Assembly (NCBI RefSeq): GCF_038900055.1
Contig: NZ_JBBMQM010000001.1
Coordinates: 1,984,001 to 2,048,000, forward strand
DNA from: Henriciella sp. AS95
GTDB lineage: Bacteria > Pseudomonadota > Alphaproteobacteria > Caulobacterales > Hyphomonadaceae
Reading direction: 5' to 3'
DNA length: 64,000 nucleotides
The position numbers were made by a program, and so were the translations under genes. Shown one piece after another: positions 1-64,000 of this stretch. Below the pieces are notes generated by a model that had not been told where the DNA came from, did not search any database, and worked only from the letters and a program-made list of their open reading frames with translations. Each line of letters opens with the position of its first letter. Within the stretch, counting starts at the first letter, position 1.

Positions 1-86
1 TCAACATCGAGATCCCGGACGATGTTCAAGAAAACATTCGTACCGTTGGTGACGCTGTCACCCACATCAAGGCACACGTCTCCTAG
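1..86 (+). CDS. acpP: Acyl carrier protein, C-terminal end (partial)
   Basis: Reading from base 3, the last 27 residues of an acyl carrier protein are visible, ending with TAG at 84-86. The stretch beginning NIEIPDDV and ending in HIKAHVS matches helix III to the C-terminus of AcpP. The Ser carrying 4'-phosphopantetheine lies before the window. AcpP carries growing acyl chains in fatty acid synthesis. The next gene is fabF, whose Shine-Dalgarno sequence AGGAG overlaps this stop codon, so the two are very probably co-transcribed. The acpP-fabF-mltG order argues for the housekeeping carrier rather than AcpXL, but the visible piece alone cannot exclude a paralogue. Confidence 0.85.
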   Translation, partial: NIEIPDDVQENIRTVGDAVTHIKAHVS

Positions 87-95
87 GAGCTGCTG

Positions 96-1379
96 ATGCG
101 TCGCGTCGTCATTACCGGAATCGGTATCGTGTCCCCGCTTGCAAACGGGACCGAGGCCACATGGGAACGCCTTATTGCAGGCAAGTCCGGAGCGGGTCCC
201 ATTGACCTGTTCGATACAAAGGATGTGCCCTGCAAGATCGCCTTTCAGGTTCCGTGGAATGACGGCCGCGGCGGCGGCAGTGCGGATGATCCGCACGCCT
301 TCGACCCCGATAAGGCGGCAAGTTCCAAGGAACGTCGCCGGATCGATGAGTTCATCCTCTACGCGCTTGCTGCATCAGACGAATGCGTCGAGGACTCTGG
401 CTGGAAACCGGAATCGGACAATGACAAGGAGCGCACAGGCGTTCTGATCGGGTCCGGAATCGGTGGTCTCCAGTCAATCTACGACACGGCAATCACACTG
501 CACACGCAGGGCGCTCGCCGGGTCAGCCCGTTCTTTATCCCATCGGCTTTGATCAACCTGGCCTCCGGGCAGGTTTCCATCCGTCACGGATTTAAAGGGC
601 CCAACCACTCGGTCGTCACGGCCTGCGCGACAGGGGCTCACGCCATTGGCGACTCAGCCCGTCTCATCAAATACGGTGATGCCGACGTCATGCTGGCTGG
701 CGGTGCCGAGGCTGTGATCTGTGAGATCGGCATTGCCGGTTTCTGCGCGGCCAAGGCGATGTCGACCAATTTCAACGACACGCCTGAGAAGGCTTCGCGT
801 CCCTATGACAAGGATCGCGACGGCTTCGTCATGGGCGAGGGCGCCGCAGTCGTCATGCTCGAAGAGTATGAGCACGCAAAAGCGCGCGGTGCGAAGATCT
901 ATGCCGAAGTGGCGGGCTACGGCCTCACGGGCGACGCCTATCACATCACAGCACCCGCCGAAGGATCTGAAGGCGGCTACCGCGCCATGAAGATGGCGCT
1001 TGGTCATTCCGGTCTTGATGTGTCCGACATCGACTACGTCAACACCCATGGCACCTCGACGCCAAAAGGCGACGAAGGTGAAATTGGCGCTGTTGAACGG
1101 CTCTTTGGCGATCACACAAAGAACTTGTCACTGTCATCGACGAAGTCTGCGGTTGGCCATTTGCTTGGTGCAGCGGGTGCCATTGAGAGCGCTTTCTGTG
1201 CGCTCGCGATCCGCGACCAGGTGATGCCGCCGACCCTCAATCTGGACAATCCAAGCGTGGACACACCTATCGACCTCATTCCGCACAAAGCGAAAAAAGG
1301 TCAGGTCCGGGCAGCGATGTCGAACAGTTTCGGCTTTGGCGGCACGAATGCCTGTCTGATCCTTAAGCAGGCTGACTAG
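96..1379 (+). CDS. fabF: Beta-ketoacyl-ACP synthase II
   Basis: This 427-residue thiolase-fold enzyme condenses malonyl-ACP with acyl-ACP to elongate fatty acids in the cytoplasm. The catalytic Cys-His-His triad is visible: C177 in TACATG, H318 in NTHGTSTPKGD and H355 in KSAVGHLLGAAG. The N-terminus MRRVVITGIGIVSPL and the C-terminal NSFGFGGTN loop are typical of FabF. AGGAG lies 6-10 bases before the ATG and overlaps the acpP stop. Compared with E. coli FabF there is a Gly/Asp-rich insertion near residues 57-75. Length and motifs are otherwise normal. Confidence 0.97.
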   Translation: MRRVVITGIGIVSPLANGTEATWERLIAGKSGAGPIDLFDTKDVPCKIAFQVPWNDGRGGGSADDPHAFDPDKAASSKERRRIDEFILYALAASDECVEDSGWKPESDNDKERTGVLIGSGIGGLQSIYDTAITLHTQGARRVSPFFIPSALINLASGQVSIRHGFKGPNHSVVTACATGAHAIGDSARLIKYGDADVMLAGGAEAVICEIGIAGFCAAKAMSTNFNDTPEKASRPYDKDRDGFVMGEGAAVVMLEEYEHAKARGAKIYAEVAGYGLTGDAYHITAPAEGSEGGYRAMKMALGHSGLDVSDIDYVNTHGTSTPKGDEGEIGAVERLFGDHTKNLSLSSTKSAVGHLLGAAGAIESAFCALAIRDQVMPPTLNLDNPSVDTPIDLIPHKAKKGQVRAAMSNSFGFGGTNACLILKQAD

Positions 1380-1438
1380 TTCCTATTCGCGCGTCGGTGG
1401 GGCAAAGTGGGGCGGAATCAATTGATTGAGTCGCTTCC

Positions 1439-2473
1439 ATGGGTTTTCTGAAAGCAATTTTCGTCCTTCTCATTATCGGCGTCATCATTGGTGGGGCTGC
1501 GCTGGCTGGCGGCTGGATGTGGCTGCAGAATGAAGTCGCCAAGCCTGGGCCAATCATCGAAGAAACAAATTTTCGAGTTGAGTCCGGTGATCACGTCGGT
1601 GCCGTGGCTCAACGCCTCAAAGACCAGGGCATCATTTCAGATGCACGCGCGATGAAACTTCACGCGCGGATCAGTGGCCAAGAGGCTGCCCTCAAAGTGG
1701 GCGAATACGCCATCCCGGCGCGGGCCAGCATGGGCGCAGTGCTCGACCAGCTGGTTGAAGGTGACGTGATCCAGTACCGTATCACTGTGCCCGAAGGGCG
1801 GACCACCGCACAGATTCTCCGCCTGGTAGACGCGCATCCTGATCTTGTCGGTGATCTGCCGGACCGAGACATCGCTGAAGGCACACTGTTGCCGGACACC
1901 TATATATTCGCCTCCGATACATCGAAGACCGCCATCATAGAGCGTATGGAGAAGGCGCAGGACGATCTCCTCGCAGAACTCTGGCCGGAGCGTCAGGATG
2001 ACATCCCTGTCGCCACACCGGAGGAGGCTGTGATCCTTGCGTCCGTTGTCGAGAAGGAAACCGCAATAGCCGAAGAGCGCTCGCTTGTGGCGGGTCTCTT
2101 CACGACGCGGCTGAAGCGAGGCATGCGGCTCGAGAGTGATCCGACCGTCATATATGGCGTGTCTGGCGGGGAACCTCTTTACCGAACGCTAAATGGCGAG
2201 AAGGTCAGGCGCACATTGTACCGGTCGGAGCTCAATCGTCAGACGGACTGGAACACCTATCAGATGGACGGATTGCCAAAGACGCCGATCTGCAATCCTG
2301 GCCGCGATGCCATCGCGGCGGTGCTGAATCCACCGCAAACAGAATACGTTTTCTTCGTCGCTGACGGCAAAGGTGGACACCTCTTCGCTGAGACGCTTGC
2401 TGAGCACAACAAAAATGTCGCCGCCTATCGCGCCTATGAGCGTGAAGAGATCGCCCGGGAGCGCAGTAATTGA
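1439..2473 (+). CDS. mltG: Endolytic murein transglycosylase MltG (YceG family)
   Basis: This 344-residue inner-membrane protein has one N-terminal transmembrane helix (about residues 5-28) and a periplasmic YceG domain. The family cleaves nascent glycan strands and helps set glycan chain length. The catalytic glutamate region ASVVEKETAIAEERS is intact (E205), as is the LESDPTVIYG motif nearby. The N-terminal part (about 45-110) corresponds to the LysM-like subdomain. The fabF-mltG order is common in proteobacteria. The stop TGA overlaps the TTG start of the following yicC, suggesting translational coupling. Confidence 0.95.
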   Translation: MGFLKAIFVLLIIGVIIGGAALAGGWMWLQNEVAKPGPIIEETNFRVESGDHVGAVAQRLKDQGIISDARAMKLHARISGQEAALKVGEYAIPARASMGAVLDQLVEGDVIQYRITVPEGRTTAQILRLVDAHPDLVGDLPDRDIAEGTLLPDTYIFASDTSKTAIIERMEKAQDDLLAELWPERQDDIPVATPEEAVILASVVEKETAIAEERSLVAGLFTTRLKRGMRLESDPTVIYGVSGGEPLYRTLNGEKVRRTLYRSELNRQTDWNTYQMDGLPKTPICNPGRDAIAAVLNPPQTEYVFFVADGKGGHLFAETLAEHNKNVAAYRAYEREEIARERSN

Positions 2474-3360
2474 CCAATACCGTATCGTCGATGACAGGCT
2501 TTGCCCGCGTATCGGGAGAAGCCGACTGGGGCAGTTGGGCGTGGGAAGCCAAAAGCGTGAATGGCCGCTCGCTTGACGTTCGAGTCAACGTGCCGAGCGG
2601 GTTTGAAACGCTCGAACGGCAGGTCAAACAGGCCGCTTCAAAAGCGTTTTCGCGCGGTAATCTTCAGATTGGCCTCCGCATTGACCTCTCTGCTGGCAAA
2701 GAGACGCTGGTCGTCAATTCCGATGCGCTGAACGCCGTCGTTGATGCTTTTCAAAATGCGTCGTCTGCTGCCATGGACGGCAATGCGCTGGCAACACTGA
2801 TGACGATCAAGGGCGTCGTCGAGGCTGGCGTGCAATCCACCCGGGATATTGGAGCCGATGAAAGCGTCGTGCGTGACATGGCTGCCGCTGGCGAACAGCT
2901 CATTGTTGATCTTGCCCTGTCGAGGCGGAGCGAAGGGGCCGCCATGGCTGACGTCATTTCCGGGTATCTGGACGAGATGGAAGCGCACCGCGCAGACGCC
3001 GCTGCGCTCGCCGGTGACCAGCCTAAGCTTCTGAAGGCGCGGCTGGAAAAGCAGATCGCCGAGCTTGAGGCTGACAAACATGTCGATGCGGACCGCATGG
3101 CGGCCGAGATTGCCTTGGCAGCAGCGAAAGCCGACGTTCGCGAAGAGCTGGACAGGCTGGCGGCTCATATCGAAACCGGTCGGTCGCTGCTTGAGGGCGG
3201 AGGCGCTATCGGCCGCAAGCTCGACTTCCTCGCACAGGAATTCAACCGTGAGGCCAATACGCTCTGTTCAAAATCGGTCAGCCTCGATTTGACGAATGCG
3301 GGACTCGCGATCAAAGGACTGGTGGACCAGTTCAAGGAGCAGGCAGCCAATGTCGAATAG
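2470..3360 (+). CDS. yicC: YicC family endoribonuclease-like protein
   Basis: A 296-residue YicC protein (N-terminal YicC-like domain plus C-terminal DUF1732). The hallmark SSMTGFAR lies at the N-terminus, and the C-terminal LDFLAQEFNREANTLCSKS block is the DUF1732 signature. E. coli YicC has been linked to RNA degradation and survival in stationary phase; the exact role here is inferred. The start is a TTG at 2470 overlapping the mltG stop. An in-frame ATG at 2491 would begin directly at MTGFAR, which is shorter than usual for the family, so the TTG is preferred. The yicC-gmk pairing is widespread in bacteria. Confidence 0.93.
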   Translation: MTNTVSSMTGFARVSGEADWGSWAWEAKSVNGRSLDVRVNVPSGFETLERQVKQAASKAFSRGNLQIGLRIDLSAGKETLVVNSDALNAVVDAFQNASSAAMDGNALATLMTIKGVVEAGVQSTRDIGADESVVRDMAAAGEQLIVDLALSRRSEGAAMADVISGYLDEMEAHRADAAALAGDQPKLLKARLEKQIAELEADKHVDADRMAAEIALAAAKADVREELDRLAAHIETGRSLLEGGGAIGRKLDFLAQEFNREANTLCSKSVSLDLTNAGLAIKGLVDQFKEQAANVE

Positions 3361-4003
3361 CGGGCATCCGAAAGATCAGGGGCAACGCCGTGGACTGATG
3401 CTGGTCATCTCTTCCCCGTCTGGGGCTGGCAAGACAACATTGGCCCGCAAGCTCATGGAAGAGTTTGCTGACATCAAATTGTCGGTATCGGCCACGACGC
3501 GCGAAGCACGTCCGGGCGAAACCGATGGCATCGACTACCATTTCAAGACACGTGACGATTTCCGCGAAATGATTTCCCGCCGGGAATTCCTCGAATGGGC
3601 ACTCGTCTTCGACAATCTTTACGGCACACCGCGCGCTGACACGGAACGTTTGCTGGAAACCGGCCATGACGTCCTTTTCGACGTGGACTGGCAGGGCGCC
3701 GATGCCCTGCATGATCAGATGCCCCGTGACGTGGTGTCCGTATTTGTGCTTCCGCCAAGCATTGAAGCGCTTAAGGCTCGGCTCGCCGCGCGGCCCGGCT
3801 CCACTGACGAAATCGTCGAACGCCGCATGCGTGACGCCAAGGCCGAGATGCGTCATTGGCGGCGCTATGACTATGCAATCGTGAATGATGATCTCGAAGT
3901 TGCCTATCAGCGCCTCAAACGCATCCTGCTCGTCGAACGGTTGAAGCGCCTGCGCCAGCTCAGCCTGGAAGACCATGTCCGGGAATTGATGGGCGAGGCC
4001 TGA
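3350..4003 (+). CDS. gmk: Guanylate kinase
   Basis: This 217-residue enzyme phosphorylates GMP to GDP. The P-loop SSPSGAGKTT spans residues 21-30, and the GMP-binding region includes SVSATTREARPGE and GIDYHF. The ATG at 3350 sits inside the last codons of yicC and is preceded by AAGGAG at 3334-3339; longer in-frame extensions upstream lie in yicC and have no ribosome site. The 11-bp overlap with yicC suggests co-transcription. Length and motifs are normal. Confidence 0.97.
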   Translation: MSNSGHPKDQGQRRGLMLVISSPSGAGKTTLARKLMEEFADIKLSVSATTREARPGETDGIDYHFKTRDDFREMISRREFLEWALVFDNLYGTPRADTERLLETGHDVLFDVDWQGADALHDQMPRDVVSVFVLPPSIEALKARLAARPGSTDEIVERRMRDAKAEMRHWRRYDYAIVNDDLEVAYQRLKRILLVERLKRLRQLSLEDHVRELMGEA

Positions 4004-4052
4004 CCTAGTTCGCTTCTCGAATGCGCCTTACTCATAAAGGAGGTGCATTCGC

Positions 4053-4874
4053 ATGACGGGTGAGGGCCAGTGCTTTTGCCGTTTCTGCGGCGCGCGAATT
4101 GGCCGTGACAGCGTCCGTGTGGTGCAGACTATCGTATCGATCAACGACGCTGGTGAGATAGATGGCGGGTTGCAACACCCGCCAGCCTGGCTGTCTGAAA
4201 CGACCCCCTGCTATACGGACAGAAAAGCGGCGTACGAGAAGCGAGATCAGGAAATCCGAAGCACTTATGCGGCGGCAGAAGTCAAAGGCATGCTTATCTC
4301 ATTCACAGTGGGCGGACATTTTCAGCGCATCTATATCGGCGAATGTGCCGTCTGCGGCCAGGAAGACCCGCTGAACAAGGTCGCTGGACTGCTCGCGTCC
4401 GGTTTTGAGCGAATCGATATGCCGGAGATTGACCGCTGCTCGCTAGGCGAAGAAGGCGAGCAGCGCCGCGCAAGAATTGCCGAAGCAGAACGCCAACGTC
4501 TCATCGACATGGGCATGTCCACGGTCTGTCCGTCCTGCAATGAGGTTAACCGGAAAAGAGCAACATGGTGCCGCAAGTGTGATTGTCTGCTTGCAGATAC
4601 CGACCCTGCTTCCTCCGCTCCCTTGAAAGAGCGTCAGTGCCATGACTGCCGGGCCATTCTAGGGTTTAACGAAGCCATGGCGCTGGAGTATCCCGGTTTG
4701 CTCAAGGCGTTGCCGGACTTCATCATGCCGGCGACAATTACCATGTCGGCTTTGGAAGGGAGCAAATATACCGGCACTCGCAAAGAGTCAGTGGCCATTA
4801 GGCCCTGTGATACGTGCGGCAGCAGAGATCCGCTGAGACTGGTGGAGCAATTGGAGAAGGATGGCTATCGCTGA
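4053..4874 (+). CDS. Unrecognised protein with five CxxC zinc-ribbon pairs and an internal duplication
   Basis: I do not recognise this 273-residue protein. It has five C-x2-C pairs: C9/C12, C98/C101, C159/C162 with C173/C176, C196/C199 and C252/C255. The pairs at 159-176 look like a classic zinc ribbon. The N-terminal part (9-121) and C-terminal part (196-272) resemble each other: each starts with C-x2-C followed by a short hydrophobic turn and ends with C-x2-C-G-x2-DPL-x3-(A/V)-x2-L-x3-G(F/Y). This suggests two copies of one zinc-binding module flanking a ribbon. There is no signal peptide or membrane segment. AAAGGAGG lies 9-16 bases before the ATG, a very strong ribosome site. The 3' end overlaps convergent rsmA by 10 bp. 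A nucleic-acid or protein-binding role is only a guess. Confidence 0.8.
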   Translation: MTGEGQCFCRFCGARIGRDSVRVVQTIVSINDAGEIDGGLQHPPAWLSETTPCYTDRKAAYEKRDQEIRSTYAAAEVKGMLISFTVGGHFQRIYIGECAVCGQEDPLNKVAGLLASGFERIDMPEIDRCSLGEEGEQRRARIAEAERQRLIDMGMSTVCPSCNEVNRKRATWCRKCDCLLADTDPASSAPLKERQCHDCRAILGFNEAMALEYPGLLKALPDFIMPATITMSALEGSKYTGTRKESVAIRPCDTCGSRDPLRLVEQLEKDGYR

Positions 4875-5701
4875 TCGGCCAGCGAACTGGCCAAGGCCCT
4901 GAACTCATCCTGCGTCAGCGTTTCGGCTCGAGCCGTCGGGTCGATTTCGCAGCTTTCCAGCCATTCGGTCGCATCGACGCCGCGGGATTTCGCCAAAGAT
5001 TTGAGGCTGGCCCGTAGCATCTTGCGGCGCTGACCGAAGGCGGCGGTCGTCACTTTTTCGAGCGTTTCCAGATCGGCAAAGCGCTGATCCGGTTGGAGCG
5101 GCGTCAGCACTGCGACGGCGCTGTCGACCCTGGGCGGCGGCCGAAAGGCGCCGGGGGGCAGGGTGAAGGCTATATGCGCGTCACACACCGCATGTGCCAG
5201 CACAGCGAGACGTCCGTAGTGCGGCGTATTCGGACCAGCCACAATGCGTTCAGCAACCTCCTTCTGAAACATCAGCGCCATCTCACCGCGCCAGTCATCT
5301 GTCTTGAGCCACTCCACCAGCAACGGCGTGCCGACATTGTAGGGCAGATTGGCGATTATCATGGCGGGCATGTCTCCGCCTGACTCCTCAATGAGTGATC
5401 GCCAGTGAACCTTCCGGGCATCCGCCTGGCGCACTGTGAGCTGTCCTGACTTGCTCTCCGGCCAATCGGCTAGTGCTGACGCGAAGCGTTCGTCTGCCTC
5501 GACGGCGATGAGTTTTTTGACCCCTTCTTTCAGCAAGGCTCGCGTCAGCCCGCCGGGTCCGGGGCCAACTTCGATCACCGTGCGGTCTTCCACCGGCCCT
5601 GCGGCTAGCGCTGTACGGCGCAATATATCCGGGTCGAACAGAAAATGCTGTCCAAGGGCCTTTCGTGCGCGGCCCTCTGTCAGGTTCGGCTCGTCAGTCA
5701 T
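4865..5701 (-). CDS. rsmA: 16S rRNA (adenine1518-N6/adenine1519-N6)-dimethyltransferase
   Basis: This 278-residue SAM-dependent methyltransferase (KsgA) dimethylates two adjacent adenines in helix 45 of 16S rRNA during 30S assembly. The N-terminal KALGQHFL, the SAM-binding IEVGPGPGGLT (about 43-53) and the adenine-binding NLPY motif (118-121) are intact. The start overlaps the pdxA stop by 8 bp. It is the last gene of the lptD-surA-pdxA-rsmA string, an order shared with E. coli. Confidence 0.97.
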   Translation of the reverse strand: MTDEPNLTEGRARKALGQHFLFDPDILRRTALAAGPVEDRTVIEVGPGPGGLTRALLKEGVKKLIAVEADERFASALADWPESKSGQLTVRQADARKVHWRSLIEESGGDMPAMIIANLPYNVGTPLLVEWLKTDDWRGEMALMFQKEVAERIVAGPNTPHYGRLAVLAHAVCDAHIAFTLPPGAFRPPPRVDSAVAVLTPLQPDQRFADLETLEKVTTAAFGQRRKMLRASLKSLAKSRGVDATEWLESCEIDPTARAETLTQDEFRALASSLADQR

Positions 5702-6698
5702 GGCGCGCGCGGTTCGAAGCCATTTGCGACGCGAGCCTGATCGCAGCGATCAGGCTGTCAGCCCGCGCAGATCCATCCCGCGCTGCATCATAAGCTGTGC
5801 CGTGATCAGGGCTGGTGCGAATTATGGGCAGGCCGAGCGTGGTGTTCACGCCGCCCCAGAAGTCGAGTGTTTTTACGGGGATCAAGCCCTGGTCATGCGT
5901 CATCGCAATGATGGCATCAAACCGGCCATCCAACATTTCAGCAAACACCGTGTCAGCGGGGCGTGCATCTGAGATGTCGATGCCCTCCGCTCGCAGCTCT
6001 GCCGCGACAGGGTTGATGATGTCCTGTTCCTCGAGGCCAATTGTACCGCTTTCGCCCGCGTGCGGGTTGAGCCCGGTAAAGGCGATGCGTGGGTTACGGG
6101 CCCCGAGGTCCCGGGCGAGCGCGTGCGCGGTCGTCTTGGCGACCTGCCTGAGGAGTTTCGGCGTCAGTTTGCTGGAGACGTCGAGCAAGGGGATGTGAAT
6201 GGTCGCCAATGCGACCTTCAGCCCGCCGCCGACCAGCATCATGACTGGTGGACATGGCGTTCCCGTCTCACGTTCGCAGATCGAGGCAATGAACTCCGTA
6301 TGGCCCGGATGCTTGAAGCCGGCCGCATACAATACAGATTTCGAAATCGGATTGGTCACCACACCACCGGCTTTCCCTTCCAGGGCGTGCAGGGTTGCGG
6401 TCTCGATGCTTTCAATGATTGACGGAGCGGTGTCAGAGTTGGGCGTGCCCGGAACGATATCGGGCAGGGCATTGGCAAGTTGCAGAACGGGAAGACGATC
6501 GCCGAAAACGCTTGGCGTCTGTTCCGGACTTTTGATGACGGTGCACGGGCAATCGAAGAGTGCTGGATCTCCGATCACGTAAAACCCATCTGAAAGCGAT
6601 CCGCGCAGCATCTTCCAGGCGTCGACAGTGATCGCCGGCCCGCACCCGGCGGGATCACCCATGCTCAAGGCGAGAGGAAGAGAAGCGCGAACGTTCAT
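5694..6698 (-). CDS. pdxA: 4-hydroxythreonine-4-phosphate dehydrogenase
   Basis: This 334-residue enzyme oxidises 4-phosphohydroxy-L-threonine in the DXP-dependent pathway to pyridoxal phosphate. Recognisable blocks are MGDPAGCGPAI at the N-terminus, the metal and substrate region KHPGHTEFIA, AFTGLNPHAGESG, and the C-terminal THDQGLIPVKTLDFWGG followed by RTSPDHGTAYD. Length is as expected. It overlaps rsmA by 8 bp and follows surA by 48 bp on the same strand, consistent with one operon. Confidence 0.96.
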   Translation of the reverse strand: MNVRASLPLALSMGDPAGCGPAITVDAWKMLRGSLSDGFYVIGDPALFDCPCTVIKSPEQTPSVFGDRLPVLQLANALPDIVPGTPNSDTAPSIIESIETATLHALEGKAGGVVTNPISKSVLYAAGFKHPGHTEFIASICERETGTPCPPVMMLVGGGLKVALATIHIPLLDVSSKLTPKLLRQVAKTTAHALARDLGARNPRIAFTGLNPHAGESGTIGLEEQDIINPVAAELRAEGIDISDARPADTVFAEMLDGRFDAIIAMTHDQGLIPVKTLDFWGGVNTTLGLPIIRTSPDHGTAYDAARDGSARADSLIAAIRLASQMASNRARHD

Positions 6699-6746
6699 GC
6701 CCCTGCATAGTTGAGAATAGCAGGCGCGCTCAAGCGCCTCTGGAAC

Positions 6747-7988
6747 TTAGCTACCACGCTGGATGATAGTCGCTTCGCGGCGAAGATTCCGGAGTGAACG
6801 TTGGGAAATCATCGACAATTGCCGTGCAAACAGACGGTCTTCGACTTCCTCGCGTGACGGCAATGTGCTGCCGGTCTCATCAATGTTGCAAACATACATG
6901 ACCGCGATCGTGCCCGACATGGCAAAGATATCCGTGGCTTCGCCGACGGGGGTGGATTCCACCAGTGACCGGCCTTCGGGACCGAGATCTGACAAGCGCA
7001 GGTCTTCAAGACGCGAAGCGCGCAGGTTCGGATCGTTTTCCGCAATTGTTTCAGCGCCTTCACAGCTGCCAGCGGCTGAAGTCGCGGTAATCAGGTCTTC
7101 CTCGCTGCCGTTTTCCACCGACAGGCGGACGAGATCCACCAGAGCGACTGTTTCGGTCGGCTCGCGCTTGCCTTGATAAGCGATGATGTAAACGCCGTCC
7201 TCAACCCGGATTGGATCCGACAGGCCTTCGCTTGGCATTGCGCTGAGCGCCTCAGCAACAGCCGGATCGAGATCTTCAGTCGATACCCAGCCCATGTCTC
7301 CGCCTGCCGCGGCTGTCGGGGCGGAGGAGAAGCGTTGAGCCGCAACTTCGAAAGGCGCGCCTTCGCGTAGCTGCTCCAGGATCGTGTTCGCACCAGCGAT
7401 TGCCTGTTCCTTTTCTTCATCGCTCGGTGCGTAAAGGAAAATTTCGGCAATTCTGTACTGAGTTTTGTCTAGCGACGCTTTCAGCTGAGCCAATTGCTCA
7501 TCGACCTGGTTTTCTGAAATACGGATGCGGGACCCGTAAAGGCCGCCCATGATGCGACGCCACGCGATTTCAGAGCGCATTTGCGCCTGGAGGCTCGACG
7601 GGTTCACGCCAGCCGACAGAAGCACGTTTATCAGACCATCGCGATCCATGCCGGATTGACGCGCCATATCGGACACAGCAGACGCGATGTCCTCATCAGA
7701 CACTTCAACTTCATACTCCGTTGCTTCCTGCAGCTGGAGCTTCTCGTCGATCAGCTCATCAAGAGCCTGCGCCGTGATTTGTTGCACCTGCTGCTGGTTA
7801 GGGTTCTGCACGCCAAGGGTAAGCAACAGCAGAGAAGCACGTTCGCGCACGTCGCTGTAGGAAATTGGCTCATCATTAACGATCGCAACGATGCCTTCGA
7901 TCGTTTGCGCTTCCTGCGCCGTAGCCACCGGGGTGAGAGCCGGAGCAGACGCTGCGAGTGCCAATGCGGCGATGCCAAATTTCATCAT
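6747..7988 (-). CDS. surA: Periplasmic chaperone / peptidyl-prolyl isomerase SurA
   Basis: A 413-residue SurA-like chaperone for outer-membrane proteins. Residues 1-24 form a signal peptide ending in ATAQE. A SurA N-domain follows, then one parvulin domain (about 145-250) containing FSSAPTAAAGGDMGW; the C-terminal part is divergent. The start is placed at the tandem ATGATG, because GGAGG lies five bases before the first ATG; the frame is open a further 26 codons upstream but with no ribosome site and no signal-peptide logic. It lies between lptD and pdxA, as in E. coli, and LptD is a known SurA client. Confidence 0.92.
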   Translation of the reverse strand: MMKFGIAALALAASAPALTPVATAQEAQTIEGIVAIVNDEPISYSDVRERASLLLLTLGVQNPNQQQVQQITAQALDELIDEKLQLQEATEYEVEVSDEDIASAVSDMARQSGMDRDGLINVLLSAGVNPSSLQAQMRSEIAWRRIMGGLYGSRIRISENQVDEQLAQLKASLDKTQYRIAEIFLYAPSDEEKEQAIAGANTILEQLREGAPFEVAAQRFSSAPTAAAGGDMGWVSTEDLDPAVAEALSAMPSEGLSDPIRVEDGVYIIAYQGKREPTETVALVDLVRLSVENGSEEDLITATSAAGSCEGAETIAENDPNLRASRLEDLRLSDLGPEGRSLVESTPVGEATDIFAMSGTIAVMYVCNIDETGSTLPSREEVEDRLFARQLSMISQRSLRNLRREATIIQRGS

Positions 7989-8125
7989 ACTTACCTCCAT
8001 GACCGCCATGCCAACCCATGTCGCCCAAATTATGGCAGACCATACCGCCAGAAACACGTGAAGCAATCCGAAGATGCCAGTGCTGCTCAGCGACTATGCA
8101 TCACCGGCCGTGAACCTCAGCTGAA

Positions 8126-10309
8126 CTAGTCGAAGTTGTTGGATCCCATATTTCCCAGGGTTTTCAGGCCGAAACGGAACATGATCGAATCCGACGGACC
8201 GAGTTGGCGGTCAACCTTCTCGGACCGCTCGAAGACAAGTTCGAACCTCGAACAATCATCCTGATAGCCCACACCGATGGAGTGGCGAATATCACGATTG
8301 TTTTCAATGTCACGCTGCAGGCCATAGATCAGGAAGTAATTATCGGTGACAGACACTTCAGACTGCAGGATCACGCCTTCCTGCCGCAGTCCGGCCTGCG
8401 TGACTTCCGCGTCAATCTGGTAATAGATCGCCGATGCGAGGAACCGGTCGAACCGCATGTCGACGCTCGTATCAATTCTGTTGAGTTCCAGGCTGTCATC
8501 ATCAAGGCGAACTTTGGCCTTGAACGTAAAGGGGTTTCCCATATCCAGCGAGACGGCGCCGAGCCAGTCGCTCGCTGTGCCATCAAGGTTGCTTGGTACG
8601 TCAAAGGCAGCGTCGTCGCGATTGCGCCACCGGCGACCCGCAAGCGCTGTCAGCTGCACGCCTGATTTCCACCTTGCGACCGTCGAAATACCCGCGCCGA
8701 TCTTGCCGTCGCCCTCATAGAGATCGTATCCGGCCTGCCCGTTGGCGTCGAAAATAGAGGATGTGTCGAGTTCGTAGAACAGCCCGTCTTCGATGGGAAT
8801 TTCGGCGTCATTCGGGCCGGTCGTACCGATCGCAGCCATTACGATGGGTTCGACAATGATGTCCACTGACTTGCCGGGGCGATAGAGGGGCAAGGATAGC
8901 TCGGCGCCGACCGCCCCTACACCGCGGTCAATAGTGTCCGCATCGCCCGTCGTGGGGAAATCGTTCAGCTCATACCGGTCGAACCGGGCTTCGGCGAAAG
9001 GCTCCGCGACAATGCCGCCGGGCAAGACCTTCTGCATGGACCAGTCAGCACCGACACTTACGCGGTGGCTGTCTGGCCCGGTCAGGCGGGACAGGAACGC
9101 TGTGGAGGCATTGATATTGGCAAAGCCAAGCTGGCCCAGGTCAAAGTCGTATTGCGCATAGCCGAGCGGCAGGACATCGGCGATGCCAGCTTCGCGTTGG
9201 TCCGTCAGGCGAAGATTGTCGAACGTCAGAACCGATGCATCGGCGTACCAGTTTGACGATTGCCCAACTGTATATAGTTGCGAGAGTAGCGTGCGTGGCT
9301 GGTTGGTGTAGAGGCCGCGTTTATTGTTCTCACCCTGGATGTCGTAGCGCTCAATATAAAGATCGTCGGTGGTTTCCTCCACACCGAAACCCCAGAGCCA
9401 GTTCTTGTTGATGTTGAACTGGCCATCGGCGAACACGTGTCCGCGCCATTCCTGTTCACCAAACTTTTCGCCGTCGGAATCGAACTCTTTCTCATTCGTG
9501 GCTGTCAGGTTGATATTCAGGTTTCCCGACCAGAAACGCTTTCTGTAATCGAGTTCAATGACAGGATTGACCTTCGAATACAGCCATGGCGCGACCGTCA
9601 GGTCCTGATAAGGCGAGATCGCCCAAAGATAAGGCTGCTGGTAGGTGAGACCGGTTTTGGAGGAGCTGCCAATCGTCGGAATGAGAAACCCTGAACGACG
9701 TTCAGCTTTTGGGTCGGGGTGCGCGAAATAGGGCAGGTAGATGACCGGGATGCCAGCGATCTCCAGCACGGCATCCTTGTATGTGTACATGCCGTCCTCT
9801 TCATCGAGAACCGCTTCACGGGCGCGGATGGCCCATGTCGGCGTCGTGTCGCCTTCGCACAATTCACATGCGGTGAAGATCGCACGGTCCAGCGTATTGA
9901 GCGATTCATTCTCCCGGCGCGCTGAATTGGCTGAAGCCGTCGCCCCATCAGGCGTCCGCATGGAAAATTCGACCGCGTAGCCATCCGCAAGGTTAGCGTC
10001 GGTCTCAACCTCATCGGCGAAACGCTGCGTGCCGTCCGGCTCCAGTATGACAATATTGCCCTGCGCACGCACGCGGGCCGTCGACCGGTTGTAAGTCAGC
10101 TTGTCTGCCGTCAGCACACGGCCTTGATATTCAGCCGAGACATTCCCTTCAGCGACGACGGTGTTCTCATTCTCCAGAACATACACGTTGTCGGCCTGCA
10201 GGATGACTTTTGAGGATTCCGCCGCCTCAGTATCTGAGGCTTGCGCGACGACCTGCGGCGCGGTGGCGCTCAGCATGATCGCAGCAAAAGCGGTTTTCCA
10301 AACGGCCAT
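8126..10309 (-). CDS. lptD: LPS-assembly outer-membrane protein LptD
   Basis: This 727-residue protein inserts lipopolysaccharide into the outer leaflet of the outer membrane. A signal peptide (1-23, ending VVAQA) is followed by an OstA/LptA-like jelly-roll (about 35-110) and a C-terminal beta-barrel with alternating aromatic strands. C148 and C151 (CELC) plus a Cys near the C-terminus (YQDDCSRF) are the likely disulfide partners. The ATG at 10309 has AGGAGG just upstream and begins the signal peptide; the open frame continues 52 codons further without a ribosome site. It heads the lptD-surA-pdxA-rsmA string. Confidence 0.94.
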   Translation of the reverse strand: MAVWKTAFAAIMLSATAPQVVAQASDTEAAESSKVILQADNVYVLENENTVVAEGNVSAEYQGRVLTADKLTYNRSTARVRAQGNIVILEPDGTQRFADEVETDANLADGYAVEFSMRTPDGATASANSARRENESLNTLDRAIFTACELCEGDTTPTWAIRAREAVLDEEDGMYTYKDAVLEIAGIPVIYLPYFAHPDPKAERRSGFLIPTIGSSSKTGLTYQQPYLWAISPYQDLTVAPWLYSKVNPVIELDYRKRFWSGNLNINLTATNEKEFDSDGEKFGEQEWRGHVFADGQFNINKNWLWGFGVEETTDDLYIERYDIQGENNKRGLYTNQPRTLLSQLYTVGQSSNWYADASVLTFDNLRLTDQREAGIADVLPLGYAQYDFDLGQLGFANINASTAFLSRLTGPDSHRVSVGADWSMQKVLPGGIVAEPFAEARFDRYELNDFPTTGDADTIDRGVGAVGAELSLPLYRPGKSVDIIVEPIVMAAIGTTGPNDAEIPIEDGLFYELDTSSIFDANGQAGYDLYEGDGKIGAGISTVARWKSGVQLTALAGRRWRNRDDAAFDVPSNLDGTASDWLGAVSLDMGNPFTFKAKVRLDDDSLELNRIDTSVDMRFDRFLASAIYYQIDAEVTQAGLRQEGVILQSEVSVTDNYFLIYGLQRDIENNRDIRHSIGVGYQDDCSRFELVFERSEKVDRQLGPSDSIMFRFGLKTLGNMGSNNFD

Positions 10310-10442
10310 AAGGCCTCCTGCACTTACCCAAAACCCGGTGATTCTCGCATAAGCGGCCTTGTACGGCCCGTCCAGATTTACATGCCACCCTTGACGGTAA
10401 TTCACGAGCTGTGTTGCAGGCCGGACATTACCGGTGCTGGGC

Positions 10443-11516
10443 TCAAGTGCGCGAGGCGAGACCACCGGCGTGAGTGATCGCCCGGCCTTCCAGCTCGAGT
10501 TCTAGGAGCACAGACGCGCATTGACGCGCAGAGCAAGCACTCGCCAGTGCGATCTCCTCGATGGCAACCGGCGTCGGAGAAAGAGATTCGTAGACGCGTC
10601 CGGCAAGTCCCTCCGGTATGTCGGGCACCGTATGAGCGCCCTTGGCGGTCGGTTGAAAGGCAAACAGATCATCCTGCCTGGCAATCTGGGCGCTCACCGC
10701 CTCGATGACGTCGTCTGCATGACGAACCAGTGTTGCGCCATTGCGCAGTAATCTGTTGGTCCCGGCAGCGCGCGCATCAAGCGGCGATCCGGGGACAGCC
10801 ATCACTTCGCGCCCTTGTTCGCCGGCCATGCGAGCAGAAATGAGCGAGCCGGATCGCTCGGCCGCTTCCACAATGACGGTCCCGACGGAGAGACCAGTGA
10901 TGATGCGGTTTCTCCGAGGAAAGTCCCGAGCGGTTGCGCGATGACCAAAACGACGCTCCGACACGATGAGGCCTTTCTCAGCGATGGCAGAATAGAGATC
11001 CTGGTGTTGGGGCGGGTAGACCTGGTCCACACCGCCGGCCAGCACTGCAATCGTGCCGGTCTCCAGGCTGGCGGCATGGGCTTCGCCATCGATTCCCCGG
11101 GCGAGGCCGGACACTGACACCAGCCCCGCTGCGCCGACACCGGCCGCGATCAGGCGGGCCAGCTTCCGTCCGGCTGCCGAAGCGTTCCTCGCGCCGACAA
11201 TGCCAATGGCAGGCCGCTTCAGCAAACCATGATCGCCGATCATCGAAAGAACCGGGGGCGGTGGTGAGAGCGCTGAGAGAGCCGGCGGATAGTTCTCCTC
11301 ACAGGCACATACGATCTGCCCACCTGCGCGCCGGCACATGTCGATTTCCTGCTCGGCAGCCTGATAATCCAGTTTAAGTTGCGGGACCGATTTCGCTGCT
11401 TCGACGGGAGAACCGAATTTATCTAAGAGCTGGAAAAAGCTCACCGGCCCTATTTTGGGCGCACGGGCGAGGGCCAACCACTCAACCCTTTCGCGGTCCC
11501 CAAGCACGCCCGTCAT
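10443..11516 (-). CDS. dprA: DNA-processing protein DprA
   Basis: A 357-residue DprA/Smf protein. The family binds single-stranded DNA entering by transformation and loads RecA. The Rossmann-like core shows GIVGARNAS (about 106-113), SGLARGID (136-143), LAGGVDQVYP and the PRRNRIITGLS block (200-210) with AVPGSP downstream. A C-terminal winged-helix segment of about 60 residues follows. It overlaps plsY by 4 bp (ATGA). Presence of dprA does not by itself prove competence, and no other com genes are in the window. Confidence 0.95.
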   Translation of the reverse strand: MTGVLGDRERVEWLALARAPKIGPVSFFQLLDKFGSPVEAAKSVPQLKLDYQAAEQEIDMCRRAGGQIVCACEENYPPALSALSPPPPVLSMIGDHGLLKRPAIGIVGARNASAAGRKLARLIAAGVGAAGLVSVSGLARGIDGEAHAASLETGTIAVLAGGVDQVYPPQHQDLYSAIAEKGLIVSERRFGHRATARDFPRRNRIITGLSVGTVIVEAAERSGSLISARMAGEQGREVMAVPGSPLDARAAGTNRLLRNGATLVRHADDVIEAVSAQIARQDDLFAFQPTAKGAHTVPDIPEGLAGRVYESLSPTPVAIEEIALASACSARQCASVLLELELEGRAITHAGGLASRT

Positions 11517-12130
11517 TCAGCGTCGGCCTGCTTTTTCTTTTGTCCGAATTTCGGTTCGCTTCCGCTTAGCAAACGAGCCAGATTGGCCCGATGCGTCCAG
11601 AAAACGAGAATGCTGAGAGCAGCAAGGACGCCCACGGCGAAATGCGTTTCGCCGAGCAGAAATGCGCCGATTGGCACAAGAGCGGCCGCTGTAAGGGCCG
11701 CCAGCGACGAAATCCGGAAAATCAGGAACATGCCAAGCCAGATAGGCCCGCCAACCATCAATCCCTTGAGTGATGCGAACACAAGAAGCCCCGCATAGGT
11801 CGCGACACCCTTGCCACCTTTGAAGCCAAGCCAGACGGGGTAGCAGTGGCCCAGAAAGGCTGCGGCGCCAGCGATCAAGCCGACATTTCGGCTGGCAAAG
11901 GCAAAGGTGAACAGCAACACCGCCAGCCCCGCCTTGAAACTGTCCAGGATGAGCGTCGCGAAAGCGAGGTCCTTACGGCCAGTGCGCAGCACATTGGTTG
12001 CACCAATATTCCCTGATCCGATCTGGCGGATGTCGCCCAGCCCCGCAGCCCGCGTAATGATCAAGCCAAACGGAATAGACCCCAGCAGGTATCCACCAAT
12101 AGCGGCGATGAAAAACGGGAGGTAGGTCAT
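11513..12130 (-). CDS. plsY: Acyl-phosphate glycerol-3-phosphate acyltransferase PlsY
   Basis: This 205-residue polytopic inner-membrane enzyme transfers the acyl group from acyl-phosphate to glycerol-3-phosphate, the first step of phospholipid synthesis. The family motifs GSIPFG, the GSGNIGATNVLR block and the GHCYPVWLGFKGGKGVAT block are all present. About five transmembrane segments are visible and the C-terminus is Lys-rich. AGGA lies about 10 bases before the ATG. The neighbouring dprA is translationally coupled to it. Confidence 0.95.
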   Translation of the reverse strand: MTYLPFFIAAIGGYLLGSIPFGLIITRAAGLGDIRQIGSGNIGATNVLRTGRKDLAFATLILDSFKAGLAVLLFTFAFASRNVGLIAGAAAFLGHCYPVWLGFKGGKGVATYAGLLVFASLKGLMVGGPIWLGMFLIFRISSLAALTAAALVPIGAFLLGETHFAVGVLAALSILVFWTHRANLARLLSGSEPKFGQKKKQADAE

Positions 12131-12191
12131 GAATTTGTCCTGTCGTGCGATCGCCTGATTTACCGCTTAGCTTGTTTCGTTATCGGGTTCG

Positions 12192-12213
12192 AGCGTCAAG
12201 GGACAAGGACGCT
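12192..12213. promoter_or_regulatory. Inverted repeat between plsY and the TetR gene, possible operator
   Basis: AGCGTC at 12192-12197 and GACGCT at 12208-12213 form a perfect 6-bp dyad with a 10-base spacer. It lies 38 bases before the TTG of the TetR-family gene and upstream of divergent plsY. TetR proteins often bind such dyads beside their own gene. The match is short and could be chance. Confidence 0.3.
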
Positions 12214-12250
12214 GGCTACACCCTTTGCGATCTCGACGCGCCAATGAGAA

Positions 12251-12844
12251 TTGATTTACACTGGGCTGACCCAGGGGACGGGAGAGACGACAATCGACGC
12301 AAATGAACGACTGCTCAGGGCCGCGATTTCGCTGATCGGCGAGAACGGGCCGGACTTGCTGACGCATCGAATGATTGCGGAAGAAGCCGGTTTGTCGCCG
12401 GGGACGGCCACCTATCATTTCAGTTCTCTTGATGTCCTGATTGAGAGAGCTTTTGCGCTCTATATTGCAGACTATGAAAGCGCGCTGGAGGCAGCATTAA
12501 CGGCCAAGCCGATGCGCACGCTGAGAGATGTCACGACGTTCCTCACCCGCATGACGGCTCTGGATGCCAGTGATGCCGAACTTGCACGGATCGAGTATTC
12601 GATGATCCTTTATGCCCGGCACAATGAGGCCCTGCATGATCTCGTGAGCCATTGGTCAGGCCTGCTTCAGGGGGCAGTCGCCGATGGCTTGCGCGCGGCC
12701 AGCGCCCCCAGTCCGGATTTTCTGGCAGGGATCGCCGTCAGTTTCTGTCGCGGAATCGAAATTGAAGTGCTTTCCAAAGCCAGCAAAGTCGACGATTCCT
12801 GGATGCGCTCACGCCTGGACGCGATCTTCAAGCTGTTTGACTAG
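12251..12844 (+). CDS. TetR family transcriptional regulator
   Basis: A 197-residue regulator. The N-terminal helix-turn-helix is clear at about residues 17-62, with NERLLRAA, then LTHRMIAEEAGLSPGTATYHF. The rest is the helical ligand-binding and dimerisation domain, with no assignable ligand. The only start that includes the full HTH is the TTG at 12251, and it lacks a convincing Shine-Dalgarno sequence; start confidence is therefore moderate. It is transcribed away from plsY and its stop overlaps the end of convergent pyrC by 4 bp. Its target may be itself or the divergent neighbour. Confidence 0.85.
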   Translation: MIYTGLTQGTGETTIDANERLLRAAISLIGENGPDLLTHRMIAEEAGLSPGTATYHFSSLDVLIERAFALYIADYESALEAALTAKPMRTLRDVTTFLTRMTALDASDAELARIEYSMILYARHNEALHDLVSHWSGLLQGAVADGLRAASAPSPDFLAGIAVSFCRGIEIEVLSKASKVDDSWMRSRLDAIFKLFD

Positions 12845-14109
12845 AACTCAAACACGGTTTCGCCCGCGATAATCGTTCGCTCGACCCGGCCAACCATGCG
12901 CCGACCGTCGAAAGGCGAGTTGAGCGAGCGTGACCTCAGATTTTCGCGTTCGCACAGCCACGGTTTATCGGCGTCGAACAGGATCAGGTCTGCGGGGGCA
13001 CCAACGACCAGTCGTCCTTGAGGAACGCCAATAATATCGGCGGGGCTCGATGTGACGGGTTTCAGGGCATCCAGGAGGTCGATCCGTTCATCCTGAACCA
13101 GCGCGAGGAGCGCTGAGAGAACGGTCTCCAGTCCGGCGGCGCCAAATGAGGCTTCGCCGAATGGCAGCCGCTTTTCTTCCGGTGGCTGCGGGTCGTGCGC
13201 CGACACCACCGCATCGATCTCGCCGTCGACGAGCGCCTGGATCAGTGCCTGCCGGTCCTCCTCTACGCGGAAGGGCGGATTGACCTTGCAGTAGGTGAGA
13301 TAGTCGCCGACATCGAGCTCATTGAAGAACAGATGATGCGCCGCGACGCTCACATACACCTTGACGCCGCGGTCGCGCGCTGCCCGGATCATGTCGATGC
13401 TGCGGGCGGTCGACACCTGATCGACCAGAAGCGTGCATCCGGTCGCTTCGGCAAGCAGCAAGTCGCGGCCAAGCCCGATCCATTCTGCCTCTCGTGGCAG
13501 TCCGGGCAGCCCCATTCGGGCCGCTTGCGCGCCTGCATTCATGACACCGCTGGTGCCAAGCGCATGATCATTCGGCCGGCTGGAGACGATTGCGTTGCAG
13601 CTCGCGGCATATCCCATCGTCCGCCGCAACATGGACGGATTTTCCACCGGCAGGTCGCCATTGGTGAAAAACACCGCGCCGGAACCTGACATCATGGCGA
13701 TTTCTGCCATGGCATTACCCTTCAGGCCTTTGGTCAGTGCGCCCGCCGGATAGATGCGCGCTTTTGCAGTCTCCTTGCCGCGATTGGTGATGAACTGAAC
13801 CAGCGCGACATCGTCAATCACAGGGTCTGTATCTGGCATGACCACCATGCTGGTGACGCCGCCAGCAACAGCAGCCCGCGAAGCCGTCGCGAGTGTTTCC
13901 TTCTGCTCTGCGCCAGGCTCGCCGGTTTTGACCCGCAGATCGATGAGGCCAGGCGCAAGGCAAAGCCCGCCGGCGTCGATGGTCTCATCCGCTGTTTCGT
14001 TGACGGCCCCGACTGCCGTGATGACGCCGTCTTCGAAAAGCAGCGACCCTGCCTCGTCCCATCCGGACGCTGGACAAGCAAGATGCGCGTTGGTGATCAG
14101 CGTTTTCAT
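12841..14109 (-). CDS. pyrC: Dihydroorotase-like protein, apparently non-catalytic (PyrC'/PyrX type)
   Basis: A 422-residue amidohydrolase-fold protein of the class I dihydroorotase family. The metal ligands of active enzymes are missing: the HxH motif is replaced by R59-V-K61 ([12 protein letters not shown]), the catalytic Asp of TDHAPH is A304 (SAHDPQ), and the HxxHxST histidines are lost (LLVDQVST). HH at 258-259 remains. In Pseudomonas an inactive PyrC' is needed to assemble aspartate transcarbamoylase, and similar sequences accompany pyrB in many alphaproteobacteria (known). The 4-bp overlap with pyrB supports that structural role. An active PyrC is expected elsewhere in the genome (inference). 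Confidence 0.93.
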
Positions 14110-15053
14110 CGGCGTCTCCCCGACAGGAGCTTGAGAACAGCCTCACGCACTGCGACGCCCATCTCGACCTGCTCAGTGATGACGGACCGCTCGCCGTCGG
14201 CGATTGCGCTCTCGATTTCAACGCCGCGATTCATTGGCCCGGGGTGCATGACTGTGGCGTCTGCCGCAGCCTTCTCGAGGCGTTCGGCGGTCAGGCCGAA
14301 ATTGCGAAAATATTCGCGCTGGCTTGGCAGATAAGCGCCATTCATCCGTTCGAGCTGCAAGCGAAGCATCATGACAACGTCAGCGCCTTCTATGGCCTTG
14401 TCGAAGTCATGAACCGCCTGCGCCGCGCCCCATGTTTCAGTGCCGGACGGCAGCAGCGTTGCAGGGCCGCACAGCGTCACCTGAGCCCCGAGGAGGTGTA
14501 GCGCCATCGTCGTTGAGCGCGCCACGCGAGAATGCAGGATGTCGCCGCAGATCGTGACTTTGAGGCCTTCAATACGGCCTTTGGCACGGCGGATCGTCAG
14601 TGTGTCCAACAGGCCCTGCGTCGGGTGCTGATGTGTGCCGTCGCCCGCATTGATCACCGCGCAATCGACCTTGCGCGACAGCAGCTTCACGCCGCCGGAG
14701 GCAGAATGGCGGATCACGATGGCGTCCGGCGCCATGGCATTGAGCGTCATCGCCGTGTCGATCAGCGTTTCACCTTTTTTGACGCTGGACTGGGCCACCG
14801 GCATTGAGACGACATCGGCGCCGAGACGCTTAGCGGCAATTTCAAAGCTCGACATGGTGCGCGTCGAGTTCTCGAAGAAAAGGTTGATGACCGTCATGTT
14901 TTTCAGATGCGGTTCGGGCCGGCGGCCGGCGCGGGTCGCCTCTGCAAACTCTTCTGAAAGATCGAGAATATGTTCGATGTCGAGCCGGGAAAGGTCCTCA
15001 ATGCTCAACAGGTGGCGGTGCTCAAATTCGTAGCTGTAGCCCGGAATGGCCAT
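14106..15053 (-). CDS. pyrB: Aspartate carbamoyltransferase catalytic chain
   Basis: This 315-residue enzyme joins carbamoyl phosphate and aspartate, the committed step of pyrimidine synthesis. The carbamoyl-phosphate-binding FFENSTRT lies at about 59-66 (S63, T64, R65, T66); [12 protein letters not shown] and [10 protein letters not shown] are also present. The ATG at 15053 gives the usual family length; an in-frame start 17 codons earlier is possible but adds a non-conserved leader. It is coupled to the inactive dihydroorotase gene by a 4-bp overlap. No pyrI is seen. Confidence 0.96.
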
Positions 15054-15122
15054 GCGCTGCCTTTCGATTTTTGGCGGTTTATGCGCGATTCCGGCTGAGG
15101 GCAAGGGGGCAGCGGCAAGGTG

Positions 15123-16049
15123 TTAGAATAGTCCCGCCGAAAGGCATGCAAACCAGATTGCCGGCATGGTGACAATCGACAGCACCGTCTGCATCGCGAT
15201 CAGGTTGGCGGCGAGGGGAGCATCGCCGCCGAGCTGGCGCGCGAGAATGTAGGAACTCGTGGCGGTGGAGGTCGAGGCACTGATCACCGCGACAGCGAAG
15301 GGCGTGCCGGTAAGGCCGAGCGCAAGGGCGCCGGCAATGGTGAGCGCGGGCATGCCGAGGAGGCGAACGAGCGACCAGGTGACGGTGCGCACGCCCGCCC
15401 GGCCAAGCGCGCTGACATCCATGCCGGCCCCCGCCGCGAGCAGGCCGAGCGCGATCGTGCCCTGGCCGAGCAGGGCAAGCGTGTCGTCGATCATGGGCGG
15501 AATGGTGAGGTTCAAAGCGGCCAGCGCGCCGCCGATCGCACAGGCGATGATCAGCGGGTTTCGGATGAGTTCCGCAACCGGGTTGCGGCGGGCGCCGGTC
15601 TCCCGCTCGGCATGCGCCGTGAGCGCTGTGACGCTCAATATGTTGGCGGTCGGTATCATGGCGGCTGCGGCGATGGAGACGAGCGCCAGTCCCTCCTCGC
15701 CGAAGAGCGCGCTGCCGATGGAGAGCGCGACGAAAGTGTTCCAGCGCACATTCGACTGGATGATCGAGCCGACGGCGGGACGCGTCATACCGGGCCAGGC
15801 GCGCGCGAGCAGGCCGACGAGGCCGAGCAGGCACTGGGCGCCGATCAGGATCAGGGCAAGCCTCCAGGGGGCCGTTTCGAACGGGGCGCGGGCGAGCGCG
15901 CGGATGATGAGGGCAGGCAGGAGCAGGACATAGGCAAGCCGTTCGACCGCACGCCATCCATCATCCGACAGGACATTCCTCCAGCCCAGAAAGCGCCCGA
16001 GGGCGACCAGAAGCATGACTGGGACGAGGGCTGCTAGAAACGCGCTCAT
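15123..16049 (-). CDS. AEC family transporter (auxin efflux carrier-like permease)
   Basis: A 308-residue membrane protein with about ten hydrophobic segments arranged in two halves, as in the AEC/BART family. Bacterial members export organic acids or similar small molecules, but the substrate cannot be read from the sequence. The N-terminus [21 protein letters not shown] is typical. The stop is near the start of pyrB's region and the start overlaps ruvX by 4 bp. Base composition is notably GC-rich, giving long shadow reading frames on both strands. Confidence 0.88.
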
Positions 16050-16504
16050 GACGCGTTGGCGAGCCGGTCGATGGCGGTCTGAAGGATGATGGCGGCGGCG
16101 GAGGCGTCAATTAGTTCGGCGCGTCTGGCGCGAGACAAATCTGCCGATATCATGGCGCGTTCGGCCTCAGAGCTCGTCAGGCGCTCATCCTGGAACGCGA
16201 TCGAAATGTCACGGCGTTCATTGATATTGCGCGCAAGCGCGCGAGCCGATTGAACGCGTGGGCCTTCCGAGCCGTCCATATTAAGCGGTAGCCCCATGAT
16301 GAGACCGACGGCGCGGCGTTCATCGATAATCGCCATCAACCTGTCGAGAGAAGGGCCAAGCTTGCGACCTTTCTTGATCGTCTCAACGGGTGAAGCGATC
16401 ATTCGGCCTGCGTCGCACGCCGCAATGCCGAGCGTTTTCGAGCCGGGATCAATCCCGATCAGGACGCCAAATGGCGGAAGGTCAAACAGGTCTATTACCG
16501 GCAT
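16046..16504 (-). CDS. ruvX: Putative Holliday junction resolvase / pre-16S rRNA nuclease YqgF
   Basis: A 152-residue RNase H-fold protein. The first acidic motif [15 protein letters not shown] (about 17-31) and the C-terminal [12 protein letters not shown] with a later [10 protein letters not shown] block match the YqgF/RuvX family. In E. coli YqgF matures the 5' end of 16S rRNA; other members cut Holliday junctions. It overlaps the AEC carrier gene by 4 bp and is divergent from gatC across a 76-bp gap. It is slightly long at the N-terminus because of a short Pro-rich leader. Confidence 0.93.
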
Positions 16505-16580
16505 GGCAGCGTGTGGGCTCGTCTCTTGAATTTGCCCTGCCTAGCGCGTATCGGACGGATATGTCGATTGGAGAAAGCCA

Positions 16581-16868
16581 ATGAGCGTTACGAAAGACGA
16601 TGTTCGCAAGGCTGCGCGCCTGTCCCGCATTGCCGTGACGGAGGACCGTCTTGAGCCATTGGCCAATGAGCTGACATCCATCATGGGCTGGATTGAACAG
16701 CTGAACGAGGTCGATGTCGAAGGCGTGGAGCCGATGACATCCGTTGTCGATGCAACCCTCCCACTGCGCGACGACGTCGTAACTGACGGCAATATTCAGG
16801 ACCAGGTTCTCGCCAACGCTCCGAAGAGCGATGACGGTTTCTTTGTTGTGCCGAAGTCGGTCGAATAA
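16581..16868 (+). CDS. gatC: Asp-tRNA(Asn)/Glu-tRNA(Gln) amidotransferase subunit C
   Basis: This 95-residue subunit wraps around GatA and GatB and stabilises the amidotransferase that converts misacylated Glu-tRNA(Gln) or Asp-tRNA(Asn) to the correct aminoacyl-tRNA. The helical N-terminus with VRKAARLSRIAVTE and the EGVEPMTSV motif are typical. GGAGA precedes the ATG. It ends exactly where an antisense lipoprotein gene ends, so gatC is separated from gatA by a gene on the other strand. Confidence 0.95.
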   Translation: MSVTKDDVRKAARLSRIAVTEDRLEPLANELTSIMGWIEQLNEVDVEGVEPMTSVVDATLPLRDDVVTDGNIQDQVLANAPKSDDGFFVVPKSVE

Positions 16869-17312
16869 TTATTCGTCGGCCGGCTCGTCCTCTGCGGCGT
16901 CTTCATCCCATTCATAGATAGCGGCAATTGGACAGCGTACGCTGGGCATATCGGTCTGGCTCGGCCCAAAGACGCTATCGTATGCGTAGATGGCGTCGCC
17001 CCGGCTGATACAACCAGCGCCTGGACTGTTGTCGAAGCTGAGCGAGAGCGCGTGATCCAGATCGTAGCAACGACCGACTGTTTCGATCAGATACTCGTCA
17101 TTCACGCCCTTTTCGACGATCACGGTGTTTCGCGTTGCATTCCGGAAATTGTCGATGGATGAACCGAAACAGATCCTGTCGACTCTTTCGCCGAGACGGG
17201 CATCAGTACGCCACTCATCGGCGGTCTCGTCGCTAGCAGCGGTCGAGGAGCAGCCCGCCAGTGCCATCAGAAGCGCTGCGGAGGCTGCTGTCAGTGCAAA
17301 TGTTGGTTTCAT
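16869..17312 (-). CDS. Predicted lipoprotein, DUF6491-like
   Basis: A 147-residue exported protein. The first 21 residues form a lipoprotein signal ending in the lipobox LAGC, so the mature protein is probably lipid-anchored at Cys21. The mature part contains four further cysteines, a motif RICFGSSIDNFRNATRN and an acidic C-terminal tail. It resembles the DUF6491 family as I remember it; no function is known. AAAGGAG lies 7-13 bases before the ATG. It is antisense to its neighbours and sits between gatC and gatA, with its stop abutting the gatC stop. Confidence 0.82.
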   Translation of the reverse strand: MKPTFALTAASAALLMALAGCSSTAASDETADEWRTDARLGERVDRICFGSSIDNFRNATRNTVIVEKGVNDEYLIETVGRCYDLDHALSLSFDNSPGAGCISRGDAIYAYDSVFGPSQTDMPSVRCPIAAIYEWDEDAAEDEPADE

Positions 17313-17481
17313 ATTGGGCTCCTTTTATAATGGCTTAGGCGCCTGAATCTGTATGGTGCATGAACAACGGTTCACCCGCCAGGGCTGTTGCAAATCAGTA
17401 CGATTACGTCTCGGGGCTTGAACTTTCGGCCAAGCCCAGCATACCAAGGCCGAAATTCGTTTCCGGATATCCCAGACTTCT

Positions 17482-18957
17482 ATGACCGACCTCACGAAAC
17501 TTACCCTCGCTGGCGCGCTTGACGGGCTCAAGTCGAAATCATTTTCGTCCGTCGAACTGACGCAGGCTTTTGTCGATGCGATCGAGGCATCGAACGACAC
17601 GATCAATGCTTACGTGGTGAAGACGCCTGAGAAGGCGCTGGAAATGGCGGAAGCGTCCGACAAGCGGATCGCGGCAGGCGAGGCCGGCGCGCTGGAGGGG
17701 GCGCCGCTTGGCGTGAAGGATTTGTATTGCACCAAAGGCGTGCGAACCACGGCTTGCTCAAACATCCTTGGTGAGTTCACGCCCACCTATGAGTCGAGCG
17801 TTACGCAGCAGCTCTGGGATCGCGGCGCCGTCATGCTGGGCAAACTCAACATGGATGAGTTTGCCATGGGCTCATCGAATGAGACGTCGCGTTTCGGCCC
17901 GCCAGCCAATCCATGGCGACGGGAAGGGACCAACCAGACGCTGACGCCAGGTGGCTCGTCAGGCGGGTCTGCAGCGGCCGTTGCGGCTGACCTTTGTCTG
18001 GGCGCAACAGCGTCGGATACAGGCGGTTCGATCCGCCAGCCAGCCAGCTTCACCGGCACGGTTGGCATCAAACCGACTTATGGCCGGGCCAGCCGCTTCG
18101 GAATGGTCGCCTTTGCGTCCTCGCTCGATCAGGCTGGGCCCATCGCCAAGACCGTCGAAGACAGTGCGATCTTGCTGGAAGCCATGTGCGGACATGACGC
18201 AAAAGATTCGACCTCGCTTCCAGAGCCTGTGCCGAACTGGCGCGATGCCGTTTCTCGCGGCGTCGAAGGCATGAAAATCGGCATTCCGAAAGAATATCGC
18301 GTCGATGGGATGCCGGAAGAAATTGAAGCGCTCTGGAGCCAGGGGATTGAGTGGCTGAAAGCCCAGGGGGCCGAAATCCTCGACGTTTCGCTGCCGCATA
18401 CAAAGTACGCTCTACCGGCTTATTATATCGTGGCACCGGCAGAAGCGTCGTCAAACCTCGCACGCTATGACGGCATGCGCTACGGCACCCGCGTCTCAGG
18501 CGAAGACCTTGTCCATACCTATGAAGGCACGCGTAGCGCAGGCTTCGGCAATGAAGTCCAGCGGCGTCTGATGATCGGTACTTATGTGCTGTCGTCCGGT
18601 TATTATGATGCCTATTATCTCCGTGCACAGAAGGTCCGCACAAAGATTTTAAATGACTTTGAGGAAGTCTTCAAAACCTGCGATGCGCTTTTGACGCCCA
18701 CATGTCCCTCCGCAGCGTTTGCTTATGGAGAGAAGTCAGGTGATCCGGTTCAGATGTATCTGAATGATATCTTCACCGTCACCGCCAATCTGGCCGGTCT
18801 GCCGGGGATTTCAGTGCCTGCCGCTCTCGACAAGCAAGGGCTGCCGCTCGGCCTGCAGGTCATCGGCAAAGCCCTGGACGAGGAAGCCTGTTTCCGTGTC
18901 GGCGGCGCGCTGGAAGACGCAGCCGGATTTGTCGCCAAACCGGAGAAGTGGTGGTAA
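17482..18957 (+). CDS. gatA: Asp-tRNA(Asn)/Glu-tRNA(Gln) amidotransferase subunit A
   Basis: This 491-residue amidase hydrolyses glutamine to deliver ammonia to GatB. The amidase-signature triad is visible as K79 (GVKDL), S159 (TPGGSSGGS) and the nucleophile S183 (DTGGSIRQP). The 169-bp divergent gap upstream separates it from the DUF6491 lipoprotein gene and probably carries promoters for both. gatB follows about 1 kb downstream after two small genes. Length is normal. Confidence 0.97.
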
Positions 18958-18966
18958 GCTCAGCGC

Positions 18967-19293
18967 ATGAGCCGGAAGACTCGCACATTCGTCTACGCTG
19001 CTGGCGCTTTCGCGATCATGCTGTTGATGATCGTCCTGATGGCATGGCAGCAGGGCGTTGATCCATTTCATCCGCGCACGCGCATGTACTGGCTGGCTGC
19101 CGTTGTCACAGCTCTCTACCTTTCTCTGCGAGGCGCCGTTTTCGTCGAGCGGTTGCAATTCCGCCGCAGCAAGCGCCAGGAGCGCGTCGATACACCTAGC
19201 CGACTGAGCAAGAATATTGATGACCGGATGGCTGCTCGAAAGGCGCGGGTCGAAGCGGCTAGGGCGAGGCAGAACTCAGACGAGCAGGCCTGA
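18967..19293 (+). CDS. Small membrane protein with two predicted transmembrane segments
   Basis: A 108-residue protein that I do not recognise. Hydrophobic stretches at about residues 8-27 and 40-56 look like two membrane helices joined by a short loop. The C-terminal half is rich in Arg, Lys and Gln, probably helical and cytoplasmic. It starts 9 bases after the gatA stop, so it is likely co-transcribed with gatA. No catalytic motif is visible. Confidence 0.75.
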   Translation: MSRKTRTFVYAAGAFAIMLLMIVLMAWQQGVDPFHPRTRMYWLAAVVTALYLSLRGAVFVERLQFRRSKRQERVDTPSRLSKNIDDRMAARKARVEAARARQNSDEQA

Positions 19294-19301
19294 CGCGGAT
19301 C

Positions 19302-19371
19302 GGCGCAATTGCGCCTAATCTGATTAGCGGGAATTAACCATGCCATGCTAATGCTCCGTGCTGGGAGTATT
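19302..19371. other. Cluster of three short palindromes in an intergenic gap
   Basis: Three dyads lie in the 90-base gap. GGCGCAATTGCGCC (19302-19315) is a perfect 14-bp palindrome, TAATC-T-GATTA (19316-19326) is perfect, and TAATGCTCC / GGAGTATTA (about 19348-19371) is a 9-bp stem with one G-T pair and a 6-base loop. None is followed by a good T-run on the plus strand. They could be a processing or termination signal for the gatA-side transcript, or an operator for the thioredoxin-like gene downstream. Confidence 0.4.
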
Positions 19372-19383
19372 AGACTGAGCGCC

Positions 19384-19857
19384 ATGCGAAACCATATCGT
19401 ATTCTTGTTCACCGCACTGATCGTTCTGGGTGCGATTCTCGCTTACCGAGAATACAATCCAGAGCCGCCAGCCGACTATGAAATCTATTATTTTGGTTCG
19501 ACCAAATGCGGCGTCTGCAAAGAATGGAAGTCCGGCGCATTTGCTGACTGGAAACATGACGACGCCTTTCGGTATGCGCCGATCAAGATGGTGGAGGTGA
19601 CACCGTCTCTCGGGCGAAACTCAGGCGATTATTTCAGATACAATGACGTTTATCAGCGGGCCTTTGGCGGCCAGAGATCGACGATCTGGCCAAGCTTTGT
19701 CTTGTTGAATGGCGACGAGGTTGAAGTAAAAACGTCTGGGCTTGCGGGTTGGCAGAAGATTGAAAAGCGCGTTCGCAATGAAGCGCACCGGGTTCGCCAT
19801 CAGACGGAAGCCGGCCGGCTTTGCCTGAGCCGTTCAGAAAGTCCCAAATGCGTCTGA
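19384..19857 (+). CDS. Membrane-anchored thioredoxin-like protein with CGVC motif
   Basis: A 157-residue protein with one N-terminal membrane or signal-anchor helix (about 4-20) and a small extracytoplasmic domain. FGSTKCGVCKEW places a CxxC at C42/C45 after a beta strand, and WPSFVLLNGDE later supplies a plausible cis-Pro strand, so a thioredoxin fold is likely. The domain is short and its C-terminus is basic, with a further Cys pair. I cannot assign it to a named family; it may be a thiol oxidoreductase. The ATG at 19384 is chosen because it begins the hydrophobic helix; an open frame runs 13 codons further upstream. Confidence 0.72.
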   Translation: MRNHIVFLFTALIVLGAILAYREYNPEPPADYEIYYFGSTKCGVCKEWKSGAFADWKHDDAFRYAPIKMVEVTPSLGRNSGDYFRYNDVYQRAFGGQRSTIWPSFVLLNGDEVEVKTSGLAGWQKIEKRVRNEAHRVRHQTEAGRLCLSRSESPKCV

Positions 19858-19960
19858 GGCGCACGAGAACGATCCTGCCGCAATAACAGCCCTCGGCTAT
19901 GGAACAGCCGGTCGGCTTATGCTTAAACCCGCGAGATCGAACTGAAGCGGATTGCATGTT

Positions 19961-21472
19961 ATGACCGAACGGCCGACTTATACTTTGACTGGCGAAACCG
20001 GTGACTGGGAACTTGTCATGGGCCTTGAAGTCCATGCGCAGGTGGCATCCCAGGCAAAACTGTTTTCCGGCGCATCAACAGCGTTCGGCGCTGACCCCAA
20101 TTGCAATGTATCGCTCGTCGACGCGGCCATGCCTGGCATGCTCCCGGTTATCAATCGCAAGTGCGTCGAGCAGGCGGTGCGCACCGGCCTTGGCCTGAAG
20201 GCGAAGATCAACAAATGGTCGCGCTTTGATCGCAAGAACTATTTCTATCCGGACCTGCCGCAGGGCTACCAGATTTCGCAATTCGAATTCCCGATTGTGG
20301 GTGAGGGCGAGATCGAGGTTGATGTGGAGCCGGCTCATGGCGATCCGGCTTACAGTTTTCCGGTCCGTATTGAGCGACTGCATCTGGAACAGGACGCCGG
20401 CAAGTCTATCCACGACATGGCCCCGGACGCCACTTATGTTGACCTGAACCGGTCTGGTGTCGCGTTGATGGAGATTGTTTCCAAGCCTGATGTCCGCACG
20501 CCTCTCGAAGCTGCCGCATACGTGAAAAAGCTCAAATCCATCGTGGTGGCGCTGGGCACCTGTGACGGCGATATGGAGAAGGGCAATCTGCGCGCAGACG
20601 TGAACGTGTCGGTTTGCAAACCGGGCACATACGAGAAGTTTCGCGAGACGGGTGACTTCAGCCATCTCGGCACCCGTTGCGAGATCAAGAACATGAACTC
20701 GTTCCGCTTCATCCAGGCGGCCATCGAATATGAGGCGCGCCGTCAGATCGAGATCATTGAAGGCGGCGGCAAGGTTGATCAGGAGACCCGGCTTTTCGAT
20801 CCGAACAAGGGTGAAACCCGGTCAATGCGGTCAAAGGAAGATGCGCATGATTATCGCTACTTCCCGGATCCAGACCTGCTCCCGCTTGAGATCACCGATC
20901 TCTTTATCGACAACATCCGTGACAGTCTGCCTGAGCTGCCAGACGAAAAACGTGCCCGCTTCGAAAGTGAATATGGCCTGTCGCGCTACGATGCAGGTGT
21001 GCTGACGGCCGATGCTGAGCGAGCAGAGTTTTTCGAGGCGGTCGCCCATGGCCGGGATGCAAAACTCGCGGCGAACTGGGTTAGCCAGGAATTGTTCGGC
21101 TATCTCAACCGCGAGGATATGGAGCTGGCTGAAAGCCCCGTCTCAGCGGTGGAACTCGGCGAGCTGGTCGATTTGATCTCTGACAACACCATCTCTGGCA
21201 AGATTGCCAAGGACGTCTTCGCCCGCATGATCGATGGCGAAGGCGCGCCCGCTGCGATTGTTGAAAAGCACGGCCTGAAACAGGTGACCGACACTGGAGC
21301 CATCGAAGCGATTGTCGACAAGATCATTGCTGACAACCCCGAACAGGCCGCGTCCGTCAAAGAGAAGCCGAAGGCGATGGGCTGGTTTGTCGGTCAGGTG
21401 ATGAAGGAAAGCGGTGGCAAGGCCAACCCACAGGCCGTCAACCAGATTCTCCGCCAGAAGCTCGGGCTCTAG
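19961..21472 (+). CDS. gatB: Asp-tRNA(Asn)/Glu-tRNA(Gln) amidotransferase subunit B
   Basis: This 503-residue subunit binds the misacylated tRNA and catalyses its activation and transamidation. The N-terminal GLEVHAQ motif, [27 protein letters not shown] and [14 protein letters not shown] are all characteristic; the C-terminal YqeY-like tail ends [17 protein letters not shown] three codons upstream is also in frame, but the ATG is the standard choice. Its end overlaps a convergent gene by 4 bp. With gatC and gatA nearby, the complete GatCAB set is encoded within about 5 kb. Confidence 0.97.
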
Positions 21473-21918
21473 CCGTCGTTCGCGCCCGCTTCGTTGCCCG
21501 TATCTGAAAACTGCTCGCTGAGGAGGTTGATGTCGCGTTGAATGCTGCTGCGAAGCACGTCCGACATGTCTTCACCGTGCGGGTGTATGAGGGCCAGTTG
21601 CCTGAGGACCAGACATTTGCAGCAGATTTCGAGCGCGTGTTGGCTATTGAGCATGGCAAGATCATAGACGCGCTGTTTTAGCGTTGCGGCCAGCCCTCTT
21701 GCGCGAGCTTCGACCATGGAAGACAGGACCTTGTCATGGTGGGCTTCTGCAAAGGTGTTCGATTGCTGCTGTAGATGCAGATAGTCTTCCAACAGTACCA
21801 GCCAGTTGCGGGTGAAAGTCGTAATCTGACCCTCAGGCGCATTGCTGAGCAGCGTTTTCGGGTCCACGCCGTGGCGGTCCAGAAGCTGTCGACAGAGATC
21901 GTTCAAGTCTTGGGTCAT
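21469..21918 (-). CDS. Unrecognised small helical protein
   Basis: A 149-residue protein that I do not recognise. It is predicted to be almost all alpha-helical, with Leu/Gln/Ala-rich amphipathic segments and a CCKC cysteine cluster near the middle. No membrane or signal segment is visible. The ATG at 21918 is preferred because a 16-bp palindrome and likely promoter lie just upstream; the frame stays open 26 codons further with no ribosome site. The gene converges on gatB with a 4-bp overlap. No function can be assigned. Confidence 0.65.
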
Positions 21919-21966
21919 GGGAGGAACATCTTTTTTTATGTAGATGGTCCTATACCCATGTGCCAT

Positions 21967-21988
21967 CGTGACACGTGTCACGTATACG
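21967..21988. promoter_or_regulatory. Perfect 16-bp palindrome with overlapping 8-bp palindrome
   Basis: CGTGACACGTGTCACG at 21967-21982 is a perfect 16-bp palindrome; CGTATACG at 21981-21988 is a second one overlapping it by two bases. They lie 49-70 bases upstream of the ATG at 21918, the usual place for an operator of the small helical-protein gene. The HIT-family gene ends at 22023, so no other promoter is obviously served. No T-run follows, which argues against a terminator. Confidence 0.5.
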
Positions 21989-22022
21989 GGCCACAAGCTG
22001 CTAAAACTCGGATGATCTGCTG

Positions 22023-22457
22023 CTAAAAGTATGCCGAGATCTTGTCGGCCAGAGCTTTCAATTCATCCATGTCTGCCGGCTTTCCGCTGGCGTGGGAGCG
22101 CGTTTCGCTGCCCTCGAAAATCGGAAGAATGTGGAAGTGCAGGTGGTAGACGGTCTGTCCTGCCGGCGCGCCGTTGAACTGCATGACGCGCACGCCGTCG
22201 GGTTGGAGCGCTTTCTCGACGGCCTGCGCGACCTTCTGAACGCGTTGCATGTAGGGGCCGAGCTTGTCGTCAGGCATTTCCAGCAGGTTTCGCGCTTCCA
22301 CATCTTTCGGAATGACGAGTGTGTGGCCTTCGACCTGCGGGAAAATGTCCATGAAGGCGAGGGCGACATCATCCTCGAAGACCTTCACAGCGGGCACTTC
22401 ACCGCGCAGCATTTTTGCGAAGATATTGTCGGTGTCGTAGGTGGCGTGAAGGGTCAT
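22023..22457 (-). CDS. HIT family protein (histidine triad nucleotide-binding)
   Basis: A 144-residue HIT protein. The triad is present as VYHLHFHILP near residues 107-116. HIT proteins hydrolyse nucleoside phosphoramidates or related AMP-linked substrates; the specific substrate here is unknown. The N-terminal NIFAKMLRGEVPA and DIFPQVEGHTLVIPK match the Hint branch. The start overlaps the DUF2007 gene by 4 bp (ATGA), so it is the last gene of a minus-strand run beginning at ridA. Confidence 0.94.
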   Translation of the reverse strand: MTLHATYDTDNIFAKMLRGEVPAVKVFEDDVALAFMDIFPQVEGHTLVIPKDVEARNLLEMPDDKLGPYMQRVQKVAQAVEKALQPDGVRVMQFNGAPAGQTVYHLHFHILPIFEGSETRSHASGKPADMDELKALADKISAYF

Positions 22458-22975
22458 TCAGTATGCTTATCGCGTTCAGCCGCTTTGTAAAACGCTTTGG
22501 CGTCGAGAAAAATCCAGATCATTGAAGCGATCAAGAACAGCGGAAGGAGGAAGGCGCCACCGTCGTTTATGAACTGTATCGACTCTGACTGGTAGGTTCT
22601 CCGCATCGTCTGGTCAGTCGCCAAACCGGCCAACCAAAACGGTATCGCCAGAAGTCCAACAAGCGCCGCCAACAAGCCCTGCGGTGCCAGGAGATAGGCC
22701 CACGCAGCAATCCGACCGTAAGGTTCTGGCTGTTCATAGTCCTGTTCCGGTTTACTGGCGCTGGTGACCTCTTCAAGGAGCAAGTTTGCTTCTTCGAAGT
22801 CTTTTGAAGCAACCGAAACCCTGACGCCCCCAAGCGCTTCAATCAGATACCATTGGACGGTGATATGTTCGAAATCGTTGATAACCGCAAAGACACCGTT
22901 GGCTTCGAGAAAGGACTTGCAGGCCAGTGCCTCTGGTAGGGCTGCGAACCACCGAATCGTAACGAAAGAGCTCAT
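22454..22975 (-). CDS. DUF2007 domain membrane protein
   Basis: A 173-residue protein. The N-terminal 75 residues resemble the DUF2007 'putative signal transducing' domain: VTIRWFAALPEALACKSFL is followed by a core including GGVRVSVASKDFEEA. The C-terminal half holds two hydrophobic segments (about 90-118 and 138-160), so the domain is probably tethered to the inner membrane on the cytoplasmic side. It overlaps both neighbours by 4 bp. The function of DUF2007 is not established. Confidence 0.82.
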   Translation of the reverse strand: MSSFVTIRWFAALPEALACKSFLEANGVFAVINDFEHITVQWYLIEALGGVRVSVASKDFEEANLLLEEVTSASKPEQDYEQPEPYGRIAAWAYLLAPQGLLAALVGLLAIPFWLAGLATDQTMRRTYQSESIQFINDGGAFLLPLFLIASMIWIFLDAKAFYKAAERDKHTE

Positions 22976-24135
22976 CCATCTTTCTTAAACGGGGTGCGCT
23001 CACGTAGATAGCCTGCTTCTCGCTCTACCATAAGGCGTTCGCGGCCGAGATAGTCTTCAACGGCATTGGCGAGACCCTCATGGGCGATCCAGTGAGCGGA
23101 ATACGTTGTCTCGGGCACGTAACCGCGCGCCAGCTTGTGTCCGCCCTGGGCACCGGCCTCGACAGTTTTCAATCCGCGCTGGATCGCGAAATCGATCGCC
23201 TGATAGTAGCAGGTCTCGAAATGCAGCATCGGTCGCGGTGACGTCGTTCCCCAGTAGCGGCCAAGCAGCCGATCGCCGCCAATCATGTTCATGGCGCCGG
23301 CAATGGGGACGCCGTCCTCTATTGCAAAAATCAGCAATATGTCGTCTGCCATTCGCTCGCTGAGCAGCGAAAATGTCTCCCGGTTAAGATAGGGCGACCC
23401 CCATTTGCGTGCACCGGTGTCCATATAAAACTCGTAGAATGCATCCCAATGAGCTTCGGTGATCTCGTCGCCGGTGAGGTGCACGAAGTCGAGCCCGTCC
23501 TGAGCCTTTGCGCGCTCCTTGCGGAGGTTTTTGCGTTTCGCCGAGGACAATACGGCAAGGAAATCATCAAAGCTTTCATAGCCATCATTATGCCAGTGGA
23601 ATTGCTGATCTGTGCGAATGAGCAGGCCAGCCCGGTCGAGATTGGCGGCTTCCTCGCGCGTCACGAAGTTCACATGCAGCGAAGAGATATCGTTCTGGTC
23701 GGCGATTTGCGCCGCCGCCGATATCAGCGTGCGCTCGATCATCGCCTGATCGGGGCCCGGCTTGGCCAGCCGTCGACGACCGGTCACCGGCGTGAAGGGT
23801 ACGGCGGAGAGAAGTTTCGGATAGTAGCGCCCACCCGCGCGTTCATAGGCGTCGGCCCAGCTATGGTCGAATACAAATTCCCCTTGCGAATGGCTCTTGA
23901 GATAGAGTGGCATGGCGCCAACCAGACCGCTGCTGGCTGTTTCGACCAGGAGATGATGTGGTGCCCACCCGGTTGCCTTGCTGGCCGCTTCGGTCGCTTC
24001 GAGCGCCTCCAGGAACTCCCAACTCAAAAATGGGTCGTAGGAGATGCTTGCCGGGTTGGCGATCGCGTTCCAGTCCTGCGGGTCGACCTCATCAAGGCCG
24101 TTGATCAAGCGGATCTGGAAATGCGTTTCGTCCAT
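22972..24135 (-). CDS. GNAT/FemAB-like N-acyltransferase (COG3146, DUF482)
   Basis: A 387-residue protein of the DUF482/COG3146 family, a double-GNAT fold related to FemAB peptidyltransferases. Hallmarks are ISYDPFLSWEFLEALE near the N-terminus, AKRKNLRKERAKAQ and the C-terminal HFETCYYQAIDFAI followed by GAQGGHKLARGY. The substrate is unknown. The ATG at 24135 gives the usual family start; a start 12 codons earlier would run into the GDPD gene. The stop overlaps the DUF2007 gene start by 4 bp. Confidence 0.88.
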   Translation of the reverse strand: MDETHFQIRLINGLDEVDPQDWNAIANPASISYDPFLSWEFLEALEATEAASKATGWAPHHLLVETASSGLVGAMPLYLKSHSQGEFVFDHSWADAYERAGGRYYPKLLSAVPFTPVTGRRRLAKPGPDQAMIERTLISAAAQIADQNDISSLHVNFVTREEAANLDRAGLLIRTDQQFHWHNDGYESFDDFLAVLSSAKRKNLRKERAKAQDGLDFVHLTGDEITEAHWDAFYEFYMDTGARKWGSPYLNRETFSLLSERMADDILLIFAIEDGVPIAGAMNMIGGDRLLGRYWGTTSPRPMLHFETCYYQAIDFAIQRGLKTVEAGAQGGHKLARGYVPETTYSAHWIAHEGLANAVEDYLGRERLMVEREAGYLRERTPFKKDG

Positions 24136-24160
24136 AAATGACAAGGTAGAGCAGCGAGGC

Positions 24161-24877
24161 TCAGTCGGCAAAGGCTGGATCGAAGCCTTCGAAGATCTGG
24201 GCGACAGGAAGGGCCTTCAGGCTTGCAGACATGTCGGCGGTGGAGACCGTCCAGGTGGCGACGGGCAAGCCATAGTCGGTCGCGATGGCGGCAGCTTGTT
24301 TGGCATCGGTCACGTGGCAGGCGATATAATCGGGCTGAAAGCCCGCAGACGTGCTGATAAGCGCCTGCAGGGTGATTTCATCCGACATGCTGCTCGGCAG
24401 GATCAGGGCGCCTCTCATGATTTCGCGGGGCACAGCTGCAATGGCGCGCCGTGAAAAACTCATAAGCGCGGCCATGCCATCGTGGCGGTTCACCAATTCA
24501 GATACGATTCCGGCGAACCCTTCTGCATCTGTCTCGCCGTCGATCTTCAGCTCAATGAGGAGCGGCTTGTCGTCTGGCCATTGGGACAGAACTGTTTCCA
24601 GCGTGGGAAGGGTGCCCCCGCCTTTGAGCGGCGTCGATGTGATCTCGGCAGCCGAGCGTCCGGAGACAAGCCCGGATTCGTCCGTCATACGGTCGAGCAA
24701 CGGATCATGGAAAACGATCGGAGTCCCGCACGCAGCGGGTCGTACGTCCAACTCACAGCCAAATCCGCGTCCTGCAGCCGTCAGGATTGCTTCAAGGCTG
24801 TTCTCGGGATGGGTATCATCAGACCAGAGGCCGCGATGGGCATATGAGAAATCAAGAATGTTGAACCTGGAAGCCAT
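24161..24877 (-). CDS. Glycerophosphodiester phosphodiesterase family protein
   Basis: A 238-residue TIM-barrel hydrolase that splits glycerophosphodiesters to glycerol-3-phosphate and an alcohol. Active-site features are H14-R15 (AHRG), PENS at 24-27, the metal ligands E42 and D44 (CELDV) and H57-D58 (VFHDP). No signal peptide is visible, so it acts in the cytoplasm. It follows ridA by 6 bp in the same direction. Whether its true substrate is a lipid headgroup or another phosphodiester cannot be told. Confidence 0.92.
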   Translation of the reverse strand: MASRFNILDFSYAHRGLWSDDTHPENSLEAILTAAGRGFGCELDVRPAACGTPIVFHDPLLDRMTDESGLVSGRSAAEITSTPLKGGGTLPTLETVLSQWPDDKPLLIELKIDGETDAEGFAGIVSELVNRHDGMAALMSFSRRAIAAVPREIMRGALILPSSMSDEITLQALISTSAGFQPDYIACHVTDAKQAAAIATDYGLPVATWTVSTADMSASLKALPVAQIFEGFDPAFAD

Positions 24878-24883
24878 GCCCCA

Positions 24884-25345
24884 TCAGGATTCGATTTCGA
24901 AGATGCCGTCAATCTCTACCGCGACGCCCAGCGGCAAAGTCGGGCAGGCGACAGCTGATCGGGCGTGACGTCCGCTTTCTCCAAACACTTCGACCATAAG
25001 GTCCGAGCAGCCATTGATGACCTGCGGAATTTCCGTGAACAGCGGGTGGCAATTCACAAAACCGCCGAGCTTCACAACACGCTTGATCTTCGACAGCTCG
25101 CCGACAGCAGCCTTACACTGTGCAATGAGATTGATGCCGCAATGACGCGCCGCACTTTGGCCGGCCGGCAGATCCATCGTTTCGCCGAGGCGCCCTGAAA
25201 TCCGACCATCCGGTGTCGCACTGACCTGACCAGAAATGAAGAGCTGGTTCCCGGTGATGACGAAGGGAACATAGTTGGCCACGGGGTTCATCGCGGGGGG
25301 CAAGGTGATGCCGAGTTCGGTCAATCGCTCTTCTGGTGTGCTCAC
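24884..25345 (-). CDS. RidA family protein (YjgF/YER057c/UK114)
   Basis: A 153-residue RidA-family protein; family members deaminate reactive enamines and imines produced by PLP enzymes. The C-terminal arginine region GRHARSAVACPTLPLGVAVEIDG resembles the catalytic-arginine segment. The protein is longer than E. coli RidA (128 residues), fitting the UK114-like subgroup of about 150 residues, whose activity is less well known. It is the first gene of the ridA-GDPD-GNAT-DUF2007-HIT run. Confidence 0.9.
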   Translation of the reverse strand: MSTPEERLTELGITLPPAMNPVANYVPFVITGNQLFISGQVSATPDGRISGRLGETMDLPAGQSAARHCGINLIAQCKAAVGELSKIKRVVKLGGFVNCHPLFTEIPQVINGCSDLMVEVFGESGRHARSAVACPTLPLGVAVEIDGIFEIES

Positions 25346-25425
25346 GGGCCGGTTCGCTCCTCAAACTGATTTCTCTGCAGTCTTAAACGTAGCGCGAATG
25401 CGGCGGCAAGCCACTGAACGCAACC

Positions 25426-26700
25426 TCATTTGCGACGCTGCAGATCGAGCCGCATGGCGCGTCCGGTTTGCACGGCGGCATCCCCGAATTTGTCTCGCGC
25501 TTTATCGACGGCCCGCTCGGCAGCGGCTCGTTTTGCGATGCCCGGATCGATCAGGTCTACCTGGTCAGCGCCTGCGGCATGCAAGTCTGAGATGCCGACA
25601 CCGATAAGCCGGTAAGCTGTGCCTCCCATCGTTTCCTTTTCGAGCAGGGGGCGTGTCACGCGAAACATTGTACGGGCGAGTTGAGTCGGCTCTGACAGGG
25701 TAACGCTGCGGGTGAGAGATTTGAACGTCTTGGTCTTCAGCTTCAGGGTCACGACGTAGCCAGCCGTTCCATGTTTCTTCGCGCGGCTCGCTGTCTCTTC
25801 GCACACTGACCACAGCCGGTCGGTCAGGATTTCGCGTGAGGCGATGTCTTCGTTGAAGGTGCGCTCTGCCGAAACGGATTTGCGCTCCCGGTCCACGGTG
25901 ACGCGTCTGTGGTCGATCCCGTGTGCGCGTAGCCACAGGTGCTGGCCACTCTCGCCGTAGCGGCCGATCATGGATTTCTGGTCGGCCTTCTGCACGTCCG
26001 AGATGAGCCGGTATCCATCTCGCGCGAGTTTGCTCGCAAATGTTGGTCCCACACCGTGAATTGAGCTCACAGGCATCGGGCCGAGAATCTGTGCCGCGTC
26101 TTCGGGATCGATCACGGCAAAGCCGCGGGGCTTGTCCATCTCACTTGCCATCTTCGCGAGGAAACGGTTGCCCGACAGTCCGATCGAGATCGTGATACCG
26201 ATATCGCGCTCAATGTCCCGGGCCAGGGTTGCCAGCATGGATGCGGGGGCCTTGCCGTGCAGGCGCATCGTGCCCGAAAGGTCCACATAGCCTTCGTCAA
26301 TCGAAACCATCTGGACGAGCGGCGTCATGTCCTCAAGTTTGCTGCGAATCGCCCGCGAAGCTTCTGAATATTTCTTGCCGTTCGGTTTTACGACAACTGC
26401 ATTCGGGCAAGCCTTCAGAGCCTTGAACATGGGCATGGCTGAACGCACACCATCGAGCCTCGCAATGTAGCAGCAGGTTGAGACGACGCCCCGTTTGCCA
26501 CCGCCCACGATCACTGGCTTGTCACGAAGTTCAGGATTGTCGCGCTTCTCGATTGCTGCGAAGAAGGCATCGCAGTCGATATGGGCAACTGAAAGGGCAG
26601 GGAGCCGGGGGTGGAAAATCAGTCTGTCGCCGCCGCACGCGGGGCATGCGCGAGCATGTCCTTCGTCGAGTATGGAACAATCCCGGCACAGGAAATACAT
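25426..26700 (-). CDS. dinB: DNA polymerase IV with N-terminal zinc ribbon
   Basis: A 424-residue Y-family translesion polymerase. The catalytic acids are present: D42 and D44 (HIDCDAFF) and D135-E136 (SIDEGYVDLS). The little-finger domain follows to the C-terminus. Unlike E. coli DinB there is a 30-residue N-terminal extension with C5-x2-C8 and C19-x2-C22, a likely zinc ribbon. I recall such extensions in other alphaproteobacterial copies. An SOS box lies immediately upstream, so DNA-damage induction through LexA is likely. The gene is divergent from divK. Confidence 0.94.
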   Translation of the reverse strand: MYFLCRDCSILDEGHARACPACGGDRLIFHPRLPALSVAHIDCDAFFAAIEKRDNPELRDKPVIVGGGKRGVVSTCCYIARLDGVRSAMPMFKALKACPNAVVVKPNGKKYSEASRAIRSKLEDMTPLVQMVSIDEGYVDLSGTMRLHGKAPASMLATLARDIERDIGITISIGLSGNRFLAKMASEMDKPRGFAVIDPEDAAQILGPMPVSSIHGVGPTFASKLARDGYRLISDVQKADQKSMIGRYGESGQHLWLRAHGIDHRRVTVDRERKSVSAERTFNEDIASREILTDRLWSVCEETASRAKKHGTAGYVVTLKLKTKTFKSLTRSVTLSEPTQLARTMFRVTRPLLEKETMGGTAYRLIGVGISDLHAAGADQVDLIDPGIAKRAAAERAVDKARDKFGDAAVQTGRAMRLDLQRRK

Positions 26701-26704
26701 GTTT

Positions 26705-26719
26705 GTTCATCTCATGTTC
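26705..26719. promoter_or_regulatory. SOS box (LexA operator) of dinB
   Basis: GTTC at 26705-26708 and GTTC at 26716-26719 are separated by exactly seven bases, matching the alphaproteobacterial LexA site GTTC-N7-GTTC. The 15-bp site ends four bases before the dinB ATG (26700), so bound LexA would cover the leader and probably the start of transcription. The dinB upstream region also lacks a clear Shine-Dalgarno sequence, which would fit a short or leaderless transcript. Confidence 0.75.
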
Positions 26720-26825
26720 CGGCCGGTCCGGCAAGTTGTCTTGCGCTGCTCAAACAAAGATTAAGACTTGGCAGTCTACATTCAGTGGGTTCGAATGAGT
26801 CGATTGATCAATTGGGTTCGCCTTG

Positions 26826-27221
26826 ATGGCCGCTGGCGCTAAAAAAACCGTGCTTGTCGTGGAAGACAATGAGCTGAACATGCGCTTGTTCTGCGACCTT
26901 CTCGATGCGTACGGCTTTGATACGCTTCAATGCAAGGACGGCGCAAAGGCGGTTGAGCTTGCGCGCGAGAATCACCCCGATCTGATCATCATGGACATCC
27001 AGCTTCCCGAAGTCTCAGGGCTCGATATCACGCGCTGGATCAAGGACGATGAAACGACTCGCGACATTCCGGTCCTCGCTGTCACCGCCTTCGCAATGCG
27101 TTCCGATGAGCAACGCGTGCGAGAAGCTGGCTGCGAAGGCTATCTTTCCAAGCCCATTCAGATGCGATCCTTTCTCTCCACGGTGGAGGAACTCACGGCG
27201 GATGACAGGCAGGCCGCATGA
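26826..27221 (+). CDS. divK: Cell-cycle response regulator DivK
   Basis: A 131-residue single-domain receiver. Acidic pocket residues E13-D14, the phosphorylated D57 (IIMDIQLPE), the conserved Thr in AVTAFAM and the Lys in LSKPI are all visible. In Caulobacter DivK is phosphorylated by DivJ, dephosphorylated by PleC, and controls CtrA through DivL/CckA. The ATG at 26826 directly follows an in-frame TTG and is the better start. It overlaps pleD by 4 bp, the same operon as in Caulobacter. Confidence 0.95.
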   Translation: MAAGAKKTVLVVEDNELNMRLFCDLLDAYGFDTLQCKDGAKAVELARENHPDLIIMDIQLPEVSGLDITRWIKDDETTRDIPVLAVTAFAMRSDEQRVREAGCEGYLSKPIQMRSFLSTVEELTADDRQAA

Positions 27222-28588
27222 GTGCGAGAATCCTTGTTGTCGATGACATCCTGGCGAATCGCCGGCTGATGCAAGCCAAGCTTGAGGCGAAGTACTACAC
27301 TGTTCTTCTGGCTGAAAATGGTGTTCAGGCGCTCGACACGGCCGAAAACGAACAACCTGAGATCATTCTGCTCGACGTGATGATGCCCGGCATGGACGGG
27401 TATGAAGTCTGCCGCCGCCTGAAAGCCAATCCTGCAACAAGCCATATTCCTGTCGTGATGCTGACGGCTCTCAGCGAAGCGACCGACCGAATTCGTGGTC
27501 TTGAGGCTGGCGCGGACGATTTTCTGACAAAGCCCGTAGATGACTTTGCGCTGATGGCCCGCATCGGTGCCCTTAATCGCTACAACGCCGTTGCGCTTGA
27601 GCTGCGCAAACGCGAAGCCAGCGGCGTAAGATCGGGCGCCCTGAGCGAGGACGAAAGTCAGGTTCTGGAGCGCGGCGCAAACATTCTCGTTGTCGATACC
27701 AATCCGCGCACAATCAATGACATTCGCGAGCCGCTGACGGCCGCTGGCCACACGGTTCTCACGCTCGCAGAGGCAGAAGGACGCACTGCGCTTATCAAGG
27801 ATCCACTGGACATTGTCCTGCTGGCATTGAGCGGCCAGGCGTATGACCCGCTGCGGCTTTGTGCCCATTTCCGCACGAGCGGCTCTACGCGCGGTGTTTC
27901 AATCATTGTCATGGCGCAACAGCGTGATCGCGAAGTTGTCGCTCAGGCGCTGGACCTCGGCGCGACAGATGTGATCTCGACGCCCGTCATACCCGAGGAA
28001 CTGATCGCGCGGGTCGCGACCCAGACCCGCCGCGCCCGATATGTCGAAATTCTGCGCCAGCGCGTGGACAAAGGCCTTGAGCTGTCGGTCGTGGACCAGC
28101 TGACCGGGCTCTACAATCGGCGCTATATGAACAATCAGATGGCGCTATGGTTGCGCCGCTCTGTACAGGGCGGGGCGCCGATGTCGGTTGTGTCCGCAGA
28201 TATTGATCACTTCAAATCAGTCAACGACCAGCATGGGCATGAGGCGGGCGACCGCGTGCTGCAGGAGTTCGCAAACCGGATCATGGTGAACGTTCGGCCG
28301 AAAGACATTGTCTGTCGTCCGGGCGGCGAGGAATTTCTTGTTATCATGCCGGAAACGTCCGGCGACCTTGCCTGCTCGGCAGCCGAGCGAATTCGACGTG
28401 CCATTGCCGCTGAGCCATTCGAAATTGATCCGGCTTCAGGCCGGCAGATCAATGTGACGGTCAGCGCCGGCGTGGCGACATATCTTGGCGAAGACGACAC
28501 CGCCGCGGATATCCTGAAACGCGCAGACAAGGCGCTTTACGATGCCAAAACGGCTGGGCGCAATCAGGTCAAATCCATCGCGGCCTGA
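27218..28588 (+). CDS. pleD: Diguanylate cyclase response regulator PleD
   Basis: A 456-residue REC-REC-GGDEF protein making cyclic di-GMP. The first receiver has D53 in LLDVMMPGMDG; the second (about 155-275) lacks an obvious phospho-acceptor (VLLALSG) and serves as an adaptor. The cyclase motif GGEEF lies at 369-373 and the product-inhibition I-site R360-P-K-D363 just before it, at the same spacing as in Caulobacter PleD. It is translationally coupled to divK. Predicted role: polar development and motile-to-sessile switching. Confidence 0.96.
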   Translation: MSARILVVDDILANRRLMQAKLEAKYYTVLLAENGVQALDTAENEQPEIILLDVMMPGMDGYEVCRRLKANPATSHIPVVMLTALSEATDRIRGLEAGADDFLTKPVDDFALMARIGALNRYNAVALELRKREASGVRSGALSEDESQVLERGANILVVDTNPRTINDIREPLTAAGHTVLTLAEAEGRTALIKDPLDIVLLALSGQAYDPLRLCAHFRTSGSTRGVSIIVMAQQRDREVVAQALDLGATDVISTPVIPEELIARVATQTRRARYVEILRQRVDKGLELSVVDQLTGLYNRRYMNNQMALWLRRSVQGGAPMSVVSADIDHFKSVNDQHGHEAGDRVLQEFANRIMVNVRPKDIVCRPGGEEFLVIMPETSGDLACSAAERIRRAIAAEPFEIDPASGRQINVTVSAGVATYLGEDDTAADILKRADKALYDAKTAGRNQVKSIAA

Positions 28589-28597
28589 GATACAGCG

Positions 28598-29059
28598 CTA
28601 GCCCGCGCGCTGCTTGTGAGCCGTTGTGACGACAAACACCGCACACGGCGCTTCGCGGATCATGTCAGAGCTTTCTGAGCCTTCCAGCAGGCGTTGCCAC
28701 CATTTCTTCTGGTGCGAGCCGATCACGATGAGATCGGCGCCGATCTTCTCGGCGTAGCTCGCTGCGTCACGGGACGGATTGCCATCCAGCACTGCGACAG
28801 TCGCGCTAGGCGCTTTCAAGGTGGTCAATTCGGTCAGCGCATCCTTTCGGCGTGACTCATCCATGGCGTGGGCTTGCGCGTCGGCCTCGATCGCGCCGGC
28901 CGCATACGGGGATTCAAAGGTCGTGACGTATGGGTTGGAGTCGATGGCATGAAGCTCACCGCTTGCTGATGTCATCTTTGCGGCGATGTCGAGTACGAGG
29001 TCGCCGAGATCATCATCCACGTCTATGACGGCGACAACTTTCTTGAATTCAAGGGCCAT
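28598..29059 (-). CDS. Universal stress protein UspA family
   Basis: A 153-residue single-domain UspA-like protein. The N-terminal VVAVIDVDDDL strand and the late LIVIGSHQKKW and CAVFVV segments fit the fold. The ATP-binding GxxGx9G(S/T) motif is imperfect: the second glycine is Gln (GSHQ), though the later LEGSES is present, so ATP binding is uncertain. It converges on pleD with a 9-bp gap and lies downstream of rpmG and a terminator, so it probably has its own promoter. Confidence 0.88.
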   Translation of the reverse strand: MALEFKKVVAVIDVDDDLGDLVLDIAAKMTSASGELHAIDSNPYVTTFESPYAAGAIEADAQAHAMDESRRKDALTELTTLKAPSATVAVLDGNPSRDAASYAEKIGADLIVIGSHQKKWWQRLLEGSESSDMIREAPCAVFVVTTAHKQRAG

Positions 29060-29142
29060 GGCTTTCTCCTTTGTTCTGGAACAATAACATGCCGGAACCG
29101 CGATTGCTCCATCCGTAATTTTGCGTAGGCTTCGACCAAAGA

Positions 29143-29171
29143 AAAAGCCGAACCTGACAGGTCCGGCTTTT
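29143..29171 (-). terminator. Intrinsic terminator downstream of rpmG
   Basis: A near-perfect 14-bp dyad, AAAAGCCGAACCTG (29143-29156) paired with CAGGTCCGGCTTTT (29158-29171), with one G-T pair. On the minus strand the stem is followed by TCTTTGG, extending a run of Ts. It sits 26 bp after the rpmG stop. The plus-strand side also ends in Ts, so it may work both ways. Confidence 0.75.
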
Positions 29172-29196
29172 CTTGTTTTCGTACAGGCGGCAGATC

Positions 29197-29364
29197 TTAC
29201 TTGATCTTGCCTTCCTTGAATTCGACGTGCTTCTTTGCGACCGGATCGTATTTCCGCATCACCAGCTTTTCGGTGATGTTGCGCGGGTTCTTCTTCGTGA
29301 CATAGAAAAAGCCAGTCCCGGCGGTCGAGTTCAGGCGAATCTTGATTGTGGTCGGCTTGGCCAT
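29197..29364 (-). CDS. rpmG: 50S ribosomal protein L33
   Basis: A 55-residue ribosomal protein, missed by length cut-offs. It begins [20 protein letters not shown], continues with YVTKKNPRN and ends VEFKEGKIK, the typical non-zinc L33 pattern without the CxxC pairs. Located between uspA and the NUDIX gene on the minus strand with its own terminator, it matches the position of rpmG after divK-pleD in Caulobacter relatives. Confidence 0.95.
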
Positions 29365-29460
29365 GACGGTTGCTCTTTGCGAGTGTTCTTGGAATTCGAA
29401 GGGCGCTTAATGAAGGCCAAGCCCCCTAAAGTCAAGCGGTGCAACGCATTGAGCTGAAGT

Positions 29461-30189
29461 CTATATCCGCTCGCTCGAATGACCGCTCGGCGTCCAGCGA
29501 AGGAAGGGCGGGCGCATCGCGTTGACATCGGTCTGTTTCAGCCTTTCGCTGATCTCGCCGATCATGAAACGGGTGACGTTTGGAAGATCGAGCGCCAAAG
29601 CGTCGTTCAGCGTGACCCACTGCAGATCGTGCAGCTCCGCACCGTCGACGGGAGGCCGTTCGTCGATGAGCACATCTTCGGCTTCAGCCATGAAAAAGCG
29701 CGCGTCGAAGCGCTTCGGTCGATACGGTGGGGTGATGGCTCGCCCGATAAAGGTGAAACCTCTCAGGCACGGGGCAGCGCCCTGCGCGGCATATTTCGAC
29801 CAGTCGGCAGCTGGCGTGCCCGGAAAGTCGCTGGCGCGGCCGACAATCAGCCCGGTTTCCTCGAAGGTTTCTCGGATCGCCGTAAGGCCGAATGCGCGCG
29901 GTTTGCGCCGCGTCTTGTGCAAGAGCTTTTCCTCGACCGATGAACGGAACTCCGACAGGCTCGGTACGCGCCCGTCAGCTGTGTCTACGCGTCCTCCCGG
30001 AAACACGTATTTGTCGGGCATGAAAGTATGCCGGCCTGAGCGCTTGCCCATGAGTAGCCTCGGCTGGGCCTGGTCGCGTCGCAACAGGATGAGAGTCGCA
30101 GCATCGCTTGGGCGCGGCGTCGGTCGGTCCTTCTGGATGACGTCGCCATCACCTTCCTTGTCGTATGCGCTGCCGAGTTTGACGGTCAT
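29461..30189 (-). CDS. NUDIX hydrolase with a split NUDIX box (NUDT19-like)
   Basis: A 242-residue NUDIX-fold protein. The first half of the box, FPGGRVDTADG (63-73), and the second half, RETFEETGL (106-114), are separated by about 26 residues more than in the classical Gx5Ex7REUXEEXGU motif. An insertion inside the box is known from NUDT19-type enzymes that act on CoA derivatives (family knowledge, recalled). The substrate is unknown here. It overlaps rnr by 4 bp. Confidence 0.88.
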   Translation of the reverse strand: MTVKLGSAYDKEGDGDVIQKDRPTPRPSDAATLILLRRDQAQPRLLMGKRSGRHTFMPDKYVFPGGRVDTADGRVPSLSEFRSSVEEKLLHKTRRKPRAFGLTAIRETFEETGLIVGRASDFPGTPAADWSKYAAQGAAPCLRGFTFIGRAITPPYRPKRFDARFFMAEAEDVLIDERPPVDGAELHDLQWVTLNDALALDLPNVTRFMIGEISERLKQTDVNAMRPPFLRWTPSGHSSERI

Positions 30190-32435
30190 TCGCGTTTGCC
30201 TCCCTTTTTCCGCCTCTTGTGACGAGGCTTGGAGGACATGCTGCCACGACCTTTACCGCGAGGACCAGACTTGCCCCCACGGGAGTCGGGCGCTTTCTGG
30301 CCGGGTTTGCGGGGGCGTGGTGGTGAAAGCACTTCCAGCAAGAGACCGCCCTGTAGCGGTGTCACCTCTTTGAGTGACACTTTGACAATCTGACCCATCT
30401 CAAAGCGCTTGCCGCTACCCCTGGCAATCAGCGCCATTGAGGCCTCATCGTGGACCCAATAGTCGTCGGACAGTTTTGAAATCGGGGCAAAGCCGTCAGC
30501 GCCGGTGCCGGCCATGCGAATGAACAGGCCGGCCGGTGTCACGCCCGTAATTCGTCCCTCGAACTCTGCGCCGACCTTGTCGGAAAGATAAAGCGCCAGA
30601 TAGCGGTCCGTCGCCTCGCGCTCAGCGGCCATGGAGCGGCGCTCCGTGTCGACGAGGTGGCTGGCAAGATCATGCAGCGATGACGCCATTTCCTTCGTCA
30701 TGCCGTCCTCGCCAAGCTTCAGAGAGCTGATCAGCGCGCGATGAACAACGAGGTCGCTATAGCGCCTGATCGGTGACGTGAAATGAGCGTACTTGGCCAG
30801 ATTGAGTCCGAAATGCCCATTATTTTCAGGGTCATACACAGCCTGCGCCTGCGAACGCAGGATGACTTCAGAAATCACGTCAGCATGATCAGTCTCCCGC
30901 GTATCCGACAGCAGCCGATTGAACCGGTTTGTCTGCGGGCGTTCGCCGAGTGGCCACTTCATGTCCAGCGTTTGAAGGAACTCTGCGAGAGCGGCCAGCT
31001 TTGAATCGCTTGGTTGATCATGAACCCGGTAGAGCAGGGGAGCGCCCTGTTTCTCAAGCGTTTCGGCGGCTGCCACGTTTGCCTGAATCATGAACTCTTC
31101 GATCAGCTTATGCGCGTCGAAGCGCTCTTTTGTTGTGATCGCGGATACCGTCCCGTCTTCGCCGATCTCGACACGGCGCTCAGGCAGATCGAGTTCCAAT
31201 GGTCCGCGTTTTTCGCGGGCTTTCCCAAGTGCCTCGTAGGCGCCCCAGAGGGGCTTCAGGACGGGCTCAAGGAAGTCATCGCCCTTGCCGCCTGTTTTGC
31301 CATCGATCGCCGCCTGGGCTTCCTCATAGGACAGCTTGGCAGCAGATTTCATCGTTCCGCGAATGAACCGGTGTTTTCGTTTGGTGCCAGATTGATCAAA
31401 GATCATTTCGACAGCCATGCAGGGGCGGTCTTCAAGCTCGCGCAGCGAGCAGGCATCTGCTGACAGTTCAAATGGCAGCATCGGAACGACGCGGTCTGGG
31501 AAATAGGTTGAATTGCCGCGCTTCTGGGCTTCGCGGTCGAGCGCCGTCCCAGGGCGGACATAGGCGGCGACATCCGCAATCGCCACGATCACTTTCCAGC
31601 CATCATCCAGCTTCTCTGCGTAGACGGCGTCATCATGATCGCGCGCATCATGCGGGTCGATGGTGATCAGGGGCGTTTTCGTGAGGTCTTCGCGTTTGCA
31701 GGGGAGCGGCTCGATGGTTTTAACCTCGTCCAGCACCTCTTTTGGAAACTCGACCGGTATATTGTGGGCATGGATCGCCAGCAGGGACGCCGCGCGAGGG
31801 TCGTCCATACGCCCTAGAACTTCCGTGACCACGCCGAATGCCGGGCCTGCCGGTTTTCCCGGCTTCGGCATGGCAGTCACAAGGTCGCCGTCCTCGGCGC
31901 CGTTGCGGTCACTTTCAGCGATCAGCAGGGACCGCTTGTCCCGGCGATTGGCCGGCACGATGCGTCCACCTTTCGGCGTGCGCTCGAAACGGCCCGTCAT
32001 GGGCGTTTCTTCGTCACGTTTTTCAAAAAGCTTGATCAGCTTGGCCCTGTATTCGCCGCCTGTTTCCGTGACTTTGGCCAAGCCACGATCGCCAATCCCA
32101 GGCTCCGGGCCTCGTGATTTGCCCTGATAGCCCGTGTAATGGATCACAGGACCAAAAGCGCCGTCTCGACCGACAGCGCGGGCGATCAGGTCTCCGTGCT
32201 CGTCAATCGCCTCAAAGGTAATAACGCCGGTTGGGGGTGGGGTATCTGCCTTGGCCCAGGCACGTTTGCCGGTGCGCTCAAGAATACCTTCAGATTCAAG
32301 GTCTTTGAGGACGGCACGCAGGGTCTGTCGTTCGCGGCCTTTTACCTTGAGGCCACGTGCAATTTCCTGCTTTGTCGTAAGCGAAGGATTTTTTTCAATG
32401 AAGTCGAGAACAGTCTCGCGGTCGGGAAAACTCAT
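30186..32435 (-). CDS. rnr: Ribonuclease R
   Basis: A 749-residue 3'-5' exoribonuclease of the RNB family, active on structured RNA. A winged-helix domain (about 1-65) precedes two cold-shock-like domains, then the RNB core with TIDPHDARDHDDAVY catalytic acids, an S1 domain near 620-700, and a Lys/Arg/Gly-rich tail. The ATG at 32435 is preferred; another ATG three codons upstream is equally possible and neither has a strong ribosome site. It is coupled to the NUDIX gene. Confidence 0.96.
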   Translation of the reverse strand: MSFPDRETVLDFIEKNPSLTTKQEIARGLKVKGRERQTLRAVLKDLESEGILERTGKRAWAKADTPPPTGVITFEAIDEHGDLIARAVGRDGAFGPVIHYTGYQGKSRGPEPGIGDRGLAKVTETGGEYRAKLIKLFEKRDEETPMTGRFERTPKGGRIVPANRRDKRSLLIAESDRNGAEDGDLVTAMPKPGKPAGPAFGVVTEVLGRMDDPRAASLLAIHAHNIPVEFPKEVLDEVKTIEPLPCKREDLTKTPLITIDPHDARDHDDAVYAEKLDDGWKVIVAIADVAAYVRPGTALDREAQKRGNSTYFPDRVVPMLPFELSADACSLRELEDRPCMAVEMIFDQSGTKRKHRFIRGTMKSAAKLSYEEAQAAIDGKTGGKGDDFLEPVLKPLWGAYEALGKAREKRGPLELDLPERRVEIGEDGTVSAITTKERFDAHKLIEEFMIQANVAAAETLEKQGAPLLYRVHDQPSDSKLAALAEFLQTLDMKWPLGERPQTNRFNRLLSDTRETDHADVISEVILRSQAQAVYDPENNGHFGLNLAKYAHFTSPIRRYSDLVVHRALISSLKLGEDGMTKEMASSLHDLASHLVDTERRSMAAEREATDRYLALYLSDKVGAEFEGRITGVTPAGLFIRMAGTGADGFAPISKLSDDYWVHDEASMALIARGSGKRFEMGQIVKVSLKEVTPLQGGLLLEVLSPPRPRKPGQKAPDSRGGKSGPRGKGRGSMSSKPRHKRRKKGGKRE

Positions 32436-32500
32436 ACGCCGCATATAGGGGATTCTGGGCCGGATTGCTTGTAATCATTCAGGTTGGCCTTCCCTGAAGC

Positions 32501-32632
32501 CTACATCATCGTCGCGAATACGACGGCGAGAGCGATGACTGCGGCGACTATTGAGATAATCAGCACCCAGCGCATGCCGAAACCCGTTTCGCCCTGGCGC
32601 GCTTCTTCCTTATTCAGTTCTTTCTCCTGCAT
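32501..32632 (-). CDS. 43-residue single-pass membrane protein
   Basis: A short open frame with GAGAGG 8-13 bases before the ATG. The first 20 residues are charged (MQEKELNKEEAR...) and the last 22 form one hydrophobic helix ending VVFATMM. No family is recognised. It lies between GNAT and rnr genes on the same strand. The clean ribosome site and the sharp charged/hydrophobic split support it being real; a function cannot be inferred. Confidence 0.65.
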   Translation of the reverse strand: MQEKELNKEEARQGETGFGMRWVLIISIVAAVIALAVVFATMM

Positions 32633-32721
32633 CTCAGATTCCTCTCGATAATTCGTTGGTCACCAAACCAACGTTCGAAACAGGATCTGGTTCAGAATAT
32701 ACAGAAGGAAAGGGCAGAGCG

Positions 32722-33186
32722 TCAGTCGTCGAGGCCAAGCCGCATTTCGGTCAGATAGGGTGCAAACCCTTTTTTGGTATAGGCCCGCAGCGCCGGTTCG
32801 TTGCCTGGATACACCGTCAGTCTGACCTCACTCAGACCCTGCTGGCGCGCCCAATCGGTGAGCGCATCCACGATCAGATTATTGAGCCCCTGCCCACGAT
32901 AGTCTGGCGCGACGTACATGAAGCCCAGGAAAGCGTGCCATTCCGGCGACGTATAATGGCGCGAGCGTTTTTTCTTCGCATAGCCCGAGGCGACAAGTTT
33001 GCCATCGACTTCAGCCACGATGACGATCGCACCATCCGCGTCGATCATCTCTGCGATATCGTAATAGCTGATCGGGTCCGGCTTCAGGAGCGAGTCGAAT
33101 GGGCGTTCTGCGGTAATGATGCCCTGCTCGAAGTCGAGCAGGGTCGGCAGGTCATCCCTGGTCGCCGGGCGAATTGAAACAGTCAT
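32722..33186 (-). CDS. GNAT family N-acetyltransferase
   Basis: A 154-residue single-domain GNAT protein. The acetyl-CoA-binding motif A is seen as MYVAPDYRGQGLNNLIVDAL, with the C-terminal PGNEPALRAYTKKGF block. The substrate is unknown. It is encoded between topA and the 43-residue membrane protein gene, all on the minus strand, with a 37-bp gap to the topA start. Confidence 0.92.
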   Translation of the reverse strand: MTVSIRPATRDDLPTLLDFEQGIITAERPFDSLLKPDPISYYDIAEMIDADGAIVIVAEVDGKLVASGYAKKKRSRHYTSPEWHAFLGFMYVAPDYRGQGLNNLIVDALTDWARQQGLSEVRLTVYPGNEPALRAYTKKGFAPYLTEMRLGLDD

Positions 33187-33223
33187 GATCGTACGATGCC
33201 GGTTCAGTCTGCTCTCTGCCCCG

Positions 33224-35782
33224 CTACTTTTTCGCTTTGGCCGCGGGCTTTTTCTTGGCAGGCGCTTTCTTTTTTGCGGCCGCCTTCTTTTTAGCAGGCT
33301 TCTTGGCTTTCGCGTCGATCAATTCGACGGCCTGCTCAAGCGTCACCGTGTCTGGCGTGACATCTTTGGGGAGAGTCGCATTTGTCTTGCCGTGCTTCAC
33401 ATATGGGCCGTAGCGGCCCTCATAAACGTGGATCGGCTGCTCATCGCCTGGGTGCTTGCCGAGTTCCTTCAGCGGCTCTGCCTTGCCACGGCCACCGCCC
33501 CGGCTCGCATTCTTGTCCGCGATCAACGTGACGGCGCGGTTGAGACCAATATCGAAGAGCTCCTCGATATCCTTCACATTGGCAAACGTCCGAAGATGCT
33601 GAACGTAAGGGCCATAGCGCCCAAGATTGGCGAGGATCGGTTCATTATCCTCAGGGTGTTTGCCAACTTCGCGCGGCAGTAACAGCAGTTTCACGCCCTT
33701 CTCAAGGTTCATGTCCTGCGGCTGCCAGCCCTTGGGCAGGCTGGTCCGCTTCGGCTTGTCGTCCGTTTCCATTTCGACATAGGGGCCGAAACGCCCGGTT
33801 TTCAGAAGCACGGGCAGACCGGTCTCCGGGTGAACGCCAAGTTCTTCGCCATCAGGACTGATCGCGCCGTCCTGCTCAGCATCCGCCGAGAATGGCCGGG
33901 TGAATTTGCATTCCGGATAGCGCGAGCAGCCGACGAAAGCGCCATGGCGCCCCAGCTTCAATGACAGTTCGCCCTCTTTGCAGAGCGGGCATTCACGCGG
34001 GTTTTCCTTCGGATCGCCGTTTTCGTCCTTGGATGGGAAAACATAAGGGCCGAGCGCGATGTTAAGCGCATCGAGCACTTCCGAAACGCGAAGGTCCTTC
34101 GTGTCTTCGATGGCCGCGTGGAACTGCTTCCAGAAATCGCGAAGAAACGCCTTCCAGTCCAGTTTGCCGTCGGAAATGACGTCGAGCTTTTCTTCCAGTT
34201 CGGCAGTAAAATCATACTCGACATAGTGCTCGAAAAAGTTCTCGAGAAACGCCGTTACCAGTCGGCCCTTGTCTTCCGGGATAAGCTGCTTCTTCTCAAG
34301 GCGGACATAGTCGCGATCTTCAAGTGTCGACAGGGTAGACGCATAGGTCGAGGGACGGCCAATGCCGAGCTCTTCAAGTCGTTTGACGAGCGACGCTTCT
34401 GTATAGCGCGGCGGCGGCTGTGTGAAGTGCTGCTCGGACTTGGCGTCCTTGAGATCAGCGTGCTCACCTTCCTTCATTTTCGGCAGGCGGCCTTCTGCGT
34501 CTTCATCCTCGTCGCCATCATCCCGGCCTTCAGTGTAGAGCTTGATGAAACCATCGAAAACAACGACTTGTCCGGTCGCGCGCAGCGTGGCGCGCTTGTC
34601 TTTCGACTGGAAGTCGAGCGTGGTGCGTTCGAATTCTGCCGGCTCCATCTGCGAAGCGACGGCGCGCCGCCAGACAAGCGTGTAGAGCTTCTTCAGGTCC
34701 CCATCGCCGCGATAGGCTTCCGGGCGAATGCTGAAATCGGTCGGGCGAACGGCCTCGTGCGCTTCCTGGGCGTTCTTTGCCTTTGACGAATAGCGGCGAG
34801 CCTTCTCAGGTAGATAGCGGGCGCCATAGTCGCTCTCGATTTGTCGACGCGCCGCGCTGTAGGCCTCTTCGGCCATGTTGATACCATCGGTCCGCATGTA
34901 AGTGATGCGGCCTTCTTCATAGAGCTTCTGGGCGGCCTGCATGGTCCGCTTGGCGGAGAAGCCAAGCTTGCGGGACGCTTCCTGTTGCAGGGTCGATGTA
35001 ATGAACGGTGGCGGCGGGTTGCGCTTGACCGGCTTGGACTCCACCGAAGAGACAGAATAACCGCCGACTTTCACCGCGTTCAGCGCGTCGGTGGCGGTCT
35101 TTTCGTCTGGCAGGTCGAATTTCTTGAGTGTCTTGCCATCCAGCGCGTAGAGCCGCGCCTTGAAATCCGTGCCGTCTTTCGCCCGCAGATCGGCTTCGAT
35201 CGACCAGTACTCCTGTGGTCGAAACGTCTCGATCTCCAGCTCACGCTGGCAGATGATCCGCAAGGCAACAGACTGGACCCTGCCCGCCGAACGAGACCCT
35301 GGCAGTTTGCGCCAGAGAACCGGGGACAGGTTGAAGCCCACCAGATAATCCAGCGCACGGCGCGCAAGATAGGCATCAACCAGTTCCTGATCGATCTGGC
35401 GCGGGTTTTCCATGGCCGTCGTGACCGCGTTCTTCGTGATCGCGTTGAAGACGACGCGCTCGACCGGGATACCTTTCAGGGCGCGGCGCTTCTGCAGCGC
35501 TTCCAGAAGGTGCCAGCTGATCGCTTCGCCCTCGCGGTCGGGGTCGGTTGCGAGAATGAGTTTGTCGGCGGTCTTCGTCGCCTCGGCGATTTCGCGAATG
35601 CGGCTCGCCGATTTGCTGTCGGCCTGCCACACCATCTCAAAATCATTGTCCGGATCGACTGAGCCGTCCTTTGAGGGCAGGTCACGCACATGCCCGTAGG
35701 ATGCGAGCACTTTGTACTCGCTTCCGAGATACTTGTTGATCGTCTTTGCCTTGGCCGGCGACTCAACAACAACAACTTTCAT
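33224..35782 (-). CDS. topA: DNA topoisomerase I
   Basis: This 852-residue type IA topoisomerase relaxes negative supercoils. The TOPRIM region begins VVVESPAKAKTINKYLG and includes DPDREGEAISWH; the active-site tyrosine is in GRITYMRTDG. A C4 zinc finger (CPLCKEG ... CSRYPEC) lies near residue 600, followed by topoisomerase C-repeats with recurring GRYGPYV units. The last 30 residues are almost pure Lys/Ala/Pro, a DNA-binding tail. Length is normal. Confidence 0.97.
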   Translation of the reverse strand: MKVVVVESPAKAKTINKYLGSEYKVLASYGHVRDLPSKDGSVDPDNDFEMVWQADSKSASRIREIAEATKTADKLILATDPDREGEAISWHLLEALQKRRALKGIPVERVVFNAITKNAVTTAMENPRQIDQELVDAYLARRALDYLVGFNLSPVLWRKLPGSRSAGRVQSVALRIICQRELEIETFRPQEYWSIEADLRAKDGTDFKARLYALDGKTLKKFDLPDEKTATDALNAVKVGGYSVSSVESKPVKRNPPPPFITSTLQQEASRKLGFSAKRTMQAAQKLYEEGRITYMRTDGINMAEEAYSAARRQIESDYGARYLPEKARRYSSKAKNAQEAHEAVRPTDFSIRPEAYRGDGDLKKLYTLVWRRAVASQMEPAEFERTTLDFQSKDKRATLRATGQVVVFDGFIKLYTEGRDDGDEDEDAEGRLPKMKEGEHADLKDAKSEQHFTQPPPRYTEASLVKRLEELGIGRPSTYASTLSTLEDRDYVRLEKKQLIPEDKGRLVTAFLENFFEHYVEYDFTAELEEKLDVISDGKLDWKAFLRDFWKQFHAAIEDTKDLRVSEVLDALNIALGPYVFPSKDENGDPKENPRECPLCKEGELSLKLGRHGAFVGCSRYPECKFTRPFSADAEQDGAISPDGEELGVHPETGLPVLLKTGRFGPYVEMETDDKPKRTSLPKGWQPQDMNLEKGVKLLLLPREVGKHPEDNEPILANLGRYGPYVQHLRTFANVKDIEELFDIGLNRAVTLIADKNASRGGGRGKAEPLKELGKHPGDEQPIHVYEGRYGPYVKHGKTNATLPKDVTPDTVTLEQAVELIDAKAKKPAKKKAAAKKKAPAKKKPAAKAKK

Positions 35783-35849
35783 ATGGGGGCTCCTCCAGAG
35801 AGCGCCGGAACTTGGTGGTGACCTTGACGCCTGTCAACCCGTGCTTGCG

Positions 35850-36965
35850 TCAGCCATCCTCGCGATAGGCAATAACGGTAAGGCTCGCGAAGAGGGCAAA
35901 CAGGGCCGGCGACCACGCTGCGATGATCGGCGGCAGTGCCCCCGTCGCGCCCAGGCTGGATGAAAACTGCATGATGAAGAACACGCCCGTTGCTGACAGC
36001 GCACCGACTGCAACGAGTTGGCTCGTTCCGCCCAGACGCGACAGCCGCAGGCAAACGATCGCACCGATCAAAGCCATCGATGTGTAGAAGACAGGGATGG
36101 CGGTAAGGCTGAAGAAACGCACCCGGAACCGCGACGTGTCGAGGCCCGCTTTGCCAGTTTGCTGGATGAAGCTCGGCAGTCGCCAAAACCCGATTGTGCT
36201 CGGCGAAACAAAGCGGTCGAGCAATGTGTCCGGGTCGAGATCGGTTGGAATAGCCAGGCTTGCCATGCGCTGAGGCGGCGTCCCGGGGATATTTTCGACC
36301 AAGTTTTCGATCTGCCAGAAGCCGTCAATGATGCGGGCCCGCTCTGCATCAATGCGCCGGACGAAGTTGAAACGCTGTGTCGGGCGACCGTCTTCAAACA
36401 CCCGTCCTTCTTCCAGCATCTTCACATCCTCGAAGACCTGACCGGTGCTATCGACGCTCTCGGCATGAATGACGATCTGCGTATTGCCATCGCCCTGACG
36501 CAGCCAAACGTCATTACGCTCCGACTCAGGCTGCAAGCCGCCGGAAATCAGGAGGGCGTTTCGCGACTCCTCGAACTGATTGGACAGGCGCGAACCGAGC
36601 GGGTTGAGCACCATCATTGAGAACAGGCCGACAAGGACGGCCATCGCCATAACCGGTCGAAGAAACTGCCAGGCCGACATGCCGGTCGCGCGGATGACCG
36701 ACAATTCAGAGCGCTTGTTCAGCCGGCTGAAGGCCATCATGGCGGCGACAAGGATCGCGAAGGGAAGGGTTTCCTCAATCAGTCCGGGCAGCTTCATCGC
36801 CGATAGCTGAACGGCCTGTAGCGGCGACAAGCCGACATCGCCGCCGACCGTTCTGAGCTGCTCCACGACGTCGACCAGCATGATCGTCACGACAAAAATC
36901 GTCAGCACCAGCGCCAGGCTCGTTGCGCACTGCAGGAAGATGTATCGCTGAATCCGGTTGAGCAT
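35850..36965 (-). CDS. lptG: LPS export ABC transporter permease LptG
   Basis: A 371-residue inner-membrane protein with six membrane helices and a large periplasmic beta-jellyroll domain between helices 3 and 4. With LptF and the ATPase LptB it extracts LPS and hands it to LptC. The ATG at 36965 overlaps the lptF stop by one base (TGATG) and has GGGGGAG upstream; the open frame extends 32 codons further into lptF but has no ribosome site. E. coli shares the lptF-lptG order. Confidence 0.95.
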   Translation of the reverse strand: MLNRIQRYIFLQCATSLALVLTIFVVTIMLVDVVEQLRTVGGDVGLSPLQAVQLSAMKLPGLIEETLPFAILVAAMMAFSRLNKRSELSVIRATGMSAWQFLRPVMAMAVLVGLFSMMVLNPLGSRLSNQFEESRNALLISGGLQPESERNDVWLRQGDGNTQIVIHAESVDSTGQVFEDVKMLEEGRVFEDGRPTQRFNFVRRIDAERARIIDGFWQIENLVENIPGTPPQRMASLAIPTDLDPDTLLDRFVSPSTIGFWRLPSFIQQTGKAGLDTSRFRVRFFSLTAIPVFYTSMALIGAIVCLRLSRLGGTSQLVAVGALSATGVFFIMQFSSSLGATGALPPIIAAWSPALFALFASLTVIAYREDG

Positions 36966-38071
36966 CAGCGATACTCCCCCTTCACGCGTTGGGCAGGCGC
37001 ATCCTTCCAATTGAAGAAGATGAATGAGAGCACGGCGAGCGTGCCGAGGGGGACCAGCCACTGGCCGATATTGACCATCACATTGTCGGCGCTGGCGGAC
37101 TGTATTGTCAGCTGCACCATGACCAGGCCTAACGCGCCCGCCGTCGCAAACACGATACGGCGGCTATATCCACGACGATTAAAGTCGCCGCCCAGAACCG
37201 CCATGATCGCGATGAGCGCCATCGCGATGCTCACCAGCGGCGTTGTCAGGCGAGCGTGGGCTTCAGCGACGAATTTGTCGGCGTCCTGGATTTGCTGGTA
37301 ATTGGTCCGGTCGATATTGATGAGCTCATGCAGATACCGGTCGGATGCCTTGAGAACCACAGCGCCGCGGTCTTCGGTGAACGGCGTCAGGTCAAACGTC
37401 GACTGGTCGAAGTCCAGGATCGAAAGCCCGCCATTTGCATCGGGCTGGTGGATCTGGCCTTCCCACATGACGATGCTGGGGGCGCCGTCAACTTCGACAA
37501 AGCGGCCACGCTGGGCGAGATAGTCTCGCGCATCATCGCGATTGTCGGATATCAGCACGCCGATGAGGTCGCCGCCGCGTGATTCGCGCGCGAAAACCGT
37601 CAGGTCATCGCCTGCTTTCGTAAATTGGCCAGGCCGCACCAGCGATGTGGCCAGATCTGCCCGCGCTTCGGTCACCGTCTCTCGCAGAGCGCGCTGCGCG
37701 GTTGGCTGAACCCACAGATTGACGGTCAACAAGGCAAGAGCGGCAAGAACAGCCAGCCGGATGATTGGCGAGGCGATCTGCCAGCGGGTCATGCCCGCCG
37801 CGCCGGCGACGACAATCTCATTGTCCCTGTGGAGCTTGTTGAGCGACCAGATCGTCGCGACAAAGATGGCCAGCGGTGTAAGCAGTGCAATAATCTGAGG
37901 AGACCCGAGCGCTACGACATAGAAAAATGTCAGTGCAGACTGCCTGTTCTCAATGATAAGGTCGGTCTGGGACAGGCCTTGCGCCAAAATCGCAAGCAGC
38001 GTCAGGCCGCCGACAATCACCACAACAGAGCGGAACACTTGCTTGAAGAGGTAGCTCTGGATGCGATTCAT
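36965..38071 (-). CDS. lptF: LPS export ABC transporter permease LptF
   Basis: A 368-residue partner of LptG with the same topology: helices near residues 12-30, 55-75 and 100-120, a periplasmic domain (about 130-260), and three C-terminal helices. Family-like segments include YVVALGSPQIIALLTPLAIF and EIVVAGAAGMTRWQI. It is divergent from pepA over a 95-bp gap that should contain both promoters. LptD is encoded near 9 kb, so two parts of the LPS export bridge lie in this window. Confidence 0.95.
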   Translation of the reverse strand: MNRIQSYLFKQVFRSVVVIVGGLTLLAILAQGLSQTDLIIENRQSALTFFYVVALGSPQIIALLTPLAIFVATIWSLNKLHRDNEIVVAGAAGMTRWQIASPIIRLAVLAALALLTVNLWVQPTAQRALRETVTEARADLATSLVRPGQFTKAGDDLTVFARESRGGDLIGVLISDNRDDARDYLAQRGRFVEVDGAPSIVMWEGQIHQPDANGGLSILDFDQSTFDLTPFTEDRGAVVLKASDRYLHELINIDRTNYQQIQDADKFVAEAHARLTTPLVSIAMALIAIMAVLGGDFNRRGYSRRIVFATAGALGLVMVQLTIQSASADNVMVNIGQWLVPLGTLAVLSFIFFNWKDAPAQRVKGEYR

Positions 38072-38166
38072 GGGCGGGTCAGGTGCTATTTTTTGCTGTG
38101 CGCCTTGCCTAGCGAGTTGATTGGCGCGCGTCGATGCTTAGTTTCGGCAACAAACGGAGTTTATTC

Positions 38167-39633
38167 ATGAAAATTGCTTTTGCAGAACAAGCCGATGCAG
38201 ACATCACTGCATTTGTTGTCGACGAGAACGGAAAGCTGCCTGCCGCAGCCGAATCCCTGGACGAGACGAGCGGCGGTCTTCTGACCGAAGCGCTCTCGCA
38301 GGAACGCTTCAAAGGGAAGACAGGCCAGCAAGCCTATGTGGTTCTCTCGAAGAGCGCACCCTCGCGGCGCGCCGTCCTGATTGGCGGCGGCAAGCCGAAG
38401 GACCGCGATGCGCGCGCTTTGGAGAAGATCGGTGCGTCGCTCTACAAGGCGCAGGCAAATAGCGGCTTCAAATCACTGGCGCTCCATATGGATGACGCCA
38501 AATCGGCAGTCCGCGCGGCGCAAGGTGCGGAACTCGCATCGTATCGGTTTGATGATTATTTCACGAAGCTGAAAGACGACGACAAGCCGAGTCTTGAGAC
38601 GTTCACCCTCGTGGTGCCGGACGCAAGCGCCGCCGAGACCGCCTATGAGCCACTTGCTGCCGCTGCTGCTGGCACTGCATTGGCTCGTACGCTGGTGAAT
38701 CTGCCCCCCAATGATCTCTACCCGGAGACGTATGCCAACCGTATCAAGGAGCTTGAGAAAGAAGGCCTAGAAGTTCAGGTTCTGGGTGAAGCCGAGATGG
38801 AAAAGCTCGGCATGGGGTCTCTTCTCGGCGTCGGCCAGGGCAGCGTGAAAGAGTCCAAACTTGCCATCATGAAATGGAATGGCGGCAAGGACGGCGACGC
38901 GCCTGTCGCGCTTGTCGGCAAGGGCGTCTGTTTCGACACGGGCGGCATTTCGCTGAAGCCGGGGCCAGGCATGGAAGACATGCGCGGCGATATGGGCGGT
39001 TCGGCTGCTGTCGTCGGCACGATGCTGTCACTCGCCAAGCGCAAGGCGAAAGCGAATGTGGTTGGTCTTGTCGGCCTCGTTGAGAACATGCCCGATGGCA
39101 ATGCGATCCGCCCTGGCGACATCCTGAAGTCTGCATCCGGTCAGACCATCGAAGTCCAGAACACCGATGCCGAAGGCCGCTTGGTCCTTGCCGACGTGCT
39201 CTGGTACGCACAGGAATACTTCAAGCCTGAAGCCATCGTTGATCTCGCAACGCTCACTGGCGCGATCGTCATATCCCTCGGCCACCACCATGCTGGCCTG
39301 TTTACGGATGATGACGGCATGGCCGATGCGCTGACCAAAGCCGGTCTGGAATCGGGCGAACGTGTCTGGCGCCTGCCGCTTGGATCGGAATATGACAAGC
39401 TGCTGAAATCAAAGTTCGCGGATATGCGAAATATTGGTGGCCGTGCTGCTGGCTCGATCACGGCTGCGCAATTCCTGAAGCGCTTCATCCGCGACGGTCA
39501 GAAATGGACGCACCTCGACATCGCAGGTGTCGCCTGGGTGGAAGGTGACAAGTCTCCAATCGATCCAAGCTGGGCGTCCGGCTATGGGCCGCGCCTGCTG
39601 GATCGCTGGATTGCGGACAATTACGAGGGCTAA
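38167..39633 (+). CDS. pepA: Leucyl aminopeptidase (M17)
   Basis: A 488-residue dimetal aminopeptidase that releases N-terminal amino acids; some PepA proteins also bind DNA. Active-site regions are GKGVCFDTGGISLKPGPGM and the signature NTDAEGRLVLAD, with DLATLTGA downstream. The ATG at 38167 has GGAG ten to seven bases upstream; an earlier in-frame start is not supported. The pepA-holC pairing with lptF-lptG divergent matches E. coli. Confidence 0.96.
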   Translation: MKIAFAEQADADITAFVVDENGKLPAAAESLDETSGGLLTEALSQERFKGKTGQQAYVVLSKSAPSRRAVLIGGGKPKDRDARALEKIGASLYKAQANSGFKSLALHMDDAKSAVRAAQGAELASYRFDDYFTKLKDDDKPSLETFTLVVPDASAAETAYEPLAAAAAGTALARTLVNLPPNDLYPETYANRIKELEKEGLEVQVLGEAEMEKLGMGSLLGVGQGSVKESKLAIMKWNGGKDGDAPVALVGKGVCFDTGGISLKPGPGMEDMRGDMGGSAAVVGTMLSLAKRKAKANVVGLVGLVENMPDGNAIRPGDILKSASGQTIEVQNTDAEGRLVLADVLWYAQEYFKPEAIVDLATLTGAIVISLGHHHAGLFTDDDGMADALTKAGLESGERVWRLPLGSEYDKLLKSKFADMRNIGGRAAGSITAAQFLKRFIRDGQKWTHLDIAGVAWVEGDKSPIDPSWASGYGPRLLDRWIADNYEG

Positions 39634-39651
39634 TGGCTGAATGGGACGCTT

Positions 39652-39774
39652 CTCCTCCCCCGTTCACGGGGGAGGTGCCCGAAGGGCGGAGGGGGCACGC
39701 CTCGTTCGCTGAGCTATGCAACTCCCCCCTCCGAACGGCTTTGCCGCCCACCTCCCCCGCCCGCGGGGGAGGAG
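39652..39774. repeat. REPIN-like inverted doublet of GC-rich palindromes
   Basis: Two similar units lie in inverted orientation in the pepA-holC gap. The outer hairpins are CCTCCCCCG-TTCA-CGGGGGAGG (39654-39675) and CCTCCCCCG-CCCG-CGGGGGAGG (39751-39772), each a perfect 9-bp stem with a 4-base loop. Inside each is a smaller hairpin (GCCC-GAA-GGGC and CGGC-TTT-GCCG) and a GGAGGGGG tract. Such extragenic palindromes are common in alphaproteobacteria and are spread by RAYT transposases where present (known); no RAYT gene is in this window. It may also stop pepA transcription. Confidence 0.8.
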
Positions 39775-39786
39775 AGAGCGTTGCGC

Positions 39787-40257
39787 ATGTCTGACACCGC
39801 CAAACCTGAATGGTGGTTCTACCATCTCAAGCGCACCACGCTTGAGCAGGCCGCTGGTCCATTGCTCGAAAAATGTCTGGAACGGGGCTGGCGCGTGCTT
39901 GCCGTCAGCCCTGATGTCCGCCGCCGGGGCGCGCTCGATGAAGCGCTCTGGAAATTTGACGATCAGAGCTTTCTGCCGCATGGCCAGGCTGAGGCGGCTG
40001 GGCTCGATCCGGCCCGTCAGCCCATCCTGATCACCGAGAAGACCGACAATCTGAATGAGGCGGCCGTCGCGCTGCTCATGGACGGCGCCGACATGGCGAT
40101 CCACGCGCCCTATGAGCGCTGCATGGTGATGTTCGACGATGGCGACATGCCCGTCCGCAACAAGGCGCGCGAACTCTACAAGGCGGCGTCTGACGCCGGG
40201 CTCACGACGCGTTACTTCCAGCAAACCCAGCAGGGCGGCTGGAAGGAAGCTGGCTAG
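39787..40257 (+). CDS. holC: DNA polymerase III chi subunit
   Basis: A 156-residue clamp-loader accessory subunit that links the replisome to single-strand binding protein. EWWFYHLKRTTLEQAAGPLLEKCL and the later LLMDGAD are typical. Two starts are possible: ATG at 39787, or TTG at 39781, which has a better distance to the purine-rich GGAGGAGAG that is the last part of the upstream repeat. The stop overlaps a convergent small gene by 4 bp. Confidence 0.93.
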   Translation: MSDTAKPEWWFYHLKRTTLEQAAGPLLEKCLERGWRVLAVSPDVRRRGALDEALWKFDDQSFLPHGQAEAAGLDPARQPILITEKTDNLNEAAVALLMDGADMAIHAPYERCMVMFDDGDMPVRNKARELYKAASDAGLTTRYFQQTQQGGWKEAG

Positions 40258-40445
40258 GAGTTCGGCTTTCCACCCGCTGGCTTGGACAGAAGCAGGACAG
40301 CAATCGACAGAACTGTAATGATGCCCAGCGTGCCGAGAATTTCCCGGCCATAGTCAGGCAGCGTTCCGGTCCAGAGCCAGATAACAGCATAAACTGCCGA
40401 AATCATCAGGGCGAGGGCGATCATCAGCCTCAATATGCCGGTCAT
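40254..40445 (-). CDS. Small membrane protein, two predicted helices
   Basis: A 63-residue protein with hydrophobic stretches at about 6-25 and 36-54 and a polar C-terminus. I do not recognise it. It is divergent from ndk and converges with holC, sharing 4 bp. The hydrophobic pattern and tight packing favour a real gene, but no motif is visible. Confidence 0.6.
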   Translation of the reverse strand: MTGILRLMIALALMISAVYAVIWLWTGTLPDYGREILGTLGIITVLSIAVLLLSKPAGGKPNS

Positions 40446-40584
40446 GGTGTGTCCTTCCGATTTCTTGCTGCATGTTCCCTAAACTAGACGATACCGCCGC
40501 GCGTGTCAGCAAACTGTTGCCCCCGGCCCGCCTGCCAGTTATAGGCCGCGCCAAGCAATTCATCCGACTAATAAGGAGCCATGC

Positions 40585-41007
40585 ATGGCGATCCAGCGTA
40601 CCTTTTCCATCATCAAGCCGGACGCAACCGAGCGCAATCTGACCGGCGCCGTCAACGCCGTCATCGAGAAGGCTGGTCTGCGTATCATCGGCCAGCGCCG
40701 CATCAAGATGACCCGTGAGCAGGCTGAGCGCTTTTACGACGTCCACAAGGAGCGTCCATTCTTCGGTGAACTCGTTGAATTCATGACGTCCGGGCCGGTC
40801 GTTGTTCAGGTCCTCGAAGGCGAGAACGCCGTCAAAGCGTACCGCGATGTCATGGGCGCGACCAACCCGTCGGAAGCGGCTGATGGCACGATCCGCAAGC
40901 TCTACGCCAAATCCATCGGCGAGAACTCAGTCCACGGTTCTGATAGCGAAGAAAACGCCGCAATCGAGATTGCGCAATTCTTCAGCCTTGCGGACATCAC
41001 AGGCTAA
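40585..41007 (+). CDS. ndk: Nucleoside diphosphate kinase
   Basis: A 140-residue enzyme that balances NTP and dNTP pools by phosphate transfer through a histidine. The N-terminus [10 protein letters not shown], the RxxMG segment [10 protein letters not shown] and the active-site NSVHGSDS (His117) are intact. AAGGAG precedes the ATG. A terminator lies 24 bp after the stop, so ndk is probably monocistronic. Confidence 0.97.
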
Positions 41008-41031
41008 ACGCGTCAAAGCCAAGATTTTGAG

Positions 41032-41063
41032 AGGCCCTTTCGTTCGCGGAGGGGCCTTTTTCT
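41032..41063 (+). terminator. Intrinsic terminator of ndk
   Basis: AGGCCC at 41032 pairs with GGGGCCT near 41050-41057, with a loop of about 12-14 bases, and is followed by TTTTTCTTT on the plus strand. Confidence 0.75.
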
Positions 41064-41129
41064 TTGCCGTAAACCTGCGTTAACCAACCCGCTGCAGACT
41101 CGCCTCTCAAACCTAGCAGGGCTTACAGA

Positions 41130-41567
41130 ATGCAACGCCTCATCTACACCAGCTCGGCGCGTCACAATCTCAAGGCGCCGCACATTACCGACATCCTGAC
41201 AACGTCACGCGAGAACAATCGCAAGGCCGGCGTGACTGGCTTGCTGATTTACCACGAAGGCACGTTTCTTCAGGTGCTGGAAGGCGATAAGGCCGTCCTG
41301 GACGCGCTTTACGCCCGGATCCGCAGGGACTGGCGCCATTCGGACTGTAAAATGCTGCTGAACGAGTGTGTAACCGGACGGGCATTCGCAGGATGGTCGA
41401 TGCTCTACCGCCTTGGCGAAGACATGGACGCCCGCCACGTGCGCCAGCTAAGAGATATCCGCTCGGCGGTCGAGAGCTGTGAAACCGGCGACTTTGCAAG
41501 CCACCCGATGTTGAGTGTTTTCCTGCGCGCCTTCCTGAGCAATCTCAGGATGCATGACGCTGCCTGA
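41130..41567 (+). CDS. BLUF domain blue-light photosensor
   Basis: A 145-residue flavin-binding BLUF protein consisting of the domain and a short helical C-terminus. The key residues are all present at the AppA spacing: Y6, N30, Q48, W89 and M91 (AppA Y21, N45, Q63, W104, M106). This predicts a complete photocycle. No effector domain is attached, so it probably acts through a partner protein. It converges with purN and overlaps its end by 23 bp. The plus-strand neighbours give no hint of the partner. Confidence 0.95.
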   Translation: MQRLIYTSSARHNLKAPHITDILTTSRENNRKAGVTGLLIYHEGTFLQVLEGDKAVLDALYARIRRDWRHSDCKMLLNECVTGRAFAGWSMLYRLGEDMDARHVRQLRDIRSAVESCETGDFASHPMLSVFLRAFLSNLRMHDAA

Positions 41568-42138
41568 TCAGGCGGCAGGCCTCCGCAAGGGCACGCGGAT
41601 AGAGTTTGTGTTCTTCTGCAAGCACGCGGTTCGCCAACTGATCTGGCGTGTCACCGGATAGAATTGGCGCCCGCGCCTGCGCGATGACATCGCCTTCATC
41701 GACGCCTTCCGTCACCCAATGCACAGAGCAACCCGCTTCCACATCACCAGCCTCAATGGCGCGGGCGTGCGTGTTCAGGCCAGGATACTTCGGCAGGAGG
41801 GATGGGTGAATATTGATCAACCGGCCAGCCCACTTGCCCACGAACCATGGGGTCAACACGCGCATGAAACCGGCAAGCGCAATGATCTCGATACCGCGAT
41901 CCGTCAGAGCTTGGTCCATGGCGCGTTCAAAGCTCTCGCGGTCATCAAAATCACGATGCGGAATGGCGAGCGCTTCCACACCTGCGTTGCGGGCCGTATC
42001 CAGTCCGGCTGCGGATGCCTTGTTTGAGAGAACGAGGGTTGCAATGGCCGGAAAACCATCTTCGGCGGCCGCCTCCAGCAGGCGCTCCATATTGGTGCCA
42101 CGCCCGGAAATCAGGATCGCTAGCCGCAGACGGCTCAC
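41545..42138 (-). CDS. purN: Phosphoribosylglycinamide formyltransferase
   Basis: This 197-residue enzyme transfers a formyl group from 10-formyl-THF to GAR in purine synthesis. ISGRGTNMERLL, the catalytic NIHPSLLPKYPG (His) and SVHWVTEGVDEGDVIAQA are intact. The start overlaps the purM stop by 4 bp, the common purM-purN operon. The 3' end overlaps the BLUF gene by 23 bp. Confidence 0.97.
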   Translation of the reverse strand: MSRLRLAILISGRGTNMERLLEAAAEDGFPAIATLVLSNKASAAGLDTARNAGVEALAIPHRDFDDRESFERAMDQALTDRGIEIIALAGFMRVLTPWFVGKWAGRLINIHPSLLPKYPGLNTHARAIEAGDVEAGCSVHWVTEGVDEGDVIAQARAPILSGDTPDQLANRVLAEEHKLYPRALAEACRLIRQRHAS

Positions 42139-43178
42139 TTTGCCGCGATCTCACCAATGATGGTCGGCTGTTCGCCCAGCGACGCCAGTTCTGACATCAC
42201 ATCGTCGGCGTCTTGCGGTGCTACGGCGAAGACAAGTCCGATGCCCATATTGAAGGTGCGGTGCATCTCGTCTTCTTCGACCCGGCCTTCCGCCTGCAGC
42301 CACTTGAAAACCTCCGGCACGCTCCAGCTGGTGCGGTCAAAGCGCGGCGTCAGCTGATCAGGCAGCATGCGCGGCACGTTCTCGGTAAGACCGCCGCCCG
42401 TGATATGCGCGAGCCCCTTCACCTTGGCGCCTTTGATCAGCGGCAGGGCGGCTTTCGAGTAAAGCCGCGTCGGGGTCAGCAGCGCTTCGCCCAGCGTTAC
42501 GTTTGAGAAGGGGGATGCTGCGTCCCATTTGAGGCCGGTTCGCTCAACAATGCGCCGGATCAGGGAATAGCCGTTCGAGTGCGGACCTGAAGAGGCAATA
42601 CCGATCAGGACGTCACCGGCGTCCATGTCGTTCATGCGAGGCAATATGTCGGAGCGCTCGACCGCGCCAACGACGAAACCAGCAAGGTCGTAATGTCCCG
42701 GCGGATACATGCCCGGCATCTCGGCAGTCTCGCCGCCAACAAGGGCGCATCCAGCCTGTCGGCACCCTTCGGCGATACCGGAGATAACCGATTCAGCGAT
42801 CCCGCCTTCCAGTTTTCCGCACGCGAAATAGTCCAGAAAAAACAGCGGTTCGGCGCCCTGCGCGAGCACGTCGTTCGCACACATGGCGACAAGGTCGATG
42901 CCGACCGTGCTATGAATGCCCGTGTCGAAGGCCAGCATCAGTTTGGTTCCAACGCCGTCAGTTCCGGAAACCAGCACCGGATCCGCCCAGCCGTCCTTCT
43001 TGAGGTCGAACAGCGCACCGAAGCCGCCAAGCCCTCCCATCACGCCAGATCGCTTAGTGGCCTTGGCCAGAGGGGAGATCGCATCGACGAGGCGTTCGCC
43101 TGCCTCAATGTCGACACCGGCGTCCTTATAAGAAAGAGGAGTTTGGTCTTTGGTCGTCATGGATGAGCGCGTTAGCAT
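42135..43178 (-). CDS. purM: Phosphoribosylformylglycinamidine cyclo-ligase
   Basis: This enzyme closes the imidazole ring of AIR in purine synthesis. The SYKDAGVDIEAGE N-terminus, LVSGTDGVGTKLMLA and GGETAEMPGMYPPG are typical. The ATG at 43178 has AGGA nine bases upstream and gives 347 residues; a start at 43160 (MTTKDQ) would begin closer to the conserved region and is also plausible. It is divergent from the DUF2066 gene. Confidence 0.96.
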   Translation of the reverse strand: MLTRSSMTTKDQTPLSYKDAGVDIEAGERLVDAISPLAKATKRSGVMGGLGGFGALFDLKKDGWADPVLVSGTDGVGTKLMLAFDTGIHSTVGIDLVAMCANDVLAQGAEPLFFLDYFACGKLEGGIAESVISGIAEGCRQAGCALVGGETAEMPGMYPPGHYDLAGFVVGAVERSDILPRMNDMDAGDVLIGIASSGPHSNGYSLIRRIVERTGLKWDAASPFSNVTLGEALLTPTRLYSKAALPLIKGAKVKGLAHITGGGLTENVPRMLPDQLTPRFDRTSWSVPEVFKWLQAEGRVEEDEMHRTFNMGIGLVFAVAPQDADDVMSELASLGEQPTIIGEIAAK

Positions 43179-43266
43179 GAGCGTCCTGCTTCTGCCAGCC
43201 ACAACAAGCGGTTTCAGAGATGTATCAGGCCTGCTAGGAAATTAGAGACGTGGATTCGAGAAAGAC

Positions 43267-44295
43267 ATGCTGATGATTCGAGTTTTGATTGTAGGCCTGA
43301 CCATGGTGTTAGGTCTGTCCAGCGCAGCGCATGCCCAAATGCGCGAAATCTACACGATCCGCGACATTGACGTTGATGAGTCGGCCGCGTCCGTCATCGA
43401 GGCCCAGCAACGCGCCTTCGCTTCGGCGCGTATCAAGGGCGCCTACCGCCTGATTGATCGTCTGACCTTGCCAGAGGACAGACGCGGCAAAATCACACCC
43501 GGCATGATTGATGTTGCAACTGCCAACCGCCTTGCAGCCGCTGTCGATGTTGAAGAAGAGACGCGCGGCGGTGGCCGTTATGTCGGCAAGATTGCCGTGG
43601 TCTATAATCCGGTCATGGTGCGGACGTTCCTGGAAGAGCGGTCCATCCCCTATGTCGACAGCTCTGCGCCGCGTGCCGTGGTCTTTCCCGTATCAAACCG
43701 GTTCGACAGTTTCACATGGGCTTCCGCCTGGCCTGACGAGTCGCAGGGAAATCTTGCTCCGTTTGTGGTTTCTCGCTCGACCGGCATATCGACGGATTCC
43801 GATTGGTTCGAACTGCGCCCTGATGTCGATGCATCGAGTGCACGGCGCGCGATCAAGGCACGCCTGACCGGCGGCACCGGTGCGTTTCGCGTTGATCTGA
43901 TTTCCGTGACCGCCGCAGGCGAGACAGAGCTCGGCTCTACGCAGACCGTCGCGACCATGGAGGAAGCCGCCATGGCGGCCGCTGACGCGATGGACGCGGT
44001 CTGGAAAGACCAGTCCATCGTCCGGTCAACGACCCGTACGCCCGCGCGCTCGACGATCTTCTTTACCTCGCTTGTCGAGTGGAACACGTTGCGCACGGCG
44101 ATCGCGCGCTCGCCGCTGATCTTTGACTTTGCTGTCGAGGGTCTCTCGAAAGAGGGAGCAGTTGTGAAATTTGTTTATGCCGGCGATGAGCAGAGACTTG
44201 TGAGCAATCTGCGCGAACGCGGGATAACGCTTGACCCGGACATGATGGGCTGGGTTATGACATCTGCAGTCTCCCAGTTCCCTGACACCGAGTGA
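43267..44295 (+). CDS. DUF2066 domain exported protein
   Basis: A 342-residue protein with an N-terminal signal peptide (about 1-24, ending AHAQM). The body resembles DUF2066, with alternating strands and no visible catalytic motif. Its function is unknown. It lies 3 bp before hdaA and is divergent from purM, an arrangement I associate with many alphaproteobacteria. The mature protein is probably periplasmic. Confidence 0.82.
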   Translation: MLMIRVLIVGLTMVLGLSSAAHAQMREIYTIRDIDVDESAASVIEAQQRAFASARIKGAYRLIDRLTLPEDRRGKITPGMIDVATANRLAAAVDVEEETRGGGRYVGKIAVVYNPVMVRTFLEERSIPYVDSSAPRAVVFPVSNRFDSFTWASAWPDESQGNLAPFVVSRSTGISTDSDWFELRPDVDASSARRAIKARLTGGTGAFRVDLISVTAAGETELGSTQTVATMEEAAMAAADAMDAVWKDQSIVRSTTRTPARSTIFFTSLVEWNTLRTAIARSPLIFDFAVEGLSKEGAVVKFVYAGDEQRLVSNLRERGITLDPDMMGWVMTSAVSQFPDTE

Positions 44296-44298
44296 AGA

Positions 44299-45018
44299 TT
44301 GACCTCGTCTGAAGACAAGCCGAAGAAAAGCCGCCAGCTCAAACTCGACTTCCCGGAATCCGGACTGACGCTTGAGACGCTTTCGGTTACGCCGAGTAAT
44401 CGCACCGCTATTGCCACACTGAAGCGATGGCCGGATTGGCGAATGCCGGCACTGGCACTCGTCGGAGGTCGAAAGTCGGGTCTGACGACCGCCGCCAGTG
44501 CCTGGGCCGCTTATGCGGGCGGCGAATTGCTGAGCGCCAAGGCGTTTGACAAGCTGTCTCACAAAAAGCTGGAAAAGTTGGCCGCCGGACCTATCGCGAT
44601 CGATTTGGGGCAGGGCGTGTCGAACGAGGACAACCTTCTCTCGGCCATCAACCTTTCCTCGCGAGCCGGCGGCTCTCTGCTGATCACCGGCAATGCGTCT
44701 CCGGCGCAATGGCGTGTGAAACTGCCCGACCTCGCCTCACGGCTCAAATCAATGACACTGGTCGAGTTGGCGCCGCCAGACGACGAGATGGTCTCTATCC
44801 GCCTCAGGCGCGCAATGAAGCAGCGATTCCTCAAATTACCGGAGGGCGTAGAGACCTATTTGCTGATCCGCATTGAACGTAGCTATCTTGCCATAGAAAC
44901 TTTCGTTGAAAATCTTCATGAGATGATAGATGGGCGTGAGGTAACCATACCCCTTGCCCGCGACGTCCTCGATGAAATGGATGGAACGCGGCCACTGTTT
45001 GAGGATGAGGAAGACTGA
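44299..45018 (+). CDS. hdaA: HdaA, regulatory inactivator of DnaA
   Basis: A 239-residue DnaA-like AAA+ protein that, with the sliding clamp, stimulates DnaA-ATP hydrolysis to prevent re-initiation. The N-terminal clamp-binding motif QLKLDF is at 13-18. The P-loop is degenerate: GGRKSGLTT (56-64) has L62 where the Lys would be, and the Walker B is IDLGQ. LITGNASP (sensor 1), LPDLASRL (arginine finger) and RIERSY (sensor 2) remain. The start is a TTG at 44299, three bases after the DUF2066 stop. Its end overlaps ppk1 (TGATG). Confidence 0.9.
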   Translation: MTSSEDKPKKSRQLKLDFPESGLTLETLSVTPSNRTAIATLKRWPDWRMPALALVGGRKSGLTTAASAWAAYAGGELLSAKAFDKLSHKKLEKLAAGPIAIDLGQGVSNEDNLLSAINLSSRAGGSLLITGNASPAQWRVKLPDLASRLKSMTLVELAPPDDEMVSIRLRRAMKQRFLKLPEGVETYLLIRIERSYLAIETFVENLHEMIDGREVTIPLARDVLDEMDGTRPLFEDEED

Positions 45019-47213
45019 TGGCGGACGCGGCTGAAACGGATCAGGACAGTTCAGCGACGACAATGAAAGGTCCGCAGCGCTTCCTGAATCGTGAGCTCTC
45101 CTGGCTGCGCTTCAATGAGCGCGTTCTCGAGGAAGCCCATAACATTTCGCACCCGCTTCTGGAGCGGCTTCGATTTCTGTCGATCTCAGCAAATAATCTC
45201 GATGAATTTTTCATGGTCCGCTACGCTGGCCTGCGGGAGCAGTTTCGCGCAGGGGTCACCAAGACCAGCCAGGAGGGCATGACGCCTGGACAGCAGGTCG
45301 AGGCGATTGAAAAACAGTCGGCCGCACTGATGGAGTCGCAGCAAGCCTGCTGGAAAGAGCTTCGCGATCTGCTCGCATCAGAGAAAATCCACGTCGAACC
45401 CGCTTCTGAACTGTCCAAGGCGGATCTCAAATGGCTGAAGACCCATTTCGAGGACAATGTCTTTCCGATCCTGACGCCTCAGGCGGTGGACCCGGCACAC
45501 CCATTTCCATTCATTCCGAATCTGGGCTTCGCCGTCGCCTTCCAGCTAATCCCGGAGCACGCGGGTGCGGAGGCGATGGTTGGCTTGGTGCCCATGCCCG
45601 CTTTCTCGCCGCGCTTCATACGTCTGCCAGACAAGGCCAAACAAGGCATTCGCTTTGTCCGTCTTGAGAGTGTGATCGCTGAGTTCATGGACATGCTGTT
45701 TCCTGGCTATAGTTCCAGTGGCCATTGCGTGTTCCGCATCGTTCGAGACAGCGACATCGAGATCGAGGAAGAGGCCGAGGATCTCATTCATGAGTTTGAA
45801 ATCCTGCTGAAGCAACGCCGGCGCGGCCGCATTGTCCGCATTCACATCGACGCCGACGCGCCCGATCAGCTGCTTGAGTTTATCACGCGGGAAATTGGCG
45901 CCGAACCACGCGACATCATGGTCCTCCATGGCCTGCTCGGCATGAAAAGCCTGTCAGAGCTCATCATTGAGGATCGCGCTGACCTGCAGTTCAAACCTTA
46001 CGAGCCACGCTACCCCGAGCGCATTCGCGAGATGGGTGGTGACTGCTTCGCAGCGATCCGAGCGAAGGACTTCATTGTCCATCACCCCTATGAGTCCTTT
46101 GATGTGGTTGTGCAGTTCGTTCGACAGGCTGCGCTCGATCCTGATGTCATCGCGATCAAGCAGACCTTGTATCGCACGACGCTGAATTCTCCGATTGTTG
46201 CCGCCCTTATGGAAGCGGCCGAGATGGGCAAGAACGTGACAGCCCTGGTCGAGATCAAGGCGCGGTTCGATGAGGAAACCAACCTCCGTCTCGCCCGTGA
46301 CCTGGAGCGGGCAGGGGTGCAGGTCGTTTATGGTTTCATTGACTACAAGACCCATGCAAAGGTCTCGCTGGTAGTCCGCAGGGAAGGCCAGAAACTCCAG
46401 ACCTACACCCATTTCGGGACAGGAAATTATCACCCTGTCACTGCCCGCATCTACACCGACCTGTCTTTGTTCACCGCCGATGCGGCGCTCGGACGCGATG
46501 CCAACCGCCTGTTCAACTACATAACGGCCTACCGTGAGCCGCCCGAAAATGCACCGGATTTCGAGAAAATCTCGATGTCACCGCGCACGCTGGAGCAGAC
46601 GCTGATCAAGCTCATCGACAAGGAGGCCGCCAATGCCAGGGCAGGCAAGCCGAGCGGCATCTGGGCCAAGATGAACTCGCTGGTCGACGGCGATGTCATC
46701 GATGCGCTTTACAGGGCGAGTCAGGCGGGTGTGCCGATCATTCTCATCGTTCGCGGCATTTGCTGCCTGCGGCCTCAGGTGCCGGGTCTGTCTGACACCA
46801 TCAACGTCAAAAGCCTGATCGGGCGGTTCCTCGAACACTCGCGAATTGTCTGCTTTGCCAATGGCGAAAGTCTGCCCTCGGCAAAAGCAAAGGTCTTCAT
46901 CTCCTCCGCAGACTGGATGCAGCGAAACCTGAAGCGGCGCGTTGAAGCTCTCGTGCCTATCGAGAACCCGACCGTGCACCGCCAGGTGCTCAACCAGATC
47001 ATGATCGCTAATCTCAATGATGATGAGCAGAGCTGGGAAATGGATGGCGACGGTAGCTTTTTCCGTCTTCGTCCACCAGAGCGGGGCGACGGGTTCAGTG
47101 CCCACCGCTACTTCATGGAAAACCCCAGCCTGTCTGGCCGCGGAAATGCGCTCGTTGTGAGTATTCCACCGCGCCTCGCGCCGAAGAAACGCGGCAAGAA
47201 ACAGAATGCTTAG
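45018..47213 (+). CDS. ppk1: Polyphosphate kinase 1
   Basis: A 731-residue enzyme that polymerises the gamma-phosphate of ATP into polyphosphate. The N-terminal RFLNRELSWLRFNERVLEEA, the region VYGFIDYKTHAKVSLVVRRE with the catalytic His, and YTHFGTGNYHPVTARIYTDL are diagnostic. It overlaps hdaA by one base and ppx by 8 bp, placing synthesis and breakdown of polyphosphate in one transcription unit with a replication regulator. Confidence 0.97.
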   Translation: MADAAETDQDSSATTMKGPQRFLNRELSWLRFNERVLEEAHNISHPLLERLRFLSISANNLDEFFMVRYAGLREQFRAGVTKTSQEGMTPGQQVEAIEKQSAALMESQQACWKELRDLLASEKIHVEPASELSKADLKWLKTHFEDNVFPILTPQAVDPAHPFPFIPNLGFAVAFQLIPEHAGAEAMVGLVPMPAFSPRFIRLPDKAKQGIRFVRLESVIAEFMDMLFPGYSSSGHCVFRIVRDSDIEIEEEAEDLIHEFEILLKQRRRGRIVRIHIDADAPDQLLEFITREIGAEPRDIMVLHGLLGMKSLSELIIEDRADLQFKPYEPRYPERIREMGGDCFAAIRAKDFIVHHPYESFDVVVQFVRQAALDPDVIAIKQTLYRTTLNSPIVAALMEAAEMGKNVTALVEIKARFDEETNLRLARDLERAGVQVVYGFIDYKTHAKVSLVVRREGQKLQTYTHFGTGNYHPVTARIYTDLSLFTADAALGRDANRLFNYITAYREPPENAPDFEKISMSPRTLEQTLIKLIDKEAANARAGKPSGIWAKMNSLVDGDVIDALYRASQAGVPIILIVRGICCLRPQVPGLSDTINVKSLIGRFLEHSRIVCFANGESLPSAKAKVFISSADWMQRNLKRRVEALVPIENPTVHRQVLNQIMIANLNDDEQSWEMDGDGSFFRLRPPERGDGFSAHRYFMENPSLSGRGNALVVSIPPRLAPKKRGKKQNA

Positions 47214-48717
47214 ATCGCTCACGCCAGAAAAATCTGCGGTCGTCGATATCGGTTCGAACTCGGTGCGTCTCGTCATCTATGAGGTAACGGGGTCTGCAGC
47301 GCTGCCCTATTTCAATGAGAAGGTGCTCGCCGGATTGGGGCGGGGCTTGCCGGAGACCGGACATCTCTCTCCTGAGGGCGTCACCGAAGCCATTGCTGCG
47401 CTTCGCCGCTTCCGCGCCATCCTGACGGGCCTGAACGTCACCGAAGTCATCGCTGTTGCCACGGCCGCTGTACGTGAGGCGTCAGACGGGCCCGAATTTG
47501 CCCGCCGGGCGGCGACGGAGCTCGGTGCGAAACTGAGAATTCTGTCGGGCGCCGACGAAGGAAGACTATCGTCGCTCGGTGTCCGCGTCGGCTTCGATCT
47601 GCCAGACGGCATCGTCGGCGATCTTGGCGGGTCCAGTCTGGAATTCCAACGCATCACACCCTCGGGGCAGGACGGACAGGGCGAAACGCACCCGCTTGGT
47701 CCATTCTCTCTTTCCATGGCGCCCGATACGAAGATCAGCGAGCATCGCAAGGCGATCCGCAAGGTCCTCAAACACTCCGACATCCTGAAGTCTGGTGCGC
47801 GCCGTCTCTATGCGGTTGGTGGCTCATGGCGTGCGCTCGCGAGCGTTCATATCGACATGACCGCCTATCCACTCGGCATCCTGCACGGCTACCGAATGAA
47901 TGGATCGGCGATCCGGCTGCTCACGCGCGAGATCCTGTCGATCCAGCGTGACAAGGAAGTGGCCAGCCGCGTCTCTTCCATTGTGGGCCGGCGCTTCGAT
48001 ACCATCATACATGCCGCCCTTGTGCTCGACGAAGTCTTCGATGTTGGCGAATTCAAGGAAGTCGTCATTTCGGCCAACGGTTTGCGCGACGGCGTGCTGT
48101 TCGATCAGCGAGGTCAGGTGCTGTTCGAATCGCTCGGTAGCCCCGCCGGTGACCCGCTGCTCGATGGCACAGCAGCCTTCCTGCGCCTCGACAAGTCACA
48201 ATACGAGTTTGGCCTGGCGCTGTACGATTTTGTGCGGTCGGTCCTGCCGAAATCCGTCGCCAAGCAACGTATCTTCAAGGCCGCTTGCCTCATGGCCGAT
48301 TGCGGCGGTCGTTTCCACCCCGATCACCGGGCAGACATGGCGTATTACCTCATCCTCCGCTCACCTATACGCAGCATGTCACATGAGGACCGGGTCCTGC
48401 TCGCCCACGCTACCGGCGCGCGCTACACGCACAAATTCCAGCGCCCGAAAGCCTTTACCCGACTGGGCCGTGATTCCGATGACCATCTTGCTCGCGTGAT
48501 GGGCGCTGCGATGCGTCTCGGGGCCGTTTATTCCGGTCGTACGGCAACGCTGCTGAAACAGGTCAGCCTGCGCACAACCAAATCCAAACTTGTCCTGGAA
48601 GTTGAGCCCGGCTGCGAGGACATGGTGTCGGCAACGGTTCGCAAGCGCCTCAACCAGCTTGGCTCGATCATGGACCTGAACCCTGAAGTGGCCGTCGCCG
48701 AAACAGTGAATGTCTAG
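47206..48717 (+). CDS. ppx: Exopolyphosphatase, Ppx/GppA family
   Basis: A 503-residue actin-fold phosphatase that degrades polyphosphate or pppGpp. VVDIGSNSVRLVIYE, ATAAVREASDGPEF and IVGDLGGSSLEF mark the two phosphate-binding loops. A C-terminal HD-like helical region follows. It overlaps ppk1 by 8 bp and converges on rnd with a 4-bp overlap. Which of the two substrates is preferred cannot be told from sequence. Confidence 0.95.
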   Translation: MLRSLTPEKSAVVDIGSNSVRLVIYEVTGSAALPYFNEKVLAGLGRGLPETGHLSPEGVTEAIAALRRFRAILTGLNVTEVIAVATAAVREASDGPEFARRAATELGAKLRILSGADEGRLSSLGVRVGFDLPDGIVGDLGGSSLEFQRITPSGQDGQGETHPLGPFSLSMAPDTKISEHRKAIRKVLKHSDILKSGARRLYAVGGSWRALASVHIDMTAYPLGILHGYRMNGSAIRLLTREILSIQRDKEVASRVSSIVGRRFDTIIHAALVLDEVFDVGEFKEVVISANGLRDGVLFDQRGQVLFESLGSPAGDPLLDGTAAFLRLDKSQYEFGLALYDFVRSVLPKSVAKQRIFKAACLMADCGGRFHPDHRADMAYYLILRSPIRSMSHEDRVLLAHATGARYTHKFQRPKAFTRLGRDSDDHLARVMGAAMRLGAVYSGRTATLLKQVSLRTTKSKLVLEVEPGCEDMVSATVRKRLNQLGSIMDLNPEVAVAETVNV

Positions 48718-49886
48718 TGTTTTGGCTCGAACAGCCGGACCTGACCATCCTGGAATGAGAGCGCCAGCTCACCCGTAAGCAAGGCCCGTGCTTTCGTACC
48801 GAAAACCTCGTTTCGCCAGCCCGTCAGCGCAGGAATGTCGTCAGACGTCTCTCCGCGGGCGATACGCTCGATATCGGCGGCATTGGCAATCAGGCGCGGC
48901 ACAACGCTTATATCGTCGCTGACGGCCTTCAGGAGGACTTTCAGCATTTCCGGAGCACCGGGCGGCGTTTGGGGATTGTGCTGACGCTTCGGCAGTTTCG
49001 GCGCGTAGTATTCCGGGTCTGCCACAGCCGCTTCCACCGTTTCCAGCAGGCCTTCAGCATTGCGCGAACGAATGAAGCCGTTCGGGACAGCGCGCAGTCG
49101 GTCGAACTGTTCGGCAGTTCTGGGTTTCTGATCAGCGATTTCCTGAATTGCTTCGTCTTTAAGGATACGCCGGCGAGGACGATCCAGCGACTGCGCTTGG
49201 CGTTCACGCCATTCGGCGACCGCAACAAAGACAGCCAGATAGTCTTTATGGGTCTTCCGGAACTTCAGCCGCTGCCAGGCATCCTTGGGATCGGTGTTGT
49301 AGAGATCGGCATCGGAAAGTGCGGCCATCTCCTCCTTGATCCAGTCGAGACGGCCAAGTTTTTCCAGCTCATCGTGCATCATGATGTAGGCATCGCGCAG
49401 ATGGGTCACATCGCCGAGCGCGTAAGTGAGCTGCTTGTCTGACAAGGGGCGACGTTTCCAGTCGGTGAACTGGCTCGACTTATCGATCTGCCGACGCAGC
49501 GTTCTCTGAACCAGATTGTCGTACGAAATCGAATCGCCAAGGCCGAGTGCCATCGCAGCGATCTGTGTGTCGAACACCGGAGCAGGGGGCGACCCGATGA
49601 GCTTGTTGAAAATTTCCATGTCCTGACGGGCAGCATGAAAGACTTTCACGCGAGATGTGTCTGCCATCAGATCGAGAAATGGCTGCAGGTCGAGTCCCTT
49701 GGCTTTCGGGTCGATAAGGCCTTCCACGCCGGGCGCTGACGCCTGCACCAGGCAAAGCTCTGGCCAAAAGGTCGTTTCGCGATGGAATTCTGTATCCACG
49801 CAGATAAATTCGCTTTTCGACAGGGAATCGCAGAACTTTTGCAGCTCTCCCTGTTCAGTAATGGGCGTCAGTGTCTTGTCAGTCAT
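48714..49886 (-). CDS. rnd: Ribonuclease D
   Basis: A 390-residue DEDD exonuclease that trims the 3' ends of tRNA and other stable RNAs. The first acidic motif CVDTEFHRETTFWPELCLVQ is at the N-terminus, followed by a central exonuclease core and HRDC-like domains, including the segment with RRRILKDEAIQEIADQKP. The ATG at 49886 is chosen; a GTG three codons upstream is possible. It is divergent from aspS. Confidence 0.94.
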   Translation of the reverse strand: MTDKTLTPITEQGELQKFCDSLSKSEFICVDTEFHRETTFWPELCLVQASAPGVEGLIDPKAKGLDLQPFLDLMADTSRVKVFHAARQDMEIFNKLIGSPPAPVFDTQIAAMALGLGDSISYDNLVQRTLRRQIDKSSQFTDWKRRPLSDKQLTYALGDVTHLRDAYIMMHDELEKLGRLDWIKEEMAALSDADLYNTDPKDAWQRLKFRKTHKDYLAVFVAVAEWRERQAQSLDRPRRRILKDEAIQEIADQKPRTAEQFDRLRAVPNGFIRSRNAEGLLETVEAAVADPEYYAPKLPKRQHNPQTPPGAPEMLKVLLKAVSDDISVVPRLIANAADIERIARGETSDDIPALTGWRNEVFGTKARALLTGELALSFQDGQVRLFEPKH

Positions 49887-49977
49887 GGCGCGCACGCGTA
49901 TCGCATCCGCAGAACAAAGGCGAGAGGCTTGCTGGTCAAAAGCTTGTCTCTCATGAGAAAATTCTCGGAGCGATAGA

Positions 49978-51768
49978 ATGCACGCATACCGCTCGCATAC
50001 ATGCGGCGAACTTACGAAGTCTCACGTTGGTGAGACTGTGAAGCTATCTGGATGGCTGCACCGCCGCCGCGACCATGGTGGTGTCATCTTCATTGACCTG
50101 CGCGATCATTACGGCCTGACCCAATGCGTCTTCAATCCGGGCTCACCGGGTTTTGAGACGGTCGAGCGCCTGCGCGCCGAGAGTGTGTTGACGGTGAACG
50201 GGAAGGTAGTTGCCCGCGATGAGTCGCTGGTGAACCCGAATCTTGAAACGGGTGAAATCGAAGTCGTGGCTGGTGAAGTGACTGTGCAGTCCGCGGCCGC
50301 CGAGCTGCCCCTGCCAGTCTTCGGCGAACCCGAATATCCAGAGGAGGTCCGTCTCAAATACCGCTTCCTCGATCTTCGCCGTGAGACGCTGCACAATCAC
50401 ATCATGACGCGGACCAAAGTCATCGCGTCGATGCGCAAGCGCATGCAGGACAAGAATTTCACCGAGTTCCAGACGCCGATCCTGACAGCCTCGTCGCCGG
50501 AAGGCGCACGGGATTTCCTCGTGCCATCGCGTCTGCACCCTGGTGAGTTCTACGCGCTGCCGCAGGCTCCGCAGCAGTACAAGCAGCTGCTGATGGTGTC
50601 GGGCTTCGACAAGTATTTCCAGATCGCGCCGTGCTTCCGGGATGAAGACCCGCGCGCTGACCGTTTCTACGGCGAGTTTTACCAGCTCGACCTCGAAATG
50701 AGTTTCGTCACGCAGGACGATCTCTTCGACACGATGGAGCCGGTCTTCCGCGGCCTCTTCGAGGAGTTTGGTGAGGGCAAGCCTGTCACGCAGGAGTTTC
50801 GCCGCATCCCGTATGACGAGTCGATGCGCAAATATGGCTCCGACAAGCCGGACCTTCGCATCCCGATCGAGATGGAGGCCGTTACCGAGCACTTCGCGGG
50901 CTCGGGCTTCAAGGTCTTCGCAGGGATGATCGAACGGGACCCCAAAGTCGAGGTCTGGGCCATCCCGGCCAAGACGGGCGGCAGCCGAGCCTTCTGCGAC
51001 CGGATGAACTCGTGGGCGCAGGGCGAAGGCCAGCCTGGCCTCGGCTATATCTTCTGGCGCGAAGAAGAAGGCGCGGTCGCTGGCGCCGGTCCGATCGCCA
51101 AGAATATCGGAGCCGAACGCACCGAAGCCATCCGCACTCAGCTCGGCCTGGAAGCTGGCGATGCCTGCTTCTTCGCAGCCGGTGATCCAAAAGCGTTTGC
51201 AACTTTCGCCGGCGCCGCCCGCGCACGGGTCGGTGAAGAGCTCGATCTCATTGACCGCGACCGGTTCGAACTCGCCTGGATCGTCGACTTCCCATTCTAT
51301 GAGTGGGACGAAGAAGAGAAGCGCATCGATTTCTCTCACAACCCGTTTTCGATGCCTCAAGGCGGCCTCGATGCCTTCAACTCGATGGATCCGCTGGATC
51401 TCAAGGCCTGGCAGTACGACCTTGTCTGTAACGGCTACGAGATCGTGTCCGGCGGCATCCGGAACCATGTGCCGGAACTGATGGTCAAAGCCTTCGAAAA
51501 AGTCGGACTGTCCAAACAGGACGTCGAGGACCGTTTCGGTGGTCTCTACCGCGCCTTCCAGTATGGCGCACCTCCGCACGGGGGTATGGCGGCGGGTATC
51601 GACCGTATCGTGATGATCCTGTGCGGCGCGAAAAACCTTCGCGACATCGCACTCTTCCCGATGAACCAGCAGGCGGTCGACCTCCTCATGGGCGCCCCGG
51701 CGCCTGCGGAAGACGTACAGCTTAAAGAGCTGAATCTGAGGCTCGCACCGCAGGTCAAAAAGGATTGA
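49978..51768 (+). CDS. aspS: Aspartyl-tRNA synthetase (probably non-discriminating)
   Basis: A 596-residue class IIb synthetase. The OB-fold anticodon domain (1-110) includes [18 protein letters not shown]; the catalytic motifs include [20 protein letters not shown] and a motif 2 region [27 protein letters not shown] is motif 3. Because the window also encodes GatCAB, the enzyme may charge both tRNA-Asp and tRNA-Asn (inference). A stem lies ten bases after the stop. Confidence 0.96.
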
Positions 51769-51777
51769 GGCACAAAA

Positions 51778-51801
51778 AAGGGCGCCGTTCGCGGCGCCCT
51801 T
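51778..51801 (-). terminator. Perfect 10-bp stem with TTCG loop, terminator of the pentapeptide gene
   Basis: AAGGGCGCCG-TTCG-CGGCGCCCTT is a perfect stem. On the minus strand it is followed by TTTTTTGTG, a good T-run 25 bp after the stop of the pentapeptide gene at 51826. The plus-strand side has no T-run, so it ends aspS transcripts less convincingly. Confidence 0.8.
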
Positions 51802-51825
51802 GCTCAATCGGTGAACTCGAATTCG

Positions 51826-52581
51826 CTAATCAAATTTGAGCGCAAATGTCCCTTCCAATGGAGGGCAGGGCGCCAGCTCGATACCGTCTGGCAAATGCGT
51901 GCCGGCTGCGAGGCAGCTATTTTCGAAGTTGGCCGTCTCGAGGCCAATCGCCCCTTCGAAGTTCACCTCATTGAGGCGCATGTTCGATAGATTGGCACCG
52001 GTCAGGTCGGCTCCATCGAACGTCGCACCGGTAAGAACGGCGTTGTAGAACACCGCATTGCTGAGCTTCGCATTCGTGAACCGCGCATTGGCGAGATTTG
52101 CGCCCGAAAAGTCGACGCGTTGAGCCAGTGAATCAGAAAAGTCCGTCCGGCGCGCCGTCGCGCCTGTCAGAATGGCGCCGCGTAGCTTGGTTTGCGTCAT
52201 GACCGCGCGGGAGAGGTCCGCATTGCGCAGGCTCGCCTTGTCAAAGCGCGAAGTTTCCAGATGCGCATCGACGAATTTCGCATCATCAAGCGTCGCCTGA
52301 CGAAAATCAGTGTTCAGAGCAATGGCGTTTGTGAAGACAACTCCGGTCGCACGCGTCCCTCTCAACAAGGAATCAGATAAGTCTGCATCCGGATAGTTTG
52401 CGCGCGAGATGTCCCACCCTGACATGTTTCGACCGCGCAGATCACAAGCTTGGCAGGATCCACCATATGACGGCGACCAGGCAACATGGTGGCTGGTTTC
52501 CTGCGCGTCCGCAAAGTTGTTTTGTGCCATTGCCAAGGCTGCGATTGCCGCGATGGAAAGATTTAGGGCCGTGCTTCTCAT
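51826..52581 (-). CDS. Secreted pentapeptide-repeat protein (251 residues)
   Basis: A signal peptide (about 1-26) is followed by many A(D/N)LXX-type pentapeptides from about residue 45 to 215, predicting a right-handed four-sided solenoid. Before the repeats is C43-x2-C46 and after them C223-x15-C239; in the periplasm these can form disulfides that cap the coil. The repeat cores are Leu/Phe. The downstream paralogue at 52688 has the same cysteine pattern. The function of secreted pentapeptide proteins is largely unknown; DNA-gyrase mimicry (Qnr/MfpA) is unlikely for an exported protein. Confidence 0.85.
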   Translation of the reverse strand: MRSTALNLSIAAIAALAMAQNNFADAQETSHHVAWSPSYGGSCQACDLRGRNMSGWDISRANYPDADLSDSLLRGTRATGVVFTNAIALNTDFRQATLDDAKFVDAHLETSRFDKASLRNADLSRAVMTQTKLRGAILTGATARRTDFSDSLAQRVDFSGANLANARFTNAKLSNAVFYNAVLTGATFDGADLTGANLSNMRLNEVNFEGAIGLETANFENSCLAAGTHLPDGIELAPCPPLEGTFALKFD

Positions 52582-52687
52582 GGCTTTAATTTATTGGTCC
52601 TCGACCGCTCAATTAACTTAATTCGCTGACAGGCTCTGAAAGAAGTGGCAGGTGTTGCATGCGGGTCGCACCATCACAGATGGCGGA

Positions 52688-53176
52688 TCAGGCGCATGGC
52701 CGTACCTTTAGCCCCTTTGGAAGCATGGTCGAATTGTCCCCACACGCTCGATCCAACTGGTGCTGGGTAAGTCCCCGAGCGATGGAAAGATCAGCGCCAG
52801 AAATGTTAACGTCTGTCAAGTTTGCGCCCGCGAAATTTGAGGTCCCAACATACGCGCCAACCATGTTTGCGCGGGTCAGATCAGCGCCTGAAAAGTCGGA
52901 TCGATTGAACCGAACGCCGAACATATTCGCGATTGTGAGGTTCGCGCCCGACAGGTTCCAGTCATCGAACGTTGAGAGCTGCATATCAGATTGGCGGAGC
53001 CTCGACCCTGAAACATCAACATTTTTTGCGTCCAGATAGGCGAGGTTCGCCTGGAACAGATTACAGCCCACACAGGACTGGCCGGCCTGGACCTTGGCAA
53101 TCTCGCTGGCATCCTGGGCGAAAGCGCCCGCGGATATGAGCAGTCCGGCCGTTGCGATAACAATTTGTTTCAACAT
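52688..53176 (-). CDS. Secreted pentapeptide-repeat protein (162 residues), paralogue
   Basis: A signal peptide (1-20, ending AGAFA) precedes C35-x2-C38, about 80 residues of pentapeptide repeats such as FSGADLTRANMVGAYVGTSN, then a short linker ending in C145-x15-C161. It is a shorter relative of the protein at 51826: the N-terminal SCxxC, the C-terminal spacing and the LP-G------PC ending agree. The two genes are tandem on one strand, 106 bp apart, suggesting duplication. Confidence 0.85.
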   Translation of the reverse strand: MLKQIVIATAGLLISAGAFAQDASEIAKVQAGQSCVGCNLFQANLAYLDAKNVDVSGSRLRQSDMQLSTFDDWNLSGANLTIANMFGVRFNRSDFSGADLTRANMVGAYVGTSNFAGANLTDVNISGADLSIARGLTQHQLDRACGDNSTMLPKGLKVRPCA

Positions 53177-53289
53177 GGAACACCTGATGGAGGGGACTTA
53201 GGGTTTCCCACTACTTGTCGCAATCGCCTTGCCAGTTGCTCGCACGCGAAAAATGAGGGCTCATTCTGGCCGGAAATCAGCCCTTTCGG

Positions 53290-55578
53290 CTAATTGAAAA
53301 TGCTCTCCGGACTCGTTTCCTGCCCGCACGTTTCGCAGTGCAAGGCTTCTTCTTCCGGGAGAGTCGTCAGCGTGAAACTCGCGCAATGGGGGCACGGCTG
53401 AGCGAGGTATTCGGGGTCATAATCATCTGGATCGTCCAAATTCGCCTGGCTGGCGGCCTCGCCGCGCTCGGCTCTCTTCTTGTCCAGAATGACGATATTG
53501 TCTGGCAATTGTCCGCGCGAAAAGCCCCGTGAAATGAATTGAACGGCCTCATCGGGCAAAGGTTGAGGGGCCTCGCGTGTGCCGTCCTTCAGGCCGCGAC
53601 CCAGACCGTCGTGACTGACATCAGCGCCAATCTCAGCCAGGTCCTCCCGCGCCAGATAGGAGATCGCAAGTTCGCGGAAAATATAGTCCAGGATCGACGT
53701 GGCCTTCGTGATGCGGTCATTGCCGGTCACGTCGCCAGCAGGCTCAAACCGCGTGAAGACGAATGCATCGACATATTCGTCCAGCGGGACGCCGTATTGC
53801 AAACCGAGCGACACAGCGATGGCGAAATTGTTCATCAGAGACCGGAACGCCGCGCCTTCCTTGTGCATGTCGAGAAAGATCTCGCCCAGAGAGCCATCAT
53901 CGAATTCGCCCGTATGCAGGTATACCTTGTGCCCACCCACGGTGGCTTTCTGGATGTATCCCTTGCGCCGGTCGGGAAGACGCGTGCGCTGGACGGGGCC
54001 TGAAGCGCTGCCCATGCCGGCTTCCGAAACGTCCGCTGGCATGGCGTCTCGCTCATATTCGGCGGCGAGGTCTTCAGCGAGGGCCAGAATTGCGGACATA
54101 CGCTCTTCGGTTTCCGCATCGACCTGTTCAGGCTCAGCGCCGAGAAACACTGACAGGCCCGCGCTCAGCGCCTGTGAAATCTCGGCGTCCGGCCAGTCAG
54201 AGCCGTCAACACAATGGATTGACGTCAAATGCTTGCGCGCCAGGCGCGCCGTCTCAAGAACGAAGCCGGTCGCGTCATCCACGGTGAGGCCTGCCTCTTC
54301 GAAGACCCGGTGCACCGATTTCTCGACGGCGCCGTTCGACGCGTCTTCTGCTGCCGTGATTGCGCTGTCGGAAAAGCCGATCGCCTTGAGAAGCGCGACG
54401 CCATCAGTATCAAATGCTTCCGGCGCAAGCTTCAGGTCTTTGGTCAGCACATCATCGCCAAGGACCCAGCGAGAGAAGGCCGCGCTGAACGGCAGTCCTT
54501 CGGCGATCGCGTTGCGCAAGCGAGCAATCGCTTCATCAGAAAAACCGCGAAGGCGAAGCGATTCTGTATTGATCTCGGGCAGGTGGTCGAGATTGCACCC
54601 ATCATCAATGGCGGCCTGGACGGCCTCTCGGGTTTTTGTGCCTCGCGCCTCGACGGCCAGCGCCGCGGCTGGCGACAGGCGAATAATGCCGTCCTCGTCC
54701 GTGTGTGTCAGCGCAACAGCGCCGCTTAGTCCGTCGCTGGCCGGCGCAAATGCCAGATCCGCATCGGCCCGAAGGGGAGCGATACCAATCGACAGCCCTT
54801 TGATTGGACCCAGCTTCGAGATGGCTGACAAACCAAGGCGTGATGCATCGGCCTTGGTGAGCGTGGATCCGGACGTGAGGGTACCGAGGAAGGAAAGGAT
54901 GGCGGCTGCCCGTTTGGCCGTATCGGCCTCGCCATGCGCCTCGAGCGCGAGCGCTGCGGCGCGCACGCCGTGCACGAGCACACACATGTCATTCGGCGAT
55001 CCGGCTGAAAGGTGCGCCACTTCAAGCGTGTCCGTCAGGAGACGCGCTTCAAGTCCGTTTTCCGAAATGAAGGTGGACACATCGATCGCGACGGCAGGCG
55101 TGGTTGCAGGTACAGCCTGCGGATCGCCGACCCAGACGCTGATGGCTTTCTTCCGGAAGGTCGCAAGCGCGTCGCTCATCGTCTCGAAGGCGTCAGTGGC
55201 CAGTCCGACGGGGGCCTGAACATAGGGTGCCATCGCCTGTTCGCGCAGCTGGCGTTCAAGTCCCTCGAAACCCTGCTCGTGCTGCAATCCGGCCTCGACC
55301 AGCGGCTGAGGCAATCCGGCGAGCATGGCCTCCGCAATCTGCGCGTTGCGGGGACGTGAGCCCAATTGCTCGACGAGGTCCGCCATGCCGAGGGTCGTGC
55401 GTTTGGACAGCTCGACCGCCTCGCGCTGGCGCAGGGCAACGTCCAGCGCTTCAGCCTCAAGGCCCTCAGGCGCCATGGAAGGCAGAGAGACCAGATCGGA
55501 AAGCCGGCAAATCGGGCTGATACGTCCGTCGGCGAGCGCCGCCTGTAGCAAACCTGTTTTTCCGACTGATTGGCTCAT
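53290..55578 (-). CDS. NrdJ-derived protein lacking the reductase catalytic barrel (TSCPD domain)
   Basis: A 762-residue protein. Residues 531-650 are the NrdJ C-terminal TSCPD region ([16 protein letters not shown] and [19 protein letters not shown]). Residues 336-415 resemble the segment before it in NrdJ ([11 protein letters not shown] and [14 protein letters not shown]). C729-x2-C732 and C748-x2-C751 match the C-terminal cysteine pairs. However, the rest of the first 330 residues is unrecognisable and only eight cysteines exist in total; the class II active-site cysteine motifs are absent. It is therefore probably not a ribonucleotide reductase but a regulatory or structural relative. The ATG at 55578 has GGGAG upstream; the longer open frame (to 55719) is not supported. 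Confidence 0.85.
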
Positions 55579-55745
55579 TGCATACTCCCGAGGGTCACTA
55601 TACCGATTGCGATGCGACGACACGCCGAATGGTGTTCTGCGGTCTTGACGGTAGGGTTCAGATATTGTGTGGCCATGCATAACTGGATTCGCGACATGGC
55701 TTGCCCCATATTCCAGCATGATTGAAAGATTCGAGGTCTTCAGAA

Positions 55746-56135
55746 ATGTTCAAGCTCTTCACTTGGTGGAATGGCGTAACGCCCGGCGGCTGGTTCGATA
55801 TCAAGCGTCGCAGCGTGCATGTCGGTACCGATGACTATGGCAATAAATATTATGAGGACCGCAAGAAATCTGTGGAAGGCCGCCATCGCCGCTACGTAAT
55901 TTATGACGGCCTCGCTGAACCGTCCAAGGTGCCTGCCGAATGGCATGGCTGGCTTCATCATACGCTTGAAGAGCCGCCGACAGAAATGCCGCTCAACCGG
56001 CGCGCCTGGGAAACGGATCACAAACCAAACATGACGGGCACACTCTTCGCCTATCATCCGAAAGGTGCGATCAGCGAAGGCGGTGACCGCCGCAAAGCCG
56101 ACGCAGACTATGAGGCCTGGACGCCAGATGCGTGA
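55746..56135 (+). CDS. NADH:ubiquinone oxidoreductase accessory subunit NDUFA12 family
   Basis: A 129-residue member of the B17.2/NDUFA12 family. The [21 protein letters not shown] start and the [13 protein letters not shown] block are characteristic; [16 protein letters not shown] matches the C-terminal half. In alphaproteobacteria this mitochondrial complex I accessory subunit is encoded away from the nuo operon. It overlaps mlaD by 8 bp (ATGCGTGA). Confidence 0.94.
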
Positions 56136-56841
56136 ATCGATTCTTGAAACCCTGATCGGTGCAGCCGTCCTGGTTGTGGCCGGCGTTTTCCTCTGGTTTG
56201 CCCTGGCGCGCGGCGGCGAGGCTGCATCTGCGCCATCCGGCAGCGTTGAGCTTGGTGCCAGGTTCAACAGTGTGAGCGGTGTCAGTGCCGGCACGGATGT
56301 CCGTATGGCTGGCGTAAAGGTCGGCACCGTCCGCAAGATCGGCCTGGATGTCGACCGCGCAGAAGCCCTCGTGACCATGGCCATCTCCAAGGACCTCGTC
56401 CCGTTGGAAGACGGCACTTCCGCTCGCATTCAGGCCGAAGGCCTGCTGGGCGGCAACTACATCAATCTGGAACCGGCCGCCGGGTTTGGAATGATTGAAC
56501 CCTGCCCGGAAGGCAAGGAACTCTTTGGTGACAGCGGATGCGGCGAAATCCTCTACACTCAAGGCAGTGTTGATTTGCTGACCCTGTTTGCATCCTTCGC
56601 GAGCGGCTCTGGTGACGATTCCGATAGTGCTGATAGCAGCAGTGCGTCCTCTAATGATGAAGAGGCCCCATCGCTGAGCGCGTTCGGTGAAGACGAGGCA
56701 GCTGATGATACTGCCTCTGAAGACACGGCCTCTGAAGCCCCAGCCCCTGACAATGAAGCAGCTGAAGACACAGAATCTCCCGATTCATCGAGTGAAGTCG
56801 ATGAAACTGATCCAGAGATGGATGATTCAGGAGACCAATAA
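56128..56841 (+). CDS. mlaD: Phospholipid transport substrate-binding protein MlaD, with acidic tail
   Basis: A 237-residue MCE-family protein that helps move phospholipids between the membranes. Residues 6-28 are a membrane anchor, 38-118 the MCE domain (ARFNSVSGVSAGTDVRM and LLGGNYINLEPA). After a two-cysteine loop (C126, C138) and a hydrophobic segment, residues 159-237 are a low-complexity Asp/Glu/Ser/Ala tail with about 29 acidic residues and no Lys, Arg or His. The ATG overlaps the NDUFA12 stop. Partner genes mlaE and mlaF are not in the window. Confidence 0.92.
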   Translation: MRESILETLIGAAVLVVAGVFLWFALARGGEAASAPSGSVELGARFNSVSGVSAGTDVRMAGVKVGTVRKIGLDVDRAEALVTMAISKDLVPLEDGTSARIQAEGLLGGNYINLEPAAGFGMIEPCPEGKELFGDSGCGEILYTQGSVDLLTLFASFASGSGDDSDSADSSSASSNDEEAPSLSAFGEDEAADDTASEDTASEAPAPDNEAAEDTESPDSSSEVDETDPEMDDSGDQ

Positions 56842-57333
56842 GTGCGCCTCACACCATTCCTCGCTGCTGCGCTGATTGCGGGTGCAGTTGCGCCGCCGTC
56901 CAGCGCGGTCAGCTATAATGAAGAGCAAACGGCCACCCTTCGGGCGCTCGACAAGATTACCGGTCGTTCCACCGATTTTGAAATCAAGGTCGATGAGCCG
57001 GTTATCTATGGCTCTCTCAAGATCAACCTTGAGGTCTGTTATCAGACGCCGCCGGAGGAGCCACCGGAATCGGCAGCCTTCTTACATATCGAGACGGCAA
57101 GTGCGACACGCATGCAGTCGATGACCGAGCCGCGCCCGGCCAGCGATGTCGAGCAAGATGCATCGACTTCGAAAAAAGACGCGGATGCGCCAGAGACGTT
57201 GTTCTCAGGCTGGATGTTCGCTTCGACACCGGGCCTCAGCGCACTTGAGCACCCGGTTTACGATGTCTGGGTAATCAGATGCACAGACCGCGAACCGGTC
57301 AGCCCGTCGACCCCGGAAGCGCCCGAAGAGTAG
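56842..57333 (+). CDS. DUF2155 domain exported protein
   Basis: A 163-residue protein with a signal peptide (about 1-22) starting at a GTG that directly follows the mlaD stop; AGGAGA lies 8-13 bases before it. The core resembles DUF2155, with ALDKITGRSTDFEIKVDEP and LSALEHPVYDVWVIRC, two conserved-looking cysteines and an internal acidic insertion. The 3' end overlaps the convergent aat gene by 76 bp. The family function is unknown; the NDUFA12-mlaD-DUF2155 run is common in alphaproteobacteria. Confidence 0.85.
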   Translation: MRLTPFLAAALIAGAVAPPSSAVSYNEEQTATLRALDKITGRSTDFEIKVDEPVIYGSLKINLEVCYQTPPEEPPESAAFLHIETASATRMQSMTEPRPASDVEQDASTSKKDADAPETLFSGWMFASTPGLSALEHPVYDVWVIRCTDREPVSPSTPEAPEE

Positions 57334-57926
57334 AAATCAGCGTCCTTCGACAGCGCGTCTTTCAACTGTTGCAGGAACGCCTCTTTCGGGATTTCCATCA
57401 ATCCGAACTGTTCCAGATGCGGGTTGTGGAATTGCGCGTCGAGCAGTTCAAACCCACCCTCAATCAGTCTGGCCACCAGGTGGACCAGCGCAATCTTTGA
57501 TGCATCCGTCGCGCGCGAGAACATGCTCTCCCCGAAGAAAGCAGCGCCGATCTTCACGCCGTACAGGCCACCAACCAGCTCGCCCTCATCATTCCAGCAT
57601 TCGATCGAGTGGGCATGACCCTCGCGGTGCAGGGCGCCATAAATGTTCTGGATTTGCGTGTTGATCCATGTCGTGGGCCGGTCCGGCTGTTCTTCGGCGC
57701 AGGCATCGATGACCCGGTTGAACGCCGTATCGACCGTCACTTTGTAAGGCATCTGACGCACTGTGCGCTTCAGCCGCCGAGGGATGTGAAACCCCTTTAG
57801 CGGCAGAACGCCGCGTTCAGCGGGCGAGATGAGAAACAGCGTCTCATCCTCGCGCGAATCAGCCATGGGAAAGACGCCCCGGCGGTAGAAGTCGAGGACA
57901 AATTCCGTATCGATACGTTCAGACAT
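57258..57926 (-). CDS. aat: Leucyl/phenylalanyl-tRNA--protein transferase
   Basis: A 222-residue enzyme that adds Leu or Phe to N-terminal Arg/Lys of proteins, marking them for ClpS/ClpAP degradation. YRRGVFPMAD, the INTQIQNIYGALHREGHAHSIECW-type core (shown here in part) and QFHNPHLEQFG are diagnostic. It is the last gene of the aroQ-accB-accC-aat minus-strand run, 14 bp after accC, and its final 25 codons overlap DUF2155 on the other strand. Confidence 0.95.
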   Translation of the reverse strand: MSERIDTEFVLDFYRRGVFPMADSREDETLFLISPAERGVLPLKGFHIPRRLKRTVRQMPYKVTVDTAFNRVIDACAEEQPDRPTTWINTQIQNIYGALHREGHAHSIECWNDEGELVGGLYGVKIGAAFFGESMFSRATDASKIALVHLVARLIEGGFELLDAQFHNPHLEQFGLMEIPKEAFLQQLKDALSKDADFYSSGASGVDGLTGSRSVHLITQTS

Positions 57927-57940
57927 GTTGGTCCGGACAA

Positions 57941-59281
57941 TTACTCTTTGGCGAGGAATTTCTCCAGCCAGTGGATGTTGTAATTGCCATCGACGACGTC
58001 CTTTGCCTCAACAAGGCGCTGATGAAGCGGCAGGGTGGTGTTCACGCCACCAACCACCATTTCGTCCAGGGCGCGGCGAAGACGCATGATGCACTCATTG
58101 CGCGTTCGGCCATGCACGATCAGCTTGCCGATCATGGAGTCGTAGTTCGGCGGTATGCGGTACCCGGCATAGGCGGCACTGTCGACGCGCACGTCGGGGC
58201 CACCCGGCGCATGGAATTCGGTGATCAGACCCGGTGAGGGGACAAATGTTTCGGGATGCTCGGCATTGATCCGGCATTCGATCGCATGGCCGACCAGCAT
58301 CACGTCTTCCTGGCTGAAAGACAGCTTCTTTCCGTCAGCTATGCGGATTTGTTCACGCACAAGATCAATGCCCGTAATCATCTCGGTGACCGGGTGTTCG
58401 ACCTGCAGACGGGTGTTCATCTCGATGAAGTAGAAGTTTCCGTCTTCATAGAGGAATTCCATAGTCCCGGCGCCGAGATAGCCAATCTTGCCAACCGCCT
58501 TGGCGACAATCATGCCAATCTCTTCGCGCTGCGCCTGGTTGAGGGCAGGGGACGGCGCTTCTTCGAAAACCTTCTGATGGCGACGTTGCAGCGAGCAGTC
58601 GCGCTCCCACAAATGGGCGACATTGCCATGGCTGTCAGCAATCACCTGAATTTCAATATGGCGCGGCTTGCCAAGGTATTTTTCGAGGTAAACAGCATCG
58701 TCGCCGAAAGCGGCCTTTGCTTCGGTTTTTGCGGTACGGACTGCGTTTTCCAGATCCTTTTCGGTCTGGGCGACCTTCATGCCGCGACCACCGCCACCCG
58801 CTGCCGCCTTTACCAGAACGGGATAGCCGATCTTCTTGGCGACCTTCTTGGCTTCGCTGACGCTCGACACACCGCCGTCTGAGCCCGGCACGCACGGCAC
58901 GCCAGCGTCGATCATGGCCTGCTTGGCGGCGATCTTGTCGCCCATCGTCCGGATGTGCTCGGGCTTGGGACCGATAAAGATGAGACCGTGTGCTTCGACC
59001 ATCTCGGCAAACTGCGCGTTTTCAGAGAGGAAGCCGTATCCCGGGTGGATTGCGTCGGCATTGGTGATTTCAGCCGCCGCCAGAATCCGGGACTTCTTGA
59101 GATATGATTCGCTGGACGGTGCCGGTCCGATACACACACTCTCATCGGCAAGCCGCACAGCCATTGCGTCGCGGTCGGCTTCGGAATGCACCACGACGGT
59201 CGATAGGCCCATTTCCTTGCACGCACGGTGGATGCGCAGGGCGATCTCGCCGCGATTGGCGATCAGAACTTTCTCGATCAT
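57941..59281 (-). CDS. accC: Acetyl-CoA carboxylase, biotin carboxylase subunit
   Basis: A 446-residue ATP-grasp enzyme that carboxylates biotin on Acc[20 protein letters not shown], the glycine-rich [10 protein letters not shown] loop, [15 protein letters not shown] and [12 protein letters not shown] are typical. It is encoded directly after accB with a 10-bp gap. Length is normal. Confidence 0.97.
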
Positions 59282-59291
59282 GGCGTCGTCC

Positions 59292-59768
59292 TTATTCGAT
59301 GACGATCAGGGGTTCGCCGAATTCTACGGGCTGTGCGTCGGCAACAATGATTTCCTTCACAGTGCCGGCGGCGGGCGCCTCAACAGGATTGAAGGTCTTC
59401 ATGGCTTCAACCAGCATCAGCGTGTCGCCCTTTTTTACCTTGTCGCCAACGGCCACAAAAGCCTTGGAGCCCGGCTCTGGAGACAGATAGACGGTTCCAA
59501 CCATTGGGCTGGTCACGGCGTTGTCGTGCGAAGGCGCAGCAGTGGCTGGCGCTGCCGCCGGTGCGGCAGCGGCCGCTGGGGCCGCGCCGCCTGCAACCGG
59601 GGCTGGAGCGGCGTACTGGATGGGTGCCGGGGCGGCGGCAGTTGGTTTGCTGACCCGGATTCGCAGGCCGTCATGTTCCACTTCGACTTCGCCAAGATCT
59701 GCATCGCGCAGAATGGAAGCGAGCTCTCTAACAAGGCCTGTATCAAGGCCGGTCTTTGCCGTGCTCAT
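59292..59768 (-). CDS. accB: Acetyl-CoA carboxylase, biotin carboxyl carrier protein
   Basis: A 158-residue protein. An N-terminal helical region leads to an Ala/Pro linker (about 45-75), then the biotinyl domain with the modified lysine in [13 protein letters not shown]. The thumb-loop segment [11 protein letters not shown] is present. It sits between aroQ and accC on the same strand. Confidence 0.96.
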
Positions 59769-59781
59769 AGAAGGTGTATCC

Positions 59782-60213
59782 TCAAGCTGTCATTTTTATC
59801 GCGGCGTCTAATGCGAAGTGATAACCGCGTGACCCCAGTCCTGCAATCGTTGCAGTCGCTGCGGGTGCTACATAATTGGTTTGCCGAAAGGGCTCCCTAG
59901 CGGCCGGATTTGAAAGGTGAACCTCAATGACGGGCAGGGTGCAAGCACGCAGTGCATCATGCAGTGCAACGGAGGTGTGCGTATAGGCGCCTGCATTGAG
60001 GATAATGGCGCTGGCGTCGCGATTGGCTTCCTGTACCCAGTCCACTAATTGCCCTTCGGAATTCGTCTGACGAAACTCTATACTGCGATTCCCGGCCTGT
60101 TCGGTCAGGGAGTCGCGAATGTCATCCAGCGTTTCGTGACCGTAAATCTCAGGCTCACGTGAACCCAGAAGGTTGAGGTTGGGGCCATTCAGGACATAAA
60201 TCGGCTTCGTCAT
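59782..60213 (-). CDS. aroQ: Type II 3-dehydroquinate dehydratase
   Basis: A 143-residue enzyme of the shikimate pathway that dehydrates 3-dehydroquinate. The N-terminal [17 protein letters not shown] (with the catalytic Tyr), [16 protein letters not shown] and [11 protein letters not shown] are diagnostic of the type II class. It is the first gene of the aroQ-accB-accC-aat run and is divergent from thiS. Confidence 0.97.
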
Positions 60214-60278
60214 GCTGCAGGTCTTGCTCTGCTTTCTCTAACAAGGCAAGGCGTACAAGGAAGATGGAAAGGCAACTC

Positions 60279-60479
60279 ATGCGGGTTTTGGTGAATGGAG
60301 ACGCGATGGAAATCGCCGATGGCTCGACCGTCGCAGATCTGGTCAGGCAGTTGACTGATGATCCGCGCGGCATGGCGATTGAGCGTAATCGAGAGATCGT
60401 CCCGAAATCTGCCCATGCCACGACGCAGCTCGCAGACGGCGACAAGCTGGAAGTGGTCCAGTTTGTCGGCGGTGGCTGA
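60279..60479 (+). CDS. thiS: Sulfur carrier protein ThiS
   Basis: A 66-residue ubiquitin-fold sulfur carrier for thiazole synthesis, ending in the required GG tail (FVGGG). The ATG at 60279 has AAGG ten bases upstream; a start five codons earlier is possible but has a poor spacing. It is followed 14 bp later by thiG. No TPP riboswitch-like leader fits the 65-bp gap to aroQ. Confidence 0.92.
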
Positions 60480-60493
60480 ACAAGGAAAATTCA

Positions 60494-61264
60494 ATGAGCG
60501 ATACACTTACCGTTGCCGGCCGGGAATTCACGTCCCGCCTCATCGTTGGAACGGGCAAATACAAATCTTACGAGCAGAACGCCGAAGCGGCCCGCGCAGC
60601 GGGGGCAGAGATGGTGACTGTGGCCCTACGCCGCGTGAACTGGTCCAATCCCGACGAGGAACGACTTCAGGATCACCTCAAGTCGGACGAGTTTGTTTAC
60701 CTGCCCAATACGGCTGGATGTTTCACCGCCGATGACGCGGTCCGCACGCTCCGCCTGGCGCGAGAAGCGGGCGGATGGGACCTGGTCAAACTGGAAGTGC
60801 TGGCCGATCAGAAAACGCTTTATCCGGATATGGAAGAGACGCTGAAAGCGGCCAAGGCCCTGATCGCCGACGGCTTTGAGGTCATGGTCTACTGCTCTGA
60901 TGACCCGGTCTATGCGAAGAAGCTTGAGGATGCAGGGTGCTGCGCGATCATGCCGCTGGGCAGCCTGATCGGCTCAGGCCTCGGCATCCAGAACCCGTTG
61001 AATATCCGCCTCATCGTTGAGCAGGCCCGCGTGCCAGTCATCGTGGATGCAGGCGTCGGCACGGCGTCTGACGCCGCGCAGGCGATGGAGCTTGGCTGTG
61101 ATGGTGTGTTGATGAACACGGCGATCGCAGAAGCCAAAGACCCGATCCGCATGGCGCGGGCGATGAAACACGCTGTTATCGCTGGTCGTGAAGCCTATCT
61201 GGCCGGTCGGATGGGCCGCAAACGCTATGCTGACCCATCCTCACCGCTTGCCGGTCTGATCTGA
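60494..61264 (+). CDS. thiG: Thiazole synthase
   Basis: A 256-residue TIM-barrel enzyme that forms the thiazole phosphate of thiamine with Thi[13 protein letters not shown], the Schiff-base lysine in DLVKLEVL, and [19 protein letters not shown] are typical. The stop TGA abuts the stop of the convergent DsbA-like gene with no gap. Confidence 0.97.
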
Positions 61265-62011
61265 TCAGCTGGCTTCGTCGAGCGCGTTCTTGATCATTGC
61301 TTCGACACGGCCCTGATCGGCGCCCGGAACATGTTCGTCGCCGACGAAGAAAGCCGGTGTGCCATCAACCCCGATCTTGCGGGCTAGGCTCTTATTGTCT
61401 GCGATCACTTTCTGGAGCTTCACCGACTCCATGTCAGCACGCATCTTGGCGACGTCGACACCGGCACGTTCCGCAGCGGCATCGATATCCTCCGGATCGA
61501 AGCCGGTTGAATTATCGAGTGTCATCAGCTCGCGGTGCATCTCTGCATACTTACCCTGTTCTCCGGCAGCCAGCGCAGCCAAAGCGGCTTTTTCACTTTC
61601 CGCCGTGAGGATGGGCAGCTCCTTGAAGATAACCCGAACCTTGTTGTCATTCTCTTCGGGCAGGGCCAGCGTCCATTCCATCGACCGCTTGCAGTAGCCA
61701 CAGCGGTAATCGAAAAACTCGACGAGCGTGACAGGGGCATCGTCCGGACCGATCGAATAGTCGTGGCTGCTTTTGTAGATCAGGTCATGATTTTCCTGGA
61801 CAGCATCCCGCGCGGCCATCGCGTCTTCCTCTGCCTTCTTTTCGGACAGGGCGATCAGGGCGTCCTCGATGATCTCGGGATTTTCGAGAATATACTCGCG
61901 AACAATCTTCTCGACGGCGGCTTTGCTCGTGACGTCAACATCACCTTGAGCACAGGCAGGGGTGAGCGCGACGAGCGCGAGGACGGGCAGAGGAGCGAGT
62001 TTGCGGGACAT
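61265..62011 (-). CDS. DsbA-family thiol oxidoreductase (Com1-like), exported
   Basis: A 248-residue protein with an N-terminal signal (1-23; the TPAC sequence could be a weak lipobox), a helical region (about 30-70), then a thioredoxin fold with an inserted helical domain. The active site is FFDYRCGYCKRS, and GVDGTPAFFVGD carries the cis-Pro. Related Com1/ScsC-like proteins act as periplasmic disulfide oxidoreductases. The ATG at 62011 begins the signal; the longer frame does not. Confidence 0.9.
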   Translation of the reverse strand: MSRKLAPLPVLALVALTPACAQGDVDVTSKAAVEKIVREYILENPEIIEDALIALSEKKAEEDAMAARDAVQENHDLIYKSSHDYSIGPDDAPVTLVEFFDYRCGYCKRSMEWTLALPEENDNKVRVIFKELPILTAESEKAALAALAAGEQGKYAEMHRELMTLDNSTGFDPEDIDAAAERAGVDVAKMRADMESVKLQKVIADNKSLARKIGVDGTPAFFVGDEHVPGADQGRVEAMIKNALDEAS

Positions 62012-62119
62012 TCGGACGAACCTTGATCTGTTGTTTCTAGGAGCTTGTTTAGCGCAAATAAGTTGATACCGCTTCAACTGCGAGCGGGCTATATCTGACA
62101 AGTGCGTGATAATGGACGT

Positions 62120-63478
62120 TTAGCCACGCCGCCAATAGTCGCGGTTTTCCGGCAATGCCGGATCGGTAACGTTCCGGATGTCGCTGGCCCGGCGTGATTC
62201 GAACGAGTTCTTCGGAAGATCCTGAAGGGCGCGTTGGGCGAAGATGTAGGCCCGCTGATAATCGCCGATGTGATAGGCGGACTCAGCCGTTGCCAGCTCC
62301 GCCTCAGGGCGTTTGTCCTGCTTTTCCAGCGCAATGGCGAGTTGAGACCATGCGAAGGAATTGTCGGGCTCCTTGATCAGGGCGTCGCGCAGGGCGTCTT
62401 CTCCGGCTTCGAGGTCTCCCTCTTCGCCGCGCGCAATGAGCGAACGGGCATAGTTGATCAGCAGCAGCGGGTGACCGGGCAGGTATTCCAGCGACTTCGC
62501 GTGCGGTTCGACGGACTCGGCGGCCTGGCCCATTTCGAACAGCGCCTGGCCTTTGACCTCCCAATAATATGGGTTCTCGGGAAATTCTTCGAGCAATGAG
62601 TCGACTTCCCTCAGCGTCCCGGCCAGGTCGGCTGACTGCATCGACGAAATGGCGCGCGCATAGCGAGCCGCTTCACTCTCATCGCCCGGTGGGTATTTTT
62701 GGTAGACGCGTGCGGGCGGCTCGAGGAAGCCGATCAGCTTGGCCTGCATCAGGTCAAACTGGCGTTGCGTTTTCGGGTCGGTCGGCACATCCATCAGGCC
62801 GGTGTCCTGAGCCAGTGCACGCGTCGTCCGGATCCGGTCCGAAGCCAGCGGGTGAGACCGGAAGTAAGGATAGCGGCGCGCCTCTGACAGCACTTCCTGG
62901 TAGCGATACTTGTCGAAGAACTCGACGATGCCGGCTGGCGACTGTCCAAGTTCCGACAAGTAGGTCACAGCGGCGGCATCTGCCATCGCCTCTTCGGCGC
63001 GCGTGTGGACAAAGAAGTTCAGCGCTGCAAATTGTTGCGAGCTTGAAATCAGCGCAGCCCCTGCATCGCCCGCACCTGCGGCAATCGCCAGGACACCAAG
63101 TCCGATCGAAACAAGCGCCGGCCGGCTGGCCACGGAAGCGGCCCGGGTGCGCGAGACAGAGTGACCGCACGCAATGTGGCAGGTCTCGTGTGCGATGACG
63201 CCTTTCAGCTGCCCTGGCGTATCGGCGGCAATCAGCAGGCCCGTGTGCAGGTGGATGCGCTGGCCGTTTGCGACGAAAGCATTCAGGCTCGGATCATTGA
63301 TAATGTAGAGGCCGACATCATTCGGATTGAGGCCTGCAACCTCCAGAATCGGATCGGTCCATTCTCGCAGCGTGGTTTCGATTTCGGCGTCGCGGATAAG
63401 GCTCTGCGCGCTCGCCGACGCGGTGAACGCAATGGCGGCTATTGCGGCGAAGGCAGTCTTGAAGAGACGGAACGTCAT
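62120..63478 (-). CDS. M48 family metalloprotease with TPR region (BepA-like)
   Basis: A 452-residue exported protein. The signal peptide (1-24, ASASAQ) is followed by the M48 domain: zinc ligands in AHETCH (the HExxH site) and the third ligand in EEAMADAAAV. The C-terminal half (about 290-430) holds TPR-like helical repeats. In E. coli, BepA helps fold or degrade LptD and other outer-membrane proteins, so a link to the lptD and surA genes of this window is reasonable (inference). Confidence 0.93.
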   Translation of the reverse strand: MTFRLFKTAFAAIAAIAFTASASAQSLIRDAEIETTLREWTDPILEVAGLNPNDVGLYIINDPSLNAFVANGQRIHLHTGLLIAADTPGQLKGVIAHETCHIACGHSVSRTRAASVASRPALVSIGLGVLAIAAGAGDAGAALISSSQQFAALNFFVHTRAEEAMADAAAVTYLSELGQSPAGIVEFFDKYRYQEVLSEARRYPYFRSHPLASDRIRTTRALAQDTGLMDVPTDPKTQRQFDLMQAKLIGFLEPPARVYQKYPPGDESEAARYARAISSMQSADLAGTLREVDSLLEEFPENPYYWEVKGQALFEMGQAAESVEPHAKSLEYLPGHPLLLINYARSLIARGEEGDLEAGEDALRDALIKEPDNSFAWSQLAIALEKQDKRPEAELATAESAYHIGDYQRAYIFAQRALQDLPKNSFESRRASDIRNVTDPALPENRDYWRRG

Positions 63479-63562
63479 GAGATGACCTCGAATGTCTTGA
63501 TCGCCAGCCTAGGCAAAGATTACGGCAAAGGCGAGACGTCGTGTGCGACGCTCACTGAATTG

Positions 63563-64000
63563 TCACCCCGCGTCTGAAGGCAGGATGAACGCGAATTCCG
63601 GGGAGAGGGCCGCGTGAACCGTGTCGCCAGCGAGGGGGCGATGAGGCCCCATGCTGACCGCTTTGAACGTGTCGCCAGCCTCACCAATGAGATCAAGTTC
63701 AACAAGCGTGGAAGCCCGTTTGGACGCCTTCACCTGGAAGGCGGCCGGACCATCAGCAACCATGCGGATGGCTTCAGGGCGCAGGCAATACGATTCGGCT
63801 TCGGGAAGTTGAGCCCGCCAGCTCTCGGGCATCTGCTCCCTGCGAATGCTCTGAAGAGGGCCGAGAGCGCGGGCAACCGCCAGTGAGTTGGGATGCAGGT
63901 AGAGGTCCTCTGGCGTGCCTTCCTGCAGGATCGCGCCGTCTTTCATGACGGCGATCCGGTCGGCATCGCGCATGGCTTCGGACGCATCATGACTGACGAG
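63563..64000 (-). CDS. ABC transporter ATPase with TOBE domain, C-terminal part
   Basis: The gene runs off the window at 64000. The visible 145 residues begin with the H-loop (LVSHDASEAM), then IAVMKDGAILQEGTPEDLYLHP and a TOBE-type domain (about 60-145). This is the C-terminal region of an ATPase of the iron (FbpC), sugar (UgpC/MalK) or polyamine (PotA) class; the substrate cannot be chosen without the remainder. Confidence 0.85.
   Translation of the reverse strand, partial: LVSHDASEAMRDADRIAVMKDGAILQEGTPEDLYLHPNSLAVARALGPLQSIRREQMPESWRAQLPEAESYCLRPEAIRMVADGPAAFQVKASKRASTLVELDLIGEAGDTFKAVSMGPHRPLAGDTVHAALSPEFAFILPSDAG

Follow-up and report, generated by a model that had tools for sequence, protein, structure and literature searches.

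A putative zinc-type orphan protein with a partial internal repeat, encoded in the variable gmk-ksgA junction

Described zinc modules and the gene between gmk and ksgA

Among described zinc modules, those closest to the protein considered here are the classical C4 ribbons, such as DZR (PF12773) and Zn_ribbon_3 (PF13248), and the ribosomal protein eL40/L40e of archaea and eukaryotes, which has a similar four-cysteine knuckle spacing and a CRKC motif. In other modules, including the N-terminus of MqsA/YgiT, CpXC and the treble clefs, two CxxC knuckles flank a long, stranded insert. Here we describe a gene, X, whose predicted product would combine a segment of the first kind with two outer modules that may resemble the second. 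It lies in a 64,000-nucleotide stretch of Henriciella sp. AS95 (the window), on a 3.79 Mb contig of a 3.87 Mb genome rather than on a small replicon.

3395..4003, plus strand: gmk, left border of the variable spot
4036..4044, plus strand: ribosome-binding site of X, AAAGGAGGT, read from the sequence, 8 nt before the ATG
4053..4874, plus strand: gene X, orphan protein P0001 (273 aa, 30.2 kDa, pI 5.6)
4865..5701, minus strand: ksgA/rsmA, right border of the variable spot, convergent with X and overlapping it by 10 nt

A sequence-only reading of this DNA had given X as a 273-residue frame at 4053-4874 on the plus strand with a very strong ribosome site, and both points are borne out. It had also described X as standing alone beside rsmA, which does not hold: X lies on the same strand as gmk, starts 49 nt past its stop and runs into the 3' end of ksgA/rsmA. 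KsgA shows no visible damage, and its last residues differ among the five KsgA ends compared. By Pfam, the seven neighbours of X encode a ketoacyl synthase, YceG, YicC and guanylate kinase on one side, and RrnaAD, PdxA and SurA_N/rotamase on the other (the names fabF, mltG, gmk, ksgA and surA are our own assignments).

Is X a gene at all? Its codon-bias score in frame is 0.069, above those of the five other frames (-0.059, -0.059, 0.053, -0.012 and -0.023) and below those of gmk (0.198), ksgA (0.129) and pdxA (0.124), these scores being rough in that the codon-usage reference took in codons of a misframed lptD. The frame is thus coding-like, but more weakly so than its neighbours, and one reverse-strand frame across X comes close to it (0.053). 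GC content is 0.568, versus 0.588 for the window. A spurious frame or a decaying import would explain the lower codon bias and the lack of a homologue in any search, and sequence of this composition often has long open frames by chance (in 20 of 20 simulations of 64 kb, the longest run without a stop was at least 293). We regard a non-functional frame as very improbable, however, given the regular CxxC spacing, the internal repeat and the strong ribosome site, and given that the X stop falls at the end of ksgA. Because of the ribosome site, the exact fit between gmk and ksgA and an in-frame codon bias above that of the other frames, X is probably a genuine gene.

Signals for its transcription are sparse. 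No sigma-70-type promoter site was found in 3850-5000, where the absence of a consensus match is weak evidence outside enterics, and since no promoter-like site precedes X, we would guess that expression proceeds by read-through from the gmk side. The single terminator-like site in the same interval lies on the minus strand inside X, and the number of such sites is about that in shuffled sequence. Neither RNA families nor tRNAs were found in the window.

Cysteine pairs, a common ribbon and a partial repeat

The cysteine pairs of X define five features:

4077..4088, plus strand: N-module knuckle 1, C9-x2-C12, with C7 also near (cysteine spacing)
4344..4406, plus strand: N-module repeat block, knuckle 2 and helix, CxxCGxxDPLxxVxxLxxxGF, residues 98-118 (repeat statistics, BLASTP)
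4527..4580, plus strand: middle four-cysteine zinc ribbon, C-x2-C-x10-C-x2-C, residues 159-176 (cysteine spacing, family and ORF matches)
4638..4649, plus strand: C-module knuckle 1, C196-x2-C199 (cysteine spacing)
4806..4868, plus strand: C-module repeat block, knuckle 2 and helix, CxxCGxxDPLxxVxxLxxxGY, residues 252-272 (repeat statistics, BLASTP)

The ribbon and the C-x2-C pairs at both ends are as originally described, whereas the count of ten cysteines in CxxC pairs was too low: there are 12, in six pairs starting at residues 9, 98, 159, 173, 196 and 252, out of 16 cysteines in all. Shuffles of the X residues have a mean of 0.87 such pairs and reached six in 2 of 20,000 cases, and two is the maximum among the remaining 77 ATG-started ORFs of at least 150 aa in the window. 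Pairing the knuckles in what we infer to be the natural way gives three predicted four-cysteine sites, 9/12 with 98/101, 159/162 with 173/176, and 196/199 with 252/255, with spacers of 85, 10 and 52 residues, respectively. X thus probably has three zinc sites.

A cysteine content this high (16 of 273 residues), together with the six CxxC pairs and the extra cysteine in C7-x-C9, could also point to a metal- or redox-responsive protein, either a zinc buffer or chaperone or a thiol switch. CxxCG spacing followed by a helix is typical of structural zinc, however, and none of the seven neighbours scanned against Pfam has a metal or redox function. We consider such a role improbable.

The middle ribbon appears ordinary. 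It has the same C-x2-C-x10-C-x2-C arrangement (C159, C162, C173, C176) as DZR and Zn_ribbon_3, and matches DZR at E 0.0029 with 18.2 bits, below the curated Pfam cut-off of 27.3. The likeness to L40e is similarly sub-threshold (NCBIfam E 0.0017, 17.9 bits against a cut-off of 54), and eL40 at the middle ribbon is the best match, at E 0.063, in a PDB sequence search with the whole protein that returned nothing credible. Another genome of the class contains a 104-residue ORF (L022, 1309-1620) that is hydrophobic in its N-terminal part and ends in a CPHC-x10-CRHC ribbon resembling the middle ribbon of X; this CPxC-x10-CRxC ribbon shares 46% identity with the X segment over 48 aa. The classical ribbons comprise one ribbon only, with nothing that matches the outer modules of X, and X differs from eL40 in being a 273-aa multi-module protein in a bacterial host.

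These likenesses raise the question of whether X binds nucleic acid. As a zinc-ribbon regulator associated with transcription or translation, it would place the middle ribbon on RNA or DNA, with the outer modules positioning it, and a ribbon that is basic (net +2 over 28 residues) and recalls eL40/L40e and DZR is consistent with this. The family matches are, however, far under their curated cut-offs and cover little beyond the four cysteines and their spacing, the protein as a whole is acidic, and no recognised regulator domain was found in it. A nucleic-acid role thus strikes us as somewhat unlikely.

For the outer modules the sequence-only reading had claimed two copies of one unrecognised zinc module. 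The repeat blocks share CxxCGxxDPLxxVxxLxxxG[FY] and are identical at 9 of 21 positions. The CxxCG-xx-DPL part of the motif given originally is common to both ends, but its continuation as DPL-x3-(A/V) misfits the C-terminal copy, and DPL-x2-V-x2-L-x3-G-[FY] is the corrected form. Leaving the cysteines aside, 7 of 19 positions are identical, with P 0.00014 per pair (for a random pair of the same composition) and ~0.002 over the 15 CxxC-anchored block pairs compared, no other of which exceeds 3 of 19. Self-alignment places the internal repeat above chance at this second-knuckle block. One of 5000 full shuffles, and 5 of 5000 with the cysteines fixed, attained the local score between the N- and C-terminal parts (51), and BLASTP of one module against the other aligns 11 of 33 identical residues at E 9e-5 for that single comparison. 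The alignment runs upstream over the strand before the second knuckle and stops short of the first knuckles, which are identical at 2 of 19 positions (blocks at 9 and 196) with a negative score; MAFFT sets C196/C199 opposite C7/C9 rather than C9/C12.

The repeat is thus real, though it covers only part of each module. What the ends share is the second knuckle with its preceding strand and following helix, and because the first knuckles have no measurable similarity, repetition can be demonstrated for no more than half of each module; a module present in two copies is likely as regards the second half but unproven as regards the first. Should the two ends instead be independent zinc modules that came to share CxxCG-xx-DPL by convergence, the unmatched first knuckles, the unequal spacers and the five Cys-fixed shuffles that reached the observed score would be accounted for. 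In-register identity at seven non-cysteine positions and the BLASTP match between the modules argue against this, and we judge it unlikely. Such convergence concerns the repeat only and would be compatible with the roles considered for X.

No family model matched the ends convincingly in four libraries. Pfam and NCBIfam models gave no match to either outer module at E 10, the best PHROGs match (E 0.066) is not credible, and none of the PADLOC anti-phage defence families matched X. The earlier interpretation is thus supported in part: a significant internal repeat surrounds a four-cysteine ribbon, and the ends lack a convincing family match. The middle ribbon is of a common type. For the outer modules, "unrecognised" means lacking a sequence match, as distinct from having a demonstrated new fold. 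A phycobiliprotein likeness of the module profile (E 0.0054) was set aside as chance; it is confined to the insert, away from both the CxxC pairs and the repeat block, and searching with the C-module by itself gave no match.

Structure prediction with zinc placement, proposed alongside the original description, foundered on low confidence: AlphaFold gave a pLDDT of 40.8 for the whole protein and 44.3 for the N-module, given together with the C-module as a second row, too low for metal sites. In both models, strands at 79-86 and 89-96 immediately precede the second N-module knuckle and a helix (107-110 or 106-115) follows it, which may be a hint, and a hint only, that the repeat block forms a hairpin, a knuckle and a helix. 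Foldseek found no PDB match for the whole-protein model (best E 0.67, probability 0.10), a result that is uninformative at such pLDDT.

An orphan in a junction that varies across the genus

The check for relatives suggested with the original description found none in family, order, class and phylum samples, plasmids, phages, viral contigs and two scans of the contigs of 84,980 species. Protein searches covered 101 genomes of relatives, 105 of the family, 398 of the order and 385 of the class, in samples that overlap and include the window's own genome, and only that genome gave a convincing match. A two-row module profile found no relative in 398 genomes of the phylum, its two matches in the own genome being there by construction. 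The search of 101 genomes returned 22 other matches (E 0.004-0.4), and of these, the ones that were read were not credible. Of its 19 weak non-self loci, six were read for frames containing at least two CxxC, which gave none for L003 and L013, and the other 13 (E 0.018 to 0.15) entered tblastn only. The class search gave three non-self loci, L021, L022 and L023. L022 was rejected as a plain ribbon only, and L003, which was read again, L021 and L023 because their alignments fall on unrelated genes or on frames that lack matching cysteine pairs.

A tblastn search of X against 50,697 phage records returned nothing, and 72,556 plasmids gave one chance match at E 8. Peptide-word scans of genome and viral contigs, a method that detects close relatives only, confirmed none. 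A degenerate DNA pattern for the repeat block recovered both copies in the window and had no hit in viral contigs. Among the contigs of 84,980 species it had 12, where ~15 are expected by chance on a rough hand estimate; all 12 frames were read, and none has the arrangement of X. The best-looking (L090) is a 41-residue frame lying across a long ORF of another frame.

We compared the junction in 28 genomes of the genus, the window's included (G024 was left out, as gmk was not found there, and genomes outside the genus were not counted), assigning contents by tblastn to one representative each, itself identified by Pfam. Half of them (14 of 28) carry an aldose 1-epimerase-like gene (galM), and five an FBPase-like gene, joined in G004 by a metallo-beta-lactamase-fold gene. 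The junction is empty in six (G005, G010, G018, G019, G020 and G022), with 9-36 bases between the matched ends, and holds other DNA in two, G009 (2.6 kb) and G012 (339 bases). X occupies it in one, and is absent from the other 104 family genomes. The gmk-ksgA junction (window 4004-4864; L024-L052) is thus a variable spot in the genus. In G012 (L034), the 339 bases before the ksgA match hold a short ORF of ~77 codons starting ATGAAACTCACC and unrelated to X by tblastn. The 2.6 kb upstream of ksgA in G009 (L036) include a 471-codon open frame that, by eye, looks like the end of an outer-membrane receptor.

Since the junction varies in the genus and is empty in the genome closest by KsgA (G022, 87% identity), X was most simply gained on the branch to its own genome, in a position that different genes have repeatedly occupied across the genus.

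A tentative role and its significance

So, what might X do? We tentatively favour a recently gained, strain- or species-restricted gene whose soluble product acts as an adaptor with three zincs. Zinc binding, the pairing of the sites, duplication of the whole modules, the adaptor role and expression are all proposed parts of this reading. The lack of a strongly hydrophobic stretch (the largest 19-residue hydropathy mean is 1.23) suggests a cytosolic protein, and because of its net charge of -4 and pI of 5.6 we prefer an adaptor over a bulk nucleic-acid binder. The three four-cysteine sites would build the protein, the outer two as zinc ribbon-like or treble clef-like modules. In each of these, two zinc knuckles would bind a single metal, with an insert containing a beta hairpin between them and a D-P-L helix capping the second, and an internal duplication would have generated at least their second-knuckle-and-helix half. 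A structural role for the zinc seems most likely, as does one for the outer modules as paired binding surfaces, in the manner of an adaptor or scaffold, for a protein partner. Against this count the missing homologue, the unlike first knuckles, the 85- versus 52-residue spacers and the low pLDDT of both models. Even so, we place an adaptor ahead of nucleic-acid binding, which in turn ranks above a metal or redox role and, last, a non-functional frame. It is possible, though on balance doubtful, that the outer modules represent a zinc domain not described before, made up of a knuckle, a long variable insert, a beta hairpin, CxxCG and a D-P-L-capped helix, duplicated around an ordinary ribbon and carried as single-gene cargo at a recurrent gmk-ksgA insertion spot.

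X is best viewed as an orphan, apparently zinc-type protein that is internally duplicated in part; it is mildly interesting and not a system. For now, the gene is one of the many orphans typical of most bacterial genomes, and its general importance is modest. Provided that X is expressed and its product binds three zincs, it would represent a new arrangement of zinc modules, one for which the collections searched contain no known relative, and it would then be worthwhile to search the gmk-ksgA junction for unexplained single-gene cargo.
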